A stretch of 64,000 nucleotides of DNA from contig CALUVT010000002.1 of assembly GCA_944324345.1 (NCBI GenBank), positions 310,001 to 374,000 on the forward strand, in the 5' to 3' direction. Origin of the DNA: Candidatus Gastranaerophilales bacterium (lineage in GTDB: Bacteria > Cyanobacteriota > Vampirovibrionia > Gastranaerophilales > Gastranaerophilaceae). Positions 1 to 64,000 of this stretch are shown piece after piece; the first letter of the stretch is position 1; every line of letters begins with the position of its first letter. The notes below the pieces were generated by a model that saw nothing but the letters and a program-made list of their open reading frames with translations, was not told the DNA's origin and made no database searches. Made by a program: the position numbers and the translations under genes.

Positions 1-635
1 TGTTCACCCTCGCCAAATAATAAAGCATTATAACCCTTTTCAACTCTATCCCAACGGTTATCTCTATCCATTATATAGTAACGGCCGATAATCGTTGCAA
101 CAGGAGGAAGACCATATTTTTTCAGCTCATCCTCAACCGGTTGTATAAACGTACAAGCACTTTGTGGTGGAGTGTCACGCCCGTCTAAAAAGGCGTGAAC
201 ATAAACTTTCTTCAATCCGTGGTCAGCAGCCATTTTAATCAAAGCCAACAAGTGATCCAAAGAGGAATGCACACCCCCGGTAGAAACAAGTCCAAAAATA
301 TGCAAAGCTGAATTATTTTCTTTTGCATGATTTATAGCCATTAAAAAACGTTCATTTTTGAAAAAAGAACCATCTTTAATAGCTCTGTTAATTCTGGATA
401 AATCCTGATGAACAACTCTACCTGCACCCAAATTCAAGTGTCCTACTTCACTGTTACCCATTTGCCCTTCAGGCAAACCAACATACTGACCGTCAGCATG
501 AATAGAAATTGTAGGATATTCTTTTTCTAGTTTTTCAACATGGACAGGATGTGAAAGTCTTGTCGCATCAAATTCAGGGTGATTTTTACTAATTCCCCAA
601 CCGTCCATAATACATAATAATACTCTCTGTGTCAT
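1..635 (-). CDS. gpmI: 2,3-bisphosphoglycerate-independent phosphoglycerate mutase, N-terminal part (cut by window edge)
   Basis: Interconverts 3- and 2-phosphoglycerate in glycolysis without a bisphosphoglycerate cofactor; cytosolic, with two metal ions (Mn2+ in the family). The window holds the first 211 codons; the rest lies beyond base 1. The N-terminus reads MTQRVLLCIMDGWG, giving the metal-binding Asp11. The phosphorylated serine lies in GQMGNSEVGHLN (Ser62), followed by GAGRVVHQDLSRI and HAFLDGRDTPP, all hallmarks of the alkaline-phosphatase-superfamily mutase. The ATG at 635-633 follows AGAGGA and lies behind a consensus-like promoter. Nothing is odd in the visible part. Family assignment is very secure. 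Confidence 0.95.
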   Translation of the reverse strand, partial: MTQRVLLCIMDGWGISKNHPEFDATRLSHPVHVEKLEKEYPTISIHADGQYVGLPEGQMGNSEVGHLNLGAGRVVHQDLSRINRAIKDGSFFKNERFLMAINHAKENNSALHIFGLVSTGGVHSSLDHLLALIKMAADHGLKKVYVHAFLDGRDTPPQSACTFIQPVEDELKKYGLPPVATIIGRYYIMDRDNRWDRVEKGYNALLFGEGE

Positions 636-672
636 AATTTTAGTCCTCTATTTATATTTCATATTTACAGAA

Positions 673-701
673 ATTTTAGCAAGAACAAAGAAAAATTACA
701 A
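673..701 (-). promoter_or_regulatory. Sigma70-type promoter of gpmI
   Basis: On the minus strand a TTGTAA -35 box (701-696) and a TAAAAT -10 box (678-673) are separated by exactly 17 bases, about 35 bases upstream of the gpmI ATG. Found by reading; no transcript data. Confidence 0.6.
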
Positions 702-737
702 CAATCAAAAATAGCTACGACCAAACAGCACTCGAAA

Positions 738-1472
738 TTATGGGAGACATTCCCAGTAAGTTTTGGAAGAATCAGTTTCGCACTTATTTGCTACTGCATA
801 TTTAGAGCAAGTAAAACCCTGATAGTGTTCTCTTTGACTTGTAAGACATCCACCAAAAGCAGTGTATGGGACCAAATTATTATTTTTATCAATACTAAAC
901 GAAAACAAATCATATCCTAAACGATTGGGGCCTTTGGCCGGGCCATTTATATCAATGTGATAACCAGAACCAGCCCAAGGGCCCATAAATATAAGTATAC
1001 CACTGCTTGTAATTATTGATTTTGTAGTTAGTGAATCTGGGTCGATATGGGCATAACTACCCTTTACAAAAGAATCATACGCTTTTGGATTTCCACCTGC
1101 ACATTTCAGATAATATATATTGCACATTCTTGAATTTGAGATATATTTTATGAGCCTGTCCAAATGATTTGAATATCTGTCCTTTCCTGGTATTGAGCTA
1201 TCCTGCAAATCATTATACATAGAAGGATAATCCTGAGCCATAGCCATATTTGCGTTTGCGAGAACTGAATAAGCAGTTTTAAACTGGGTTTCTAAAACCT
1301 TTTTTTGATATTTGGCAATCAAGGCCGGAATAGTTATTGCAGCAATAACACCAATTATACCAAGGGTAATCAAAACTTCTCCAAGAGTAAATGCATCTCT
1401 TTTGCATATCACATCTTTACTATAAAAAGAAGAAGCTTCTAAAACGCCCCCCCCCCGAAAATACCACTGCAA
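738..1472 (-). CDS. Prepilin-type N-terminal cleavage/methylation protein, poly-G tract at 5' end (out of phase with its best start)
   Basis: A type IV pilin-like (pseudopilin) protein, normally cleaved by the prepilin peptidase and inserted in the inner membrane through its N-terminal helix. The motif AFTLGEVLITLGIIGVIAA puts Ala at -1, Phe at +1 and Glu at +5, followed by a hydrophobic helix and a Cys-rich C-terminal domain ending in YWECLP. The given start (1472) has no ribosome site. The well-placed start is ATG at 1507-1505, six bases after AAGGAG (1519-1514), but from there translation enters ten G bases (1456-1447) and stops at TAG (1441-1439) after 22 codons. One more G would join that start to this frame, giving a 39-residue leader. 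I therefore read it as a phase-OFF gene. The alternatives are a sequencing error in the homopolymer or a true frameshift. Its 5' end lies just behind the 6S-like RNA. Confidence 0.85.
   Translation of the reverse strand: MQWYFRGGGVLEASSFYSKDVICKRDAFTLGEVLITLGIIGVIAAITIPALIAKYQKKVLETQFKTAYSVLANANMAMAQDYPSMYNDLQDSSIPGKDRYSNHLDRLIKYISNSRMCNIYYLKCAGGNPKAYDSFVKGSYAHIDPDSLTTKSIITSSGILIFMGPWAGSGYHIDINGPAKGPNRLGYDLFSFSIDKNNNLVPYTAFGGCLTSQREHYQGFTCSKYAVANKCETDSSKTYWECLP
1447..1456 (-). repeat. 10-base poly-G tract (coding strand) near the start of a prepilin gene
   Basis: A run of ten C on the plus strand, read as ten G by the gene. It sits 17 codons after the RBS-supported ATG at 1507. With 10 G that frame runs straight into TAG; with 11 (or 8) G it continues into the prepilin; with 12 it stops about 13 codons later. 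It is one of only two such long G/C runs I saw in the window; the other is at 22044-22054. Confidence 0.9.
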
Positions 1473-1530
1473 GTGGATTTACGATTATTAATAAATAAAC
1501 TCTTCATATTCAGCTCCTTTTCTATTCTTT

Positions 1531-1711
1531 AAAAAAAGCCCTGCACAGATGTGATTTTGTTGCCTGCGTGGTCTCGCAGGTGGGTGAACGCCTCGGATTA
1601 TCCGTTTCCCGCTGGCGATTATCAATCGGCGGGTATACTTCACATCCTGTCAGAGTCAATTCTCCCTTTTATAATAAATGTAGGAACAAAATAAGCACCC
1701 ATACAGAGCTT
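1531..1711 (-). ncRNA. ssrS: 6S-like RNA
   Basis: 6S RNA mimics an open promoter and binds housekeeping RNA polymerase. Seen here: the predicted 5' end (AAGCUCUG, from 1711) pairs over about 16 bp, including several G-U pairs, with the 3' end (CUGUGCAGGGCUU), which runs into seven U (1537-1531). After a small internal loop AUUUUGUU pairs with AACAAAAU. A central bubble follows, whose 3' side holds the hairpin CCUGCG-AGACCA-CGCAGG, then a terminal arm GUGAA...UUCAC with CGCC/GGCG and GAUU/AAUC. Length (about 180 nt), closing stem, bubble, bubble hairpin and terminal arm all match the 6S fold, which is known by structure rather than sequence. An own promoter lies directly upstream. The alternative is a structured leader of the prepilin gene 12 bases downstream. 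Confidence 0.7.
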
Positions 1712-1715
1712 ACAT

Positions 1716-1744
1716 ATTATAACACATATTTTTTGCAAATTCAA
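1716..1744 (-). promoter_or_regulatory. Sigma70-type promoter of the 6S-like RNA
   Basis: TTGAAT (1744-1739), a 17-base spacer and a perfect TATAAT (1721-1716). The predicted start at about 1709-1711 coincides with the first paired base of the closing stem, so promoter and RNA fold support each other. Confidence 0.75.
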
Positions 1745-1763
1745 TATTCAAACTGTTTATAAT

Positions 1764-2456
1764 TTATTTTGAATACTTATTTGCACCAAAATAAAAGCCA
1801 ACATACGCAGACAAAAGAACAACAGAAACTACATTGAATATAGTCAAATTTGCACTTTCATCATAAAATATGTTTAACAAGGCTGTTATTACAGCTAAGA
1901 CTAAAGCAACTAAAGTATATTTAAATGTACTTTTCGATAAAATCTTATCATTTGATATATTATTGGAATTTACATTTGTCATCGAATTTATGTTTGAAAG
2001 CTTAATGGCCATGTCAAATGCAGACTGAGAAATTTGCCCTTGTTCCAATAAATGACGGCAAGACTTCTCATATGCTTTTTTTAACTGAACTTCGACAAGC
2101 TCAAGCATCTCATCTTGTGATAAATTCCCTAACGTAGATTCCTTTGCCATTTCAAAGGCAACATAAGCCAACTTTTGGAGAATACTTTCATGATAAATTT
2201 TTGGAATTTCCGAACGCAGCAAATCTACATATTTATGAAAAGTCCATTCAGATATAATTTGAGTTAAAACCTTTGCAGTATCAGAGTTTTCTATAGTTTC
2301 ATCATTAGAAAAAGCCTCACCCGCAATGTATGTATAGTTATAAATTTTGTCTAAAAACTCTTTCTTGTGTTTTAGTGCAATATCTTCAGGAATGAAGTCT
2401 TCTGCCTGCTTTGTCAAATCTTTGGCAAAACTCTTATAATCAAATGTAGCCACCAT
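1764..2456 (-). CDS. Hypothetical membrane protein with two C-terminal helices
   Basis: No family recognised. The 230-residue protein has a soluble, acidic, mostly helical N-terminal part (about residues 1-165), then two probable membrane segments: one around TLVALVLAVITALLNIF and one around VVSVVLLSAYVGFYFG, ending in a short charged tail. Such a tail-anchored layout would leave the N-terminal domain in the cytosol. Start ATG at 2456 follows TAAGGAGG at good spacing, so translation is well supported. It follows the 737-aa gene on the same strand after 61 bases and may be co-transcribed with it. It ends 20 bases before the 6S-like promoter. Function unknown. Confidence 0.8.
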   Translation of the reverse strand: MVATFDYKSFAKDLTKQAEDFIPEDIALKHKKEFLDKIYNYTYIAGEAFSNDETIENSDTAKVLTQIISEWTFHKYVDLLRSEIPKIYHESILQKLAYVAFEMAKESTLGNLSQDEMLELVEVQLKKAYEKSCRHLLEQGQISQSAFDMAIKLSNINSMTNVNSNNISNDKILSKSTFKYTLVALVLAVITALLNIFYDESANLTIFNVVSVVLLSAYVGFYFGANKYSK

Positions 2457-2517
2457 AAAAACCTCCTTAGAGGATTATAGCATGCTTTAAATTTTAGGGC
2501 AACAAATTAAGTCTAAA

Positions 2518-4731
2518 TTAGCCCATCTTCAAAGTTTGCATAGCAAGCTTTTCAGCACTATCCGCTCTTTGCAAGGCTAGCTGTGCTCCAGAAGAGTCTT
2601 CCTGATTTACAATCTGTACACCTACAGGAGATGGAATATATGTTCTAACAGGCTCTTGGGGAGCGTTTGAGTCAGAAGAGACTGTTTGAGTAGTAGTAGT
2701 TGTTGTTGTCGTTGTTGTTCCATTTTTGTATCTATTCAGCAAATTTGACGGACTTTGTGAGCTTTGAGCTGTATTTGTTGTTGTATTGGTAGTTACTCTA
2801 TTGATTTGTTGTTGATTTTGCGGCACTGCAGGGTTTTGTTGAAGTTGTTGAGGGATTTGAGTTTGTTGAGGATTTGCAGCTTGCTCTTGAGGTTTTTCTT
2901 TTCCCTCATCAAGAAGAGAGTTTTTAGGTTTTCCAAATATTAAATGAGAACACTTTACCGCAATTTTACTCAAGAACGGAAGTATAATCATCATACCGAG
3001 AACTATTCTCATCGGATAACCTAGCATCTGTTTAAATCCATATTTAGGATGTCTGAACAAATCTTTAATTTTACTCTTTATTCCTTTTCTATAAGTTTTT
3101 GTTCCATCAGCTGCAATATCTGCGATATCTTTTGCGTCATAAGGCCTAATCTGCTCAAGACCTACGGTTACAATTCTACCTATTTTTTTGAGCAATTTTA
3201 GGAACGGATTTTTAACTCCTGCATTTAATTCATCTCGTAAAGCTTTATCGCTAACCTTCCACTCAGCTTTATTAGCAAACTTCCCGGACATTGATTTCAT
3301 ATCATGTTCATTTAAATGAGTACGATAGGTTTCAACAGCCTTTTTCGATTCTTCCGGAGTTTTACCCATACCGATGTACTGTAAACCGCCGACTTTGTGC
3401 ATTAATTTTATGGACATTGGCATTGCAACGAAGAATGCAATCATCTCAGTGAAACGTTCTGCAAAACTCTTCATTTTTTCACTTGCACCCTCAGCTTTCA
3501 TACTCTTGTAAAGAACGTCAGCAAAATATGCGGCTTGCATAATAGCAATAAGTTTTCCACCTGCAACTCTGTTTGTTGCCCCTTCCAGAACCACATTCAT
3601 ATATTTGTTCAGGAATCTGCCAAGAGCAGATTTTGGAATCTTGTCTAACAAGCCTGCTTTCCTCAAAGCTTCTTCATAATTAGCATTTTTAGACAAATCC
3701 ATATTTCCGATAGATGCTGCCATTTTGTTTGTAAATTCTGAAGCGTAGACATCTCTATTCAGGAATTTGAATTTCAGCCAATTTAATAAACCTTTCTTAT
3801 TTGGATAAGCACGAGCGAACATTTTCTTGTTTGCTTTTGATGATGCCTCTATGATTTTTTCAGGACAACTGTGAATGTTTGCTTTTAAATCTTCGAGCCC
3901 CTTTAAATCGTCAAAACCAAGTTCAAAAGCCTTCATATTCTTTAATCTAGCTATACGATCTTTCACATCAAGTTTTGCAAAATCATCAACAGCTTTATCT
4001 AAAACAGTCCCTGATAATCTGGTTCCTCTGCTATATTTTGACAGACACTCAAATTCTGCCTTTTCTAATATAAGAGCCCTTTCTTGTGGAGTTTTTGCTT
4101 TTGATAGTAAAGTTTTATACTTGTTAATATCAGCAGCTTCAGCACCATAACATACAAGATCATCAACACTTGCTGTAGGTCTTAAGAAACTTTCTAAATT
4201 TTGCGGATAATCCCCTCCGAAAAATCCAAGCATACCATCGGCTTGAGTCAATACCATTGGGTTTTCCGGTTTTGATGGAGTATATGCAAAAGCACGAGTT
4301 ACTCTAAATCTATCTACAATATTCTTTCTTATGAATCTTTTAAAACCTTCATATCCATTGTTCAATGATTGGGCGAAACTTGATTTCCCAAATCTGCTAC
4401 CCTTTATACGGTCAGTTAAATCATCGCCAAACTGACCAACTTTATGATAAATAGTGCTGTCATAATCCCCGCGGGTTTTCTCGGCAAATTTATCCATACC
4501 TTTTGCAATAGCAAACCACGATGGAATTGCCAATAAACCAGTGTAAAGCATACCCTTAGGATCTTCCGTAGTCTCTGAAACCCTATTACTAACGTAACTG
4601 TCTTGAACGTTTTGTTTTAGCAATTCAGGGTTAACAGCCTGCATAGGAACTGGTTGTCCACTTGCATTCTGTGGATTTACTGCCTTAAACTGTGGTATTT
4701 GCGATTGATTGTTTACGTTATTTTCTAACAT
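2518..4731 (-). CDS. Large hypothetical membrane protein with Gln/Pro- and Thr-rich low-complexity C-terminal region
   Basis: No family recognised. The 737-residue protein starts with a Gln/Asn/Pro-rich stretch and has hydrophobic segments near residue 65 (YTGLLAIPSWFAIA), near 430 (MIAFFVAMPMSI) and near 575 (MRIVLGMMIILPFL). Between them lie long basic, helical soluble regions. After the last segment comes a low-complexity tail: QQ/PQQ repeats, then a run of ten Thr encoded by ACA/ACT triplets, then a charged end. There is no cleavable signal peptide, no catalytic motif I can name and no resemblance to a neighbour. It probably belongs to a lineage-restricted family. The ATG at 4731 has only a weak upstream ribosome site. 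It is divergent from the 54-aa gene at 4901. Confidence 0.85.
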   Translation of the reverse strand: MLENNVNNQSQIPQFKAVNPQNASGQPVPMQAVNPELLKQNVQDSYVSNRVSETTEDPKGMLYTGLLAIPSWFAIAKGMDKFAEKTRGDYDSTIYHKVGQFGDDLTDRIKGSRFGKSSFAQSLNNGYEGFKRFIRKNIVDRFRVTRAFAYTPSKPENPMVLTQADGMLGFFGGDYPQNLESFLRPTASVDDLVCYGAEAADINKYKTLLSKAKTPQERALILEKAEFECLSKYSRGTRLSGTVLDKAVDDFAKLDVKDRIARLKNMKAFELGFDDLKGLEDLKANIHSCPEKIIEASSKANKKMFARAYPNKKGLLNWLKFKFLNRDVYASEFTNKMAASIGNMDLSKNANYEEALRKAGLLDKIPKSALGRFLNKYMNVVLEGATNRVAGGKLIAIMQAAYFADVLYKSMKAEGASEKMKSFAERFTEMIAFFVAMPMSIKLMHKVGGLQYIGMGKTPEESKKAVETYRTHLNEHDMKSMSGKFANKAEWKVSDKALRDELNAGVKNPFLKLLKKIGRIVTVGLEQIRPYDAKDIADIAADGTKTYRKGIKSKIKDLFRHPKYGFKQMLGYPMRIVLGMMIILPFLSKIAVKCSHLIFGKPKNSLLDEGKEKPQEQAANPQQTQIPQQLQQNPAVPQNQQQINRVTTNTTTNTAQSSQSPSNLLNRYKNGTTTTTTTTTTQTVSSDSNAPQEPVRTYIPSPVGVQIVNQEDSSGAQLALQRADSAEKLAMQTLKMG
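2689..2718 (-). repeat. Triplet repeat encoding ten threonines
   Basis: Thirty bases of ACN codons: ACA x2, ACG, ACA x3, ACT x4, inside the 737-aa gene. Length change would be in steps of whole residues, so the frame is kept. Confidence 0.8.
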
Positions 4732-4900
4732 AATGTCACTATTTTCCCCTATATAAATATAAAAACAAATTTACTTCATTAATTGCCAATATAAAATATA
4801 TGTAAAGAAATGTAACAAGTTTTATCTTTTTTGAAATTCAATACTTTTTATATACTTTATATATACATCAGAAGTAAATAAGAAGAATGAGAGGCAAAAA

Positions 4901-5065
4901 ATGGCAGTTGCAAATTTGAAAAAAATTGATGACAAATTAAAAAACATCTATGAAAATCAAGTTACAGTCAACAATAATCAGCCGTTTGAAGATCGTTCAG
5001 AATTATTGTTTGCACAGATGAACTTCATCGCAATGGCAAATAAACAAGCTTTACACTTAATATAA
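4901..5065 (+). CDS. Small hypothetical protein, 54 aa
   Basis: Not recognised. It reads MAVANLKKIDDKLKNIYEN and ends in MANKQALHLI; it is hydrophilic, with a basic/acidic helix at the N-terminus and no membrane segment or cysteine. ATG at 4901 follows GAGAGG with a 6-base gap. It stands alone between the divergent 737-aa gene and a strong terminator at 5104, which marks a separate short transcription unit and makes it likely to be real. Its acidic/basic composition and stand-alone unit recall the 48-aa protein at 26536, though the sequences do not match. Function unknown. Confidence 0.65.
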   Translation: MAVANLKKIDDKLKNIYENQVTVNNNQPFEDRSELLFAQMNFIAMANKQALHLI

Positions 5066-5103
5066 CAATTTAACTCCAATTAATTTTTCCCCTACAAATT
5101 TTT

Positions 5104-5135
5104 ACCTGATTTCGTTTTGAAGTCAGGTTTTCTTT
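5104..5135 (+). terminator. Intrinsic terminator after the 54-aa gene
   Basis: ACCTGATTTC (5104-5113) pairs over 10 bp (one G-U) with GAAGTCAGGT (5119-5128), with a five-base loop, and runs into TTTTCTTT. Confidence 0.85.
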
Positions 5136-5141
5136 ATGTGT

Positions 5142-5147
5142 TATAAT
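5142..5147 (+). promoter_or_regulatory. -10 box placing the transcription start on the nadD ATG
   Basis: A perfect TATAAT ends six bases before the ATG at 5154, so the expected +1 is the A of the ATG. A possible -35 box TTGAAG (5117-5122) lies at a long 19-base spacing inside the upstream terminator. No ribosome site precedes the ATG. Confidence 0.55.
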
Positions 5148-5153
5148 GAATTT

Positions 5154-5738
5154 ATGAGACTTTGCATATTTTCAGGGACATTTAATCCGATACACATTGC
5201 ACACTTAAAAATGGCTGAATATGTTTTGAAAAACTTTGGGTTTGATAAAATACTTTTTATTCCGGCATTCAAACCTCCACATAAAAATTACAATCCTGAA
5301 ATGTGTTCACACAGGTACAAAATGGTTGAACTCGCAATAAAAGATAACCCGAATTTTGAAATATCTGACATTGAATACAAACGTGAAAAAAAGTCTTATA
5401 CGTTTGATACTGTAACCGAATTATACAAACAATTCAAAATTGATGGAAAAATTAATCTTATAATAGGTACAGACGCTTTTAAACAGATAGAAACCTGGTA
5501 TAAAACAGAAGAATTAAAGAAAATTGCTGATTTTATAGTTTTTGTCAGAGAAAATAGCGAAGTTAACTTAGATTATCTTAAAAACAGAGGCTACAATTTC
5601 AAATTTGCACCAATGGAGTTTTTAGATGTATCATCAACAGAGTTGCGTGAAAGAATTAAAAATGGCAGGTCAATAAAGAATTTAGTAACTAAGGAAGTAG
5701 AGGAATATATACAGGAAAATGGATTATACAAAGATTAA
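5154..5738 (+). CDS. nadD: Nicotinate-nucleotide adenylyltransferase
   Basis: Transfers AMP from ATP to nicotinate mononucleotide in NAD synthesis. The protein (194 aa, usual length) opens with RLCIFSGTFNPIHIAHLK, the nucleotidyltransferase HxxH motif (H14, H17; family GTFDPxHxGH, here with N and A at two variable places), and carries LIIGTDAF, KPPHK and the C-terminal DVSSTELRERI motif (ISSTxIR in the family). An upstream in-frame ATG at 5136 overlaps the promoter -10 region and gives a poor N-terminus, so ATG 5154 is chosen, probably as a leaderless start. It overlaps yqeK by 20 bases; nadD-yqeK is a common pair in bacteria. High confidence. Confidence 0.93.
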   Translation: MRLCIFSGTFNPIHIAHLKMAEYVLKNFGFDKILFIPAFKPPHKNYNPEMCSHRYKMVELAIKDNPNFEISDIEYKREKKSYTFDTVTELYKQFKIDGKINLIIGTDAFKQIETWYKTEELKKIADFIVFVRENSEVNLDYLKNRGYNFKFAPMEFLDVSSTELRERIKNGRSIKNLVTKEVEEYIQENGLYKD

Positions 5739-6294
5739 AAACTGGTTAAAAGAAAATCTTAATGAAAAAAGATATATACACACACTTGGAACAGCAGAAT
5801 GTGCAAGAAAACTTGCAAGAAAATACCATTTAGATGAAGAAAAGGCATATTTAGCAGGACTTTTACACGATTGTGCAAAATGTTTTCCTAATGAAAAACT
5901 CCTTGATATCATAAAAAATAACCTTGAAGTAGAAGAAAGCGAAATGCTAAATTATAAGACACTTCACGCTCCGGTGAGTGCATATATTGCAAATAAAGAG
6001 TTCAATATAACCGATACGGAAATCTTGTCTGCAATCCGCTGGCACACTTTAGGTAAAATAGATATGACAGATTTTGAAAAAATAGTTTTCCTTGCAGACA
6101 AAATAGAACCCAATACAAGGGATAAAGAGTATTCGCAAAAAATTATTACAATACTTGAAGAAGAAAATGGATTAAATAAAGCCTTGCTAATATGCTACAA
6201 AGAAACTTTGAAAAGCCTTGTAAAACGGGACTTAAAAATATGCTTGCTGACTGTTGAAATCTATAACAAACTTCAAGATTTAGTACAAAATTAG
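5719..6294 (+). CDS. yqeK: HD-domain bis(5'-nucleosyl)-tetraphosphatase, YqeK family
   Basis: Family members hydrolyse diadenosine tetraphosphate symmetrically to two ADP. The 191-aa protein shows the HD-domain metal ligands: H21 (IHTLGTAECA), H50-D51 in LAGLLHDCAK and later histidines in TLHAPVSAY and IRWHTLGK, then D in FLADKIEPNTR. Start ATG 5719 lies inside the end of nadD (20-base overlap) behind AGGA, a translationally coupled arrangement. In many genomes rsfS follows yqeK; here a different gene follows after 41 bases. High confidence in family and moderate confidence in the exact substrate. Confidence 0.9.
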   Translation: MDYTKIKNWLKENLNEKRYIHTLGTAECARKLARKYHLDEEKAYLAGLLHDCAKCFPNEKLLDIIKNNLEVEESEMLNYKTLHAPVSAYIANKEFNITDTEILSAIRWHTLGKIDMTDFEKIVFLADKIEPNTRDKEYSQKIITILEEENGLNKALLICYKETLKSLVKRDLKICLLTVEIYNKLQDLVQN

Positions 6295-6335
6295 TATTTT
6301 TATGCTAAACTGTTTTGTAAAGTGAGGGAGTTCAA

Positions 6336-8543
6336 ATGAAAGTATTGGAAATTAAGAATAATTTGGTAAAAATAGCATACGATGCACAAGATAATCTTGC
6401 ACTATCGGGCTTTGTAGTAATTCAAGACGTCAATACCCCGTATGTTGCCCAAGTGATGAATTTAAAAGCCGATATTACTTCCAATTTTGCAATAGTCAAA
6501 CTGCTCTTTACTTTCAATGAAGAAGGAATTTTAAAAAACTACAACGGCACAATACCTTCTCTCAAATCTACAGTAACGAAACTTCCTGCAAATGAGCTCC
6601 TTGACATAATACCTATAGATAATCCCCTCACAATAGGTATCCTGCCAGAGCAAAATACTTTGCTGAAAGTGGATAAATCTATACTTGATAATAACCTGCT
6701 TGTTTGCTCAAATAGTGTTGAAAATACAAAAAGACTTATTAATAACATAGTTTCACAAGTTGATGAAAAAGTTGTCATTTTTGATACAGATGGAACTCTT
6801 GAATTAGAAAATAAAATTAAGTTTGGGCAGGATTTCAAGCTTCCGCTGAACTATGACACAATTAACTTCATTTATAACAATGATCTTGAAGATATTGATC
6901 CCATTAGTAAAGCAGTTGTTCAAGATATATTTATAGAAGTTCAAGAGTATATAAAGACACTTCCAGAAGGATATTTACCTTTTGACACTTTCCTTCAGGT
7001 AGTTGACCAACAATACAAAGAAACAAATATTCCTCAACTCGTTCTTCTTAAAAATAAGCTACTAAAATACAAGGAATTAGACGTTTTTGCTCAAGAACTA
7101 AAAGATATACTTAATTTTACTATCGCAATCGAAAAATCAGATGTAATAACTGTTGATATTTCAAACGTCCCGCCAATCTTGCAAAAAGAGATTATGGCTT
7201 ATTCATACAGCGTTATGCCAACAGTGAAATCTAAAATTTATACATTTGTTAAACTAGATAATTCAAATTCCAGCAAAAAGCTTTTGAAAACTTATCTTCA
7301 AAAAAATAACGTGTATACAATAACAATATGTCCACACGAATACAAATATATCAATATATTGAAAGAAAATGCACAAAACATGATTTTGTTCCGTCCGCTA
7401 ACTCTACAACATGATTTTGCAAGTTATAATACTTTTTTAAACAAACTTAACGCTGATGAATATATCGTGTATGGTGCACATACACAAAATATACCTTTAA
7501 TTGCGGAACTTGAAGAACAGCATAATATAAAGCAAATTAATGATATCCCAGAGGCAGAAGAACAATCAACCTCAGAAACAAATACAGATCAAATAGAATC
7601 TGATACCTCTATAGTTGACACTTCAGATGAGATAATGCAAACAAATAATTTGGGTGCTACCGAAAATTCTGAAGAGACTCTAAATTCAATCGAGATTGAA
7701 GATATTTCAGAAGAACCAATCCAAGAAGATGAAGAAATAGTTATTAGTGAAGATCAAACTGAAGATACAAACGACCACCAAGATTATCCTGAAGAAATAG
7801 TTTATCCTGATATAACGTTTGAAGAAGATGAGGTTAAAGTATCTGATAATAATATAGCAGAACCTGAAATTGCAGAACCAATAGAACAAGTTAACGATTT
7901 TGGGGAAATTCCGAATATATTAGAAGATGTTCCGGAAGAGGATACTCTTGTTGACGAAAAAGTTGACGAAGATAGCGGAGAAACAGAGATAAGTGATATT
8001 CAAGTTGAACCGCTATATAGTGAGCAGCCGGAAGAGGATTTTGTAGATACTGAACAGGATTCCACATTGGAACCGGTTGTTGACTATTCAATTAATGAAC
8101 TTGATTATCAAGATGACCCTTTAAAACAAGATAATAACGAAATAGTCGAACAAGTAGCAAAAGACATTGATAAAACTTTGTATGAGAAAATAGATGATAC
8201 TACGGAAGATATTGTTGATTTTGCCGGAGATGAGCTCACTGAAGATGATTTGGATCTAATAGACGATATAAATTCTGAAGAAGACGATAATCAAATTGAG
8301 TTTAATGATATCGAAACAGAAAATTCACAAGTTTTGCCGATATACCCTGGCGAAGATACAGACTCAGCAGCGGATTCTCAAAGTTTTGAACCGGGAGACA
8401 GAGTCAGCACCCCAAAATATGGAGAAGGTGTTGTCGAAAAAATGATAAAGTATGGCAACAAAACGCTTTGTTCTATTGAATTCCCGAACATTGGAAGAAG
8501 ATTACTTGATCCAGCGATGAGTGATATTACTAAATTATCTTAA
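6336..8543 (+). CDS. Hypothetical protein: barrel-like N-terminus, long acidic linker, tudor-like C-terminus
   Basis: Not assignable to a named gene. Residues 1-110 alternate short strands (KVLEIKNNLVKIAYD, FVVIQDV, YVAQVMNLK) in the manner of the HAS-barrel of HerA-type ATPases; residues 110-380 resemble a Walker-less nucleotide-binding core. Residues 390-680 are a very acidic, Glu/Asp/Ser/Thr-rich disordered linker. The last 50 residues (FEPGDRVSTPKYGEGVVEKM and onward) match the GDxVxHxxFGxGxV tudor-like module found at the C-terminus of UvrD/PcrA helicases, where it contacts RNA polymerase. ATG 6336 follows GAGGGAG. It overlaps convergent aroH by 9 bases. A role in DNA or transcription transactions is inference only. 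Confidence 0.8.
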   Translation: MKVLEIKNNLVKIAYDAQDNLALSGFVVIQDVNTPYVAQVMNLKADITSNFAIVKLLFTFNEEGILKNYNGTIPSLKSTVTKLPANELLDIIPIDNPLTIGILPEQNTLLKVDKSILDNNLLVCSNSVENTKRLINNIVSQVDEKVVIFDTDGTLELENKIKFGQDFKLPLNYDTINFIYNNDLEDIDPISKAVVQDIFIEVQEYIKTLPEGYLPFDTFLQVVDQQYKETNIPQLVLLKNKLLKYKELDVFAQELKDILNFTIAIEKSDVITVDISNVPPILQKEIMAYSYSVMPTVKSKIYTFVKLDNSNSSKKLLKTYLQKNNVYTITICPHEYKYINILKENAQNMILFRPLTLQHDFASYNTFLNKLNADEYIVYGAHTQNIPLIAELEEQHNIKQINDIPEAEEQSTSETNTDQIESDTSIVDTSDEIMQTNNLGATENSEETLNSIEIEDISEEPIQEDEEIVISEDQTEDTNDHQDYPEEIVYPDITFEEDEVKVSDNNIAEPEIAEPIEQVNDFGEIPNILEDVPEEDTLVDEKVDEDSGETEISDIQVEPLYSEQPEEDFVDTEQDSTLEPVVDYSINELDYQDDPLKQDNNEIVEQVAKDIDKTLYEKIDDTTEDIVDFAGDELTEDDLDLIDDINSEEDDNQIEFNDIETENSQVLPIYPGEDTDSAADSQSFEPGDRVSTPKYGEGVVEKMIKYGNKTLCSIEFPNIGRRLLDPAMSDITKLS

Positions 8544-8882
8544 GTTGCTGGCACCTTTTAAATAAACAAATTTTGGGACAAAATCTTCTTCACAATTTAC
8601 GACAACAAGAACTCTCAAACACATTGGAAGAGAATTTGGAACATTTAACTCGTGAAAACACATCATTGCTACATTATCCCAACCGAAATCAAGGCGAGCA
8701 AATTTTGCGGGAAACTCAGCATTCAAATCATCGGTCAATGTAAATATGACATGAGAAATAGAATCCTTGGTTATATCGTTTGCCTTTACAATCGCATCCA
8801 AGAGTTCAACTGTAGCATCTTTTATGTCTAAAGAGGTATTTGAAGCTACGGTTATTGCTCCTCTTATACCTTTTGTAATCAT
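8535..8882 (-). CDS. aroH: Monofunctional chorismate mutase, AroH class
   Basis: Converts chorismate to prephenate for Phe/Tyr synthesis. The 115-aa protein has the trimeric AroH fold signature: GIRGAITVASNTS at the N-terminus (arginine of the active site), DATVELLDAIVKAN, ISHVIFTLTDDLNAEFPAKFAR (catalytic region with the second arginine) and CLRVLVVVN near the end. Length equals that of the Bacillus enzyme. I chose ATG 8882 (MITKGIRGAI) because GGGAG lies eight bases before it; a start five codons upstream has none. It lies upstream of nothing obvious in aromatic synthesis: 36 bases after fmt's start region comes its own unit. High confidence. Confidence 0.9.
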   Translation of the reverse strand: MITKGIRGAITVASNTSLDIKDATVELLDAIVKANDITKDSISHVIFTLTDDLNAEFPAKFARLDFGWDNVAMMCFHELNVPNSLPMCLRVLVVVNCEEDFVPKFVYLKGASNLR

Positions 8883-8918
8883 ATTAAAATCTCCCAAATT
8901 AAAACTTGTTTATTTAAT

Positions 8919-9836
8919 CTAATTTTTCAGGTGCAAGCCATTTGCCCAGTCTTTTGCAAGCATTTCACCTTTACCCTCAGGTTTAACCCTTATAAGCTTT
9001 ATGCTGTCTTGCCCACAACCGACTTGAATACCATCTTTTCCAAATCTTACAAATTCACCACACTTGCCTTGTTCTTTTACGACACAAGTCTCTAATACTT
9101 TTATAATTTTACCGTTATAAACAAAATAGGCTGATGGAGATTTGTAAATTCCTCGAACCAAATTGTGAATTTCTTGTGCTGGTTTAGACCAGTCGATTAA
9201 AGTTTCTTCTTTTGTCAATTTATTTGCCATGCATACACCTTCAGCACATTGTTTTTGAGGAATAATGGTATTATCAACAAGGCCAACAAGAGTTTTTTCT
9301 ATTAGTCTTGGCGATTTCTTGCTTATTATTTCAAATAAATCTGCACATGTCATATTATCAGAGATTTCTATTGGCTCCATAAGGCAAACATCGCCGCAAT
9401 CAAGTCCAAGTTCCGTTATCATTGTGCAAATTCCAGTTTTTTTATCCCCGTTAATTATCGCACGCTGGATTGGGTTTGCTCCACGATATTTTGGTAAAAG
9501 AGAAGCGTGAAGATTTATTGTCTCATACTTTGGAATATCAAGAACTTCCTGAGATAATATCTGCCCAAATGCAAAAGTAACAAAGAAATCAGGATTCAGC
9601 TTTTTTAACTCGTCTTGAATATCAAACTCTTTTCTTATTGATTTAGGTTGAAAAACAGGTATATTATTTTTCAGAGCAAACTCTTTGATTGGCGACATAG
9701 AAATTTTATGTCCTCTGCCGGCAGGTTTGTCGGGCTGAGTAACAACAGCAAGAACATTAATATTTGGAGATTTATAGAGATATTCAAGTGACTCTAATGC
9801 TATTCTCGGAGTTGCGAAAAATACAATACTAATCAT
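8919..9836 (-). CDS. fmt: Methionyl-tRNA formyltransferase
   Basis: Formylates initiator Met-tRNA using 10-formyl-tetrahydrofolate. The 305-aa protein has the full family order: ISIVFFATPRIALESL, VVTQPDKPAGRGHK, the catalytic NLHASLLPKYRGANP (Asn, His), GLDCGDVCLMEP (Asp) and the C-terminal OB-like domain. It overlaps def by 8 bases (ATG at 9836 inside the def end), and def-fmt is the classic pair that adds and later removes the formyl group. A second, diverged formyltransferase lies at 42841. High confidence. Confidence 0.95.
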   Translation of the reverse strand: MISIVFFATPRIALESLEYLYKSPNINVLAVVTQPDKPAGRGHKISMSPIKEFALKNNIPVFQPKSIRKEFDIQDELKKLNPDFFVTFAFGQILSQEVLDIPKYETINLHASLLPKYRGANPIQRAIINGDKKTGICTMITELGLDCGDVCLMEPIEISDNMTCADLFEIISKKSPRLIEKTLVGLVDNTIIPQKQCAEGVCMANKLTKEETLIDWSKPAQEIHNLVRGIYKSPSAYFVYNGKIIKVLETCVVKEQGKCGEFVRFGKDGIQVGCGQDSIKLIRVKPEGKGEMLAKDWANGLHLKN

Positions 9837-10398
9837 TTTTGCCTTCCAACTCCCGATCTATTTCAGGTTCTTGCACAAGCTTTTGGGGATCAACAGGAGG
9901 TAGATGATGTTTAGCAAGTATTTCATCAGTTTCAAATCTGTTTACACAGTGATCGATAAACAAAATTCCATCTAAATGATCATTTTCATGCTGAATAGCT
10001 CGAGCCAAAAGACAACCATCTTTAGCCTCCATAACAAAAGACCTGCCATGGATATCAAGAGCTTTAACCATAATATTTTTATATCTTTTGACGTCTGTAT
10101 ACGCTTCAGGGAAACTTATACACCCCTCTTGAGCAACAATTGCCCCAGACTTTTTTATAATTTTAGGATTTATAAATACAAGAGGGTTAAGCGGTTCATC
10201 ATTTTTGGATACATCAACAACAAAAACCCTGTAATTTACGCCTATTTGAGGTGCTGCCATACCAACACCGTTTTTTGCATACATTGTATCCAACAAATCC
10301 TGAACTAAATCTTGTATTTTTTTAGAAACTTTATGAACCTCTTTAGAAGGCTCTCTTAAACTCTTTTCTCCATATTGCAAAACTTTTTTTACAGCCAT
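9829..10398 (-). CDS. def: Peptide deformylase
   Basis: Removes the N-formyl group from new proteins; a metalloenzyme. All three motifs are present: GVGMAAPQIG (44-53), EGCIS (91-95, metal ligand Cys93) and QHENDH (His137 and His141 as ligands, Glu138 catalytic). At 189 aa the length is normal with a slightly long C-terminal tail ending in basic/acidic residues. ATG 10398 follows GAGGATATT. First gene of the def-fmt pair. High confidence. Confidence 0.95.
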   Translation of the reverse strand: MAVKKVLQYGEKSLREPSKEVHKVSKKIQDLVQDLLDTMYAKNGVGMAAPQIGVNYRVFVVDVSKNDEPLNPLVFINPKIIKKSGAIVAQEGCISFPEAYTDVKRYKNIMVKALDIHGRSFVMEAKDGCLLARAIQHENDHLDGILFIDHCVNRFETDEILAKHHLPPVDPQKLVQEPEIDRELEGKND

Positions 10399-10469
10399 TT
10401 TAATATCCTCTTACACAAGATTGTATAACAAAACTTCATAGAAAACAAGATTTTAGCTCTTAAGAAAAA

Positions 10470-11138
10470 TTATCTTAAATCTAAAAATTTGTGAACCTGA
10501 GGGATTAATCGAACATTTTCATATTGAAGGAGAAATTTATTAAGTATTTTAGCCGCAAATTCAGGGCTTACCGTCAAAACCTCACCATTCATCTCAGGCT
10601 GCAAGATTAGTTCTATATTATATTTTTTAGCTAAATTACAACAATTATCAACTTCTTCATCGGAAATTCTATCATTGAAAACAATTTTTGCAAAAGTTTC
10701 CACCCCATTTACAGCTTCGAAAAATTTGTCATGAAATTTATATGAACCTTTAATACCTGTTGCACTTTCGAGCTTTATATCTGCAGAAACTATATCAATA
10801 AAAGGTTTTACCAATAAAAATTTATCCGCAAGAGTTGCATTTGTTTCAAGATATATTTTCTTATTTACTAAAGGTAAAAAATCTTTCAAAAAATCAGCTG
10901 ATAATAAAGGTTCTCCACCCGTTAATGAGACAGAATGAATATTCTCGCATCTATTCACGATATCAGCAAGCTTGCAATAATCATATTCTTCAAAATCAGA
11001 ATCTGAAGCAAACTCAGTATCACAGTAATTACATTTTAAATTACAATTGCAAAATCTTACAAATAACTGCTGGTAACCTACATAAGGCCCCTCACCCTGG
11101 ATTGATTTAAATATTTCTTTTATTTTTACTTTATTCAT
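10470..11138 (-). CDS. queE: 7-carboxy-7-deazaguanine synthase, radical SAM
   Basis: Radical-SAM step in 7-deazaguanine (preQ0/queuosine) synthesis: turns carboxy-tetrahydropterin into 7-carboxy-7-deazaguanine. The N-terminus KIKEIFKSIQGEGPYVGY is family-typical and the iron-sulfur motif is C32-x3-C36-x2-C39 followed by DTEF. SLTGGEPLL and YLETNAT follow in order. It overlaps the upstream DnaJ-like gene by 8 bases (ATGAATAA), so it is translationally coupled to it. No other que genes are in the window. High confidence. Confidence 0.92.
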   Translation of the reverse strand: MNKVKIKEIFKSIQGEGPYVGYQQLFVRFCNCNLKCNYCDTEFASDSDFEEYDYCKLADIVNRCENIHSVSLTGGEPLLSADFLKDFLPLVNKKIYLETNATLADKFLLVKPFIDIVSADIKLESATGIKGSYKFHDKFFEAVNGVETFAKIVFNDRISDEEVDNCCNLAKKYNIELILQPEMNGEVLTVSPEFAAKILNKFLLQYENVRLIPQVHKFLDLR

Positions 11139-12135
11139 TTAACAAATTCTCACGAATATTCTGCAAAGACAATTTTTTAAGTTTTTCATACAATCTTATT
11201 TCATCATCTGACAAAGAACACGGAATTTCAATATGCACAATTATAATCATGTCACCTACTTTTCCATTTTGCTTTAACCCTTGACCTGCCAGACGGAATT
11301 TTTGTCCTGAATGAGTTTTAGCTGGAATTTTTAAAGAAAGATTCCCTTCAAAAGCAGGGACAGAAATATCTCCTCCAAGAACTGCCTCAAATGGTGTAAT
11401 TGGAATATTATATATAACATTATTCCCTTCAAATTGCATTCTTGAATTCGGTTCAATTTTTATCTTCACGTAAAAATCTCCGTTTAATCCCCCGTTTTCA
11501 CCTGAATTACCTTCAAAAGGGATACGTAATTTGGTCCCGTTTTTTATATTTTTAGGGATTTTTACAGTAATTTTTCTATGCTCGCTTTTTTCCCCTGAGC
11601 CTTTACAACTTGGGCAGATAGCTCCATTTATAAATTTACGTCCTTTGCACCTGTCACATTGAGTTGTATGCATTATGTTGATAACACGTTCTGTACCTCT
11701 CACTGCATCTTTCAAAGGGATTGAAATTTCTTCATATATATCTGAACCTTTTTTAGGAGATAATTTTTCTTTCTTAGGCTTAGGTTTTGAAAATTCTTCA
11801 AATATATCATTTATTTTTTCATTAAATTTTTTAGAAAATTCATCTTTGGGCTTAGATGTCGATGAGGTATTTTTTTCGTATTCCGCTTGTGCCTGCTTTG
11901 AAGATGTATGTTGTTTTTCCTCACGAGTTTTAAAAAAGCCGTTTATAGTATCATATTGAAGCCTCTTTTGCGGATTTGAAAGAGTTTCATAGGCTTGTAA
12001 AATATCTTTAAAAATTTCGGCACCTGCAGGGTTTACATCAGGATGATATTTCCTTGCTAAACGTCTATATGCAAATTTTATTTCTGCATTACTGCTGTCA
12101 GGTGTAACTCCAAGAATTGAATAATAGTTCTTCAT
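11131..12135 (-). CDS. DnaJ-family co-chaperone with a shortened zinc finger
   Basis: Hsp40 partner stimulating DnaK. Residues 1-65 are a J domain with the HPD triad at 31-33 (RKYHPDVN). A Lys/Ser-rich linker (about 70-130) replaces the Gly/Phe region. Only two Cys repeats are present, CDRCKGRK and CPSCKGSG, where classic DnaJ has four CxxCxGxG repeats; the two C-terminal beta domains (GVKIPKNIKNGTKL-like, FEGNSGENGG, NIPITPFEAVLGGDI) follow. At 334 aa it is shorter than DnaJ (about 375), so it may be a second J-protein rather than the main DnaJ. A -10-like TATATA lies five bases before the ATG. Good family confidence; I give no symbol. Confidence 0.85.
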   Translation of the reverse strand: MKNYYSILGVTPDSSNAEIKFAYRRLARKYHPDVNPAGAEIFKDILQAYETLSNPQKRLQYDTINGFFKTREEKQHTSSKQAQAEYEKNTSSTSKPKDEFSKKFNEKINDIFEEFSKPKPKKEKLSPKKGSDIYEEISIPLKDAVRGTERVINIMHTTQCDRCKGRKFINGAICPSCKGSGEKSEHRKITVKIPKNIKNGTKLRIPFEGNSGENGGLNGDFYVKIKIEPNSRMQFEGNNVIYNIPITPFEAVLGGDISVPAFEGNLSLKIPAKTHSGQKFRLAGQGLKQNGKVGDMIIIVHIEIPCSLSDDEIRLYEKLKKLSLQNIRENLLNE

Positions 12136-12156
12136 ATTTTTATATATAATGAAGAC

Positions 12157-13404
12157 TTAAAATTTTTCAACCTGCTCACATATATCAGTACGGTATTTTT
12201 TTGTTTCGAAATTAACTAAATCAATATCTTCGTAAAGAAGTTTTCTGGCTCTTGAAAGGGTATTTGATGTTTTTGTCAAAACTAAATTTTTACCCGCAAT
12301 TGTTTCATACTCAAGGTAAGTATTTTTTTTCACAGGGAAATATGTTATATCAGATTCGACCATATCGAGTCCGTTAATAATATTTCCTGCACTTCTTGAA
12401 AGCAATACACACGAAACAGAAGAATAATCAGAAATATTTATTGAATCATAATCATCCGCAAAAGAGCCTATTGCACAAGCATTGAAAAGAGTTAACAAGT
12501 TTTCGTCAACTAAATTTAAAATGGCATCAGAATCAAAATCAGACAAAAACGGTTTGAAATCCAACACCACAAAACTTCCATCATCTTTAAGCACGCAATT
12601 TATGCCGAGTATACCAAGATACGGAGTATCTTTTTTTTGAAGAGCATCTAAAATATTGTTAACAACATTTTTCATCAAGGAGTCTTCGACATCTTTTGAA
12701 ACCTTATAATCAGGTGTGAATGCACCAATCCCGTCTGTTAATATTCCGCCATCACCATCTTCCATAAATTTATAATTAGCAACAACTCCCAACGGTAAAG
12801 CATGATATCCGTCTGTCACTACGTACAAAGTAAACTCATGGCCGTATACATAATCTTCAAGCACAACTTTTTTTTCATTCCTTGCGAACAAGTCATCCAC
12901 AAAAATTTTTGAAGAAAGAAAAGTCGTACAAACAAGCTTGTCATTTTTTAAATTATTTTCATCAGCTCTAATAACTTGAGGCATTGGAGCATTTTTCAAA
13001 TAATCATAAGCCATCTGAGGCTTATCAAAAATTGCAAATCTTGGAGTAGGAATCTTTAGCCTGTACAGGAATTTCTTTGCAACAGCTCTGCTTAAAGCAA
13101 AATCCGCACTTTTCGCAGTAGGAGCAAATATAAGTTGTTCATTTGCTTGGAATAATTCTGCAATATTATTTTTAATTGCAATCTCAGATGATGCAATTGT
13201 TAAGTCGAAAGAATTTTTTACAACAAAAGCCAAAAGTTCCTCTGTATTATCTTCTCTTATATCAACACATTTCGCAATTTCAGCAATTACAGAATTTCCA
13301 GGAGCCACAAACACATCACAATCATAGCTATTAAACTTCTTAGCAAGAGCATATTCCTTTGCAGAAGCACCAACAATTAAGATTTTCTTTCTACTTTCAA
13401 CCAT
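12157..13404 (-). CDS. PurD-like (phosphoribosylamine-glycine ligase-related) ATP-grasp protein, degenerate
   Basis: It has the GAR-synthetase order: N-terminal KILIVGASAKEYALAKKF with APGNSVIAEIAKCVDI, an ATP-grasp with SRAVAKKFLYRLKIPTP, EDYVYGHEFTLYVVTDG, GDGGILTDGIGAFTP and PYLGILGINCVL. However, key family signatures are missing: the KADGLAAGKGV nucleotide loop is replaced by RADENNLKNDKLV, and the metal-binding NxRFGDPE segment by DFKPFLSDFDSD. It may be a non-purine paralogue or a decaying enzyme. The start is taken as ATG 13404 because a TATAAT ends exactly six bases upstream (leaderless layout); an ATG at 13422 would overlap that box. 415 aa. Family moderate-high, catalytic activity doubtful. 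Confidence 0.75.
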   Translation of the reverse strand: MVESRKKILIVGASAKEYALAKKFNSYDCDVFVAPGNSVIAEIAKCVDIREDNTEELLAFVVKNSFDLTIASSEIAIKNNIAELFQANEQLIFAPTAKSADFALSRAVAKKFLYRLKIPTPRFAIFDKPQMAYDYLKNAPMPQVIRADENNLKNDKLVCTTFLSSKIFVDDLFARNEKKVVLEDYVYGHEFTLYVVTDGYHALPLGVVANYKFMEDGDGGILTDGIGAFTPDYKVSKDVEDSLMKNVVNNILDALQKKDTPYLGILGINCVLKDDGSFVVLDFKPFLSDFDSDAILNLVDENLLTLFNACAIGSFADDYDSINISDYSSVSCVLLSRSAGNIINGLDMVESDITYFPVKKNTYLEYETIAGKNLVLTKTSNTLSRARKLLYEDIDLVNFETKKYRTDICEQVEKF

Positions 13405-13410
13405 GTTTTC

Positions 13411-13416
13411 ATTATA
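13411..13416 (-). promoter_or_regulatory. -10 box for the leaderless purD-like gene
   Basis: TATAAT (13416-13411), six bases, then the ATG at 13404: the predicted +1 is the start codon. The -35 region (TTTATT at 17 bases) is weak. Confidence 0.5.
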
Positions 13417-13586
13417 TATCAATTTTATAAATAAATAAAGAATAAAAAAGAAAAAAGATACAAGGAATAATCATCCTAATAAATGATTTTATTTAAACAT
13501 GTAAAGTTTTTTTACAAATTATGATATAATAATGACAAGTTAAAAATAATAATTAAACTTTTCTTAGGAAGCGAGGTTTAGTAGAA

Positions 13587-13817
13587 ATGGCAGGTATAGC
13601 AAGTTTATTGTCTCAAATATTTGTACCCCAATCAACACAAGTAACTGTTCCGGTAAAAAATAGCAGTAATCCGTATAGTAACAACCCTTTTGTTAACTAT
13701 AATGGCAATAGCCTAAACAATTACGCAAAAAATTCACCTGTTAGAGGAGGGTATTTTGCAGGGTATTATAATGGTAAACAAAATATAGTCGGACAACGTT
13801 TATTTATTGAGGTTTAA
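13587..13817 (+). CDS. Small Asn/Tyr/Gly-rich hypothetical protein, 76 aa
   Basis: Not recognised. The N-terminus MAGIASLLSQIFVPQ is mildly hydrophobic; the rest is rich in Asn, Ser, Tyr and Gly (NPYSNNPFVNYNGNS, GGYFAGYYNG), as in disordered or surface-exposed segments, and lacks Cys. ATG 13587 follows GAGG at acceptable spacing, and a TATAAT stands about 55 bases upstream (13524-13529). It ends at 13817, and the prepilin promoter begins 12 bases later, so the two lie side by side on the same strand. A link to the pilus-like proteins is inference from position only. Confidence 0.6.
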   Translation: MAGIASLLSQIFVPQSTQVTVPVKNSSNPYSNNPFVNYNGNSLNNYAKNSPVRGGYFAGYYNGKQNIVGQRLFIEV

Positions 13818-13828
13818 GCCTCGGACAA

Positions 13829-13857
13829 TTGACTTTTCTACTATAAAAGGTTATAAT
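13829..13857 (+). promoter_or_regulatory. Consensus sigma70 promoter of the prepilin pair
   Basis: TTGACT (13829-13834), a 17-base spacer and TATAAT (13852-13857). It lies 30 bases before the prepilin ATG at 13888. Confidence 0.8.
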
Positions 13858-13887
13858 GGATATAGTACGTTAGGGAAGTTTTTATAT

Positions 13888-14628
13888 ATGAAATGTGAGG
13901 CTTTTTTAGGATTTACCATCTCAGAATTACTGGTAGCAATGTCTATAATTGGGATAGTTGTTGCAATAACTGTGCCTACTGTTGTTTCAAAGTACCAACA
14001 GAAATCTATGCTTGCATTGTTGAAAAAGAATTATGTTGAACTTCAAGAAAATCTCCTTGTCTTAAGCACTGAAAATAACAACAAAAGTTTTTATAAATCA
14101 ATTCTAAGCAAACAAGGCTCAAAAAGTGTTGAAGAAACTGCAGGAGAATTTATTAAAGGGTTTTATACTATAACTAGTGACTGCGAGGATACAGCTCAAC
14201 CATGTTTTGCAGATTCTTATCGTACAATAAATTCCTCAACAAGAACTAACTTTAGTTGTTCAGACGGATATAATGTATTGTTAAAAGGTGGTGCTGCAAT
14301 GTGTATAATACCTGCGGATTCTGCAGTAGAAGCTGATGAAGATGCCGGAATTGAAGCAAAAGATGCAATACCTGCACATATATTTATAGATGTTAACGGA
14401 ATAGACAGGCCTAATATTGGTGGAAGAGATCTGTTTTCATTTTATGTATATGACTTTTACACTATAGATGATGGGAAAACTGATAACTATATAGGACCGG
14501 AAAAAATTAAAGACGGAACAGCAGAAGAAGCAAGAGAAACATTATTCAATTCTTCATGCCTAACATCTTTTGACGGTACAGGTTGTTTTGGGAAAATCCT
14601 TAATGACAACTGGAAAATGAATTACTAA
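13888..14628 (+). CDS. Prepilin-type N-terminal cleavage/methylation protein
   Basis: Type IV pilin-like protein for export through the pilus/type II-like system. From ATG 13888 the leader is only eight residues (MKCEAFLG), then FTISELLVAMSIIGIVVAI with Glu at +5 and Gly at -1, the cleavage motif, followed by TVPTVVSKYQQK. The C-terminal domain has paired cysteines (SDCEDTAQPC, SSCLTSFDGTGCFG), a DVNGIDRPNIGGRDLFSFYV segment seen in its paralogues, and ends NDNWKMNY. A longer reading from 13807 has no support and would overlap the promoter. AGGGAAG precedes the ATG. A second prepilin gene follows after 18 bases. Family sure, role unknown. Confidence 0.88.
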   Translation: MKCEAFLGFTISELLVAMSIIGIVVAITVPTVVSKYQQKSMLALLKKNYVELQENLLVLSTENNNKSFYKSILSKQGSKSVEETAGEFIKGFYTITSDCEDTAQPCFADSYRTINSSTRTNFSCSDGYNVLLKGGAAMCIIPADSAVEADEDAGIEAKDAIPAHIFIDVNGIDRPNIGGRDLFSFYVYDFYTIDDGKTDNYIGPEKIKDGTAEEARETLFNSSCLTSFDGTGCFGKILNDNWKMNY

Positions 14629-14646
14629 ACTAAAAGGGGATAATTT

Positions 14647-15366
14647 ATGAATAAAAAGTTTGCATTTACACTAACAGAAATGTTAATAACATTAAGTATA
14701 ATAGGCGTTGTTTCTGCAATGACAGTTCCAACATTGATGAACAAGTATCAAAAAGAGGCTCAGGCTGTTCAAATTAGAAAGGCATCTTTAGAATTTGCTA
14801 ATGCTGTTGATTTATATTTAACAGAGAAGGGAAAAACAACATTAGCAGGGACAGACATCGCAGACAATCTGAGTGATTTTATTGAATCGTATTTCAAAAT
14901 AACAAAAACTTGCGGAGAAGATGACACATCATGCTTTGCATCAAGCTACCGTTCTATAGATAACACAAAGACATCAAGCGTAAATTGCAGTGGGGATTAT
15001 TACACACTGGCCAATTCTGCTTCGATATGCGTTAATGCTTATAAACCCTTAGATATTAGTAGCGGCTCCATACAAGTAATTAAAGCAAATGCAGCAAGGC
15101 CATACCTAAAAATTGTAATGGACACAAATGGAGCAGAAAAACCTAACATTGGAGGAAGAGATATCTTTACATTTTATATAACTAAAAAAGGTGAGTTAAC
15201 CGGAACTGAACCATATAGTATGGAGTTTGTTCATTCAAACCCTTGTGCATGTGAAGTGGGTAAAGATTGTGTATGTGAAGATGTAGATCCAGAATGCAAG
15301 AATTCTCCACTTGGAGACTACTGTTTTGACCTTCTTGCAAATAACAATTGGGTAATGAACTACTAG
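14647..15366 (+). CDS. Prepilin-type N-terminal cleavage/methylation protein, Cys-rich
   Basis: Second gene of the prepilin pair. The leader is MNKKFA, then FTLTEMLITLSIIGVVSAM with Glu +5 and Ala at -1. The mature domain shares DTNGAEKPNIGGRDIFTFYI and the NNWVMNY end with the upstream gene. Near the C-terminus there is an unusual Cys cluster, PCACEVGKDCVCEDVDPECK, suggesting disulfides or metal binding outside the inner membrane. ATG 14647 follows AAAAGGGG at good spacing and is 18 bases after the previous stop, so the two are co-transcribed. An 18-base palindrome follows the stop. Confidence 0.88.
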   Translation: MNKKFAFTLTEMLITLSIIGVVSAMTVPTLMNKYQKEAQAVQIRKASLEFANAVDLYLTEKGKTTLAGTDIADNLSDFIESYFKITKTCGEDDTSCFASSYRSIDNTKTSSVNCSGDYYTLANSASICVNAYKPLDISSGSIQVIKANAARPYLKIVMDTNGAEKPNIGGRDIFTFYITKKGELTGTEPYSMEFVHSNPCACEVGKDCVCEDVDPECKNSPLGDYCFDLLANNNWVMNY

Positions 15367-15374
15367 AATCAAAA

Positions 15375-15392
15375 ATTACCCATATGGGTAAT
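15375..15392. repeat. Perfect 18-base palindrome between the prepilin pair and glf
   Basis: ATTACCCATATGGGTAAT reads identically on both strands, nine bases after the prepilin stop. A second weaker hairpin (AGACAA-AGGA-TTGTCT, 15404-15419) follows. It has no U-run, so an operator or mRNA-end element is as likely as a terminator. Confidence 0.6.
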
Positions 15393-15447
15393 AGTTTTGC
15401 GATAGACAAAGGATTGTCTTTGTAATACTATCATACTCAAAGGACGT

Positions 15448-16581
15448 ATGATGGGAAATTTTACAAACATAGTTGTTGGTTGCGGATTATCTGGAGCATC
15501 TATTGCAAGGCTGCTGGCAGATAAAGGTGAAAGAGTTCTTGTAATTGACAAAAGAGCTCACCTCGCAGGAAATATTTATGATTATAAAGATAAAAATGGT
15601 ATAGTTATCCACAAATATGGATCTCACATTTTTCATACCAACAATGAAAATGTTTGGAAATTTTTAGAAAAATTCACAGATTTCAATACATATATGCATC
15701 GGGTTGTTGCAGTTATAGATGGTATTGAAACCACTATACCTTTTAATATTAATACTTTATATGATGTTTTTCCGCAGACTCTTGCAAAACGTGTTGAAGA
15801 AAAATTATTGACAAATTTTGAATACAATTCAAAGGTTCCAATTCTTGAATTTCAGAAACAAAATGACAAGGATTTAAAATTTTTAGCTGAATACATTTTT
15901 GAAAAAGTGTTTTTGCACTACACAGAAAAACAGTGGGGTAAAAATCCTAATCAAATTTCATCTGCAGTAACAGCAAGAGTGCCTGTTTATATTAGCAAAG
16001 ACAGCAGATATTTTCAGGACAAATATCAGGGAATACCTCTAGACGGATACACAAAAATGGTTGAAAATATGATTAATCACCCCAATATTGTCCTTCGATT
16101 AAACACAGATTTCAAATCATTAATACAGAAAAATCCAAAATTAATTAATGAGACCAGAATATTTTATACAGGTTCAATAGACGAATTTTTTGATTACAAA
16201 TACGGAGAGCTACCTTATAGGAGTGTTTATTTCAAATTTGAGACACATAACCGAGAATTTTATCAAAATAATGCTGTAGTAAATTACCCTTGCAACTACG
16301 ATTTTACAAGAATTCACGAATATAAATACTACTTAAATGATAAGTCGGACAAAACGGTTATTGCTAAAGAATATTCAGAAGACTTTGAAAACGGGAAAAA
16401 TGAAAGATATTATCCAATAGAAAATCCTGAAAATATCAAACTCTATAGAAAATATCTGAAAGAAGCTCCGAAAAATGTCTATTTTCTTGGCCGTCTTGGG
16501 GATTATAAATATTACAACATGGACAAAGCTGTTGAAAGAGCTCTAAATTTATTTGAGGAGATGAGTTGTGACAAAAGTTAG
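15448..16581 (+). CDS. glf: UDP-galactopyranose mutase
   Basis: Flavoenzyme turning UDP-galactopyranose into UDP-galactofuranose, the donor for galactofuranose in surface glycans. The 377-aa protein starts with an FAD-binding loop VVGCGLSGASIARLLADKG, then VIDKRAHLAGNIYDY, IHKYGSHIFHTNN, VFLHYTEKQWG, ARVPVYISKDSRYFQDKYQG and PYRSVYFKFET, all in family order; C-terminal FLGRLGDYKYYNMDKAV is the FAD-proximal signature. ATG 15448 (or the next codon) follows AAAGGA. First gene of a four-gene glycan operon with overlapping ends. High confidence. Confidence 0.95.
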   Translation: MMGNFTNIVVGCGLSGASIARLLADKGERVLVIDKRAHLAGNIYDYKDKNGIVIHKYGSHIFHTNNENVWKFLEKFTDFNTYMHRVVAVIDGIETTIPFNINTLYDVFPQTLAKRVEEKLLTNFEYNSKVPILEFQKQNDKDLKFLAEYIFEKVFLHYTEKQWGKNPNQISSAVTARVPVYISKDSRYFQDKYQGIPLDGYTKMVENMINHPNIVLRLNTDFKSLIQKNPKLINETRIFYTGSIDEFFDYKYGELPYRSVYFKFETHNREFYQNNAVVNYPCNYDFTRIHEYKYYLNDKSDKTVIAKEYSEDFENGKNERYYPIENPENIKLYRKYLKEAPKNVYFLGRLGDYKYYNMDKAVERALNLFEEMSCDKS

Positions 16582-17635
16582 TATAGTTGTACCTGTCTAC
16601 AATGTAGAAAAATACCTTGATGAATGTATTGAAAGTATAATAAACCAATCTCTTAATGACATTGAAATAATTTGCGTTAATGATGGTTCAACAGATTCAT
16701 CCCTTGAAATTTTAAATAATTACGCACAGAAAGACAAACGTATAATTGTCATAAACAAATCAAATTCCGGCTACGGTAATACAATGAATATCGGCATAAA
16801 TGCCGCCAAGGGAGAATATATAGGCATTATAGAATCTGACGATTTTGCAGATACTAAGATGTTTGAAAATTTATATAACATTGCAAAAGATTTTGATGCA
16901 GACATAGTTAAAAGTGATTGGTATCATTACTGGAGCAAAAATAAATTTTCAAGAAAAAATAATAGAATATCTCCTGCAAAGGCTTTAAAACTAACAAATT
17001 CTAAAATGGACAAAAGCCTTTTGCGTATAGATCCTTCAGTTTGGAGTGCAATATACAAAAGGGAATTTCTAAACAAATTTAATATAAGATTTTTGGAAAC
17101 TCCGGGAGCAAGTTATCAGGATTTGGCGTTTTCATTTAAAGTTTTCGCACTTGCTGAAAGAGTTGTTTTAACAGATAAAGCATATTTATATTACAGACAA
17201 GATAATATGAATTCATCAGTTAAAAGTAAGACCAAAGTATACTGCGTATGCGATGAATACAATGAAATAGATAGATTCTTGAATGAACACCCAAACTTGA
17301 AGTCCGAATATAAAATTCAGGAAGAAATTAATCGATACAATGGTTATGTAAGCTCAGTTCTAAGAATAGATGATTCCGTCAAACCGGAATTTGTAAAAGT
17401 ATTTTCAGAGCACTTTAGGAAAGAATACGATTCAGGCATCTTACAAGAAGAATTTTTCAAAAAGATTAATAAAAAAGAATTTTTGACTCTCATACAAAAT
17501 CCTCATAAATATATTAAGGTTCTAAAAAATATTGAGAGAAGAAGAGAATTTAACAAAATAAGAAAGAAAATATTTTCACTTCATTTTAGAAGCGGCAGAC
17601 TAGAAGTTACAATACTCGGGAAAAAGGTAATATAA
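16568..17635 (+). CDS. Family 2 glycosyltransferase
   Basis: Cytosolic inverting sugar transferase of the GT-A fold. N-terminal VSIVVPVYNVEKYLDECI, CVNDGSTDSSLEIL and the nucleotide-metal site EYIGIIESDDF (DxD-like) are typical GT2 motifs; the remainder of the 355 residues is a less conserved acceptor-side domain ending in a basic helix. Start is GTG 16568, inside the last 14 bases of glf. It is followed immediately by the next gene with no gap. By context it adds a sugar, perhaps galactofuranose, to a surface polysaccharide; donor and acceptor cannot be read from the sequence. Confidence 0.88.
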   Translation: MTKVSIVVPVYNVEKYLDECIESIINQSLNDIEIICVNDGSTDSSLEILNNYAQKDKRIIVINKSNSGYGNTMNIGINAAKGEYIGIIESDDFADTKMFENLYNIAKDFDADIVKSDWYHYWSKNKFSRKNNRISPAKALKLTNSKMDKSLLRIDPSVWSAIYKREFLNKFNIRFLETPGASYQDLAFSFKVFALAERVVLTDKAYLYYRQDNMNSSVKSKTKVYCVCDEYNEIDRFLNEHPNLKSEYKIQEEINRYNGYVSSVLRIDDSVKPEFVKVFSEHFRKEYDSGILQEEFFKKINKKEFLTLIQNPHKYIKVLKNIERRREFNKIRKKIFSLHFRSGRLEVTILGKKVI

Positions 17636-19609
17636 TTGAAAACACTGAACAAACAAGTTACATCAAAAACTCTTTATTCGTTTGATATATTTGATACTCT
17701 TATCACAAGAAAATTTGCAACACCAAAAGGCATCTTCTTTTTGATGCAAGATATTCTTGAAAATAACAAGGACTTAAATCCATACCTGTATTCTAATTTC
17801 GCAAAAATCAGAGTTGGAACAGAAGACTTTGTGAGAAAAATGTTTGCTAAACAACAAAATTATCAGGATATTACTTTTGATGAGATATATGAAACAATAA
17901 AAACGAACTTCAATCTAAGTGAAAAAGAGACGGAGTATTTGAAAAATTTGGAAATTGAATGTGAAATTCAAAACCTAATTCCTATTTCCGAAAATATAAC
18001 TAAACTCAAAACACTTATTGAGAGAGGAAATAATGTAGTATTAATCTCTGACATGTACCACTCATCTGCTACACTGAGGCGAATACTCACAAACATTGAT
18101 CCAATCTTTTCGGACATTAAAATATACGTTTCATCAGAACTCAGAAGTACAAAATTTAGAGCCTCGCTGTATAAAAAAATTAAAGAAGAACTAAAGCCAA
18201 AAAACTGGATTCACACAGGTGATAATAAAAATGCGGATTACAACAGTGCAAAAAGCGTAGGGATAAAACCTCACCTATATCAATATCCTACCCTTAAGGG
18301 TTATGAAAAAGAAGCTGTTGAAACTGATAATCTATTAACACAAACTATAGTAGGAATTGCAAAAAATTTGAGAATTTCATCGAGAAGCAAAGTTTATGAT
18401 TTTGGTGCATCTTGTGCGGGTCCTATATTATACCATTATGTAGATTGGATTATCGAAAGCAGTCTAAAATCAGGAATAAAAAATCTTTATTTTATTGCTC
18501 GTGACGGCTATATCCCGAAATTAATAGCTGACGTTATCATAAAAGAACATTGTTTAAATATAAAAACACACTACATATATGGTTCAAGAAAAGCTTGGAG
18601 AGTTGCAACAGAAAGGACTATAGACAGTTTTATATACAACATTTTTGATGAATATTTTTACAAATTTTCAACAAAATTTTTATGTGAAAGATTTGATATA
18701 AACAAACAAGAATTAGAAACGTACACAAATCTTGAATACAACTCAAAAGTTCTTTCAAGCAAAGAAAGACGCAGCTTGTACAACCGTCTTTCAAATGATA
18801 AAAACTTTAAAGCATTTTTAATCAATAAACACAAACAAAAAGTAGATTTGATAAAAGCATATCTAAAACAAGAATTAGATTTTTCAGAAGAACAATTAGC
18901 CTTCGTTGATATAAATGGTTCAGGAAGAACTTCCGATATGTTAGCAGAATTGATACAACGTCCCATACAGACCTTCTTTTTCTGCACAGATACGAACTTA
19001 ATTCAAAAGCCACAATCAATAAAAAGAGTTTTTCTTTGTTCACAGAAATTCAAACATTTTTGGTTTGAACTTTTGTGCAGAACTCCTGATGGGCAAACTT
19101 TAGGCTACAGAGAGCTTAACAATAAAATAGAACCTGTTCTTGAAGCAGTTAATCCTCAAAAATTGCTAAGTTGGGGATACGAAAAATATATAGAAGGGAT
19201 TTTAGATTTTTCTAAAACTTTCTCTAAAATACATAAAAACAATGAAAACAAAAACATTGACTTTTATTATCGATATTTTGCCTATATAATGAACAAAATT
19301 GACAAAGAAACAGCAGATATTTTAGGAAGCATACCATATTGCGACACCGGCAATGAAATAAATGCTTCAGAATGTGCACCGGCATATAATGTATTAAAAT
19401 TCATATTTACACGCAACAAAGATTTCCTGTTTATCTCAAAACCAAGGTCTACAATATTTGCACAAGTACTTATAAATATAAAAATGAAGTACAATACATT
19501 CAGAAAATTCATAATAGATGTGCACATACATAGAAAGAAGCAAGAAGTATACATTTGTATATTGGGACTGCGAATTGATTTATCTAAAATTTTAAGCAGG
19601 TTGATATGA
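17636..19609 (+). CDS. HAD-like hydrolase-domain glycan biosynthesis protein
   Basis: Residues 1-220 form a HAD domain: SFDIFDTLITRKF (nucleophile and acid Asp in DIFDT), VLISDMYHSSATLRRIL and the Asp pair in IHTGDNKNADYNSAKSVG. The following 430 residues are a second domain without a name I recognise, including a YFIARDGYIPKLIADVI motif and a LAFVDINGSGRTSDMLAEL motif that look like a second catalytic unit; similar two-domain proteins occur in capsule and rhamnan clusters. It starts at TTG 17636, directly after the GT2 stop, with AAAGG upstream. It overlaps the next gene by 4 bases (ATGA). Role in the operon product inferred. Confidence 0.82.
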   Translation: MKTLNKQVTSKTLYSFDIFDTLITRKFATPKGIFFLMQDILENNKDLNPYLYSNFAKIRVGTEDFVRKMFAKQQNYQDITFDEIYETIKTNFNLSEKETEYLKNLEIECEIQNLIPISENITKLKTLIERGNNVVLISDMYHSSATLRRILTNIDPIFSDIKIYVSSELRSTKFRASLYKKIKEELKPKNWIHTGDNKNADYNSAKSVGIKPHLYQYPTLKGYEKEAVETDNLLTQTIVGIAKNLRISSRSKVYDFGASCAGPILYHYVDWIIESSLKSGIKNLYFIARDGYIPKLIADVIIKEHCLNIKTHYIYGSRKAWRVATERTIDSFIYNIFDEYFYKFSTKFLCERFDINKQELETYTNLEYNSKVLSSKERRSLYNRLSNDKNFKAFLINKHKQKVDLIKAYLKQELDFSEEQLAFVDINGSGRTSDMLAELIQRPIQTFFFCTDTNLIQKPQSIKRVFLCSQKFKHFWFELLCRTPDGQTLGYRELNNKIEPVLEAVNPQKLLSWGYEKYIEGILDFSKTFSKIHKNNENKNIDFYYRYFAYIMNKIDKETADILGSIPYCDTGNEINASECAPAYNVLKFIFTRNKDFLFISKPRSTIFAQVLINIKMKYNTFRKFIIDVHIHRKKQEVYICILGLRIDLSKILSRLI

Positions 19610-20628
19610 AACTTAAAAACTTTTACAAAACTTATTTTAAAAAATTTTTTGAAAACATTTTTTCAATAAAGAGTACAAAATATTTTGCGCTCAAAACTAA
19701 GCAAATAACTCTACTGGGGCACAAATACATAGTCAAACCTAAGATAAAAGTACCCAAGCCTAACTTCCCTCCTGATTGTGAGAATATAACAAGGGTAAAT
19801 TGTGATTTTAACAAACTGGAAAAGCCCAAAAGTGTAGCTGTTTTTGCAAGTTTTAATACCAATGGTGTGATAAAAGAGTACGTAATTTATTACCTGAAAG
19901 AATTAAGAAAATACGTCGACTGCATAATATTTGTTACGGATAATCCGATATTAGAAGCAGAATTAGACAAAATTAATGATCTTGTCTCAATCGCCAAATG
20001 TTCAAGACATAGCGGATACGACTTTATGTCATACAAGATCGGGATTCAACTTGCAAAGGAATATAAACTTTTAGAAAATGCAGAATTTCTAATTTTATGT
20101 AATGACAGTTGTTACGGACCATTAGAAAGTTTTGCGGAGATATTTGAAAAAGGTTACAATCAAAAGTCTGATTTCTTTGGGCTTTCTTCAGACACTGCAG
20201 AACAAGAGCATATACAATCTTTCTTTTACATTTTTAAGAGGAATGTTTTTACAAGTAGATACTTTATAAACTTTATGAACAAAATAAAAAAACTAAATTC
20301 TTACATTGATATTGTGACAAAATACGAATTTAAATTAACAAAATATCTTGAAAAATATAACTTTAAACACACAACATTTGTACCACTGGAAATTGAAAAC
20401 ATAAAAACTTATGAGAATAAAACTTGTTATCCTCTTACTCTATTGAGAGATTACAAATTCCAACTTGTAAAAATAAAAGTATTTACAGGCGGGCTGGATT
20501 TACAAGAAAATCCAGAAGAGGTTCTTTCTTTTATAAAGGGGAAAAATCCGAAATTATACGAAATTATAAACAATGATTTAAAAAGCCAGAACAAGAACGG
20601 TCAAACTAATGCATTGCCGAAAAATTAA
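19606..20628 (+). CDS. Rhamnan synthesis protein F (RgpF)-like
   Basis: 340 aa. The core KSVAVFASFNTNGVIKEYV, SGYDFMSYKIGIQ, ILCNDSCYGPL and SFFYIFKRNVF is the RgpF signature; these proteins act as glycosyltransferases in rhamnose-containing wall polysaccharides and LPS O-antigens. The last 110 residues carry a family C-terminal domain (FVPLEIENIKTYEN). Translation is coupled to the previous gene (ATGA overlap). Last gene of the glf operon. The sugar specificity is not visible. Confidence 0.87.
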   Translation: MKLKNFYKTYFKKFFENIFSIKSTKYFALKTKQITLLGHKYIVKPKIKVPKPNFPPDCENITRVNCDFNKLEKPKSVAVFASFNTNGVIKEYVIYYLKELRKYVDCIIFVTDNPILEAELDKINDLVSIAKCSRHSGYDFMSYKIGIQLAKEYKLLENAEFLILCNDSCYGPLESFAEIFEKGYNQKSDFFGLSSDTAEQEHIQSFFYIFKRNVFTSRYFINFMNKIKKLNSYIDIVTKYEFKLTKYLEKYNFKHTTFVPLEIENIKTYENKTCYPLTLLRDYKFQLVKIKVFTGGLDLQENPEEVLSFIKGKNPKLYEIINNDLKSQNKNGQTNALPKN

Positions 20629-20659
20629 TCATAACAACCTTCTTATATTGATTAAATTT

Positions 20660-21076
20660 CTAAGGACATAAACCAAGTGGTCTTAAGATAGCAATCATTC
20701 CCTCTGCAGCAACATCATTTATAATTTTCCCATTATCATCGAAGTAATAAAAATTCATAACACTTGCACGAATAACTTTTCCTGTAGGTTCAACCCCAAG
20801 GAATTTGCCGTCATGAGTTCCTCTTAAAGCCCAATGAACAGCGACTTTATTACCTTCTGCAACCATATCTTCCAGAGACCACTGAACATCAGAAAAACCG
20901 CTACGCATAAATTCTACTACCGATAAATAACCCTGTCCACCGTAAAGAGGTTTTTCTGAAGCTGGGGTATAAAAAGAAGCATCATCAGAGATCAACTCAT
21001 TAGCTAAGTTATAATCTGCAGTATTAATCATTCGTTCAAACATTTTCATTCTATCTTTTAAAAAATCCAAATCCAT
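20660..21076 (-). CDS. SnoaL-like / NTF2-fold polyketide cyclase-type protein
   Basis: 138 aa with the NTF2-like cone fold pattern: N-terminal helix MFERMINTADYNLANELI, YGGQGYLSVVEFMRSGFSDVQWSLEDM, VAVHWALRGTHDGKFLGVEPTGK and VMNFYYFDDNGKI, close to the ester cyclase/SnoaL group. These include small-molecule cyclases, isomerases and orphan binding proteins; no substrate can be read off. ATG 21076 follows TTGAGGTG. It is a single-gene unit between the glycan operon (convergent) and the prepilin gene. High confidence in fold, none in substrate. Confidence 0.82.
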   Translation of the reverse strand: MDLDFLKDRMKMFERMINTADYNLANELISDDASFYTPASEKPLYGGQGYLSVVEFMRSGFSDVQWSLEDMVAEGNKVAVHWALRGTHDGKFLGVEPTGKVIRASVMNFYYFDDNGKIINDVAAEGMIAILRPLGLCP

Positions 21077-21186
21077 AAATACACCTCAATATAAAAGTTA
21101 CAAACCTATACATATAATAATACAAAAAAATTTTCCAACTCACATAATAGTAATGAAAATATCAACACTCAAAAGAGAAACTATAA

Positions 21187-22083
21187 CTAAAATTTTATAG
21201 GATATTTATCAGGGATTTTCCATTTATTCTTTTCTATAGCAAGGCCACAGTCGTACCCGCTACCGCCCTCTTTGCAGCTACCAGGGTTTCCACTAAACAT
21301 ATTTTCCAAAGGGCGGCAATAAGCTCCCCAATACCCAGCAATTGTCCCTTGACGGAGTCCATAATGCTCCCCTTTGGGACACAAACCTGATGTTGACCAA
21401 CCACCTGTTTTATAAGTGTAATTAAACAAGGTAAAATAGAAAACATCTTTCCCCATTATAGAATCGCCTTTATCACCATTAATATCAACGATAATATTAA
21501 CATACTTTATCGGGGTACAAAAAAGATTTCCGCTCGGGGTACAATCCGATATACGAGGAGCAATATGAATTATTTTATCATTATACCTAAAAGAATTGGA
21601 AGCATAATTACAACTTGCAGTAACATCCTTGTTTCCACTAACATTTTTCCAACATCCTTGTCCAGCAAAACAATTATACCTTGTGCACTGTGTATAATTT
21701 TGGGATAGGTATGGAAAAATATAACGCTTCGCAAAATCCCCACCTTTTCGCCAATCATAAGAATAATCCCAATCTCTAAAGTCTCCGTTTACAAGTTCTG
21801 AGCGTTTTATAGCCTCAGTTAATTCTGCATATGTTTTCTTTAGTGCAATAATAGTTACATATTCATTGTATTTACTTATCAACGATGGAATTGTTAAAGC
21901 TGCAACCACTCCAACTATTCCAAGAGTGATCAGCACCTCTGCTAACGTAAACCCAAATCCTCTTTTGTGATATTTTATATCACTATTATATCTATTTTTA
22001 CATTTTTTGCAAGAGTTAAATCGTTGAAGGAAGCCTAGAAACGCCCCCCCCCCCGAAATTACGGGACAATAAACCTTTTTCAT
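21187..22083 (-). CDS. Prepilin-type N-terminal cleavage/methylation protein with 11-G tract (phase ON)
   Basis: Pilin-like protein, 298 aa. ATG 22083 follows TTGAGG with good spacing. Ten codons later the frame passes through 11 G bases (SGGGAF), then a long leader of 44 residues ends at HKRGFG, followed by FTLAEVLITLGIVGVVAAL with Glu +5. The mature domain has many Cys (TQCTRYNCFAGQGC, SDCTPSGNLFC) and a DINGDKGDSIMGKDVFYFTLF segment as in its relatives; it ends NKWKIPDKYPIKF. With one G fewer the frame hits TAG within three codons of the tract. It lies 90 bases downstream of the FtsH-like gene on the same strand and may be read from it. Confidence 0.88.
   Translation of the reverse strand: MKKVYCPVISGGGAFLGFLQRFNSCKKCKNRYNSDIKYHKRGFGFTLAEVLITLGIVGVVAALTIPSLISKYNEYVTIIALKKTYAELTEAIKRSELVNGDFRDWDYSYDWRKGGDFAKRYIFPYLSQNYTQCTRYNCFAGQGCWKNVSGNKDVTASCNYASNSFRYNDKIIHIAPRISDCTPSGNLFCTPIKYVNIIVDINGDKGDSIMGKDVFYFTLFNYTYKTGGWSTSGLCPKGEHYGLRQGTIAGYWGAYCRPLENMFSGNPGSCKEGGSGYDCGLAIEKNKWKIPDKYPIKF
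22044..22054 (-). repeat. 11-base poly-G tract (coding strand) near the start of a prepilin gene
   Basis: Eleven C on the plus strand. It is flanked by TTTCG on the 5' side and CGTTTCTAG-GCTTC on the 3' side, nearly the same flanks as the tract at 1447-1456 (TTTCG...CGTTTTAGAAGCTTC). In frame with 11 G, TAG with 10, TAA about ten codons on with 12. Confidence 0.9.
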
Positions 22084-22172
22084 AAACTTACCTCAATCTG
22101 CAAGGAATTTTATCAAATTTAAACATGCCTGTCAACTAATTAAGTAAGTTATGGAAAACAAGAAAAATTCAT

Positions 22173-25160
22173 TTAATTTTCTTTTCTTACAGCTATTCCT
22201 TTTTTAGTTGCTTCCATAATCTTGACAATAGTTTCATCACACAACTTCAGCTCTCTTTGTTTTTCAGGGCTTTGGTTCTGCTTCCAGGCATTCAGAGTCG
22301 TTCTAAAATCATCCCCACTCAATATACACTCACCCGTACCTACCAAAGGGGCATATTTCTTAACAAAAGCAGTGTTAAAGTCAGCATATATCTCGGTAAT
22401 TAAATCAGAAGCGATTTTAGCATTATTAATTATTACGCGAATATCTTTCTCTACCAGTGATTTTAAATTGTCAGACAGATCATCATCCTGATTTATTACC
22501 ATTTTACCGGTATTTGGGCCCATTCCTAATAATTTCACCATAATATCAGTATAATTTCTTACCTGTTCAATATCTCCGCTTATCCCAAATGAACCATCCA
22601 TACCGAAAAATAATTTTTCAGCAGAACTTCCGCCAAAGGTACAAACTAACAGAGCAAAAAGATTTTCAAATGAGAACTTTCTGTTTTTATCACTTTCATG
22701 GAACATGGCTCCACCATAATTCCCTCTTGGATCCAATGTAATAAAATTAACCCTATCCGGTATATGCCAAGGCTTACCAAGAGTTTTTGCAATATTATTC
22801 ATAACCTCCAAATTGGTAGCATGCCCGCACTCATGAGAAGCCGTAACAGATTTTTCATGTTCTTCTATTTGAGATAAAGCAGGTCTACCAGTTGTTAGCT
22901 GTAAATATGCTTCTATAAAATCTCCTTTAGATATAGACTTATGTCCTCTCTCTAATGCGACTGAACCCGCTTTTTTAACAAATTTTTTCAGATATATAAA
23001 AGGCAGACCCTCTGTCATACTTGCAGCAGTCTGTATAGCACTGTCCTGTGCTTCTTTATTTCCTGAAAGCTTCAATTTCAAATCCTTTAAATTTTGCCTA
23101 ATAATTTGAGCACGTTCAATCGAATTAGCTGCAGGTGAAGAAACTTCTATACTATCTGTAAATTTGAACGATTTCATTGTAGAAGCACCTATAAGGTCAG
23201 GATTAGAAACCGAACCTACTACCAAAATATTAAGTCCTTCTTTATCTGCCTTTTCCATTTCTCTAAGTAACTGTGCCATAGCCTTTTGGTGATAAATAGA
23301 AATCATTTCACCTACTGAAAAATATTCAAAATTTTCTATATAAAGCACAGCTGACTTATTCGGATTAGCTTCCGCCTGAGTCCTTACCTGAGAAAAAAGT
23401 TTTTTAATTGATGCTTCTGGACTAAGAACACCATTTCCAAAAATATCAACTTCTTTTGTACCAAAATCCATTGTATTAATTTCTATATAAGGAACTTTTG
23501 CTTCTCCTGCAATAGCTTTTGCGGTAAATTTTCTTCCCCCACCAGGGAAACCATCTTGAGAATATATAATTACTCCCTTGGTTCCCATAGTATTAGACTT
23601 GATTTGTCTTACTATTGATGCAGCTTCCTTTTTAGTAGCACTTTTGCCAACAAAATCTTTAAGAGTTTTTTCCGTATCAAATGTCATAAACACGGAACTT
23701 TCATTATCATTATTCTTTGTTAAATTTGTCGCCTCTTTCAAATAGTTTGCAACATCAGTTTCATTAATCTCTTTTTTGTTTGTATAGTAGCTTTCAATCT
23801 TTTTCATTAAACTTATTGTTTTTAAGGGGAAAATTCCATCCATTTGAGCAGAAGTTGTTACAACTTTTTCTATTGCTTTTTTAGAAAAAGGTTTTTTAAT
23901 ATCACTTGTCAGGATTTTATTTTCCTTAAAAAATTTCAGCATTTGAGCAGTCGATAGAGTCGGAATAGAAATCTCTTCAAATCCTGAAAATATCTGACTT
24001 GTTGAATTCATAGAATAATAATTATCTTTTGATGAATATAACAACAACCTGATATTTGCCGGAGGAACAAGAAAAATTGGAAGTAAATCTGCCGAAATAA
24101 CAACCTCATTTGAGGTAGAACTCTTTGCACTATCCAACAGCATCATTTGCACTGGATTAACAATAACAATATGCTTTTTAGATTTATCTTTGCTTAATTT
24201 ATTTAGAACACGTAAAAAATATTCACCGGTAACATGCTCATTAAATTCTGTCACTTGAAAATTATCTTGATTATCATTTTCTATAACCTTACGTAACGTA
24301 TTTACAAAAGGTTGTGGAGGTTCTTTTGAGGAGTCATAAGTAATATAAACATTATTTCCAAGTTTTATTTTTTTTAATACATCCTTTGCTTTCGTCTCAT
24401 AATCGCTGAATTGTAGACGCTCATCCAAAGGAATCTTATTTAACATTGCAAAATCATTAATATTAAAAAAGAAATTATCAACTAAAGTAGAAGTTATGTC
24501 GTCTGGACTATTTATAGCACCTGAAAGGAATGTGTCAGGATTTATTTTTGAATTTTCGGCCCTTATTCCCCATATAGCATCTACTAAGTCATCCGATAAG
24601 GTTACATCATCTTTTTTTACCGATTTTTCAGATTTGTGCTCTGCAAGGACTTTATTTATGTCCTTTGAAAAACTTGCAACAGCTTTCTTTAAATTTTTTC
24701 TTAAATTTTTATCCGAAAAAATATCAGGAGATGCTTCATTAGAAATTAGGTCTACCAAATAAGGATGTTTCTCAAGAGAATTAAACTCCACACTTCCAGA
24801 ATCCAAATCTTTAACGAAATTATTTAATTCATTTAGAGAATATTTAATAACATGCAAGGTTGTAACCTTGTCAAATCCTGAATTAAAAGCTTCTGATTGC
24901 AAATTCGATATAAGTTTCTTTGTTGGAGTATCGGCATAATACATTATGTTTTCCAACTTTGTCATCTTTGAACTGTCTGTTTTATTTGGAGACGAAGACT
25001 TTCCTAAAAAAGGAATAAAATAATTTAGATGCATACCGATTGGAACAGTTGAAGACAAATTATTTTCAAAGCTGTTTCTATGTTTATCTGTATTGTTATT
25101 TAAATAATTTTTAAAATACTGAACCCTGTCAACACAAGTACCAATTTTCTGAATCATCAT
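22173..25160 (-). CDS. FtsH-like protein: degenerate AAA+ domain with intact M41 zinc-peptidase motif
   Basis: 995 aa. N-terminal 330 residues are unrecognised. Middle part aligns by eye to FtsH AAA+: GVIIYSQDGFPGGGRKFTAK then AIAGEAKVPYIEIN (about 530-560), but Walker A GPPGTGKT has become GFPGGGRK (lysine and threonine displaced), Walker B IDEID is IENFE (near 605), and the RPGRFDR arginine fingers are absent (ASTMKSFKFTDSIEV). The peptidase part keeps HECGH at 776-780 and the zinc Asp863 in ISGDIEQV, after FGGSSAEKLFFG. No membrane helix is evident, unlike FtsH. It is a putative ATP-independent, cytosolic metallopeptidase. ATG 25160 follows AAGGAG; an upstream reading to 25253 lacks support. 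The phase-variable prepilin gene follows, 90 bases on. Confidence 0.82.
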   Translation of the reverse strand: MMIQKIGTCVDRVQYFKNYLNNNTDKHRNSFENNLSSTVPIGMHLNYFIPFLGKSSSPNKTDSSKMTKLENIMYYADTPTKKLISNLQSEAFNSGFDKVTTLHVIKYSLNELNNFVKDLDSGSVEFNSLEKHPYLVDLISNEASPDIFSDKNLRKNLKKAVASFSKDINKVLAEHKSEKSVKKDDVTLSDDLVDAIWGIRAENSKINPDTFLSGAINSPDDITSTLVDNFFFNINDFAMLNKIPLDERLQFSDYETKAKDVLKKIKLGNNVYITYDSSKEPPQPFVNTLRKVIENDNQDNFQVTEFNEHVTGEYFLRVLNKLSKDKSKKHIVIVNPVQMMLLDSAKSSTSNEVVISADLLPIFLVPPANIRLLLYSSKDNYYSMNSTSQIFSGFEEISIPTLSTAQMLKFFKENKILTSDIKKPFSKKAIEKVVTTSAQMDGIFPLKTISLMKKIESYYTNKKEINETDVANYLKEATNLTKNNDNESSVFMTFDTEKTLKDFVGKSATKKEAASIVRQIKSNTMGTKGVIIYSQDGFPGGGRKFTAKAIAGEAKVPYIEINTMDFGTKEVDIFGNGVLSPEASIKKLFSQVRTQAEANPNKSAVLYIENFEYFSVGEMISIYHQKAMAQLLREMEKADKEGLNILVVGSVSNPDLIGASTMKSFKFTDSIEVSSPAANSIERAQIIRQNLKDLKLKLSGNKEAQDSAIQTAASMTEGLPFIYLKKFVKKAGSVALERGHKSISKGDFIEAYLQLTTGRPALSQIEEHEKSVTASHECGHATNLEVMNNIAKTLGKPWHIPDRVNFITLDPRGNYGGAMFHESDKNRKFSFENLFALLVCTFGGSSAEKLFFGMDGSFGISGDIEQVRNYTDIMVKLLGMGPNTGKMVINQDDDLSDNLKSLVEKDIRVIINNAKIASDLITEIYADFNTAFVKKYAPLVGTGECILSGDDFRTTLNAWKQNQSPEKQRELKLCDETIVKIMEATKKGIAVRKEN

Positions 25161-25234
25161 ACTTCTCCTTGAGAAATATGAAACACTAAAATAAAAATTT
25201 TTGCTACTTAGTAATAAAAATTTACAATAACTAA

Positions 25235-25486
25235 TTAATGCAAATTTTTCCAATAATTCGGGTCAGATACTGCTTTGTATGCACAACCAATTCCGCTATA
25301 TCCGCTTGTAGAAATTTTTGAACAATAACCGTCAGTTGCTAAATATCGTGTTCCTTCCATCCCCATTGGGAGTAGCTTCCCATCATCCATTATCTGAAAA
25401 GTAAATAAATCTGAGCGGTAATGGTTCAAAAAAGGCCTGATAATTCCATACCTCTCAACCCCACCCCAAAAGGAAGTTACACAAGA
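25235..25486 (-). pseudogene. C-terminal remnant of a prepilin-type protein
   Basis: An open frame from 25486 reads FWGGVERYGIIRPFLNHYRS then DLFTFQIMDDGKLLPMGMEG and YCSKISTSGYSGIGCAYK and ends DPNYWKNLH. This is the C-terminal end typical of the window's prepilins (compare GYDLFSFSIDKNNNLVP and the W near the end). There is no prepilin helix and no ATG with a ribosome site in the frame (only a TTG at 25429). I read it as a 5'-truncated gene, perhaps cut when neighbouring sequence recombined. It ends 60 bases upstream of tRNA-Phe on the same strand. Confidence 0.65.
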
Positions 25487-25545
25487 TTATCACACAATCC
25501 GAACTACACATTCTACTCAAATTTACCAAATTTTAGCAGCAAAAA

Positions 25546-25618
25546 TGCCGCGTCTCGGAATCGAACCAAGGACACAGGGATTTTCAGTCCCTTGCTCTAC
25601 CAACTGAGCTAACGCGGC
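25546..25618 (-). tRNA. tRNA-Phe (GAA)
   Basis: 73-base cloverleaf: acceptor GCCGCGT/ACGCGGC, D-loop AGCTCAGTTGGTAGAGC, anticodon loop CTGAAAA (anticodon GAA), T-loop GGTTCGATTCC. The 3' CCA is not encoded. Confidence 0.97.
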
Positions 25619-25761
25619 ATTTTTACTTATATTCAACTTTCAAATATTAACTTTTAAAGGTTGAGGCAATAAAATATTTCTTTGGGATAAATGGTTACAA
25701 ATATTCAATTGCCACGTTTCTTATTATACTGGCTGAAAATTTTCAGTCAAGAACTTTTTTG

Positions 25762-26298
25762 TTATGATTGCGGCGCTAGATACAAAGTTACATTTCTGCC
25801 TTCAAGCTGCGGTTTTTTCTCCACTGTAACCGGTAGATTCTGCATATCAGCAACAAAGCGGTTAGCCAAATCAAATGCTAAACTTGAATGCTGCATTTCT
25901 CTACCTCTTAGCATAACAACTATTTTAACCTTGTTCCCTTGTGCAATAAAACGTTCTATGCTTTTGATTCTTACCTGATAATCATGGGTATCTATTTTGT
26001 ATCTTATTTTAATTTCTTTTACTTCTACTGTATGCTGTTTCTTTTTAGCTTCTTTTGCTCGTTTTTCCTGTTCATATTTGTATTTGCCGTAATTCAAAAT
26101 CTTTGCAACAGGCGGTTCTTGATTAGGATTTATCAATACTAGATCCAAATCTGCATCATAAGCCATTTGAAGAGCCTTTGATGTTAAAATTATACCGTGA
26201 TTTTCTCCATTTTGGTCTATCAATCGAACTTCTTTTGCTCGAATTCTTTCATTCATTATAGCCTGGTTTTTATTGTTTTTATTATCGTGCGGTGCTAT
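25762..26298 (-). CDS. infC: Translation initiation factor IF-3, probable AUA start
   Basis: Binds the 30S subunit and controls start-codon selection and subunit splitting. The 178-aa reading covers NERIRAKEVRLIDQNGENHG, GKYKYEQEKRAKEAKKKQH, the KIRYKIDTHDY linker end and the C-terminal KIVVMLRGREMQH, all IF3 hallmarks. The only good ribosome site, TAGGAG (26312-26307), lies eight bases before an ATA codon at 26298, 14 codons upstream of the first ATG; that ATG (26256) has no site and would trim the conserved N-terminus. infC in E. coli and Bacillus uses a rare AUU start for autoregulation, so AUA here is plausible. rpmI and rplT do not follow; tRNA-Phe does. Confidence 0.85.
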   Translation of the reverse strand: MAPHDNKNNKNQAIMNERIRAKEVRLIDQNGENHGIILTSKALQMAYDADLDLVLINPNQEPPVAKILNYGKYKYEQEKRAKEAKKKQHTVEVKEIKIRYKIDTHDYQVRIKSIERFIAQGNKVKIVVMLRGREMQHSSLAFDLANRFVADMQNLPVTVEKKPQLEGRNVTLYLAPQS

Positions 26299-26535
26299 TG
26301 TTATATCTCCTATGTTGTACTTACAACTGGCATGGTAGCACAAAAGTCTTTTTTTTTCAGTATTTATTGAGTATTTTTTTTTGTAACAAAATGTAAATTT
26401 ATTAAAACCACGTAAAATCTCTATATCTATTAAGGTTTGATGTTTACATCATTTTTTATATTAAAGTTTTAAGGAAATCATGCCGATAATAATGTTGCAA
26501 ATTAAAGTCTCTAATAAAATTAAGGAGTATAAGTT

Positions 26536-26682
26536 ATGGCAGAACAAATGGTCGAAAAAAAAGAGTCGGAAGTATTTGTAGACTTGAACAATGGGGAATA
26601 TCTACAATTTGATATGACATTACCTATTCAAATTCTCTTTGATGACGTTATGAACTTTGTTTCAAAAACCGACTTTGAGTAA
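26536..26682 (+). CDS. Small acidic hypothetical protein, 48 aa
   Basis: Not recognised. It reads MAEQMVEKKESEVFVDLNNG and ends MNFVSKTDFE; acidic and without Cys. ATG 26536 follows TTAAGGAG. A strong terminator 24 bases after the stop and a promoter-like region upstream (TTGATG at 26437, 16-base spacer, TATTAA at 26459) mark it as an independent unit. No neighbour suggests a role. It is more likely than not a genuine small protein. Confidence 0.7.
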   Translation: MAEQMVEKKESEVFVDLNNGEYLQFDMTLPIQILFDDVMNFVSKTDFE

Positions 26683-26705
26683 GAAAAGTGAACTTTTTTT
26701 GATGT

Positions 26706-26741
26706 AAAGAGAAGACTTATATCTTTTAGTCTTCTCTTTTT
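26706..26741 (+). terminator. Intrinsic terminator after the 48-aa gene
   Basis: AAAGAGAAGACT (26706-26717) pairs over 12 bp with AGTCTTCTCTTT (26728-26739), with a ten-base loop, and is followed by TTTTT. Confidence 0.9.
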
Positions 26742-26818
26742 GTTACAAAGATATAGTAAAATGTCGATGTTCGTGCAATAATAAATTTATTAAAATTGTT
26801 GTGATGAGGGATTGTAAT

Positions 26819-28936
26819 ATGAATAAATTTACTAAAATATTGTGCATTTCAATAATTTGTATGGAGCTTGCAAGTCCGGTTTTTGCAGATTTTAAACAAC
26901 ATTTTGATTTAGGACAACAATACTTATCCAACTATCAATATTCGGGGGCTATAACCGAATTTAAAAGTGCACTTAGAATTAATTATTTAGATAACTCTGC
27001 AAGAATAGGACTTATAAATTCTTATCTTGCAAGAGGTACGTACTTCGCAAACACTGACAAAGATTATGCAAAGGCAGCAGATGATTACCGTGCCGCCCTT
27101 TTTTACCTGGTATATTACCCAAACGCAAATCAAGTAAAAAATTCATCACAGGCGATTGTTCAGGTTACCTCAAATCTTAATAAATGCCTGAATGAAATAA
27201 ACTTTGATACCTCAGCACAAAACAGATTTAATACAGCAAAGCAATTGCGTTCAGAAGGGAATTTTGCGGCCGCTGCTTATGAATTCAATCAATCACTTTC
27301 TGACAAGAATTTACTAAAGGAAAGTTTTCAACAAACAGGCGACATTATGAAACTTCTTGGCAACGACCCTAAAGCTTCGGAATATTATAAAAAAGCAGTT
27401 GCAGTTGCTCCGTCAGATGTTGATCTAAGACTTTCTTATGCAAAAATTCTCGATAAATTAGGCTCTGAAGACGAAGCTGTTCAGGAATATAACTATATCC
27501 TGTCTAAAACAGATGACAATAAAGATGTATTGTACTCTCTTGAACGGATTTATAAAAGAAAATTGGAAGAATCTCCCCAAGACGCGTCAATTACGGCAAA
27601 TCTAGGTGCAATTATGCAAAAAGAAGGCAATCTGGATGAAGCTTTAAGATACTACTCTAAGGCAGAATATCTTGACCCATCAAATGTAAACACCAGAATT
27701 AACGTTGGTACACTCTACCAGCAAAAAGGAGATTATAAAACAGCAATAACCGCCTACGATTCAGTTTTAACAATTTATCCCGATAATGTTCTTGCAAACC
27801 TTTACAAAGCTCAATCACTTGCGGCAATTGGAGAAGATAAAAAGGCCACGGAACTCTATAAAAAAGTGTTAACACTTGACCCAGGAAATCAAGTTGCACA
27901 AAATGAGATGATTAATATGGTCAAAGGAACTATGACAACTGCTCAATTTGTCGAATACATAAAGAAAAATAATCCCCAAAATGCTGCAGATATTTTGTAT
28001 AACTATGCACTGGATCTTCACAAACAAAATAAACTTTCCGATTCTATAGCAATCTATAACGAAGTTATTAAACTTACTCCATTAAATCCGGAAGTTTACG
28101 TAAATCTTGCAATAGCACAAGGGCAAAGCAAAAATTACGACGCTGCAATTGTAACGTTAAATACCGCAAATACGAAATTTCCAAGCAACGCACAAGTAAA
28201 AGATGCAATAAAATCAATACAAGCACAATCAACTGATGAAAAACTTGCAGCAGCAGCAGAATATTACAATAAAAAAGATTATCAAAACGCAATTAACGAA
28301 TACTTAAAAATTCAGCCTCCAACATCTGATGCTATGCTTGGAGCAGCCTCTGCATACCAAAATATGAATGATATAGATAATGCTATCGTTTATTATAAAA
28401 AAGCATTTAATCTGGCTCCGCAAAATTCTGATATAGCTTACTACATAGGAGCATTATATGCTGATAAAGAAGATTATAACAATGCAAAAATTTATACTGA
28501 TAAGGCTCTAACTCTTAACAAAGGCAATAAACAGGCTCAAGAACTTTTAGAAAGTTTGAATGCTCAGTTAGCCTCTCAGGATTTGGAAAAGGCAATAAAT
28601 TTGTTTGAGAATGCACAGTATAGTGAAAGTCTTTCTTTATTAAATAAAATTCTTTCATTGGAACCAAACGATGCTTATGCTCTGTATTACAGAGGAATGA
28701 TTTATGACACCCAGAAAAAATATAATGAAGCTATAGCAGATTATAAAAAGGCAATAGAATTGAGCCCTGATCTATCTATAGCAAACTATTTAATAGCGAT
28801 TGATTATGACACGTTAGGGCAATACAAAAATGCTCTTCCATATTACAAGACATTCACATCAAACTATGCCGAACAAGATGAATATCTAAAATACGCACAA
28901 ACAAGGGTAGGTGAATTGGAAAATAATGGCAAATAG
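26819..28936 (+). CDS. Secreted/periplasmic TPR-repeat protein
   Basis: 705 aa. An N-terminal signal (MNKFTKILCISIICMELASP, cleavage near VFADF) is followed by about 15 tetratricopeptide repeats from residue 30 to the end, typical repeats being YLSNYQYSGAITEFKSALRI and DEALRYYSKAEYLDPSN. TPR arrays bind partner proteins; such secreted ones are often assembly scaffolds of envelope or pilus machines, which here is only a suggestion. I chose ATG 26819 (eight bases after GAGGGA) because it gives a clean signal peptide; an upstream ATG at 26801 does not. The dus gene overlaps its last bases. High confidence in repeats. Confidence 0.88.
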   Translation: MNKFTKILCISIICMELASPVFADFKQHFDLGQQYLSNYQYSGAITEFKSALRINYLDNSARIGLINSYLARGTYFANTDKDYAKAADDYRAALFYLVYYPNANQVKNSSQAIVQVTSNLNKCLNEINFDTSAQNRFNTAKQLRSEGNFAAAAYEFNQSLSDKNLLKESFQQTGDIMKLLGNDPKASEYYKKAVAVAPSDVDLRLSYAKILDKLGSEDEAVQEYNYILSKTDDNKDVLYSLERIYKRKLEESPQDASITANLGAIMQKEGNLDEALRYYSKAEYLDPSNVNTRINVGTLYQQKGDYKTAITAYDSVLTIYPDNVLANLYKAQSLAAIGEDKKATELYKKVLTLDPGNQVAQNEMINMVKGTMTTAQFVEYIKKNNPQNAADILYNYALDLHKQNKLSDSIAIYNEVIKLTPLNPEVYVNLAIAQGQSKNYDAAIVTLNTANTKFPSNAQVKDAIKSIQAQSTDEKLAAAAEYYNKKDYQNAINEYLKIQPPTSDAMLGAASAYQNMNDIDNAIVYYKKAFNLAPQNSDIAYYIGALYADKEDYNNAKIYTDKALTLNKGNKQAQELLESLNAQLASQDLEKAINLFENAQYSESLSLLNKILSLEPNDAYALYYRGMIYDTQKKYNEAIADYKKAIELSPDLSIANYLIAIDYDTLGQYKNALPYYKTFTSNYAEQDEYLKYAQTRVGELENNGK

Positions 28937-29900
28937 AGCATTACCCCTAATCCAAAGTCGAGTATCACTTGCCCCAATGGCAGGAATAACGGATTACGTC
29001 TTGAGAAGTTTAGTCAGAAAATATTCAAAAAACTGTCTTTTAACAACAGAAATGATAAGTTCCGAATACCTTGCACAAACTCTTAATGGCAGAAGCGGAA
29101 CAGAAATTCTAAAACGGGACGCAGACCATTCTCCTATATCATATCAAATCAGCGGTCACAAGCCACATTTAATGAAGCAGGCTGCAGAATTCCTAAATAA
29201 TTTTGCAGATATGATTGATATTAATATGGGCTGTCCCGTAAAAAAAGTTGTAGGAGGGCAAGATGGTGCCGCCTTAATGAGAAACCCTTCACTTGCAGCT
29301 GATTTAGTAAAAGCAGTAAAAGACGGAACCGATAAACCGGTAAGTGTAAAGTTTCGTTTGGGATATACAAATGATGAAATGAATTATGTGGAATTTGGGC
29401 AGCAAATGCAAGAAGCCGGAGCAGAATTTATAACAATTCATGCACGTACACGCTCACAAATGTATTCAGGTTATGCGGACTGGTCAAAAATTCGAAAATT
29501 AAAGGAAAGTATAGATATTCCGGTGTTTGCGAATGGAGACATAATCTCAATTGATAATGCTATAGATTGCCTTGAACTTTCAGGGGCCGATGGTGTTGCT
29601 ATAGGTCGCGGTGCACTTGGGGATCCAACTCTTATTGGAAGAATTGAACATTACCTTCATACAGGCGAAAAGCTACCTATTCCGCCATTAAAAGATAGAA
29701 TTGAAATGCTGAAATGGCACTTGGATGAAGAAATCAAATTGCGAGGAGAAAATGTCGCGATAAAATTCATGCGGAAATTTTATCCATACTATTTATCGGG
29801 TTTTGAGAACGCAAAAGTGCTCCGTTCAAAGCTTGTATTGGAAGAAGATTACAACAAAATTATAAAACTTCTGACTACTGCAATCAGCTATTCTAATTAA
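28926..29900 (+). CDS. dusB: tRNA-dihydrouridine synthase, DusB-like
   Basis: FMN enzyme reducing specific uridines in tRNA D-loops. N-terminus SRVSLAPMAGITDYVLRSL, then TTEMISSEYL, INMGCPVKKVVGGQDGAALM (catalytic Cys in GCP), PVSVKFRLGYTNDE, FITIHARTRSQMYSG (His), FANGDIIS and DGVAIGRGALGDP are the family motifs in order. 324 aa. A start at ATG 28926 is taken because it directly precedes the conserved N-terminus; GTG 28911 is possible. It overlaps the TPR gene by 11 bases and the convergent TonB-like gene by 4. High confidence in Dus; subfamily B probable. Confidence 0.9.
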   Translation: MANRALPLIQSRVSLAPMAGITDYVLRSLVRKYSKNCLLTTEMISSEYLAQTLNGRSGTEILKRDADHSPISYQISGHKPHLMKQAAEFLNNFADMIDINMGCPVKKVVGGQDGAALMRNPSLAADLVKAVKDGTDKPVSVKFRLGYTNDEMNYVEFGQQMQEAGAEFITIHARTRSQMYSGYADWSKIRKLKESIDIPVFANGDIISIDNAIDCLELSGADGVAIGRGALGDPTLIGRIEHYLHTGEKLPIPPLKDRIEMLKWHLDEEIKLRGENVAIKFMRKFYPYYLSGFENAKVLRSKLVLEEDYNKIIKLLTTAISYSN

Positions 29901-30298
29901 TACCCAAATGTTATTTGAATATCTACACTTTCACCTTTATATTCATCAGGTAAAGGTCGAAAAGGAGCAGTTAGTTCAACAGCTTTCATTGCAGCTTTAT
30001 CAGCACGTGGTTCCCTTGAAGTTTTATATATTTTGCAATCAAGTAATTTACCATGTTTGTCAACCTTTACACTTACTGTTACAGGCAGATATTCACAACC
30101 TTTAGGCGGTTCCCAATTCATTTTGCACCGCCTCATAAATTCTCTCATCCAAGGTCCAAAATCAACATCATTCCCTTTAGTTGTTGAACTTTGCCACATC
30201 GGCAAGACATTTGAATTATATTCATCCAAATGAAAAGTTTCTGCACTAACAGGCAGCATAAAAAGAAGTAATAAAGCTAATATCAGAATATGCGGCAC
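29897..30298 (-). CDS. TonB C-terminal-domain periplasmic protein
   Basis: 133 aa with a signal sequence (MPHILILALLLLFMLPVSA) and then one domain: PVTVSVKVDKHGKLLDCKIY, SREPRADKAAMKAVE and PFRPLPDEYKGESVDIQITF, the TonB C-terminal fold. It lacks the long Pro-rich linker and the cytosolic anchor of TonB itself, so it cannot by itself couple the proton motive force; it is more likely a lone TonB-box or peptidoglycan-binding protein. It starts at GTG 30298 two bases after the argS stop, with GAGAGGATG across the argS end as ribosome site. It is likely co-transcribed with argS. Confidence 0.8.
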   Translation of the reverse strand: MPHILILALLLLFMLPVSAETFHLDEYNSNVLPMWQSSTTKGNDVDFGPWMREFMRRCKMNWEPPKGCEYLPVTVSVKVDKHGKLLDCKIYKTSREPRADKAAMKAVELTAPFRPLPDEYKGESVDIQITFGY

Positions 30299-30300
30299 GC

Positions 30301-32016
30301 TTACATCCTCTCAGGAGCGCTAACCCCAAGTATATCTTCCAATGCGTTATGAAGAACAGTTTTTACAGTCCAGACAAGTGCAATTCTTGCTTTCATCATT
30401 TCTTTATCATCAGATATTACACGGTTTGCGTTGTAGAATGAATGGAATTCACTTGCTAATTCCTGAACATATCTGCAAATTGTGTAAACTTGACGAGTTT
30501 GTGCAGAATTTTTTATAACTGATTTATACTCTTCAAGTTTCAATATCAAATGTCTTGCAGTATCAATTGTCGGCAGAACCATCTCTGGAACAAATTTATT
30601 TATTAATTCGTTCAACTCACTCTCACTCATTGGAGCAGGAGATTTTTCGCCCGATTGCGTATCCAATTTCTCCAAAATAGCATTTCTCAATATTGAACAA
30701 GCTCTTGCATGAGCATATTGAACATAGAAAACAGGGTTTTCATCGGTACTCTTTTTGGCCAATTCTATATCAAAATCAAGAGTAGTATCAATATTTCTCA
30801 TAGACATCCAGAAACGAGTAGCATCAACACCAACCTCGTCAATCAAATCTTCAAGCGTTACCATATTCTTACGCTTGCCCATTCTGACTTCGTTACCGTC
30901 AACTACAAGATTTACAAGTTGTCCTAAAAGGACTTCCAACTTATTAGGATCATACCCCAAAGCTTCAATAGATGCCTTTACACGAGCTACATAACCATGA
31001 TGGTCAGCGCCCCATATATTAATCATTCTGTCAAAGCCACGCTCCAACTTATCAATATGATAAGCAATATCAGCTGTAAGATAAGTATTTGAACCATCAG
31101 CTTTTTTAATTACTCTGTCTTGATCATCACCATAATCAGATGATTTAAACCAATCGGCACCGTCTTTTTTATAAATTTTTCCACTGGCCTTTAATTTGTT
31201 AACACATTCCTCAACTTTACCTGATTTATGCAAAGATAATTCGGAATAAAAATTATCAAAATGAACTTTAAATTTTTCTAACAAATCACGCTGAACTTTT
31301 TCTTCATATTCCTTAGCGAAATCACAAAGTTCTTTAACATCCTCGGGCAGACCTTTATGAGTTTCTAAATACTTTTTTGCTACCGGAATCAAGTAATCAC
31401 CAGGGTAATAATTTTTCCTTTCTAACTCATCGGTCGGGAAATCAACATCTTCACCTAATTCTTGACGAATTCTTATTGCAAGAGAATTTCCTAATTTCTG
31501 AATTTGAGATCCTGCATCATTTATATAAAACTCTTGAAAAACTTCATGTCCGTAGAACTTCAAAAGATTAGCAAGAACCGAACCCATAGCTGCCCAACGG
31601 CCATGACCAATATGGAAAGGGCCAGTGGGGTTAGCAGAAACATATTCAAGGATAATTTTTTCAGTTTCAACATTTTCAGGCTTTCCAAAATTCTTTTTAA
31701 GCGTAAAAATTTCCCCAACGAGACTAGATAATATTTTCCTACCGGCTTTGAAATTTATAAACCCGCCGATTACGGTATATTCATTATCGTCTTTATCAAT
31801 ATATTCCAAGATAGAATTTGCAATCTGCGGCGGTGCAATCCTTGCAAATCTTGCTAAGGAAGACACATTAACAGCATAATCGCCAAAATCAGAATTTTTA
31901 GGACGTTCAGGATTTAGAGATCCTTTTTGAAATTCTGTCATTGAACCCAGCTTATTATCTTTTACAGCTTTTTCTATAGCTTTTTCTACTTCATTTATAA
32001 AATAATCTTTTATCAT
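30301..32016 (-). CDS. argS: Arginyl-tRNA synthetase
   Basis: Charges tRNA-Arg (two genes lie close by). The 571-aa class I enzyme has ANPTGPFHIGHGRWA (HIGH signature), DAGSQIQKLGNSLAIR, DRVIKKADGSNTYLTADIAY, the modified KMSKS region as VRMGKRKNMVTLEDL, and the C-terminal DALR helical domain with CRYVQELASEFHSFYN. ATG 32016 follows AGGAG with eight bases; an upstream ATG at 32046 is rejected. High confidence. Confidence 0.95.
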   Translation of the reverse strand: MIKDYFINEVEKAIEKAVKDNKLGSMTEFQKGSLNPERPKNSDFGDYAVNVSSLARFARIAPPQIANSILEYIDKDDNEYTVIGGFINFKAGRKILSSLVGEIFTLKKNFGKPENVETEKIILEYVSANPTGPFHIGHGRWAAMGSVLANLLKFYGHEVFQEFYINDAGSQIQKLGNSLAIRIRQELGEDVDFPTDELERKNYYPGDYLIPVAKKYLETHKGLPEDVKELCDFAKEYEEKVQRDLLEKFKVHFDNFYSELSLHKSGKVEECVNKLKASGKIYKKDGADWFKSSDYGDDQDRVIKKADGSNTYLTADIAYHIDKLERGFDRMINIWGADHHGYVARVKASIEALGYDPNKLEVLLGQLVNLVVDGNEVRMGKRKNMVTLEDLIDEVGVDATRFWMSMRNIDTTLDFDIELAKKSTDENPVFYVQYAHARACSILRNAILEKLDTQSGEKSPAPMSESELNELINKFVPEMVLPTIDTARHLILKLEEYKSVIKNSAQTRQVYTICRYVQELASEFHSFYNANRVISDDKEMMKARIALVWTVKTVLHNALEDILGVSAPERM

Positions 32017-32146
32017 ATTTTTCTCCTGCAACAAAAATAATAACATAAATATATAAATTTTTTGACAAAAACGACATAAACTTTAAATTTAAATAACCGA
32101 GACATAATTTAAAACAATAAACGTTAAACAATAGATATGTTTGTAA

Positions 32147-32152
32147 TATAAT
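32147..32152 (+). promoter_or_regulatory. -10 box for leaderless mgtE
   Basis: TATAAT, six bases, then ATG at 32159; predicted +1 is the ATG. A moderate -35 (TTAAAC, 32124-32129) is 17 bases upstream. No ribosome site. Confidence 0.55.
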
Positions 32153-32158
32153 ATAGGT

Positions 32159-33526
32159 ATGATGAACGTTCAAAATATAATCGACAGAATACGTGAAATT
32201 ATGAGCGATGAGACTATTGTTCAACTCAAAGAAGAGTTGAACAGTTATCACGTTGCGGATTTAGCGGATATTTTTCAAGAACTGAAACCGGAAGAAAGAC
32301 TACAGTGTTTCAAGCTTCTTGACTTAGATAAAGCTGCCGATTTGATGGAATATTTGCCCCCGCAGATGCAAGTTGAACTTTTGAGTGATATTGACGAGAA
32401 TATGGCTTCTCAAATTTTGACTCAATTACCACATGATGCTGCAGCTGACGTGTTGGGAGATATGGAGGAAGATGAAAGTGAAACATATCTTGATAAACTT
32501 CCTCATAAATTTTCAGAAGAAGTCAGAGAACTTTTAACATACAACGAAGATACAGCCGGCGGCATTATGAACCCTGTTGTTTTGACTGTTAATTTTGATA
32601 TGAGCGTTCAAGATGTTTTAAACCATATCAGAATTAAAGCGGAACAAGACAATATGGAACTTTATTATGTTTATGTTGTTGACAAACAAAATCACCTTTT
32701 GGGAGTTGTTTCTTTGAGAAAACTCCTAACATCTCCAACCAATCAAAAAGTTGAAGACATCATGATTTCAGACATAGTAAAGCTTCACGTTGATGATTAC
32801 AGCGATTATATTATTGATGAATTCATGAAATACCAGTACAATGCCCTTCCTGTTGTAGATCTTTATAACAGGCTAAAAGGCATGATTACTTGGGATGATG
32901 TTCACGATTTGTTTGAAGAAGAAACAACAGAAGAAATTTACCAATCTTCAGGTATTTCAACTGAAGTTGTAGATGAAGACGAAATTTTAACAGGGAATGT
33001 ACTTAATGCAATTCGAGCAAGAACTCCATGGCTTTTCATAACACTTATCGGAGAATTTGTTGCCGTAAATGTTGGTCATCATTTTGATCATACACTGCAA
33101 GCATTGCCTATTATTGCGATATTTATGCCTCTTTTAGCAGGTTTGGGCGGAAATATCGGAACACAAAGTATTACTCTTATGGTTAGAGGGCTTTCAACAG
33201 GGCAGGTAACTCTTAATTCGGCTCTTCACCATATACTTAGAGAAATGTCAATCGGATTTATTATTGGTTCAATATTTGGGCTTCTGGTTACACTTGTAAC
33301 CTGGGGCTGGCAGCACAGCATTGAACTGGGAGCTATTGTCGGAATCGCAATGGCCATAAATATGACGATGGCAACAATTATTGGAACATTTACACCATTT
33401 GCACTTAAAGCAATGAAAGTAGATCCGGCTGTTGCATCAGGCCCTGTTATTGCAACAACTATTGATGTTTTAGGGTTGGCTATATACTTTACTCTAGTTT
33501 CAACGTATTTAATTAAGGTTATTTAA
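32159..33526 (+). CDS. mgtE: MgtE-family magnesium transporter
   Basis: Inner-membrane Mg2+ channel of 455 aa. Residues 1-130 form the superhelical N domain (DLADIFQELKPEERLQCFKLL), 130-255 the two CBS domains (NTDT-like EDTAGGIMNP, HLLGVVSLRKLL, YNALPVVDLYNRLKGMITWD), then a plug helix and five membrane helices holding GGNIGTQSITLMVRGL and the pore segment AINMTMATIIGTFTPF. In the family the cytosolic domains sense cell Mg2+ and shut the pore. Predicted to be translated from a leaderless mRNA. The LCP gene follows after 13 bases. Confidence 0.94.
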   Translation: MMNVQNIIDRIREIMSDETIVQLKEELNSYHVADLADIFQELKPEERLQCFKLLDLDKAADLMEYLPPQMQVELLSDIDENMASQILTQLPHDAAADVLGDMEEDESETYLDKLPHKFSEEVRELLTYNEDTAGGIMNPVVLTVNFDMSVQDVLNHIRIKAEQDNMELYYVYVVDKQNHLLGVVSLRKLLTSPTNQKVEDIMISDIVKLHVDDYSDYIIDEFMKYQYNALPVVDLYNRLKGMITWDDVHDLFEEETTEEIYQSSGISTEVVDEDEILTGNVLNAIRARTPWLFITLIGEFVAVNVGHHFDHTLQALPIIAIFMPLLAGLGGNIGTQSITLMVRGLSTGQVTLNSALHHILREMSIGFIIGSIFGLLVTLVTWGWQHSIELGAIVGIAMAINMTMATIIGTFTPFALKAMKVDPAVASGPVIATTIDVLGLAIYFTLVSTYLIKVI

Positions 33527-33539
33527 AAAGGTAGAAAAT

Positions 33540-34871
33540 ATGACAAATCACACAAGAAGAAACTCTAATGCTTATGATAGAACTGAAATGTTTATAAGAC
33601 ACGTAAGAGAAACAAAAGAAGAACGTTCCTCTTTTGCAAAAGTTTTAATAGGTATGATAATTGTATTTGTAGGTGTTTTACTTAGTATCTTTATTTTTGC
33701 AGGAAATGAAAATTTTGTTGAAGAACATTTTGGAAAAGATTCATTTATAACTAAAATCTTTCAAAAATTAGCAATAAGCAATTCTAATAAGGAACATGCG
33801 GATTTTGCACTCCCGTTTGGGTTAAGACGTCAAAACATATTGTTTTTAGGTGTTGATGCAAGCGGAAATCCAAAAGATTTATGGACAGGCACAAGAACAG
33901 ATACTATTATTCTTGTAAACATTGATCCCAGAACCAAATCAGTCAATGCTCTATCCATACCGAGAGACAGCAAAGTATATCTTCCCGGTGACAATGGTGT
34001 AAATAAAATTAATGCGGCCCATGCACTTGGCGGTATAGAAATGACAAAAAGAACAATTGAAGATACCTTGGGCGTGCACATTGACAAATATATAATGGTA
34101 CACGACAACGCTGTGAAAGAAATTGTAGATGCTATGGGCGGAATTGACATATATGTAGAAAAGCCTATGCACTACAACGATTATTCGGGAAATCTTCATA
34201 TAAACTTTACAAAAGGAGATCATCATCTAAACGGTCAACAAGCAGTTGAATATTTGAGATTTAGACATGATGCACTTGGAGATATTGGAAGGACTCAAAG
34301 ACAACAATGGCTTTTACGAAGTCTTTTGAACAAACTTAAAGAACCTGAAACAATTACTAAAATCCCTGATATAATTTCCGTTGCAAAAAAATACGTAAAA
34401 ACAGATATGTCATTCTATGAAATGTCACAGTACGCAGCTCTTGCAAGACACATTGACATGGACAAAATAGAAATTGCAATGTTGCCTGGAGCCCCAAACC
34501 AAAGAGGCTATATCAGCTACTGGATTTTAGATCCTGAAAAAACTCAAGAAGTTATAAACAGAGTAATATATCGTGATAAAACCGCAATTGATGAAAACCT
34601 TGTTATGAGTGCTGGTGTTATGGCTCCAAATTCAGCTAAAGCTGAACAAATGGCTGAAAGCCTTAAAGCTGCAAACATAGATGTTAAGTGCACCGGAATA
34701 ACAACAAGAGCTCATTCTCAGTTTATAGCACATTCTTCAAAAGTTACAAATGACTATTACAACTGGCTTAAGAAAAAGAATGAAGCATTCGGCGGATTTC
34801 AATTTGTATATGATCCGGTGAATTATCAATGCGGGGAAACAGATTTTACAATAGTTTTGTCAGGAAACTAA
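33540..34871 (+). CDS. LytR-CpsA-Psr (LCP) family protein with LytR C-terminal domain
   Basis: Envelope phosphotransferase that attaches glycopolymers to peptidoglycan from undecaprenyl carriers. 443 aa: cytosolic start, membrane anchor around VLIGMIIVFVGVLLSIFIFAG (40-60), LCP domain (100-280) with NILFLGVDASGNPKD, TRTDTIILVNIDPRTK, SIPRDSKVYLPG, GVNKINAAHALGG, DNAVKEIVDAMGGIDIYV and YLRFRHDALGDIGRTQRQQ (the Arg residues bind phosphate), then a LytR C-terminal domain. The ATG at 33540 follows AAAGG. By function it could place the glf-operon product on the wall; that link is inference. Confidence 0.9.
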   Translation: MTNHTRRNSNAYDRTEMFIRHVRETKEERSSFAKVLIGMIIVFVGVLLSIFIFAGNENFVEEHFGKDSFITKIFQKLAISNSNKEHADFALPFGLRRQNILFLGVDASGNPKDLWTGTRTDTIILVNIDPRTKSVNALSIPRDSKVYLPGDNGVNKINAAHALGGIEMTKRTIEDTLGVHIDKYIMVHDNAVKEIVDAMGGIDIYVEKPMHYNDYSGNLHINFTKGDHHLNGQQAVEYLRFRHDALGDIGRTQRQQWLLRSLLNKLKEPETITKIPDIISVAKKYVKTDMSFYEMSQYAALARHIDMDKIEIAMLPGAPNQRGYISYWILDPEKTQEVINRVIYRDKTAIDENLVMSAGVMAPNSAKAEQMAESLKAANIDVKCTGITTRAHSQFIAHSSKVTNDYYNWLKKKNEAFGGFQFVYDPVNYQCGETDFTIVLSGN

Positions 34872-34889
34872 AAGGGAATTTTCAAAATT

Positions 34890-34963
34890 GTGCCTGTAGC
34901 TCAGCTGGATAGAGCGTTTCCCTCCGAAGGAAAAGGCCGTGCGTTCGAATCGCATCAGGCACG
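34890..34963 (+). tRNA. tRNA-Arg (CCG)
   Basis: 74-base cloverleaf with acceptor GTGCCTG/CAGGCAC, anticodon loop CTCCGAA (CCG), T-loop CGTTCGAATCG. No encoded CCA. It lies 18 bases after the LCP gene. Confidence 0.96.
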
Positions 34964-34964
34964 A

Positions 34965-35936
34965 TTAAAATTTATTTCTAAACCCAAAATTCTCATCAAT
35001 GACATAACGCCCGATGTTTAAAAGTTTACCCTCGAGCTCTTTTCGTGTTGAACTAACTTTATTGGGATATATTTCATACATTTTTTTGTGAAAATCATCA
35101 GTTAAATTCGGCATAACAACATTTGCCCCGCTTTGTAATGCCAACAATCTTCCGTCCGCTCTTAAAGATTCCATAGCAGTTGTCGCAGGAATATTTATAT
35201 CTGGCAGCATAACACGAGTTATTGCCATAACTTTTACCGCCAAATCCAAATCACCGGCCTGCTCATTTTTTAAAGGGGTTTGACAGTGAGGAATAAAAGG
35301 CCCTATACCTACCATATCTGCGTCTAATTCTTTAAAAAACAATATATCATCGGCCAAAGACTCTATACTCTGTCCGGGAAGCCCGACAAGACAACCCGTC
35401 CCTGTTTCGTAGCCAAGTTCTTTTAAATTATAAAGGCATCTTTTACGATTTTGAAAATCTGCATTCGGATGCATTTTTGTATATAAATTTTCATCAGTCG
35501 TCTCAATACGCAACAAATATCTGTCTGCACCAGCATCTTTATATGCCTTATACTCTTCGAAAGATTTTTCCCCAATACTTAATGTCAAAGCAACATTAAG
35601 ATTTTTAATCTCGGAGATAATTTCACATAACATACCGACAGAAAAAAAGTCATCTTCCCCTGATTGGAGAACAATTGTCTTAAACCCTTCTTCAACACCT
35701 TTTTTGGCTATGTCTAAAATTTCAGATTTTGAAAGTCTGTATCTTTCAACATTTCGATTTGAACATTGTAAACCGCAATAAAGACAGTTTCTCTTACATA
35801 CGTTTGAGAATTCTATTAATCCTCTCAAATGAATACCGTCTCCAACATATTTTTTCCGAACATCATCGGCTTTTTTTAAAATAGATGTGTCAGAAGATTT
35901 TAATATTTCAATAATCTCACTTTTAGATAAAAACAT
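34965..35936 (-). CDS. hydE: [FeFe]-hydrogenase maturase HydE (radical SAM)
   Basis: Radical-SAM enzyme in assembly of the 2Fe H-cluster of [FeFe] hydrogenase. 323 aa: HLRGLIEFSNVCKRNCLYCG gives C47-x3-C51-x2-C54, followed by NVERYRLSKSEIL, TIVLQSGEDDFF, LTLSIGEKSFEEYKAYKDAG and ADRYLLRIETTDENLYTKMH (the HydE/BioB-like barrel), DMVGIGPFIPHCQTPL and the C-terminal TNLMP-like ANVVMPNLTDDFHKKM. It ends two bases after tRNA-Arg(CCG), convergent. HydG is at 43834, but HydF and the hydrogenase are outside the window. High confidence. Confidence 0.92.
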   Translation of the reverse strand: MFLSKSEIIEILKSSDTSILKKADDVRKKYVGDGIHLRGLIEFSNVCKRNCLYCGLQCSNRNVERYRLSKSEILDIAKKGVEEGFKTIVLQSGEDDFFSVGMLCEIISEIKNLNVALTLSIGEKSFEEYKAYKDAGADRYLLRIETTDENLYTKMHPNADFQNRKRCLYNLKELGYETGTGCLVGLPGQSIESLADDILFFKELDADMVGIGPFIPHCQTPLKNEQAGDLDLAVKVMAITRVMLPDINIPATTAMESLRADGRLLALQSGANVVMPNLTDDFHKKMYEIYPNKVSSTRKELEGKLLNIGRYVIDENFGFRNKF

Positions 35937-35976
35937 ATAACATATCCGTAAAAATGGGAAATTTATAACGGTAAAA

Positions 35977-36053
35977 TGGTGGCCCCGGCGCGATTCGAAC
36001 GCGCGATCTTCGGTTTAGGAAACCGCTGCTCTATCCTGCTGAGCTACGAAGCC
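35977..36053 (-). tRNA. tRNA-Arg (CCT), CCA encoded
   Basis: Acceptor GGCTTCG pairs with CGGGGCC (two G-U). Anticodon loop TTCCTAA gives CCT. T-loop CGTTCGAATCG. It ends ACCA (discriminator plus encoded CCA), unlike the other two tRNA genes here. Confidence 0.94.
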
Positions 36054-36071
36054 TTACTGTACTATAATACA

Positions 36072-37373
36072 TCAAAATATAATAACTGCAAGTAACGCAA
36101 ACAAAATTAAAGCTACATTGTAATGCAAGAAGGTCGGGATACATGTATCTTTAATATGTTCATGCTGTCCGTCAACATTCAATCCCGCAGTAGGGCCAAG
36201 TGTTGTACCAGAAGCCGGAGAACCAGCATCTCCTAAAGCCGCTGAAGCAGCAAATACAACGATAGCCTCCATTGGAGAAAAACCCAAATGTATAAATATA
36301 GGTACAAATAAAACAGCCAAAATTGGAATTGTTCCAAAAGAAGTTCCAATACCAATTGTAATAAACAAGCCTATGACAAGCATCAAAAATGAAGCAACCA
36401 ACTTAGAACCCATCATAAGTGGGATAAAAGCATTTACAAGTGAATCAATTCCACCGGTTGATTTTAAGACTCCGGCGAACCCTGCTGCCACAAGCATTAC
36501 AAAAGCAACATACCCCATAAGTCCAATACCTTCATTTATAAGCGTATCCATTTTTTCAGGATCAATTGCACGTGTCCCAAAAATAATCGTCAGTCCAATC
36601 AACGCACCCAAAGGCAATGACTTTGTCCACAATTGAACAACCAAAGTCGCAACAGCTGCAAACAAAGTTATGTAATGACTTCCCGTAAAACGCAGTGATC
36701 TGCGACGCTCTTCCCTAAATGGGATATTTTCGTAATCACGAGGTTTTCTATAAGAAATAAAAATAGCCCACAAAAGAGCAAACAATAAACCAATTCCTAA
36801 AATCCAAACAGATTTCCAAACATCAGTAACAGAAACGTTTAAACCATTAAGAGTCATATTATCTGCTAAAAGACGTTGAAAAATTAAACCAAAACCTGCA
36901 GGAAAAACAATATAAGGTGTTACAAGTCCAAATGCAAGGGCACAAGCAACAGCACGCCTGTCAAGTTTAAGTTTGTTCATAACTGATATTAAAGGTGGAA
37001 TAATCACAGGAATAAATGCTATATGAACCGGAATCAAATTTTGAGAAGCACAAGCAAGAAGCGTCAGAATTAATAACAATATAAACTTGTTATTTTTGAT
37101 TAACAACGAAATTCTTTTTGCCAAAATATCCGCAAGTCCTGTATGAGCCATAGCAGCAGCAAATGTTCCAAGCAAAATATAACTCAAAGCTGTTTCACTA
37201 TTTTGCCCCATACCATTTATAAAAACATCCATAATCTGTCCTGCATGCATACCTGCCACTTTACCTGCAACAACTGCACAAACAATCAACGCTAAAAGAA
37301 CATTAATCCTCAATAAGCACAATACACAAAGCAATATAACAGATATAACAATAGGATTAAACAGCAATTCCAT
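36072..37373 (-). CDS. NhaC-type Na+/H+ antiporter family protein
   Basis: 433 residues with about 12 membrane helices and little else: MELLFNPIVISVILLCVLCL at the start, GQNSETALSYILLGTFAAAMA, LLACASQNLIPVHIAFIPV, FGLVTPYIVFPAGFGL, IGIGTSFGTIPILAVLFVP and the polar GDAGSPASGTTLGPTAGLN segment, which matches the NhaC/Na+-antiporter group. It is probably a secondary transporter exchanging Na+ (or another small ion/substrate) for protons. It starts 4 bases after the thyX stop and is surely in its operon. Substrate not proven; family good. Confidence 0.85.
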   Translation of the reverse strand: MELLFNPIVISVILLCVLCLLRINVLLALIVCAVVAGKVAGMHAGQIMDVFINGMGQNSETALSYILLGTFAAAMAHTGLADILAKRISLLIKNNKFILLLILTLLACASQNLIPVHIAFIPVIIPPLISVMNKLKLDRRAVACALAFGLVTPYIVFPAGFGLIFQRLLADNMTLNGLNVSVTDVWKSVWILGIGLLFALLWAIFISYRKPRDYENIPFREERRRSLRFTGSHYITLFAAVATLVVQLWTKSLPLGALIGLTIIFGTRAIDPEKMDTLINEGIGLMGYVAFVMLVAAGFAGVLKSTGGIDSLVNAFIPLMMGSKLVASFLMLVIGLFITIGIGTSFGTIPILAVLFVPIFIHLGFSPMEAIVVFAASAALGDAGSPASGTTLGPTAGLNVDGQHEHIKDTCIPTFLHYNVALILFALLAVIIF

Positions 37374-37376
37374 AAA

Positions 37377-38090
37377 CTATACTTTTGCCACCGCCAATTC
37401 TTCAAATTTTGGTTTACGACCGCAAGACTTGTCTTCATCACAAAATCCTAAACGTTCGCATTTGGGTACAAGATATGGTTTCAACCATGGTTCAGACTTT
37501 ACTAATTCATCACACATCATCTTTACCATAGTACGAATTTCATATTGAGCACGAGTACAAAGCCTCAAATTTGCCAAATGTATCATTTCTCTAAGGTTTA
37601 AACTAGCAACCATAGAGCTTGCTGCAGCATTTGGGAGAATAAATCTTGCATCCTCTGCTGGAATACCTGCTTCAACAAATTCCTGATACTGCTCAGAAAT
37701 TTTCCCCATAAATTCAACAAACCTTTCTTTTAGTTCGGGATTTTTTTCAATTGTTGGGGGAATAATATAATCAAACTGGCCCTTTTCTTTAACGTATCTT
37801 TGCGATTTTTGAGAAAATGACATATGTCTGTGTCTTACAAGCTGATGCGTACAGGCCCTTGAAACATTTGAAATCGCAAAACTTACTTGAATATGTTCAA
37901 TAGTAGAATAATGACCGGATGATATAACTCTTTCAACGAGTTTTAACATTTTTTCTTCATCATCAGTACTATTATAAATATTAATCGGATAATCAGCACT
38001 ATAACAAGTTCTACATGCTGTATACACGGTTTTTAACATGTTATCAGGCTTCGATATTAAATTAACAACAGGTTTATTACTATTTTCCAT
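37377..38090 (-). CDS. thyX: Flavin-dependent thymidylate synthase
   Basis: Makes dTMP from dUMP using FAD and methylene-tetrahydrofolate. The family motif RHRxxSxNxxSxR is present as RHRHMSFSQKSQRY. Also visible are ISSGHYSTIEHIQVSFAI (the FAD-proximal His region), ARFILPNAAASSMVASLNLREMIHL (split in the usual place) and LRLCTRAQYEIR near the end. 237 aa from ATG 38090, which follows GGGGGA at seven bases; the longer reading from 38105 starts in that site. No thyA in the window. High confidence. Confidence 0.95.
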   Translation of the reverse strand: MENSNKPVVNLISKPDNMLKTVYTACRTCYSADYPINIYNSTDDEEKMLKLVERVISSGHYSTIEHIQVSFAISNVSRACTHQLVRHRHMSFSQKSQRYVKEKGQFDYIIPPTIEKNPELKERFVEFMGKISEQYQEFVEAGIPAEDARFILPNAAASSMVASLNLREMIHLANLRLCTRAQYEIRTMVKMMCDELVKSEPWLKPYLVPKCERLGFCDEDKSCGRKPKFEELAVAKV

Positions 38091-38187
38091 ACAAATATCC
38101 CCCATATCAATACAATAAAATAATTATACCACCCTTATGACTAAGAGTGGTACAATGTAAATTTTTTCTAACAATTCAAAAAACAAA

Positions 38188-38394
38188 CTAAGCTTTCTTG
38201 TTGCCGTAACGTTTGTTAAATCTTTCAACACGTCCTTCAGAGTCAAGAATTTTTTGTTGACCTGTATAGAACGGGTGACAATGATTGCAAATTTCAACTG
38301 TTATGTTATCGTTGATTGAACCTGTTTCAATTTCATTTCCGCAAACACACTTGATAACAGTCTTTTTATAATCAGGGTGTATTCCTTTTTTCAT
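38188..38394 (-). CDS. rpmE: 50S ribosomal protein L31, zinc-binding type
   Basis: 68 aa from ATG 38394 after [25 protein letters not shown] and [15 protein letters not shown] show the C16-x-C18 / C36-x2-C39 zinc ligands of the C+ type L31, which can be replaced by a C- paralogue in zinc shortage. An upstream ATG-like reading to 38487 adds no family sequence and is rejected. High confidence. Confidence 0.95.
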
Positions 38395-38539
38395 TTCTAA
38401 CCTCTTTCTTTTTCTCAAGATTCCAAACTTGATTAATAAATAAAATTTCGACTGATTATATGATACTACAGAAATAAAAAAGTGCAAGCGGGAAAAATCT
38501 CATGCATATGTTTGATGTTAATTTTTATTAATTTTGCAA

Positions 38540-38563
38540 TAATAACAGAGTTATCCGTTATTA
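38540..38563. repeat. Inverted repeat upstream of the 55-aa gene
   Basis: TAATAAC (38540-38546) and GTTATTA (38557-38563), with a ten-base loop, 21 bases before the ATG at 38585; a possible operator overlapping its promoter. Confidence 0.4.
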
Positions 38564-38584
38564 GATTTTATAGGTGATAGTTTA

Positions 38585-38752
38585 ATGAATCTGCACGAAA
38601 AATGTTTGTTAAGATATTTACAAAACCCTGACGAATTATCATATTCAACTGAAATTTTAAAAATCAACAATTTTATCTTTGAAAAACAATTTATATTAAA
38701 AAATTTTGTTGCCAAATCTTCTACATTCAACTATACTGAAAGAATAAAGTAG
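38585..38752 (+). CDS. Small hypothetical protein, 55 aa
   Basis: Not recognised. It reads MNLHEKCLLRYLQNPDELSY and ends NYTERIK. It is basic and helical, with one Cys. ATG 38585 follows AGGTGAT at about eight bases. Its codons resemble those of the neighbours (A/T at third positions). It lies between rpmE (divergent) and the CHASE2-GGDEF gene, whose -10 box (38755-38760) begins just after its stop, so it has its own unit. It is a plausible small protein, but an untranslated stretch cannot be excluded. Confidence 0.5.
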   Translation: MNLHEKCLLRYLQNPDELSYSTEILKINNFIFEKQFILKNFVAKSSTFNYTERIK

Positions 38753-38774
38753 TATATAATAAGATTATTCGGTT

Positions 38775-40541
38775 ATGTTTAAAAAGTTTTTGTATGCAAT
38801 AGGGCTTATAATTTTTGGGATATTTATTTTTTTAATAGTAAAAAATGCTAATCTCAATTCTTTTATAGATTCTGTTGAAAATAGGACATTTGATTTAAGA
38901 CAAAGTATAATAATCAATGAAGGCGGGAAAAAAGCAAATGAAGACATTGTAATTATTGCCGTTGATGACGCAACTTATGAATATATTTTGGCAAACTATG
39001 GAGAATGGCCGTTGCCAAGAGATGTCTATGCGAATATGATTAATTATCTTGAGCAATTTAACCCGACAGCAATAGCCTTTGATATGATGTTTGTCAAATC
39101 ATTAAAGAGTAAGAATAATGCTGATCAAGCGTTAATTAATTCTTTTAAAAAATACAAAAATGTGTATACCTCAATGAACTTTGACAACCAGTCACCGGAT
39201 TTAAGAACTCCACCACAATTACCTGACAAGCTGGCAATAAATGTAACAAATAACTCTAAAATAGATTTTGCCGAACTAACTTATACTAATTGCAGAAAAA
39301 TACTTGAAGGAATTATAGATGCCACATCTAACATAGGAATTATTAATGTTTCAAGATCAGACGACGGGGTGTTGAGAAAAATGCCTTTAATTGTCAAGTA
39401 TCAAGATAAATTTTACCCTCAACTTGCACTAAAAGTGGGAATAAATTATTTGGGAGAACAAGGAAATTCGTATGAAATAGATAAATATTCTAACCTGAAA
39501 ATAGGAGACAGGAAGATATTTCTTGATAAAGACGGTAGTGCAATTATAAATTGGTATGGGGCATCAGGAACATATACTTATATCCCGATGTATCAACTAA
39601 TTAAAGCTGTAAACGGTGAAAAGACCCAGCTAAATTACGATTTTTCAAATAAAATTATATATTTTGGAACAACAGCCGCAAGTCTATTTGACATAAAAAC
39701 AGTACCAACAGGAAAAATTTACCCCGGAGTTGAGATCCAAGCGACATTTTTAAATAATCTAATTGATAACAACTTCATAAGAAAAGTAAATAGAGGCTAT
39801 ACACTTGCCCTAAGCATACTTCTGGCTCTTTTAATTGCGTCTGTAGTAAGCCGTGTAAATTCAGCATTTACTGCATCTTTGATGTCATTATCCACATATT
39901 TTATTTATATTTTGGTATCATATTACGCGATGAAATTTGGGAACTTATGGCTTGAAGTAATTTATCCTTTGATATTTTCTATTTTTGCATTTACCTGTGC
40001 ATATATTATTAAATATCTTATTAAGTCAAGAGATTTTGAACTTCAATACAAACTTGCAACGACAGATGGTCTAACAGAATTATATAATCACAGGTATTTT
40101 CAAGAACAAATCAGAATGCAAGTTGAGCAATCTAAACGTTATAATACGAGTTTTTCCCTCATAATAATAGATATAGACTTTTTCAAAAAATTTAATGACA
40201 CGTTTGGTCATCAATCCGGTGACGCCGTTTTAAAAGAAGTAGCTCAAACATTAAGACGTAATGTTCGTGCAACAGATATTGTGTGCAGATATGGCGGTGA
40301 AGAAATGAGTATAATATTACCTAACACAAGTAAGGAAGAAGCTCTTTTAACGGCACAAAAGATTTGTGAACGTGTAGCCTCCAAAAAATTTAAGCTCTTC
40401 AACGGAAAAGAGACAAATGTAACAATTAGTTTGGGGGTTTCAACGTACCCTTCTGACGGTTCAACGGCGGTTGAGATAATAGAAGTTGCGGACAAACGTC
40501 TGTATAATGCTAAAAACAACGGTAGAAATCAAGTTGGATAA
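38775..40541 (+). CDS. CHASE2-domain diguanylate cyclase (GGEEM)
   Basis: 588-aa membrane sensor making cyclic di-GMP. Helix 1 (KFLYAIGLIIFGIFIFLIV) is followed by a periplasmic CHASE2 sensor (about 35-335: ENRTFDLRQ, IAVDDATYEY, DMMFVKSLK, NWYGASGTYTYIP, PGVEIQATFLNNLIDNNFIR), three C-terminal helices (340-415) and a GGDEF domain (425-588) with LTELYNHRYFQEQ and IIIDIDFFKKFNDTFGHQ. The active site is GGEEM (507-511) where GGEEF/GGDEF is usual. The inhibitory I-site RxxD (R498/D501) is intact, so product inhibition is likely. A TATAAT (38755-38760) precedes the ATG by 14 bases. Cyclic di-GMP commonly controls pili and polysaccharide; such a link here is inference. Confidence 0.88.
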   Translation: MFKKFLYAIGLIIFGIFIFLIVKNANLNSFIDSVENRTFDLRQSIIINEGGKKANEDIVIIAVDDATYEYILANYGEWPLPRDVYANMINYLEQFNPTAIAFDMMFVKSLKSKNNADQALINSFKKYKNVYTSMNFDNQSPDLRTPPQLPDKLAINVTNNSKIDFAELTYTNCRKILEGIIDATSNIGIINVSRSDDGVLRKMPLIVKYQDKFYPQLALKVGINYLGEQGNSYEIDKYSNLKIGDRKIFLDKDGSAIINWYGASGTYTYIPMYQLIKAVNGEKTQLNYDFSNKIIYFGTTAASLFDIKTVPTGKIYPGVEIQATFLNNLIDNNFIRKVNRGYTLALSILLALLIASVVSRVNSAFTASLMSLSTYFIYILVSYYAMKFGNLWLEVIYPLIFSIFAFTCAYIIKYLIKSRDFELQYKLATTDGLTELYNHRYFQEQIRMQVEQSKRYNTSFSLIIIDIDFFKKFNDTFGHQSGDAVLKEVAQTLRRNVRATDIVCRYGGEEMSIILPNTSKEEALLTAQKICERVASKKFKLFNGKETNVTISLGVSTYPSDGSTAVEIIEVADKRLYNAKNNGRNQVG

Positions 40542-40561
40542 ACAGGACAAACAAAATAAAA

Positions 40562-40600
40562 AAAGCCTTTGAATAATTTATTTCAAAGGCTTTCTTTATT
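40562..40600. terminator. Bidirectional terminator between the GGDEF gene and the secreted protein
   Basis: AAAGCCTTTGAA (40562-40573) pairs over 12 bp with TTCAAAGGCTTT (40582-40593), flanked by A-run and T-run, serving the two convergent genes. Confidence 0.88.
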
Positions 40601-40646
40601 TTATATTTTTTATAATTTTAAAAAGACTTATGAGGTTAAAAACATT

Positions 40647-41321
40647 TTAAATAACAGGTACATCAACCGGATCTACGAGTATAACATTAAGCACTTCACC
40701 TTTTCTAAGATTTACATCTCCGCCCTTTCTAATCATATCGGCGAAAAATTCGTAAACATAATAAGCACCACCGCCGATAGCACCACCGACAGCACCAACA
40801 CCGGTCATTAATTGATCAGCCACAATAACATCATCGAAAACATCTCCGCCCCACTCGGTTGAATTTGATACAATATCTTTTGTTACTTGCCAATTATTAA
40901 CCAATGCTTCTTTATATCCTTTTCCACCTGTTATACCGCCATCATAAGTGATATCAGCACGACCTGTAACAGAAAAAGTTAAAGGCAATTGACGCCCATT
41001 TGGTGTCACAACATGGTCAAAATCCAAGTACAAAATTGCTCCTTTTGACATTCTTTTTGAAGGTTCAATCCTCCTAATCGTTCCCCTTACAAGAGAACCC
41101 ATAGGAAGAATTACGTCATTGTCAGCAGTCTCATCACTCATTAATATTGCTGTGAATTCTGTTCCTTGTGAGTTTGTTAGTGTTGATATAGGATTCATCA
41201 ACTGTAAGGAAAACTTTGTTCCTGCCGGAATTCTTTTTGTCTTCGCATTAGCGTTAAAAGGGGCCGCAAAAGCGGTATTCACAAATAACAAAAAGGATAA
41301 TATAAAAATTACAAATCTCAT
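40647..41321 (-). CDS. Secreted hypothetical protein, 224 aa
   Basis: A signal peptide (MRFVIFILSFLLFVNTAFA) is followed by a beta-rich domain (about 30-120: KRIPAGTKFSLQLMNPISTL, VILPMGSLVRGTIRRIEPSK) that resembles the beta modules of secretion-related periplasmic proteins, then a glycine-rich region (GVGAVGGAIGGGAYYVYEFF), possibly a membrane-inserted hairpin, and a short strand domain (RKGEVLNVILVDPV). ATG 41321 follows AGGAGAG. No named family. It could sit in the periplasm or outer membrane. Opposite the TPR gene at 41403. Confidence 0.75.
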   Translation of the reverse strand: MRFVIFILSFLLFVNTAFAAPFNANAKTKRIPAGTKFSLQLMNPISTLTNSQGTEFTAILMSDETADNDVILPMGSLVRGTIRRIEPSKRMSKGAILYLDFDHVVTPNGRQLPLTFSVTGRADITYDGGITGGKGYKEALVNNWQVTKDIVSNSTEWGGDVFDDVIVADQLMTGVGAVGGAIGGGAYYVYEFFADMIRKGGDVNLRKGEVLNVILVDPVDVPVI

Positions 41322-41367
41322 TTAATCTCTCCTCTTTTTTTTACATTTTATAAAACAATTAACAATT

Positions 41368-41396
41368 TTGCAATATATTTACAAAAGTCTTATACT
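41368..41396 (+). promoter_or_regulatory. Sigma70 promoter of a leaderless TPR gene
   Basis: TTGCAA (41368-41373), 17-base spacer, TATACT (41391-41396), six bases, ATG at 41403. The strongest leaderless case: both boxes good and no ribosome site. Confidence 0.7.
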
Positions 41397-41402
41397 GACG
41401 AT

Positions 41403-42344
41403 ATGGCAAAAATCGATAAAATAGAAAAATTACAAAACATATTAAAAGAAGATAATACTAATTTTCAAGCCCGTAGGGAGCTGGCTGTATTACTTTTGGA
41501 TTCCGGTTATCCAGAAGAAGCTAAAAAAAACTTTCTATACTTGTCAAAGATTTTTAGTGAAGACAGCGGGATTTTTTACAATTTAGGAATAACCTATGAA
41601 AAATTAAAAGATCTGGATAATGCTCAAAAAGCTTACCTCAAAGCTATTGAAATTTCACCTAACGAAACTGATGCCTACTATAATTTAGGGCTTGTTTATA
41701 TGGATAAAAAATTATATGAAAAAGCTGTAGATTGTTTCGAAAGTGTACTTTCAAAAGATTCTGATGACTCCAATTCATACTTCTCAATCGGTCTTTGCTA
41801 CTTCAAAGAAGGAAAGTTGGATGGAGCAAAATATTACTTTCAAAGGACTGTTGAATTGAACGATGAGGATATATACGCACATTTCTACATAGGAAATATC
41901 CTAAAAGAGCAAGGCGACAACAATGGAGCGAAAGATGAGTTTGAAAAAGTTCTAAAGATTTCACCCGATTACAGTTGGGCTTATTTTAATCTCGCTTCAA
42001 TATACTATGAAGAAGGAGATTTTGATTCATCAATATATAACCTCAAAAAGACAATTGAATTTAACCCGAAAGATATGGACGCATACAAAATATATTCAAA
42101 AATTATGAGTAAATTGGGACATTATGATAAAGCTTTGTCGATAATTGAAAAGTCAATTAAAAATTGCGGTGAAACAGGGGATTTGTATTATATTCTGGCA
42201 CAAATATTTAAACTCAAAAATTCTAAAGAAAATTATGTTAAATCAATGAATAAAGCATTGAAACTAAATTCTACTCTTTCAATTTCCCCGAAACTTGTAA
42301 AGAAAGAACTTGATACATTTTTCAAGGATAAACAAACTGACTAA
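41403..42344 (+). CDS. TPR-repeat protein, cytosolic
   Basis: 313 aa of about nine tetratricopeptide repeats (for example GIFYNLGITYEKLKDLDNAQ, KAYLKAIEISPNETDAYYNL and AYFNLASIYYEEGDFDSS), with no signal peptide, so probably a cytosolic scaffold. Such proteins bind other proteins through the concave groove; no partner is evident. SmpB follows 20 bases after the stop, but with its own -10 box. Start ATG 41403 coincides with the predicted transcription start. It differs from the secreted TPR protein at 26819 by length and absence of a leader. Confidence 0.86.
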   Translation: MAKIDKIEKLQNILKEDNTNFQARRELAVLLLDSGYPEEAKKNFLYLSKIFSEDSGIFYNLGITYEKLKDLDNAQKAYLKAIEISPNETDAYYNLGLVYMDKKLYEKAVDCFESVLSKDSDDSNSYFSIGLCYFKEGKLDGAKYYFQRTVELNDEDIYAHFYIGNILKEQGDNNGAKDEFEKVLKISPDYSWAYFNLASIYYEEGDFDSSIYNLKKTIEFNPKDMDAYKIYSKIMSKLGHYDKALSIIEKSIKNCGETGDLYYILAQIFKLKNSKENYVKSMNKALKLNSTLSISPKLVKKELDTFFKDKQTD

Positions 42345-42351
42345 AGTGTGC

Positions 42352-42357
42352 TATAAT
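42352..42357 (+). promoter_or_regulatory. -10 box of smpB, near-leaderless
   Basis: TATAAT, seven bases, ATG at 42365; a -35-like TAAACA (42329-42334) lies at 17 bases. Only one leader base is expected. Confidence 0.5.
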
Positions 42358-42364
42358 AAAACTT

Positions 42365-42817
42365 ATGGATAAGAAAATCGTCACTACAAACAGAAAAGCA
42401 TTTCATGACTACAGCATTGTTGAAAAATATGTAGCCGGAATAGTCCTAACAGGTACAGAAATTAAATCCATAAGAAAAAATGCTATAAATTTAAAAGACA
42501 GCTTTTGCAAAATTGAAGATAACGAAATTTTCCTTTATAAATGCCATATTTCCCCTTATGAACAGGGTAACAGATATAACCATGATGCAGAACGTGTAAG
42601 AAAGCTCCTTTTAACAAAGAAAGAAATCCTAAAAATGCAAACAAAAGTAAAACAGGATAATTATACAATTGTGCCTTTGGAAGTATTCTTTTCACACGGT
42701 TTTGCAAAAATTGAAATAGGACTTGCAAAAGGTAAAAAACTGCATGATAAAAGAGAAGACATTGCTAAAAAAGATTTAAAACGAGAAATGGACAGAGCAT
42801 CCAAAATAAGGTATTAA
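42365..42817 (+). CDS. smpB: SsrA-binding protein SmpB
   Basis: Partner of tmRNA in rescue of stalled ribosomes. 150 aa: TTNRKAFHDYSIVEKYVAGI, VLTGTEIKSIRKNAINLKDS, KCHISPYEQGNRYNHDAERV, RKLLLTKKEILK, IGLAKGKKLHDKRE and the basic C-terminal tail (KREMDRASKIRY) are all family signatures. No ribosome site precedes the ATG. tmRNA itself is not in the window. High confidence. Confidence 0.95.
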   Translation: MDKKIVTTNRKAFHDYSIVEKYVAGIVLTGTEIKSIRKNAINLKDSFCKIEDNEIFLYKCHISPYEQGNRYNHDAERVRKLLLTKKEILKMQTKVKQDNYTIVPLEVFFSHGFAKIEIGLAKGKKLHDKREDIAKKDLKREMDRASKIRY

Positions 42818-42840
42818 AGTTTTAAAATTTAGGAGAATTA

Positions 42841-43815
42841 ATGAAAGTTGTAATCTTAGGTAAAGGTGAAATGCTTTCGAACCTCATAGAAGGCACACTT
42901 GATGCTAAACATAAAATTGTAGGAGTTTTGAGATACGAAAGGACAGTAATGCCCAGATTTTTACTTGCCCTGAGAGATTTTTTCAAAAGTTCTTCTGATG
43001 TAACGATAATCAAACAGCATAAATTGCATGAAATAAAGTGTAATAGTGCCAATTCTGAAGACTTCAAAAAAGAAATTTTAAAATTAAATGCGGACCTAAT
43101 AATAGTTGGCACCTGGCATGAAAAGCTCAAAAAAGAGATTATAAACCTTCCGGTAATAGCTTGCGTAAACGTTCACCCGTCATATCTTCCAAAATACAGA
43201 GGGCCCAATCCTTATTTGCAGACTATTCTTCACAGAGAGAATTTCTCAGGCTTAACATTTCACCTTATGGATGAAAACTTTGACACAGGAGCGATTCTTG
43301 CTCAAACAAAAATTAAAATTTTCCCTGGAGATACCGGTAAAGAATTAAAAGAAAGAACAGTTTTTCAAGCAAGAATTTTGTGTGCTGAACTACTGCAAAA
43401 ACTCGGTTCAGGCCTATTAATTCCAGTTGAGCAAAATGAAAAAGAAGCAACATATTACCCGAATATAAAAGCTGATGATATGATGCTTGATTTTAATGGG
43501 GAATCGGCAGAACAAATTCATGCAAGAATACGAGCATTTCATCCTTGGCTTCCGTGCTATGTAACCTACAAAAACAAATACTTTATCCCTAATCCTTATA
43601 AACTGAAAATTCTTGATAAAGAGCACACATTTAAAATACTGGAAAAAAATAATATTAAACAGCCAAAAGCCGGAGATATTATAAACACTAACTACAAATC
43701 ACGTTCAATAACAGTAATGTGCAAAGAAGGTAAATCTCTAAAGCTTGTAGGAACAAACTTGTACGGATTTTTCAACAAACCTTTAACAAAGCTATTTATA
43801 AAAAATATTTTGTAG
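42841..43815 (+). CDS. Formyltransferase-family protein, Fmt paralogue
   Basis: 324 aa, related to methionyl-tRNA formyltransferase but diverged from the fmt copy at 8919. It keeps the catalytic trio as NVHPSYLPKYRGPNP (Asn, His) and HLMDENFDTGAIL (Asp), while the N-terminal Rossmann part is atypical: KVVILGKGEMLSNLIEGTLD then GVLRYERTVMPRF instead of the usual DKPAGRG loop. The C-terminal domain (KPKAGDIINTNYKSR) is present. It may formylate a nucleotide sugar (as in ArnA or sugar formyltransferases) or another amine instead of Met-tRNA. ATG 42841 follows TTTAGGAG. Fmt-like activity sure; substrate unknown. Confidence 0.82.
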   Translation: MKVVILGKGEMLSNLIEGTLDAKHKIVGVLRYERTVMPRFLLALRDFFKSSSDVTIIKQHKLHEIKCNSANSEDFKKEILKLNADLIIVGTWHEKLKKEIINLPVIACVNVHPSYLPKYRGPNPYLQTILHRENFSGLTFHLMDENFDTGAILAQTKIKIFPGDTGKELKERTVFQARILCAELLQKLGSGLLIPVEQNEKEATYYPNIKADDMMLDFNGESAEQIHARIRAFHPWLPCYVTYKNKYFIPNPYKLKILDKEHTFKILEKNNIKQPKAGDIINTNYKSRSITVMCKEGKSLKLVGTNLYGFFNKPLTKLFIKNIL

Positions 43816-43833
43816 AGAAAAAACAATCAAAAA

Positions 43834-45252
43834 CTAAAACTTGAAGTTTCTTTCTCCATCTTCAATTTTTTTCAAATTTTCTCTTACTTTGTTTCTAACA
43901 TCCTCTGACTCAATTTTATCAATTTCTCTTGCAATAAGATCATCCCCGACTTTTTGGGTTTCAGCAGATGCGTAATCCATTAAATATTCCTTCAAAGTCA
44001 TAATTGCATTTGGATGACAGAAATTATGAATTTGTTGATTTTTACAAATCTCCATAAATCTGTCTCCGGTTCTTCCGCTTCCGTAGCAAGCCGTGCAAAA
44101 ACTTGGAAGATACCCGAGCTCCATAAGCCATTTTAAAACAGCATCCAAAGGACGTCTGTCTGAAACATCAAATTGTGCAGAATCATCCTTTTCTGGCATT
44201 GGATTAAAATATCCGCCTACACTTGTTTTGGAACCGCCGGAAATTTGAGAAATTCCAAGATGTAACATTCTTGCTCTGCATTCTTCACTTTCTCTTGTAG
44301 ATATAATCATGCCTGTATAGGGAACAGAAATTCTTATACAAGCAACAATTTTAGCAAAAATATCATCATCAATTCCATTATCAAAAGTTTCAGGATCTAT
44401 ATCATCAGCTTTTTTAATTCGCGGAACGCTGATAGTATGAGGACCGACTCCAAAAACGGCTTCCAAATGTTCCGCATGCATCAAGAGTGCCGCAAATTCA
44501 TATCTATATGATTCAAGCCCGAATAGAACTCCCAAACCTACATCATCAATACCACCTTGCATAGCTCTGTCCATGGCTTCTGTATGATACTTATAATTAT
44601 GTTTAGGTCCGGTCGGATGAAGTTTTTCATAACTTTCTTTATTGTAAGTTTCTTGAAATAATATATATGTACCAATTCCTGCGTCATGAAGTTTTTTATA
44701 ATTTTCAACCGTTGTTGCAGCAATGTTAACATTTACACGACGGATTGCACCGTTCTTATGTTTTATACCATAAATCGTTTTTATTGATTCCAGAATGTAC
44801 TCAATAGGGTTGTTAACAGGGTCTTCTCCTGATTCTATCGCAAGACGTTTGTGCCCCATATCTTGAAGTGCAATAACTTCATTTTTTATTTCTTCTTGCG
44901 TTAATTTCTTACGCGGAATATGCTTATTTTTTGCGTGGTAAGGACAGTAAACACAACCGTTCACGCAGTAATTTGAAAGATATAAAGGAGCAAACAAGAC
45001 AATTCTGTTACCGTAATAATCTTTTTTTATTTTTTCCGCAAGTTTAAAAATTTCATTATTTTTTTCTTCATTATCACATGCCAGCAAAACAGAAGCTTCT
45101 CTGTGTGTTAGCCCTTTACCGAGTTTTGCTTTTTCTAGAATTTCATCAATTAATTCTATATTATTTTTATTTTCATCAGCATATTTTAAAGTTTCTAAAA
45201 CCTCGTCGTGGCAAATAAATTCATCGGCATCATGTGATTTTGGATTGTACAT
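43834..45252 (-). CDS. hydG: [FeFe]-hydrogenase maturase HydG (radical SAM)
   Basis: Cleaves tyrosine to deliver CO and CN ligands for the H-cluster. The N-terminal radical-SAM cluster is C96-x3-C100-x2-C103 (YCVNGCVYCPYHAKNKH). GHKRLAIESGEDPVNNP, TYILFQETYNKESYEKLHP, GPKHNYKYH and GLGVLFGLESYRYEF follow as in the HydG/ThiH barrel. The C-terminal auxiliary cluster is CTACYGSGRTGDRFM...HNFC, the CX2CX22C motif specific to HydG (absent in ThiH). 472 aa, ATG 45252 after GGGAGGG. HydE is 8 kb away at 34965; HydF and hydrogenase are not in view. High confidence. Confidence 0.93.
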   Translation of the reverse strand: MYNPKSHDADEFICHDEVLETLKYADENKNNIELIDEILEKAKLGKGLTHREASVLLACDNEEKNNEIFKLAEKIKKDYYGNRIVLFAPLYLSNYCVNGCVYCPYHAKNKHIPRKKLTQEEIKNEVIALQDMGHKRLAIESGEDPVNNPIEYILESIKTIYGIKHKNGAIRRVNVNIAATTVENYKKLHDAGIGTYILFQETYNKESYEKLHPTGPKHNYKYHTEAMDRAMQGGIDDVGLGVLFGLESYRYEFAALLMHAEHLEAVFGVGPHTISVPRIKKADDIDPETFDNGIDDDIFAKIVACIRISVPYTGMIISTRESEECRARMLHLGISQISGGSKTSVGGYFNPMPEKDDSAQFDVSDRRPLDAVLKWLMELGYLPSFCTACYGSGRTGDRFMEICKNQQIHNFCHPNAIMTLKEYLMDYASAETQKVGDDLIAREIDKIESEDVRNKVRENLKKIEDGERNFKF

Positions 45253-45306
45253 AAAGTTCCCTCCCTAAGCAAAACCATGATACAGCCGTAAAAAATAATT
45301 GTAAAG

Positions 45307-46359
45307 CTACCTGTTTATTATTCCGCCACCAATTAAATGCATGTCATTTAAATCGTAAAATACACAAGATTGACCTGAGGTAACGGAGTTTATCGGTTCA
45401 TAAAAACTTACGTCAGCACACTCATTAATGATTCTAATATGAGCTTTTTTAGGATTCATATTGTAACGTATTTTGACACAAGCATCAAATTCTTCAGAAT
45501 TAAAGGGATATGAAAAATTCAAATTACGAACACTCAAACTTTTCTTGTAATTATCTTCTTCTCTTCCCACAAAAACTATATTTTTCTCTGCATCAATATC
45601 TATAACATAGAGAGGATAAGGTGCAGCTATACCTATACCTTTTCTTTGCCCTATAGTATATTGATAACATCCCTGATGTTGCCCCCACTTTTTGCCGGTT
45701 AAAACATCTATAAAATCCCCTGTTTTACAACCAAATCTATCAATCAGATATTTTTTTGCAGTGACAGGCTTTTGAATAAAACAGATATCTTGACTCTCTT
45801 TTGAGTCTTTGGGAGGTAAATCATAATCAATTGCTATTTGTTTTACCTCTTCTTTATCATAATGATATAGCGGGAAAACTGTTTTTGATAATTGCTTTTG
45901 ATTTAGACGATACAAAAAGTAGAGCTGATCTTTCTTTTCATCTTTAGCAGGATACAACTTATAGAAGCCATCTTCGCAGCGAATATCAGCATAATGACCT
46001 GTCGCAAAAATATCAGCTTTTAATTCATTTATTGCATAATCAAAAAGAAATCCCCACTTGACAAATTGATTACACATAATACAAGGGTTTGGTGTTTGAC
46101 CGTTTTTGTAAGAATTTTCAAAATAGTTTATAACTTTTTCCTTAAACAACTCGGTAACATCACAAACATGATGTTCTATTCCGAGTTTATCTGCTACTCT
46201 TTTTGCATTGTTGATAACAGCTTGAGCAGACTCTGAATTAATCATCTTTCCCGTCAAACCAATTACTTCATATCCTTGTTGTTTAAGCAACAATGCGGCA
46301 ACAGAACTATCAACCCCACCGCTCATTGCAACAACAGCTTTTTTTTGCTCAACTTCCAT
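45307..46359 (-). CDS. mnmA: tRNA-uridine 2-sulfurtransferase
   Basis: Thiolates U34 of Lys/Glu/Gln tRNAs. 350 aa: the PP-loop AMSGGVDSSVAALLL (13-19), TPNPCIMCNQFVKWG (catalytic Cys), FATGHYADIRCED, KDQLYFLYRLNQKQL, KESQDICFIQ (second Cys) and the C-terminal beta barrel with IGQRKGIGIAAPYPLYVIDI. The ATG is preceded by TAAAAT plus six bases, a leaderless layout. hydG lies downstream. High confidence. Confidence 0.94.
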   Translation of the reverse strand: MEVEQKKAVVAMSGGVDSSVAALLLKQQGYEVIGLTGKMINSESAQAVINNAKRVADKLGIEHHVCDVTELFKEKVINYFENSYKNGQTPNPCIMCNQFVKWGFLFDYAINELKADIFATGHYADIRCEDGFYKLYPAKDEKKDQLYFLYRLNQKQLSKTVFPLYHYDKEEVKQIAIDYDLPPKDSKESQDICFIQKPVTAKKYLIDRFGCKTGDFIDVLTGKKWGQHQGCYQYTIGQRKGIGIAAPYPLYVIDIDAEKNIVFVGREEDNYKKSLSVRNLNFSYPFNSEEFDACVKIRYNMNPKKAHIRIINECADVSFYEPINSVTSGQSCVFYDLNDMHLIGGGIINR

Positions 46360-46365
46360 AACTAA

Positions 46366-46371
46366 ATTTTA
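46366..46371 (-). promoter_or_regulatory. -10 box for leaderless mnmA
   Basis: TAAAAT (46371-46366), six bases, ATG at 46359. No good -35 box seen at 16-18 bases. Confidence 0.4.
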
Positions 46372-46447
46372 GCATAAAATTATACAAATTGACTTAAAAA
46401 ATTGAAAATAGTAAAATTAACATATCAGACACAGGAGAGAGAAAAGT

Positions 46448-47722
46448 ATGAATAAAGAAATTAAATCGGTAATTCTTGCCGCCGGCAAGGGCACTAGAAT
46501 GAAATCAAATACCCCAAAAGTTTTACACAAAATATTTGAAAAACCGCTTTTGGGATACGTTTTAGATAATGTGAAAAATATTGTAAATGAATCATTTGTA
46601 ATAGTTGGACACCACGCAGAAGAAGTAACGGAATATGTTGAAAAAAATTACAAATCAGCAAAAACGGTTCTTCAATCTCCACAGCTGGGGACAGGACATG
46701 CTGTCTCAATGGTCTGCCCTTTTTTGCAGAATTTTGAAGGAGAAGTTATAATTCTTTGCGGCGATACTCCGCTAATAACAGAAAAAACCTTAAAAGACTT
46801 TTTAGAATATCACAACTCAAAAAATTCCGATTTAACAGTTATGAGCACTGTCTTTGAAAACCCAACAAATTACGGAAGAATTATAAGAGAAAGTGACAAT
46901 TCTCTAAAATGTATAGTTGAAGAAAAAGATGCAACAGCAGAACAAAAGGCCGTAAAAGAAGTTAATGCAGGAATTTATTGTCTTAACTGGGGAAAAATTA
47001 AAGACGCGTTTTCTCAATTAACAAGCAACAACGCACAAGGAGAATACTATCTTACAGACATTATTGCTTGGGGCAAAAAGAACAATCTTAATGTTAATGC
47101 CTATATTCTTGAAAACAGTGATGAAATATACGGCATTAACTCACGTTCCAACTTAGCCACAGCAACAAAAATTATGAATGAGAGAAAATTAAATTCGTTA
47201 ATGGATAATGGTGTTACAATTGTGGATCCTTTATCTACTTGGATTTCTGAAGATACTCAAATAGGTTCAGATACAGTTATTTACCCTGCAACCTACATAG
47301 AAGGCAAAAATATAATCGGCAAAAACTGTAAAATTGGTCCTTGTGCTCATTTAAGAGGTGATGTCGAAATAGATGACAACTGCAAGATAGGGAATTTTGT
47401 TGAAGTTAAAAAAGCAAAAATAGGCCATAACACAAATGCTGGACACTTAAGTTATATAGGAGACAGTGAACTCGGTTCATTTGTAAATATAGGTGCAGGG
47501 ACAATAACAGCAAATTATGATCCGATATCAAAAACAAAAAGCAAAACAACTTTAAAAGACAACGTAAAAATCGGTTCAAATACTGTTCTTGTAGCACCTG
47601 TTGAAATTGGCGAAGGTACAAATATCGGAGCAGGAAGTGTTATTACAAAAAACATCGGGAAATGGGCTCTTGGATTAACTCGTGCTCCTTTGAAAATTAT
47701 TGAAAACTGGGTAAAACACTAA
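46448..47722 (+). CDS. glmU: Bifunctional GlcN-1-P acetyltransferase / UDP-GlcNAc pyrophosphorylase
   Basis: Makes UDP-GlcNAc for peptidoglycan and surface glycans. N-terminal half: SVILAAGKGTRMKSNTPKVLH (substrate loop), QLGTGHAVSM, VIILCGDTPLI, GEYYLTDIIAW. C-terminal half: a left-handed beta helix of hexapeptides (VIYPATYIEGKNIIG, HNTNAGHLSYIGDSELGS, NIGAGTITANYD). 424 aa, at the short end for the family (about 455), the C-terminal tail being trimmed after GLTRAPLKIIENW. ATG 46448 is preceded by AGGAGAG. The MFS gene begins one base after its stop. High confidence. Confidence 0.94.
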   Translation: MNKEIKSVILAAGKGTRMKSNTPKVLHKIFEKPLLGYVLDNVKNIVNESFVIVGHHAEEVTEYVEKNYKSAKTVLQSPQLGTGHAVSMVCPFLQNFEGEVIILCGDTPLITEKTLKDFLEYHNSKNSDLTVMSTVFENPTNYGRIIRESDNSLKCIVEEKDATAEQKAVKEVNAGIYCLNWGKIKDAFSQLTSNNAQGEYYLTDIIAWGKKNNLNVNAYILENSDEIYGINSRSNLATATKIMNERKLNSLMDNGVTIVDPLSTWISEDTQIGSDTVIYPATYIEGKNIIGKNCKIGPCAHLRGDVEIDDNCKIGNFVEVKKAKIGHNTNAGHLSYIGDSELGSFVNIGAGTITANYDPISKTKSKTTLKDNVKIGSNTVLVAPVEIGEGTNIGAGSVITKNIGKWALGLTRAPLKIIENWVKH

Positions 47723-47723
47723 A

Positions 47724-49124
47724 ATGACTACCAAAGAAATTAAGTGGACAATGTTTGTAATCACGGCGATTGGTAATTTTATTGCCATGCTGGATTCTAC
47801 AACAGTAAACCTTGCATTATACCCCATGTCAGTTGATTTGCATGTAACAATGGGGCAAATTCAATGGGTTATGATTGCGTATATGCTTGTTTTAACCGTA
47901 TTTTTGCCTTTTTTCGGCAAACTCGGCGATATTTTCCCGAAAAACAAACTTTATGCAGCAGGCTTTTCATTATTCGCACTCGGAGCTTTTTTAAACACAA
48001 CAGCAAATTCATTCGGACTTTTAATAGCTTACAGATGCCTTGAAGCTCTTGGCGCTTCCATAATGCTTTCAAACGCTCAGGCAATTATTGCAACAATTTT
48101 CAAGAATGAACGCAGAGGGAAAGCCTTAGGGCTTAACGGTTGTCTTGTTGCAATCGGCGGAATGAGCGGACCGGCACTTGGTGGTATTTTATTAAACTAC
48201 TTTGGATGGCACTCTGTTTTTATACCATGCATACCTGTAGCTGTTGCAGGAGCATACTATGCTTATAAAGTTTTACCGCACCACGCAAATAACGATAGAA
48301 AAAGTTTTAAATTTGATTATAAAGGATTTTTATATTTTACAATAAGCCTGTTTGCTCTTCTGCTTGCAATATCTGAGGGACATAGCTGGGGCTGGAATTC
48401 CCTTAAAATAATAATTCTTGGGATAATCACTTTAATTTTTGGAGTTCTTTTCTATGTAAGAGACCACCATATAAGCTACCCTCTCATTGATTTTTCTCTA
48501 TTTAAAATAAAATCATTCACTTTTGGGAATTTGGGTGTAATGACATCATATATGGCAATGTACACAAACAGCATACTTTTGCCATTCTTCTTACAAGAAA
48601 TACTCAAATATAACCCGCTTATAACAGGTTTACTAATTCTTCCATACTCATTAACCCTTTCCTTCATTGCTCCAATTGCAGGAAGATTATCCGGTAAATA
48701 CGGAAGCAGGTATTTAACATTGGCAGGACCAAGTGTCTATTGCATTGCACTTTTAATGTTTACGCTATATGGGAAAAATGCAGCAATGTGGCAGATTGTT
48801 TTGGCATCAGGGATTATGGGTATTGGAAACGGACTTTTTCAATCCCCTTCAAATAATGCAATTATGACAAGTGTAGAACACGGGCATGTCGGGCTTGCAT
48901 CAGGGATTCTTGCACTTTCAAGAAATATGGGAAATATTCTTGGAGTCGCTGTGACAATAACATTATTTGAAACATTCAGGAATATTTTTCTTGAAGCGGG
49001 TAAGCTTTACGATATAGCATTTTTAACTGCATATCGAGTAACAATGTGTTTTGGGATATTCTTTGGACTTTGTTGTCTAACATTTGCTTACTTTGCGTAC
49101 AAGCCTCACAAAACTACACATTAA
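47724..49124 (+). CDS. DHA2-type MFS drug/H+ antiporter
   Basis: Inner-membrane transporter of 466 aa with 14 helices. Motif FIAMLDSTTVNLALYPM in helix 1 (acidic Asp) and FFGKLGDIFPKNKLYAAG (motif A), then RCLEALGASIMLSNAQAI (motif B), NERRGKALGLNG and GPALGGILLNYFGWHSVF (motif C) mark the DHA2 drug:proton antiporter subfamily; relatives export drugs, dyes or lipids. ATG 47724 comes directly after the glmU stop (one base between), so it is co-transcribed with glmU. Substrate unknown. Confidence 0.88.
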   Translation: MTTKEIKWTMFVITAIGNFIAMLDSTTVNLALYPMSVDLHVTMGQIQWVMIAYMLVLTVFLPFFGKLGDIFPKNKLYAAGFSLFALGAFLNTTANSFGLLIAYRCLEALGASIMLSNAQAIIATIFKNERRGKALGLNGCLVAIGGMSGPALGGILLNYFGWHSVFIPCIPVAVAGAYYAYKVLPHHANNDRKSFKFDYKGFLYFTISLFALLLAISEGHSWGWNSLKIIILGIITLIFGVLFYVRDHHISYPLIDFSLFKIKSFTFGNLGVMTSYMAMYTNSILLPFFLQEILKYNPLITGLLILPYSLTLSFIAPIAGRLSGKYGSRYLTLAGPSVYCIALLMFTLYGKNAAMWQIVLASGIMGIGNGLFQSPSNNAIMTSVEHGHVGLASGILALSRNMGNILGVAVTITLFETFRNIFLEAGKLYDIAFLTAYRVTMCFGIFFGLCCLTFAYFAYKPHKTTH

Positions 49125-49126
49125 AC

Positions 49127-49155
49127 TTGAAAAAATATTATTATCATTATAAAAT
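49127..49155 (+). promoter_or_regulatory. Sigma70 promoter of typA
   Basis: TTGAAA (49127-49132), 17-base spacer, TAAAAT (49150-49155), 46 bases before the typA ATG. Confidence 0.65.
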
Positions 49156-49201
49156 ATAAGTGTAATATTTACACTAAACAACTAATAAATGGCAGGAAAT
49201 T

Positions 49202-51001
49202 ATGACAAATCAAAACGAAAATATTAGAAATATAGCAATTATTGCACACGTTGACCACGGTAAAACAACTCTTGTTGACTGTCTTTTAAGACAAGCAGGA
49301 GCATTTAGAGCAAATCAACATGTTCAAGAAAGAGTATTAGACAGCAATGATTTGGAAAGAGAAAGAGGAATAACAATCCTTTCAAAAAATATTTCTATTA
49401 ATTACAAAAATACAAAAATTAACGTTGTTGACACTCCCGGTCACGCTGATTTTGGCGGAGAAGTGGAACGAGTTCTCGGTATGGTTGACGGTGCTTTACT
49501 AATCGTTGACGCTGCAGAAGGTCCTATGCCTCAGACAAGATTTGTTTTATCCAAAGCTCTTGAATTAGGGTTAAAAATTATTGTTGTCATAAATAAGATT
49601 GACAAGCCGGCAGCAGAACCTTTAACAGCACTTGATAAAGTATTTGATTTGTTTACGGAATTGACAGACAGGGAAGATTTAATTGACTTTCCATTTATTT
49701 TTGCAAGCAGCTTGAACGGATTTGCAATAAAAGATTTGGATGATGAAAGAAAAGATATGATTCCGCTTCTGGACTGTATCTTAGAAAACATAAAACCTCC
49801 TAAAGGAGATCCTGAAAAACCATTCCAATTCAGAGCAACAACTCTTGATTATAATGATTATGTCGGACGAATTGTAATAGGCAGGATAGAAAACGGAAAA
49901 GTTAAATCCCAAGAACAAGTTTGTGTTGTACATGCAGATGGCAGCCATGAAAAAGGTAAAATTACAAAGTTATTTGGATTCCATGATTTAGGACGCATGG
50001 AAATTGAAGAAGCATTTGCAGGTGATATAGTCGGTATTGCGGGATTTTCTGATATACAAATTGGTGAAAGTATATGTTCTTTAGCAGATCCAAAACCTTT
50101 ACCGTTAATCAAAGTTGATGAACCTACATTACAGATGAATTTTTCCGTAAACGACAGTCCGTTCGCCGGAACCGAAGGAAAATTTGTTACATCAAGACAA
50201 TTAAGAAAAAGATTGTATGATGAATTAGAAAAGAATGTAAGCTTACGTGTCGAAGATACAGATTCAACAGATGTCTTTAGGGTATCAGGCAGAGGAGAGC
50301 TTCATTTGGGAATTCTCATAGAAACAATGAGACGTGAAGGCTATGAATTTCAAGTTTCAAAACCAGAAGTTATTTATAAGACAATTGACGGAGTAAAATG
50401 TGAGCCGTTTGAAAACCTTGTCGTAGACGTCCCGGAAGGATATGCTGGCAGTTGTATAGACAGACTTTCAGGAAGAAAAGCTGAAATGAAAGAAATGAAC
50501 AACAACAAGGGAAGAACTGTTATGGTATTTCATATACCTGCAAGAGGCCTTATAGGATTTAGAAGTGAATTTATCAGAATGACACGCGGCGAAGGTATTA
50601 TGTATCATACTTTCCTTGATTACAGACCTTATGCAGGAGATATTCCTCGCCAAAGAAACGGTTCAATTATCGCACACGAACAAGGAGAAGCAATACCATA
50701 CGCTTTAGCTCAATATGAAGATAGAGGTGTATTTTTTGTAACACCAAAGACTAAAGTTTATCGTGGAATGATTATAGGAGAATGCAACAAGCCGCAAGAT
50801 ATTGTTGTCAATATTTGTAAGACGAAAAAACTCACGAATATGAGAAGTGCTACTGCCGATGTAATGGTAACACTTCAGGCTCATAAAGAAATGTCTTTAG
50901 AAGAGTGTATGGAATATATCGGAGATGATGAACTCGTTGAAATAACTCCTGAAAATGTAAGAATTAGAAAAGCTGATTTAAACAGAAAAATTTATAACTA
51001 G
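49202..51001 (+). CDS. typA: Ribosome-binding GTPase TypA/BipA
   Basis: Translational GTPase acting in ribosome assembly and stress growth. 599 aa: AIIAHVDHGKTTLVDCLL (G1, 15-22), ERGITILSKN (G2), VVDTPGHADFGGEVERV (G3), VVINKIDKPAAEP (G4), then EF-G-like domains II, III, V and the family C-terminal domain (RPYAGDIPRQRNGSIIAHEQ, MRSATADVMVTL). ATG 49202 after AGGAAATT. High confidence. Confidence 0.95.
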   Translation: MTNQNENIRNIAIIAHVDHGKTTLVDCLLRQAGAFRANQHVQERVLDSNDLERERGITILSKNISINYKNTKINVVDTPGHADFGGEVERVLGMVDGALLIVDAAEGPMPQTRFVLSKALELGLKIIVVINKIDKPAAEPLTALDKVFDLFTELTDREDLIDFPFIFASSLNGFAIKDLDDERKDMIPLLDCILENIKPPKGDPEKPFQFRATTLDYNDYVGRIVIGRIENGKVKSQEQVCVVHADGSHEKGKITKLFGFHDLGRMEIEEAFAGDIVGIAGFSDIQIGESICSLADPKPLPLIKVDEPTLQMNFSVNDSPFAGTEGKFVTSRQLRKRLYDELEKNVSLRVEDTDSTDVFRVSGRGELHLGILIETMRREGYEFQVSKPEVIYKTIDGVKCEPFENLVVDVPEGYAGSCIDRLSGRKAEMKEMNNNKGRTVMVFHIPARGLIGFRSEFIRMTRGEGIMYHTFLDYRPYAGDIPRQRNGSIIAHEQGEAIPYALAQYEDRGVFFVTPKTKVYRGMIIGECNKPQDIVVNICKTKKLTNMRSATADVMVTLQAHKEMSLEECMEYIGDDELVEITPENVRIRKADLNRKIYN

Positions 51002-51150
51002 AAAAAATTGTAACTAAATTACAGATTTCTTTCATTCGGCATTACTTGGCTGTGAAATTTTTTGCAGCTTTAGTTATCGCATAACATTTATTAACATGTA
51101 ATGGATTTTTATTGCGGTTTAAAATAAAATGTTGTTGTGAAAGGATGATT

Positions 51151-52716
51151 ATGGAACTGATTTTAGACATTTTATATATTTATGTTGCGGTATATTCACT
51201 GTATTTCTTGGCTCTTGCCGTTAGAAACCTTAATGATAAACCTTTTAAAATTGAAAAGAGATATTCTCAATATGCTGAAAAGAAAAATCTTGCTGTAGTT
51301 ATCTATGCAAGAAATAATAGGTTTACGCTGGAAAATTTAATAAAAGAGCTGAAGATGCAGGATTATCCTATAAACAATTTTAGGGTTTTTGCAATTCTCG
51401 ACAACTGTACTGACGGTTCGGAACAGCTTTTCATCAATGAAAGATTTATCAATCTTATAAATATAAAAGATGTTGGAACTGTTGGAAAAGATCAGGCTGT
51501 ATCTATGCTTGTTGAAAGATTGTCTAAAGATCAGAGTATAGATGCTTACGTATTTTTGGATGCGGACAGAAGTATTGCCGCAAATTTTCTGACAACGGTT
51601 AATTCCGCTTTGGTTAATAACAGTGCTCTTAGCGGAGAAACTTTAATTTTGACGGACAATCTTGGTCCTGTAGATAAAATTAAAGCTGCATATCAAAAAT
51701 ACCATATGAATTTTATGCGTAAGGCAAGATCCCTTTTTGGACTTGCTGCAAGTGCAGATTCAGGTGTTTTTATTATTGACAAAAGGATTGTTGACGAAAT
51801 CGGATGCATTGATTTTAAAGACATTAACAGCGAATTAAAATACAGCATGTTACTTTCTAAAATCAAGTGTCCTTGTACGTTTAATCCAAATATTCAAACA
51901 TACGTTGATACTGCAGGATATGAATTTAGAAAGCCGAGACTATCTGCAAGGTTGGAACTTTTTAAGAATTGTTTCTCTCAGATTCGAACTAAAAATTTTG
52001 TTTTTATTGAACATACATTCTCTCTGCTTAACCCAAATATATGGTTGGTATTGCTTATATACGCAATTGTTATGAAACATTCTTACAGATACTATTTCTT
52101 TGTAGACTTTAAAATAGTTTTACTTACTTTTTTGATATTGGTAGCAGGTTTTGGTATAAGCTTGATAAATTCAAAACTAAGGTTTAAGGAAATCGGTCTC
52201 TTATGTTTGTACCCGATATATTCTCTATGCCATATAATAAAAAATCTACCTCCAATCAGAATAATAAGGAATAAAGCTTCTCAGATAGAGGAATCATCAG
52301 ATAATTACCAAAAACTTGCTATAGAAGCTTTGGTGATGAACAATTCCGGACGAGAATTGCCTTGCAAGCTTGAATTCATATCTGATTCAGGATTATCCAA
52401 AATAAAATTTATGTATAAAAAACGCAAATTTGTTACGGGCAAACATCTCAGAATGATAGATGCCTTACAGGAATTAAGACAAAAACTGAATGATTATGGA
52501 TTCGTTCTTAAGATATGCAGCTGCTGCAAGTATTTCACATCTAATGTTGATGGCACGACTAATATGCTTAAAGGCTTTTGTAACAGCGATTACCCGAGCC
52601 CTTCTCTAAAAGAACCCAAACCTACATTGATTTGGAACTCTTGTACTGATTTTGAACCGGCACATTTTAATAACTTGATTGAGGAAATGGCTGATAAACA
52701 AGAGACTCAGGGATAA
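51151..52716 (+). CDS. Membrane family-2-type glycosyltransferase with Cys-rich C-terminal extension
   Basis: 521 aa. An N-terminal helix (ILDILYIYVAVYSLYFLALA) is followed by a GT-A domain (45-250: LAVVIYARNNRFTLENLI, RVFAILDNCTDGS, AYVFLDADRSIA with a DxD-like DAD, and a later GVFIIDKRIV), then three or four membrane helices (about 300-400), as in processive GT2/cellulose-synthase-like enzymes. The acceptor-side QxxRW motif is not evident. The last 130 residues hold a Cys-containing domain (ICSCCKYFTSN, LKGFCNSDYPSP, NSCTDFEP) that could bind a metal or iron-sulfur cluster. ATG 51151 follows GAAAGG. It overlaps convergent folC by 50 bases. Family fair; product unknown. Confidence 0.78.
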   Translation: MELILDILYIYVAVYSLYFLALAVRNLNDKPFKIEKRYSQYAEKKNLAVVIYARNNRFTLENLIKELKMQDYPINNFRVFAILDNCTDGSEQLFINERFINLINIKDVGTVGKDQAVSMLVERLSKDQSIDAYVFLDADRSIAANFLTTVNSALVNNSALSGETLILTDNLGPVDKIKAAYQKYHMNFMRKARSLFGLAASADSGVFIIDKRIVDEIGCIDFKDINSELKYSMLLSKIKCPCTFNPNIQTYVDTAGYEFRKPRLSARLELFKNCFSQIRTKNFVFIEHTFSLLNPNIWLVLLIYAIVMKHSYRYYFFVDFKIVLLTFLILVAGFGISLINSKLRFKEIGLLCLYPIYSLCHIIKNLPPIRIIRNKASQIEESSDNYQKLAIEALVMNNSGRELPCKLEFISDSGLSKIKFMYKKRKFVTGKHLRMIDALQELRQKLNDYGFVLKICSCCKYFTSNVDGTTNMLKGFCNSDYPSPSLKEPKPTLIWNSCTDFEPAHFNNLIEEMADKQETQG

Positions 52717-53851
52717 GTTCATTAAGCATATAAAAGGAGCCGCAAACAATTTTTAATGAGTCTTTTGGCAATTTGTCAAAAGACTCAAAAGTTTTTGATG
52801 GAAAATTACAAGCTGACTTTAGCTCTTCTACTGAGCAAGAATTCTTATTATTAAAATGATAAAAATATATCTCATCATTTTTTTCAAACAGTATTTCCAT
52901 CATTTTTTTATAATCTTTATTCCTTAAACAGCCAAATATAAAACAACGTTTTTTATCAGGATAATAACTGTCCAGACTCTGTTTCAGAGCCATAGCTCCA
53001 TTTGGATTATGAGAACCATCCACTAACAAATCTTCCTTACATAGTTGAAAACGACAAGGGTGAATTACCTTAGATAAACCAATCTGAATGGTTTCCTCAG
53101 AAATTTGATAAAACAAAAACCTAACAGCTGCAAGAGCTAATGACAAGTTTTCTTGTTGGTATTCACCTTTTATTGAAAGGTTTCCAGTATCTTCAAAAGG
53201 AGCAACCAGAACAAACAATGAGTTGAGTTCATCTGCTCTATCTTTTATTTCTTCATATCCTTCACAAGTGAACACAGGACAATTCGGTTTAATTATGCCC
53301 GCTTTCTCGTATGCTATTTTCGATTTTGTATTTCCAAGTCTTTCTGTATGGTCAAGATCAATATGCGTAATTATTGAACATAGATTTTGCTTTATAACAT
53401 TTGTTGCATCAAATCTACCGCCTAAACCAGTTTCAACAACAGCCACATCCACACAGTTATCCGCAAAATACTTAAACATTACAGCCGTTAATACTTCAAA
53501 TTCAGTTAAATGAATATTGTGCTGATCTGCTAGCTCGGTTATTTCAAACACATATTTAGAGAAATCTTCTTTTGAAATATCTTTACCATTAATCTTAATT
53601 CTTTCAGTATATTCAAAAATATGCGGGCTGGTGTACAATCCAACATTCATGCCTGCTTGTTTTAAAACTGAGGCAATAATTGCACATACAGAGCCTTTTC
53701 CATTAGTTCCCGCCACGTGGATTATTTTAAGTTTATCTTGCGGATTTAAAAGCAAATCAAGTATTTCAGAAATTCTATCTAAGCCCAAATTTATATAAAA
53801 TTTGCCTTGGGAAGTCAAGAGTTCTATTGCTTTTAAATAATCTTTTTCCAT
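52667..53851 (-). CDS. folC: Folylpolyglutamate synthase / dihydrofolate synthase
   Basis: Adds glutamates to folates (and joins dihydropteroate to Glu). 394 aa: LGLDRISEILDLLLNPQDKL, IIHVAGTNGKGSVCAIIAS (P-loop GTNGKGS), GLYTSPHIFEYTERIKING, EFEVLTAVMFKYFAD, VVETGLGGRFDATN and THIDLDHTERLG (metal His), plus LLVDGSHNPNGAM at the C-terminal domain. Slightly short versus the family (about 420). Its 3' end overlaps the GT gene on the other strand for 50 bases. High confidence. Confidence 0.93.
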   Translation of the reverse strand: MEKDYLKAIELLTSQGKFYINLGLDRISEILDLLLNPQDKLKIIHVAGTNGKGSVCAIIASVLKQAGMNVGLYTSPHIFEYTERIKINGKDISKEDFSKYVFEITELADQHNIHLTEFEVLTAVMFKYFADNCVDVAVVETGLGGRFDATNVIKQNLCSIITHIDLDHTERLGNTKSKIAYEKAGIIKPNCPVFTCEGYEEIKDRADELNSLFVLVAPFEDTGNLSIKGEYQQENLSLALAAVRFLFYQISEETIQIGLSKVIHPCRFQLCKEDLLVDGSHNPNGAMALKQSLDSYYPDKKRCFIFGCLRNKDYKKMMEILFEKNDEIYFYHFNNKNSCSVEELKSACNFPSKTFESFDKLPKDSLKIVCGSFYMLNELIPESLVYQPFPQSSY

Positions 53852-53912
53852 AAAACTTAAGGTAAAACAAAGTTAAAATATTATCAAGCAAACTTTGGAT
53901 GAAAAAGTAATT

Positions 53913-55133
53913 TCAAACATCTTTTTTTATGAACCCTGTTTGAATAATATCTTTTCCAAAACGACTTTCTAAATTATCAAAACATTTAGCGAGTTTTGAT
54001 TTTTTTTCATCTATTTCAGCGTCAGCAAACAAAGACATTTGAGCTTCATGGTTAAATACAAAAGTATCCAAAATTACACCTGTACTTCTGTAGAGAATAT
54101 TGGGATTATATATTCTATCAAGAAGTTCAAAAATAACCGAAGAAATTTCAAGTTCAAAATCCGTTGCAGTATTCAAAACTTTTTTTTCACAATAAACTTT
54201 AAAATCTTTTGTCCGCAAAAAAAGACTTATCCCATGACATTTTGCATTTATTTTTCTTAGTTTGACACAGGCTCTATGAATATGATAGTTCAGTGAATTT
54301 TTCAAATAGTTTTTATCAGAGGTAAATTTAGCCAGAGCACTCGTTTTTTGAATTGATTTAGGAAGTTTTATTTCATCCGAGACAGGAGAAACCATTTCAC
54401 CTAAAAGTTCATGCTTCATCTCCAAACCTCTTATCCCAACCTGCTTATTTAGCCATAAATCGTCCTGCCTGACAAGTTCATAAGCTGTCAAAATTCCATT
54501 TTTTCTAAAAAGTGAAGATAAATTCTTACCTATTCCCCAAATTTCATCAATGCTTGTTTTTTCAAGTACAGGAATAATTTTTCTTGAACCGATAACAAAT
54601 ACACCCTCATCAAGTTTTTTTGCTTTATCAGAAGCTAATTTCGCCAAAGATTTAGAAGAACTCAAACCTATCGAAACAGGAATATCAACTCTTTCTTTTA
54701 TTTCTTCTCTTATCATTTGGGCTATTTCCAGATAATTTTTCTTATACAACCTTTCAAGACCTGTCAAATCCACAAAGGCTTCATCTATCGAATAAACTTC
54801 GACTTTGGGACTAAACTCTTTTAGCACAGACATCACTTTATTTGAAATTTCTAAATAAAGATCATGATTTGCATTTATATAAACTGCCTTTTTCATTTGT
54901 CCTTCTATTTGAAAATACGGCATCCCCATTCTTATCCCAAGCTTTTTTGCTTCTTTAGAACGAGAAATAACGCACTGACCGCGTCCGGACATTACACATA
55001 CAGCTTTTCCTTTTAAATCAGGATTAACAGCTTGTTCGCAGGAAACAAAAAAAGAATCACAGTCAACAAGTGCTATAACATGTTTTCTTCCCATATCAAC
55101 ATTATCCGATACTTTTTTAATATCTTCCAACAT
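53913..55133 (-). CDS. Y-family translesion DNA polymerase, UmuC-like
   Basis: 406 aa, copying over damaged DNA with low fidelity. ALVDCDSFFVSCEQAVNPDL (metal Asp), SRSKEAKKLGIRMGMPYFQI (UmuC-type, rather than the DinB version), VYSIDEAFVDLTG (catalytic D-E) and IPVSIGLSSSKSLAKLASD are the family motifs; SIDEIWGIGKNLSSLFRKNG is the helix-hairpin-helix. The ATG at 55133 shares a base with the rqcH stop (TAATG), which indicates translational coupling. No LexA site or umuD is visible nearby. Family secure; subfamily likely UmuC. Confidence 0.9.
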   Translation of the reverse strand: MLEDIKKVSDNVDMGRKHVIALVDCDSFFVSCEQAVNPDLKGKAVCVMSGRGQCVISRSKEAKKLGIRMGMPYFQIEGQMKKAVYINANHDLYLEISNKVMSVLKEFSPKVEVYSIDEAFVDLTGLERLYKKNYLEIAQMIREEIKERVDIPVSIGLSSSKSLAKLASDKAKKLDEGVFVIGSRKIIPVLEKTSIDEIWGIGKNLSSLFRKNGILTAYELVRQDDLWLNKQVGIRGLEMKHELLGEMVSPVSDEIKLPKSIQKTSALAKFTSDKNYLKNSLNYHIHRACVKLRKINAKCHGISLFLRTKDFKVYCEKKVLNTATDFELEISSVIFELLDRIYNPNILYRSTGVILDTFVFNHEAQMSLFADAEIDEKKSKLAKCFDNLESRFGKDIIQTGFIKKDV

Positions 55134-56545
55134 TAAACAATAATTTCCTGTTCACACTTATAGGTAACGTAACCAAGGTTTGCTTTAGGAGGCTTTTTCA
55201 AAAATTTACGTCTCGTATATATTACCCCAACTTTTGAAGAATCCTTCCCTTTTGAATATTCTTTTGCAAGTTTTGCACATTCGAAAATTAATTTGTCAGT
55301 CGGCTCTTGGCACCTTAAAAGAACATGCGAGCCGGCACAATCTTTTGTATGAAACCACAAATCATCATCTCGTGACAACTTTGAAACGATATAATCATTT
55401 TGTCTGTTATTGCGTCCAACAAATACTTTACATCCGTCTAGATCAAATTCCAAAGGTTCCACTGACATTTTTGAAGAAGTTTTTGATTTTCGTTCAGGTT
55501 CCAGTTCGGATTGTATTTCCGTAAAATCTTCAAATGATTCGGCAATTTCTATAGAATATAAAATCTGCTCATAGTAATCAATTTGAGTTTGCAAATCTTG
55601 TGATAATTTCGAAAGTTTTAATATTGAAGTTTTTGATTTGTTATACAGTTTATAAAAATTATTTGCATTCTCTTTCAAAGTTTTTGTTTCATCCAGTTCC
55701 AGGGCTATTTCTTTGCCATTTTCGTAGTCATATACATTCACAGATTTCTGGTAATCTTTCAAGTTGTAAAGATTTGCCATAATCAAATCTCCGTACAATC
55801 TGTACTTGTCAAATGATTTTTCTTTATCCAATCTTGACTGCATTTTCTTTAGAGAATTTCTATCCTTTTTTAATTGATTGGAAACAAACTGTCTACAATT
55901 TGATCTTAAACGGTTGATTTTATCATTGTATATATATTCAGAATAATAGTTATCAATAACGGAATTTATATCCTCACATTTTTCTGACAATGAATTTTTA
56001 TTCGCATACCAAGTATTCGGACGTCCCGAAGGATAAACATAGGGTAATCCTCCGGACATTTCTCTTTCACGACTTTTTTCGGCACCTACATTGTGGGCAC
56101 AACCAATAATTATATTTGTATCGTAGTTATATAAAATTACGTTTGAATATTTCCCCATAAGTTCGACAGCTAAACATAAATAAATTTTTTCTGAAACCTC
56201 ATTATATGTCTCAAAATAAAATTCCAAAATTCTTTCAAACTCCGGTTGCTCAACATGTGTTATCCTCGCATTTTCAAGATATTTTCGAAGCAGCATACAA
56301 AACATTGGAGGTTTTTCAGGGATACTTATGAGACGATTATTCTCAGTTTCTTTATTCATGAAACATACATGATAATATTGAGGGTTTATATTTATGTATA
56401 ATTTTCTTGTAACACCTTCATTTCGAATAAAAAATACAAAATCACGCCTTGTCGGCTGTTGAATTTTTTGAACACGAGCATTTGTTAAAAAAGCTTTCTG
56501 CTGCTGAAGCCAATATTTTAAAGTCAGACTATCAAAACTAATCAT
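55133..56545 (-). CDS. rqcH: NFACT-family ribosome-quality-control protein RqcH
   Basis: Bacterial homologue of Rqc2/NEMF that adds Ala tails to peptides on split 50S subunits (older name: fibronectin-binding protein A). 470 aa versus about 570 usually. NFACT-N: MISFDSLTLKYWLQQQ, ARVQKIQQPTRRDFVF and the motif AVELMGKYSNVILY. A central helical coiled coil is reduced to roughly 150 residues, and NFACT-R: DDLWFHTKDCAGSHVLLR with VIYTRRKFLKKPPKANLGYV. Short coiled coil is the odd feature. A TAATAT box ends six bases before the ATG, a further leaderless candidate. It is the first gene of an rqcH-umuC unit. Confidence 0.92.
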   Translation of the reverse strand: MISFDSLTLKYWLQQQKAFLTNARVQKIQQPTRRDFVFFIRNEGVTRKLYININPQYYHVCFMNKETENNRLISIPEKPPMFCMLLRKYLENARITHVEQPEFERILEFYFETYNEVSEKIYLCLAVELMGKYSNVILYNYDTNIIIGCAHNVGAEKSREREMSGGLPYVYPSGRPNTWYANKNSLSEKCEDINSVIDNYYSEYIYNDKINRLRSNCRQFVSNQLKKDRNSLKKMQSRLDKEKSFDKYRLYGDLIMANLYNLKDYQKSVNVYDYENGKEIALELDETKTLKENANNFYKLYNKSKTSILKLSKLSQDLQTQIDYYEQILYSIEIAESFEDFTEIQSELEPERKSKTSSKMSVEPLEFDLDGCKVFVGRNNRQNDYIVSKLSRDDDLWFHTKDCAGSHVLLRCQEPTDKLIFECAKLAKEYSKGKDSSKVGVIYTRRKFLKKPPKANLGYVTYKCEQEIIV

Positions 56546-56589
56546 AATAAAATATTACAACAAAGAGAATATTAAACAATAATAAAGAA

Positions 56590-56618
56590 TTGACGGTTTG
56601 GCAAAAATATGGTATCAT
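56590..56618 (+). promoter_or_regulatory. Sigma70 promoter of the nfeD-stomatin unit
   Basis: TTGACG (56590-56595), 17-base spacer, TATCAT (56613-56618), about 32 bases before the ATG at 56650. Confidence 0.7.
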
Positions 56619-56649
56619 AAAGCACAATATAAGAGGAGTCATATATATT

Positions 56650-57075
56650 ATGGTTTTATGGGAAATTTTTGTAATCGTCGGATTAGTTTCAGTCATTCTT
56701 GAAATGCTAGCACCTTCAATATTTTTCCTTAACCTCGCTCTTGCAGGTTTTATAACCGCGATTGTAGCGCTATTCTTAGATAGTTGGGTATATTTAACAT
56801 TGATTTTTGTTATTCTTTCAATAGTTTCAGTTCTTTTTTTACGACCCATACTTTTAAAACATAGAGAAAATAAAGAACAAGAAACAGGAATGCAAGGAAA
56901 ATATATAGGTAAAATTGTTAAAGTTATTGAACCGATTACAAAATTTTCGGGAGCTATTACAATTTATGATGAGAGATGGGAAGCCAGAACAGAAAGCGAA
57001 GAAACCATACATGTTGGAAGCGAAGTCCGCATCGTAAAATATGAAAGTCTTGTTTTGACAGTAGAGAAAGTATAG
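56650..57075 (+). CDS. NfeD-like membrane protein
   Basis: 141 aa, short (NfeD1b-type) member: three N-terminal membrane segments (VLWEIFVIVGLVSVILEMLA, LALAGFITAIVALFL, TLIFVILSIVSVLFLRP) and a C-terminal OB-fold-like domain (GKYIGKIVKVIEPITKFSGA, WEARTESEETIHVGSEVRIV). These work with stomatin/SPFH partners in membrane-raft and protein quality control; the SPFH gene follows after nine bases. ATG 56650 is chosen because GAGGAG lies upstream and the membrane segment starts right there; a TTG-type extension to 56590 overlaps the promoter. Confidence 0.88.
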   Translation: MVLWEIFVIVGLVSVILEMLAPSIFFLNLALAGFITAIVALFLDSWVYLTLIFVILSIVSVLFLRPILLKHRENKEQETGMQGKYIGKIVKVIEPITKFSGAITIYDERWEARTESEETIHVGSEVRIVKYESLVLTVEKV

Positions 57076-57084
57076 GAGATATTT

Positions 57085-58062
57085 ATGAGTTTAGTATTGT
57101 TAATCTTACTTGTTGCACTTTTAATTTACGTATTTAAAGGCATTATCATTGTACAACAACAGGAAGAAGTTATTATAGAAAGAATGGGTAGATATGAAAA
57201 AACATTAACTGCAGGTCCTAACTTTATCTTCCCAATATTAGAAGCTCCAAGAGGGATTTTAGAAAAAGTTTCTCAAAGAGGGCTTGATGGTACAAGCTAT
57301 TTTTATTTAAAACCTACAAACAGGATTGATTTAAGAGAACAAATGTATGATTTTCCCCGTCAAAACGTAATAACTAAAGATAACGTTTCAATAACAATCA
57401 ACGCTTTAATCTATTTTCAAATTGTTGATGCAAAAAGTGCTGTTTATGAAATCAAAAATCTACCTGATGCAATTGAGAAGTTAACACAAACAACTTTAAG
57501 AAACCTTGTCGGCCAAATGGATTTGCAAGAAACCTTAACTTCTCGCGGGAAGATTAATGATGAATTGAGGACGACTCTTGATGAAGCGACTAACAAATGG
57601 GGTGTAAAGGTTAATCGCGTAGAAATTCAAGATATATTCCCTCCAGCAGATATCCAGGCATCAATGGATAAATTGATGAAAGCAGACAGAGAAAAGAAGG
57701 CTACCATAACCGAAGCAGAAGGCTTAAAAGAAGCTGCAATAAGAAAAGCAGAAGGGGAAAAAGAAGCCGCAATTCGTTCAGCCGAAGGTGAAAAACAGGC
57801 AGAAATTTTGAGAGCAGAAGGTATAGCACAAGCCCGTATAATTGAGGCTGATGCAGAAAAAGAGGCTATTCAACGAATTATAACAGCGTTAGCAGATAAA
57901 GGGCAACCTGACAAATATTTAATAGCCATGAAATATCTTGAAACAATGCAAACAATCACCAGCGGTGAAAATAATAAAGTTGTTTATATGCCTTATGAAG
58001 CTACGGGAATTTTGTCTTCAGTTGACGGTATAAAAGAAATGTTTAAAGGCACAAGTAAATAG
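57085..58062 (+). CDS. SPFH-domain stomatin/prohibitin-family protein
   Basis: 325 aa. A single N-terminal helix (SLVLLILLVALLIYVFKGII), then the SPFH domain (30-200: VIIERMGRYEKTLTAGPNFI, MYDFPRQNVITKDNVSITIN, ALIYFQIVDAKSAVYEI, LRNLVGQMDLQETLTSR, VNRVEIQDIFPPADIQ) and an Ala/Glu-rich coiled coil (GLKEAAIRKAEGEKEAAIR) for oligomerisation. It forms large membrane rings that regulate proteases and membrane domains. It is paired with nfeD. A 9-bp hairpin follows its stop. High confidence. Confidence 0.93.
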   Translation: MSLVLLILLVALLIYVFKGIIIVQQQEEVIIERMGRYEKTLTAGPNFIFPILEAPRGILEKVSQRGLDGTSYFYLKPTNRIDLREQMYDFPRQNVITKDNVSITINALIYFQIVDAKSAVYEIKNLPDAIEKLTQTTLRNLVGQMDLQETLTSRGKINDELRTTLDEATNKWGVKVNRVEIQDIFPPADIQASMDKLMKADREKKATITEAEGLKEAAIRKAEGEKEAAIRSAEGEKQAEILRAEGIAQARIIEADAEKEAIQRIITALADKGQPDKYLIAMKYLETMQTITSGENNKVVYMPYEATGILSSVDGIKEMFKGTSK

Positions 58063-58066
58063 ATAC

Positions 58067-58087
58067 AGCGGCAGAAAATCTGCCGCT
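58067..58087 (+). terminator. Hairpin after the SPFH gene, without U-run
   Basis: AGCGGCAGA (58067-58075), loop AAA, TCTGCCGCT (58079-58087): perfect 9-bp stem. The lack of a U-run suggests an attenuator or mRNA-end stabiliser rather than a classic terminator. Confidence 0.5.
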
Positions 58088-58113
58088 AATACTATAAAGG
58101 ATAGCAAAAAAAT

Positions 58114-58437
58114 ATGAGAATGAATGATTTACCTAGAATGCAAGTATTGATTACCACAAATGAACAACAAATCGAAGGGGAATTGTTGTTACCTGAGAAT
58201 ATGCGTTTCAGCAATACTATTCCTGACAATATGCTGTTTTATATACTAAATGGCGGGTATCAATTTATCACAATAAAAAATTGCGAAGTGAAAGATCGTA
58301 AAAATCTTGCATTTCGGCCGGATAAATCTCCTCAACTCCATATTAACATATCTTGTGTAATGACAGTTCAGATAATTGAAATACTTCCTGATGATTTTGA
58401 ATATGATGAAGATGACTACGACAGTGTAGGAAAATAA
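58114..58437 (+). CDS. Small hypothetical protein with acidic tail, 107 aa
   Basis: Not recognised. It reads MRMNDLPRMQVLITTNEQQI with beta-strand pattern (VLITTNEQQIEGELLLPEN), GYQFITIKNCEVKDRKNLAF and a C-terminal Asp/Glu tail (PDDFEYDEDDYDSVGK). It is probably a single beta-rich cytosolic domain. ATG 58114 follows AAAGGA with an acceptable gap. It lies 51 bases after the SPFH gene on the same strand, separated by a hairpin, so it may be read from the same promoter. No function proposed. Confidence 0.7.
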   Translation: MRMNDLPRMQVLITTNEQQIEGELLLPENMRFSNTIPDNMLFYILNGGYQFITIKNCEVKDRKNLAFRPDKSPQLHINISCVMTVQIIEILPDDFEYDEDDYDSVGK

Positions 58438-58580
58438 AATTCAAAATCCTGCATAACTTCAACAATAACTACCTTTAAATATGAATTGCTTAAATTATTC
58501 TTCACATTTTATGTTCATTTTTTTATGTTTTTGCTAATATTGAATTAAGTCTGTAAATAGAAAGAGAAAAGGAACATAAG

Positions 58581-60356
58581 ATGATTACAACAAAGATGAA
58601 AAATCATAACTGTGGAGAGCTTAACTTATCTAATATCAATGAAGAAGTAACACTATCAGGTTGGGTTTCTACAGTAAGAGACTTAGGCGGGATTTTATTT
58701 ATTGAACTTAGGGACAGAAGCGGTTTTTTCCAACTTGTTGCAAACCCTCAAATAAATCCTGACGTACACAAAATATTTGAAAAAGTTCGTTCAGAATATG
58801 TAATTACGGTTCGCGGCAAGGTTACACGCAGACCTGAAGAAACTTATAATGAAAAGTATGCTACAGGACAGGTCGAAATGTATCCTGAATTTGTTGAAAT
58901 ATTGTCTGAAGCTAAGACACTGCCTTTTGTTCTGGATGATGAAAATGTATCAGAAGATGTTCGATTAAAATATAGGTATTTGGATATAAGACGTGAAAAG
59001 ATGTTGCATAATCTTACTTTACGTCATAAAATTTGCCAAGCAGCAAGACATTATTTAAACAATCTTGATTTCTTGGAAGTTGAAACACCTATTTTGATTA
59101 AAACTACTCCTGAAGGTGCAAGGGATTATTTGGTACCTTCACGTGTTCAGGAAGGCAAATTCTACGCCCTTCCTCAATCTCCGCAAATATTCAAGCAATT
59201 GTTGATGGTTGGAGGTATTGAAAGATACTACCAAATCGCAAAATGTTTCAGAGATGAAGATTTGAGAGCAGACAGACAACCTGAATTTACACAAATCGAC
59301 ATTGAAATGTCTTTTGTAGAGCAGCAAGACGTTATAAAAGTCGTTGAAGGATTGATTGTAGATACATTTAAAGCAGCCGGTGTTGAAGTTAAACCTCCTT
59401 TCATTCAAATGCCTTGGCAAGAAGCTATGGATAGGTTTGGTTCAGACAAACCGGATACACGTTTTGGCTTAGAATTGTTTGATATTGGCGATATTATTTT
59501 ACAGTCAGAATTTCAAATAGTTAAAAATACCCTTGAAAACGGTGGTATTGTAAGAGGCATAAGAATCCCAGGCGGAGCAAAATTCTCAAGAAAAGATATA
59601 GATGATATTACTAAACTTGCAGTATCGTTTGGGGCTAAAGCTCTTGCAAATATTATCTATAATGAAGATGGTACGGCAAAATCTCCTGTTTTGAAATTTG
59701 TGACGGAAGAACAGGCTAAACAAATTCAAGAAAGAGCACAAGCTGAAGCAGGTGACATAATATTCTTTGTAGCAGATAAGCCAAAACTTGTTTACGATAT
59801 TATGGGAAGATTAAGACTTTATTTCGGCAAGAGATTAAATCTAATAGATGAAAGTAAGCATAACCTTTTATGGGTGGTTGATTTCCCAATGTTTGAATGG
59901 TCAGATGAAGAAGGTAGATTTATGGCTATGCACCATCCGTTTACTTCTCCTTGCATTGAAGATTTAGACAAATTGAAATCAGGTGACTTAGGAAATGTAA
60001 AATCTATTGCGTATGATATCGTCTATAACGGAACAGAACTTGGAGGCGGTTCGGTCAGAATTCACTCATCAGAAGTTCAATCTGCAATATTTAAGGCTTT
60101 AGGTTTAACTGAAGAAGAAGCTAAAGAAAAATTTGGATTTATGGTTAATGCACTACAATATGGTACACCTCCTCATGCAGGTTTGGCAATCGGTTTAGAC
60201 AGACTTGTTGCATTGCTTTGCAGAACAGAAAGTATCAGAGATGTTATAGCATTTCCGAAAAATTCAGGTGCTAAAGATCTTATGAGCGATGCTCCGGGAG
60301 AAGCTTCTCTTCAACAATTAAGAGAACTGCATTTGAAAAGTACAGCACATAAATAA
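58581..60356 (+). CDS. aspS: Aspartyl-tRNA synthetase
   Basis: Class IIb synthetase with the bacterial GAD insertion, 591 aa. N-terminal OB domain (NEEVTLSGWVSTVRDLGGIL), motif 1 around LEVETPILIKTTPEGARDYL, motif 2 FRDEDLRADRQPEFTQIDIE, the insertion domain (290-420) and motif 3 GLAIGLDRLVALLC. The ATG at 58581 follows AAAAGGA. A strong terminator follows the stop. Presence of the bacterial insertion rules out an archaeal-type enzyme. High confidence. Confidence 0.95.
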   Translation: MITTKMKNHNCGELNLSNINEEVTLSGWVSTVRDLGGILFIELRDRSGFFQLVANPQINPDVHKIFEKVRSEYVITVRGKVTRRPEETYNEKYATGQVEMYPEFVEILSEAKTLPFVLDDENVSEDVRLKYRYLDIRREKMLHNLTLRHKICQAARHYLNNLDFLEVETPILIKTTPEGARDYLVPSRVQEGKFYALPQSPQIFKQLLMVGGIERYYQIAKCFRDEDLRADRQPEFTQIDIEMSFVEQQDVIKVVEGLIVDTFKAAGVEVKPPFIQMPWQEAMDRFGSDKPDTRFGLELFDIGDIILQSEFQIVKNTLENGGIVRGIRIPGGAKFSRKDIDDITKLAVSFGAKALANIIYNEDGTAKSPVLKFVTEEQAKQIQERAQAEAGDIIFFVADKPKLVYDIMGRLRLYFGKRLNLIDESKHNLLWVVDFPMFEWSDEEGRFMAMHHPFTSPCIEDLDKLKSGDLGNVKSIAYDIVYNGTELGGGSVRIHSSEVQSAIFKALGLTEEEAKEKFGFMVNALQYGTPPHAGLAIGLDRLVALLCRTESIRDVIAFPKNSGAKDLMSDAPGEASLQQLRELHLKSTAHK

Positions 60357-60388
60357 AAAAAAGCCCCTTAGTTAAAGGGGCTTTTTAG
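60357..60388 (+). terminator. Intrinsic terminator after aspS
   Basis: AAAGCCCCTT pairs with AAGGGGCTTT (stem about 12 bp, AGTTA loop), with an A-run before and a T-run after; works in either direction. Confidence 0.9.
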
Positions 60389-60419
60389 TAAACTTTTTTA
60401 TTATATAAACACATTATGC

Positions 60420-60453
60420 AAAAGAGCTACACAAGTACGTGTGTAACTCTTTT
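60420..60453 (-). terminator. Terminator for the prepilin gene at 60481
   Basis: AAAAGAGCTACACA (60420-60433) pairs with TGTGTAACTCTTTT (60440-60453), one mismatch, loop of six. Its minus-strand reading follows the prepilin stop by 27 bases. Confidence 0.75.
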
Positions 60454-60480
60454 CTTGAATTAAAAGAACCTTTTATGCTT

Positions 60481-61149
60481 TTAGTAGTCCATTTTCCATC
60501 CGTCTGCGACAATTTTAGAAAAACAACCCCGTCCATAGGCTTCATTGGCATCTCCAGTCAAGCATTGCTCAAATTGTGACTCAATAGCATCATATACATA
60601 ACTATCATAGTGCTCAGCAACTTTCCCATCACTATAAAGTTGAATATAAAACATATCTCTGCCAACAATATTGGGAGGAGCAGCCCCATTAATATCTACA
60701 TGCAAATCCATATACCCGTGAAATCCATCAGACTGATAACTAAAAGCATTATCTCTAACTGATATAGAGGCTCCACTAGCAAGTGAAACTGCAGCTAGTG
60801 GCTCATTAGCTTCAAATGCTGTTCCATTTATATATTTATAACTTTCTGCGAAGCAAGGAGTTAAAGACGTATCACAATCTTGAACTACGTTAAAATAGGT
60901 ATTTAAAAACTCTTTTGAAGCGTTTGGGTTATATGAAGTAAATTTCCCCTCATCAAGGGATACCAGATTATTATCATTTATAGCTCTTTTCGCAGCTTGC
61001 GAAAGTTCCGTATATACCTTCTTAAGCTGAGTTACATACACTGTTTTTTGATGGTTGGAAATAAGTGTAGGCATTGTCATTGCTGCAACCACACCTATTA
61101 TACCTAAAGTCACCAAAACTTCTGCTAAAGTAAATCCAAATTTATTCAT
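60481..61149 (-). CDS. Prepilin-type N-terminal cleavage/methylation protein (paralogue A)
   Basis: 222 aa with a five-residue leader (MNKFG), then FTLAEVLVTLGIIGVVAAM with Glu +5 and Gly at -1. It is nearly identical to the gene at 62135 in the first 65 residues (SNHQKTVYVTQLKKVYTELS) and in the last 80 (NIVGRDMFYIQLYSDGKVAE, GRGCFSKIVADGWKMDY). The middle differs (SLDEGKFTSYNPNASKEF here). ATG 61149 follows GGTTGCGGGG. ribF is transcribed away from it, next door. High confidence in the family; role in pili or a secretion pseudopilus unknown. Confidence 0.9.
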   Translation of the reverse strand: MNKFGFTLAEVLVTLGIIGVVAAMTMPTLISNHQKTVYVTQLKKVYTELSQAAKRAINDNNLVSLDEGKFTSYNPNASKEFLNTYFNVVQDCDTSLTPCFAESYKYINGTAFEANEPLAAVSLASGASISVRDNAFSYQSDGFHGYMDLHVDINGAAPPNIVGRDMFYIQLYSDGKVAEHYDSYVYDAIESQFEQCLTGDANEAYGRGCFSKIVADGWKMDY

Positions 61150-61247
61150 AAATCTAAACCCCGCAACCTAATCCGTATAAAACAATTATAACCGAATATT
61201 TACAACTTTTCAAGCTTAATTTATCGCGTATACCAATTTATTTATAA

Positions 61248-61253
61248 TATAAT
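61248..61253 (+). promoter_or_regulatory. -10 box for leaderless ribF
   Basis: TATAAT, six bases (AAATAT), ATG at 61260, so +1 is the ATG. A second TATAAT (61243-61248) overlaps it; the -35 is weak. Confidence 0.45.
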
Positions 61254-61259
61254 AAATAT

Positions 61260-62138
61260 ATGCAAATAATCACAGAGCTATCTAAAAATCAAAACTTATC
61301 TATTGCACTTGGTTTTTTTGACGGAGTCCATCTGGGGCACAAAACAGTTATAAAAAGTGCCGTTGAATATGCTCATCAAAATAATTGTAAATCAGCTGTC
61401 ATAACTTTTAAAGATCATCCGAATTGTTTTTTTTATGGGAAAAGCCCCAAATACATATTACCTAAAAAAGTAAAAGAACTAAAAATTGAGGAACTTGGAA
61501 TAGATTTCCTATATGAATTGGATTTTGAGAGTATATCAGGTCTTACTGCATCCGAGTATTTAAAAGATATACTGATAAAATATTTCAGTCCTTGTGCTAT
61601 TTCAACAGGTTGGAATCACAATTTTGGGTATAAAAAAAGCGGGAATGCAGAATTTTTAAGAAATAATTCTAATAAATTCGGATACAAATATTTTGAACTT
61701 CCACCTCAAAAAATAAATAATGAAATAATAAGCAGTTCTGTTATAAGAAAAAATCTTTCACAAGGGAATATAGAAAAAGCAAATTTGATGTTAGGTTATA
61801 AATTCTCTACATCAGGCGAAGTTATAAAAGGCAAACAAATTGGCAGAACAATAGGTTTCAAAACAGCAAATCTAATTTACCCTGATGAACTAATAGAATT
61901 ACCTCACGGAGTTTATTCAGTTCAAACAAATTACGGCAAAGGTATAGCAAATTTCGGAACCAGGCCAACTGTAAAGGGAGAGGGAACAATTCTTGAAACA
62001 CATATACTGGATTTTGACAAAAATATTTATGGCGAAAAACTTTTTGTTGAGTTTAACAAAATGATACGCGTCGAGAAAAAATTTAATTCCCTCGACGCAC
62101 TAAAAAATCAAATCCAAAAAGATATAAAATACATTTAA
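61260..62138 (+). CDS. ribF: Bifunctional riboflavin kinase / FAD synthetase
   Basis: Makes FMN and FAD. N-terminal adenylyltransferase: IALGFFDGVHLGHKTVIKSA (HxGH motif) and YFSPCAISTGWNHNFGYKKS; kinase: GKQIGRTIGFKTANLIYP, LPHGVYSVQTNYGKGIANFG and TRPTV with ILETHILDFDKNIYGE. 292 aa, close to the family's 310. No ribosome site precedes the ATG; a TATAAT ends six bases before it. It overlaps the convergent prepilin gene by 4 bases. High confidence. Confidence 0.94.
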   Translation: MQIITELSKNQNLSIALGFFDGVHLGHKTVIKSAVEYAHQNNCKSAVITFKDHPNCFFYGKSPKYILPKKVKELKIEELGIDFLYELDFESISGLTASEYLKDILIKYFSPCAISTGWNHNFGYKKSGNAEFLRNNSNKFGYKYFELPPQKINNEIISSSVIRKNLSQGNIEKANLMLGYKFSTSGEVIKGKQIGRTIGFKTANLIYPDELIELPHGVYSVQTNYGKGIANFGTRPTVKGEGTILETHILDFDKNIYGEKLFVEFNKMIRVEKKFNSLDALKNQIQKDIKYI

Positions 62139-62854
62139 TAATCCATTTTCCAACCGTCTGCAACTATTTTAGAAAAACAACCTCGTCCATAGGAGTTATA
62201 TTCACCTGTCAAACATTGTTCAAATTGCTGCTCAATAGTGTCATATAAATAAATGTCGTAGTGCTCAGCAACTTTCCCATCACTATAAAGTTGAATATAA
62301 AACATATCTCTACCAACAATATTGGGAGGAGCAGCACCATTGATATCAATATTCATATTCATATATCCATGATCCCCATTGTCTCGGTAACTAAACCAAT
62401 TCTCAAAAACTGATATAGAAGCACCGCTAGCAAGTGAAACTGCAGCTTGTGGTTCTGAGACTACAAAATCAGTTCCATTTATATATTTATAACTTTCTGC
62501 GAAACAAGGAGTTAAAGTTGTACCACAATCTTGAGCGACATTAAAATACGTCTTTAAAAAGTTACTTGAAGCACCTGCCACATTAAAATTAAATCTTGTT
62601 TCATCAAGAGAAACTGCGTTACTATCATTAATTGCACGCTTCGCCGCTTGCGAAAGTTCTGTATATACCTTCTTGAGCTGGGTAACATAAACTGTTTTTT
62701 GATGATTTGATATAAGTGTCGGCATTGTCATTGCTGCAACTACACCTATTATACCCAAGGTAACTAAAACTTCTGCCAAAGTAAAAGCATTAAACTTACT
62801 CTGAAACATAATATCCGAAAACATCTTAAAAATAGGGAAAATAAATTTTTTCAT
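62135..62854 (-). CDS. Prepilin-type N-terminal cleavage/methylation protein (paralogue B)
   Basis: 239 aa with a 23-residue leader (MKKFIFPIFKMFSDIMFQ then SKFNA), Ala at -1 and FTLAEVLVTLGIIGVVAAM. It shares the start and end with the gene at 60481 and differs in the middle (VSLDETRFNFNVAGASSNFL, FENWFSYRDNGDHGYMNMNI). That pattern fits a tandem duplication with gene conversion at both ends, or selection on the exposed middle. ATG 62854 follows GAGGAGAACTT. It overlaps ribF by 4 bases at its end. Confidence 0.9.
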   Translation of the reverse strand: MKKFIFPIFKMFSDIMFQSKFNAFTLAEVLVTLGIIGVVAAMTMPTLISNHQKTVYVTQLKKVYTELSQAAKRAINDSNAVSLDETRFNFNVAGASSNFLKTYFNVAQDCGTTLTPCFAESYKYINGTDFVVSEPQAAVSLASGASISVFENWFSYRDNGDHGYMNMNIDINGAAPPNIVGRDMFYIQLYSDGKVAEHYDIYLYDTIEQQFEQCLTGEYNSYGRGCFSKIVADGWKMDY

Positions 62855-62884
62855 AAGTTCTCCTCATACATTTAACATTTTATT

Positions 62885-63430
62885 TTACTTAATAAGTGCC
62901 TGAACCTCTTTAAATTTAGGATTTTTAGCACCTTTTAACCAATCAAATAGAGCAATCTCAACACAAGAAATTTTCGCACCATTTGCAACCATGGCATCAA
63001 TACCCTGTTTAAACTCATATTTATTTCTGCTTGCACAGGCATCTTTTATAACATAAACTTCATAACCCTGTTCAATCAAAGCGGATGCTGTTTGATATAC
63101 ACAAATATGCGTTTCTATTCCAAAAATTACAATCTGCTTCTTACCATAAGATTTAATTTTATCAAGCATGCCATCCTCAAGTAGTGCGTTAAAATAAGTT
63201 TTTTCAACGATTTGGGTTTCTTGCGGCAAGACATCCTTTAAACTTTGAACAGTACAACCAAGCCCTTTAGGATATTGCTCTGTTACAATAATCGGAATTC
63301 CTAAAATATTTGCCGAAGTAGCAACCTTTAAAGCATTTGAAACTACAACATCTTTATTTAAGGCCGCAACTAATTTTTCCTGTATATCAATTATTAATAC
63401 CAAACTGTCTTCTGCTGATAAAGTATTCAT
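62885..63430 (-). CDS. Isochorismatase-family cysteine hydrolase
   Basis: 181 aa with the alpha/beta fold: DSLVLIIDIQEKLVAAL (catalytic Asp15), IPIIVTEQYPKGLG, IVEKTYFNALLED (Lys of the triad), QIVIFGIETHICVYQTASAL (nucleophilic Cys in ETHICV) and CASRNKYEFKQGIDAM. The group includes nicotinamidases, isochorismatases and amidases; this short form is commonly called a hydrolase of unknown substrate. ATG 63430 follows AAGGAG. It lies 15 bases after the partial gene on the same strand, so they may be co-transcribed. Substrate not assigned. Confidence 0.87.
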   Translation of the reverse strand: MNTLSAEDSLVLIIDIQEKLVAALNKDVVVSNALKVATSANILGIPIIVTEQYPKGLGCTVQSLKDVLPQETQIVEKTYFNALLEDGMLDKIKSYGKKQIVIFGIETHICVYQTASALIEQGYEVYVIKDACASRNKYEFKQGIDAMVANGAKISCVEIALFDWLKGAKNPKFKEVQALIK

Positions 63431-63445
63431 ACATCTCCTTTACAA

Positions 63446-63997
63446 TTATAATATCGACTTTTTGAAATCTTTAATAAAATCTTCTACTATCTTAACGAGC
63501 TCTCTTTGAGTAATTTTAGTAAGTGGAATCTGAATTTCCGTATTTTCAGGGCTATCAAGACCTTCGTGAGTAACAGAAATCACAATTTTAGCAAACCCTG
63601 GATACACAATTTTCAAAACACTTTCCTGTTTTTTATTAATCAGTTTAAAAACACATTGATTTTGGTCTGTGTATTGCTCTATTTCCGTATCAAAAAGTTT
63701 ATCCTCATAAGTTTTTTGTAGTCTGTAAAAAACCGGAGCTATAACTTTTTCCATTTTTTTATTAAAAATTTGGCGGAAAATTTTATACCCCTTTTTTAAT
63801 TCGTCATCATCCAACCATTCATCCAAAGTTTCTTGCTCATCTTGAGCAAAAGAATACTCCATACCCGTTGCTAAAGCGGTTGAAAGACTATTTAATGCAT
63901 CACTTTCTATCTGCTCAAAATTTTTATCGCTTATGCCTGAAATACCCGCACAAATTTCAAACTCTTCCAAACAACTTTCTTTTACCTTATTAAACAC
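63446..63997 (-). CDS. Hypothetical protein, possibly continuing beyond the window
   Basis: Not recognised. The reading from GTG 63997 gives 183 aa (MFNKVKESCLEEFEICAGIS and so on), mostly acidic and helical, with a C-terminal EIQIPLTKITQRELVKIVED stretch. The frame stays open to the window edge with no visible ribosome site, so the true start may lie outside. No signal peptide or membrane segment in this part. It is followed by the isochorismatase-like gene after 15 bases. Nothing can be said about function. Confidence 0.65.
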   Translation of the reverse strand: MFNKVKESCLEEFEICAGISGISDKNFEQIESDALNSLSTALATGMEYSFAQDEQETLDEWLDDDELKKGYKIFRQIFNKKMEKVIAPVFYRLQKTYEDKLFDTEIEQYTDQNQCVFKLINKKQESVLKIVYPGFAKIVISVTHEGLDSPENTEIQIPLTKITQRELVKIVEDFIKDFKKSIL

Positions 63998-64000
63998 TAC

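Follow-up and report, generated by a model that had tools for sequence, protein, structure and literature searches.

The prepilin gene at 21,187 to 22,083 on the minus strand of the window (the whole stretch of 64,000 nucleotides analysed, part of a 1.76-Mb Candidatus Gastranaerophilales genome) carries, near its start, an 11-G tract whose length sets the reading frame. From its sequence, the locus is probably one switch in a large, default-OFF repertoire of pilin genes subject to slipped-strand phase variation, a reading to which we assign a probability of roughly 80%. It draws support from 47 paralogues with an open ON frame, from near-identical copies one G apart, and from a species with other tract lengths, and phase variation had already been proposed in the first-pass annotation. 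That annotation had missed two features, namely, that the two tract-bearing copies in the window belong to a genome-wide repertoire in which G10 and a closed frame are the rule and that tract orientation tracks replication and not the gene. The features are listed in Table 1.

Table 1. Features of the window prepilin gene, its leader, and the second tract-bearing copy (window positions), and locations of the five genes in the ON state
Feature	Position	Strand	Basis or remark
Prepilin ORF, 298 aa, open	21187..22083	(-)	Translation, Pfam N_methyl, TIGR02532, AlphaFold model
G11 tract, ON length	22044..22054	(-)	Direct reading; codons 10-14
ATG start codon	22081..22083	(-)	GAGG Shine-Dalgarno at 22091-22094
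Conserved tract core TTTC-G11-CGTTTCTAGGCTT	22031..22058	(-)	Core shared by sense and antisense copies
P1 promoter-like site, TTGACA-17-TAAAAT, 11/12 matches	22107..22135	(-)	Upstream of start
P2 promoter-like site in leader, TTGCAA-16-TATAAT	21985..22012	(-)	
Perfect inverted repeat GTGATAT-AAA-ATATCAC, directly after P2	21967..21983	(-)	
Second tract-bearing prepilin gene, frame closed at present length	738..1507	(-)	Frame analysis
G10 tract of second copy (C10 on +)	1447..1456	(-)	OFF; ON at 11
Five ON genes	window 22044; C2:476.8 kb; C2:101 kb; C1:211.9 kb; C2:443.1 kb		

On the minus strand, the GAGG and the ATG are followed by nine codons and then by TCG, the G of which is the first base of the 11-G run, and the frame continues into a prepilin whose translation includes GFTLAEVLITLGIVGVVAAL. 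This start and path through the tract had been proposed earlier, as had the effects of a one-base change, and both stood up to direct reading and frame computation: tract lengths of 8, 11, and 14 G leave the gene open, and lengths of 10 and 12 close it. With 10 G, the frame ends ...GGGRF*, the TAG being the third codon past the tract, and with 12 G it ends ...GGGGVSRLPSTI* at a TAA about nine codons on, where about ten had been estimated. A run of at least eight G thus lies in the 5' coding region, and a change of one unit toggles between full-length and truncated products, as in homopolymer phase-variable genes. In the other copy, near 1.45 kb, the frame from the ATG at 1507 stops directly after the tract, and the two copies are therefore in opposite states, as previously described. 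Runs of at least eight G occurred at these two places in the window (seven overlapping matches versus 0.10 expected), and because both also belong to the genome-wide tract family described below, chance does not account for them. An in-frame start with a Shine-Dalgarno sequence 3' of the tract was sought in the window gene, and none was found; ATA replaces the ATG present in paralogues. Just upstream on the same strand, at 22173-25253, is a gene for an FtsH-like AAA plus peptidase M41 protein of 1,026 aa. The window also holds prepilin genes with ordinary starts and no G tract, at 13807-14628 and 14647-15366 on the plus strand and at 60481-61149 and 62135-62854 on the minus strand.

By its sequence, the window product is a type IV prepilin. 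It scored 22.1 bits against PF07963 N_methyl (cut-off, 21.2) and 18.3 against the NCBIfam model TIGR02532 (cut-off, 16.3), and it has the N-terminal G/A-F-T-L-x-E motif followed by a hydrophobic helix. Its unusually long leader, of 44 residues, ends in KRGFG and would be cut by prepilin peptidase to give a mature pilin starting FTLAEVLITLG; the C terminus showed a weak DUF6613 match. An AlphaFold model of the mature part, built from an alignment of 40 homologues (pLDDT, 85; pTM, 0.84), was pilin-like, with a long N-terminal helix at residues 4 to 56 and a strand-rich domain. The best match among solved structures was the FimA pilin, a weak one (E = 0.077), and the globular domain was without a close solved relative.

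Genome-wide, there were 51 runs of at least seven G, and 48 of these had in common the core TTC-G10/11-C(A/G)NT..AGC, with the family consensus TTTTC-G10-CAATTCTNAGCTT. Forty-seven of the 48 core tracts were located just upstream of a prepilin motif, and one was inside an Acyl_transf_3 gene; the other three runs were unrelated, two of them at contig ends. The genome had 68 N_methyl prepilin matches, and for 44 of them a tract lay no more than 250 bases away. The 47 tract-bearing prepilin genes all had an upstream start and, with it, a Shine-Dalgarno-like sequence, and in every one the ON frame was open from tract to pilin, with a stop in 93 of the 94 alternative frames. The tract length joining start and pilin was 11 G in 44 genes. 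At the lengths present, 42 genes were one G short, 5 were ON, and none was one G too long; the chance of at least 42 one-short genes with random frames is 2e-15 when copies are treated as independent, and since the copies are related, such binomial values are indicative only. Several combinations of upstream and downstream phase, on both coding strands, all summed to an ON length of 11, which implies more than one duplicated gene; as the combinations vary, it is the relation between length and frame that has been kept and not the tract's own frame. Two simpler accounts were rejected: that G10 is merely a fixed mutational length with random frames is excluded by the distribution of frame states, and that the flank is conserved as coding sequence only is excluded by the same core in antisense copies.

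The Acyl_transf_3 gene (L059:1254-2375; G000 C3, ~52 kb) is another surface-type gene with the prepilin-tract motif; it stands in a glycosyltransferase neighbourhood and carries an in-frame C10 at about codon 77 that reads through (ON). The end of contig C1 (L046 position 68, minus strand) and the start of C3 (L056 position 68, plus strand) have in common a stretch ending in T9-G9 (TGTTTCC...GGTCGACTTTTTTTTTGGGGGGGGG); it has the look of an artefact of the assembly or the library.

Tract orientation was compared with GC skew over 20-kb stretches, because the skew of small loci is confounded by gene direction. The skew changed sign between 20 and 60 kb on C1 and between 265 and 275 kb on C2, and its sign was unchanged in several stretches with most coding on the opposite strand. 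In all 48 cases the G strand of the tract was the strand of positive skew, which we take as the leading strand on the basis of skew, with dnaA (C1:659 kb) not at a skew switch. Across nine genomes, tract strand switched in 7 of 204 adjacent same-contig tract pairs and no more than twice in any genome, which is the expectation for two replichore borders. Head-on genes carried the inverted tract (6/6 in this genome and 14/14 of those checked in relatives); the whole motif is inverted in them, leaving poly-C on the coding strand, and the genes with coding-strand poly-C were exactly the head-on set. The tract core was identical in the sense and antisense (head-on) classes, and the G10 tracts were nearly always followed by C, not T. 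With the G strand locked to the strand of positive skew and inverted in head-on genes, the switch appears to act at DNA replication and not on mRNA. Replication slippage predicts such an orientation and mRNA-level mechanisms do not, because the slippage-type mutability of G-run hotspots is strongly dependent on the leading strand (PMC12344412). Those GnT hotspots concern T-to-G substitution in laboratory strains (PMC12344412), whereas the present case is a fixed orientation over a natural set of G10 tracts.

Promoter-like sites were enriched on both sides of the tract. Upstream of the family start codons, P1-like sites scored at least 10 in 24 of 47 genes (3.7 expected), and internal P2-like sites did so in 21 of 36 (2.2 expected); P2-like sites together with TATAAT were over-represented in the leaders, with 23 observed and 5.4 expected. 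Most leaders have a promoter-like site, and many also have GTGAT..ATCAC at the expected transcription start. The genome has 15 occurrences of the inverted-repeat pattern, located at prepilin genes that bear a tract, and the repeat after P2 may be an operator. Most leaders in the family also contain an internal ATG, and in many paralogues the internal promoter and ATG past the tract might permit expression despite an OFF tract.

The motif was found in all 12 other genus members of a first set of relatives, with 2 to 89 pattern matches each, and as a single match in one of the eight genomes from other families. A family-wide sample showed it to be common in the genus itself and in a second genus (G078 and G105) and sporadic or absent elsewhere. 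Relatives have as many as about 80 copies of the motif. Congeners were usually at G10, one short of ON, and in 11 genomes sampled regardless of exact length, 133 copies were one G short, 20 were one too long, and 17 were ON. In one relative, G002, the lengths ranged from 8 to 14 and were mostly 11 to 14, so that the default was mostly one G too many; ON, too-long, and too-short copies were all present, with the ON frame open in all those scored. Tract length differed between near-identical copies: tandem copies in another relative, G001 (L092), had flanks 99% identical and tracts of G10 and G11, and 7 of 31 close pairs differed in length.

In some relatives (L197, L151, L193, and L119-L138), upward of 100 codons of leader separated tract from pilin, and the ON frame was still open through them; these long leaders are seemingly translated dispersed repeats, such as CHCEGVKRPSQSQN and LPLIGKVRMGFKQ. 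The closest orthologue of the window gene (L341; G005 C45:12306-13196; 63% identical) is in the ON state; its tract of 11 bases is broken by a T (G8-T-G2), which should make it less slip-prone, and the allele is possibly locked ON. A scan of viral contigs gave 13 motif matches, and no prepilin was linked to any of them. Two viral contigs (L335 at ~7022 and ~7645; L330 at ~3465 and ~4589) carried short ORFs built as RBS-ATG-~9 codons-TTTC-G9 to G11; all three frames then reached a stop within about 20 codons, and no prepilin followed.

Several other explanations were weighed. The pilin might be produced from the internal P2 and internal ATG at any tract length, the upstream part being a regulatory upstream ORF. 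The enrichment of P2-like sites fits this, as does the ordinary short prepilin leader that the internal ATG gives in most copies; we nevertheless consider it unlikely, since it leaves unexplained why the frame from tract to internal ATG is open in all copies, and the window gene has lost the internal ATG; of the five ON genes, four are without one in frame. Programmed frameshifting, in which a G10 tract is the one that functions and every gene yields some in-frame product through slippage of RNA polymerase or through -1 ribosomal frameshifting, would suit a default that is uniform and directional, with one G missing in all 42 OFF copies and in most relatives. It would call for a slippery run in a fixed mRNA orientation and a fixed direction of shift. 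The orientation found here tracks the replichore and not the gene, so that head-on mRNAs carry a C tract, and the G002 offset of mostly one too many would need the opposite shift. Some copies are exactly ON, including the G005 orthologue with its interrupted tract, and frameshifting is thus quite unlikely.

Also to be weighed is the possibility that the tract serves chiefly as a DNA site, for a protein related to replication or recombination, and has a secondary effect on frame. The core common to sense and antisense copies and the orientation locked to replication would both be expected of such a site, but a pure DNA site predicts neither the offset at one below ON nor an open frame, which is kept in all copies and even across relatives' leaders that exceed 100 codons; the tracts are, moreover, almost only at prepilin starts. 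We regard this as very unlikely. Errors of homopolymer length in the assemblies, mostly metagenome bins in which long G runs are error-prone, could mimic the one-short state through a systematic undercall of one base. This is highly improbable, given that G9 to G14 were all called in the same collection, that one assembly contains the adjacent G10 and G11 copies with otherwise near-identical flanks, and that the pattern recurs in many independent short-read bins.

The proposed slipped-strand phase variation can be set beside systems already known. In Neisseria, slippage in G or C tracts controls pilus-related genes such as pilC and pgt; there the tract controls an adhesin or a modifying enzyme, and the pilin itself varies by gene conversion, whereas here dozens of pilin subunit genes each have their own tract. 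Neisseria pilE/pilS likewise combines a G-rich element (G4) adjoining the pilin gene with a large pool of variant pilins. The likeness lies in the G-rich element beside the pilin gene and in the many variants; the difference is that the present element is a single G run and the genes are complete with their own starts, whereas pilS loci are silent partial cassettes. Four close G runs, as in the pilE-type G-quadruplex, were not seen, the core containing one run of 10 to 11 G and no others. The tracts also resemble those of Campylobacter jejuni contingency genes, in which G runs in the 5' coding region, 8 to 12 long, set surface genes ON or OFF by frame (PMC6321876, PMC8355987). Poly-G switching in C. 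jejuni occurs at 1e-4 to 1.6e-3 per division, with a bias toward insertion at G8 and deletion at G11 or longer, which holds tracts near 9 to 10 (PMC8355987). Campylobacter tracts are 53% G9 and 26% G10, and in a large C. jejuni isolate set the ON fraction was near neutral drift (PMC6321876). In C. jejuni the tracts occur in a variety of genes and are spread over lengths of 9 and 10, whereas here they belong to one family with shared flanks, of which about 90% are one G short and hence OFF.

The uniformity at G10 (42-43 of 46-47 tracts) is far greater than in Campylobacter and is not what freely drifting switches would give in the absence of further selection or mutational bias. By analogy, a bias like that in C. 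jejuni could hold the present tracts at 10; such a bias leaves unexplained the arrangement of the flanks, in which 10 is OFF and 11 is ON. From that arrangement we infer that selection has favoured OFF as the default, a single slip away from ON, and that the ON length lies on the side of lower stability. The mostly reversed offset in G002 shows that details of the default vary between species.

Under slipped-strand phase variation, the leading-strand G tract at about codon 10 would gain or lose one G through mispairing during replication. G10, the usual length, would shut the frame just past the tract, and G11 would link the upstream start, with its own promoter, Shine-Dalgarno sequence, and ATG, to the prepilin, from which prepilin peptidase would take off the long leader. 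We infer switching in living cells together with its rate, leader processing by the peptidase, and a role in surface variation. The repertoire being poised one slip below ON, each pilin would be mostly OFF and few would be ON at once; the window gene is ON in the present assembly. A more elaborate version, which we consider doubtful, is that the tract, together with its conserved flanks, is a dedicated switch module coupled to replication. Its core would be recognised as DNA and kept on the leading strand by inversion when head-on, with dozens of pilins one slip from ON and possibly with slippage controlled, or the length kept at 10, by a protein.

The slippage mechanism belongs to a class already known, and no account of phase variation in Gastranaerophilales or of poly-G tracts locked in orientation turned up in the literature searched; what looks new is the scale reached within a single family, a frame set to be OFF by default, and an orientation that is locked to replication and kept by inverting the motif. 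Such pilin genes will be labelled frameshifted pseudogenes in annotation. If the proposed switch is real, the strict leading-strand placement through inversion would be natural evidence that replication direction matters for G-tract switching, and the setting at one below ON would offer a testable case in which selection acts on the default of a stochastic switch. With tract length setting the frame and most genes one G short, cells could vary their surface through random replication slips. With about 47 pilins able to switch in a genome of this size, the contingency repertoire of these little-studied, abundant gut commensals, non-photosynthetic relatives of cyanobacteria, would then be among the larger ones made up of a single family.
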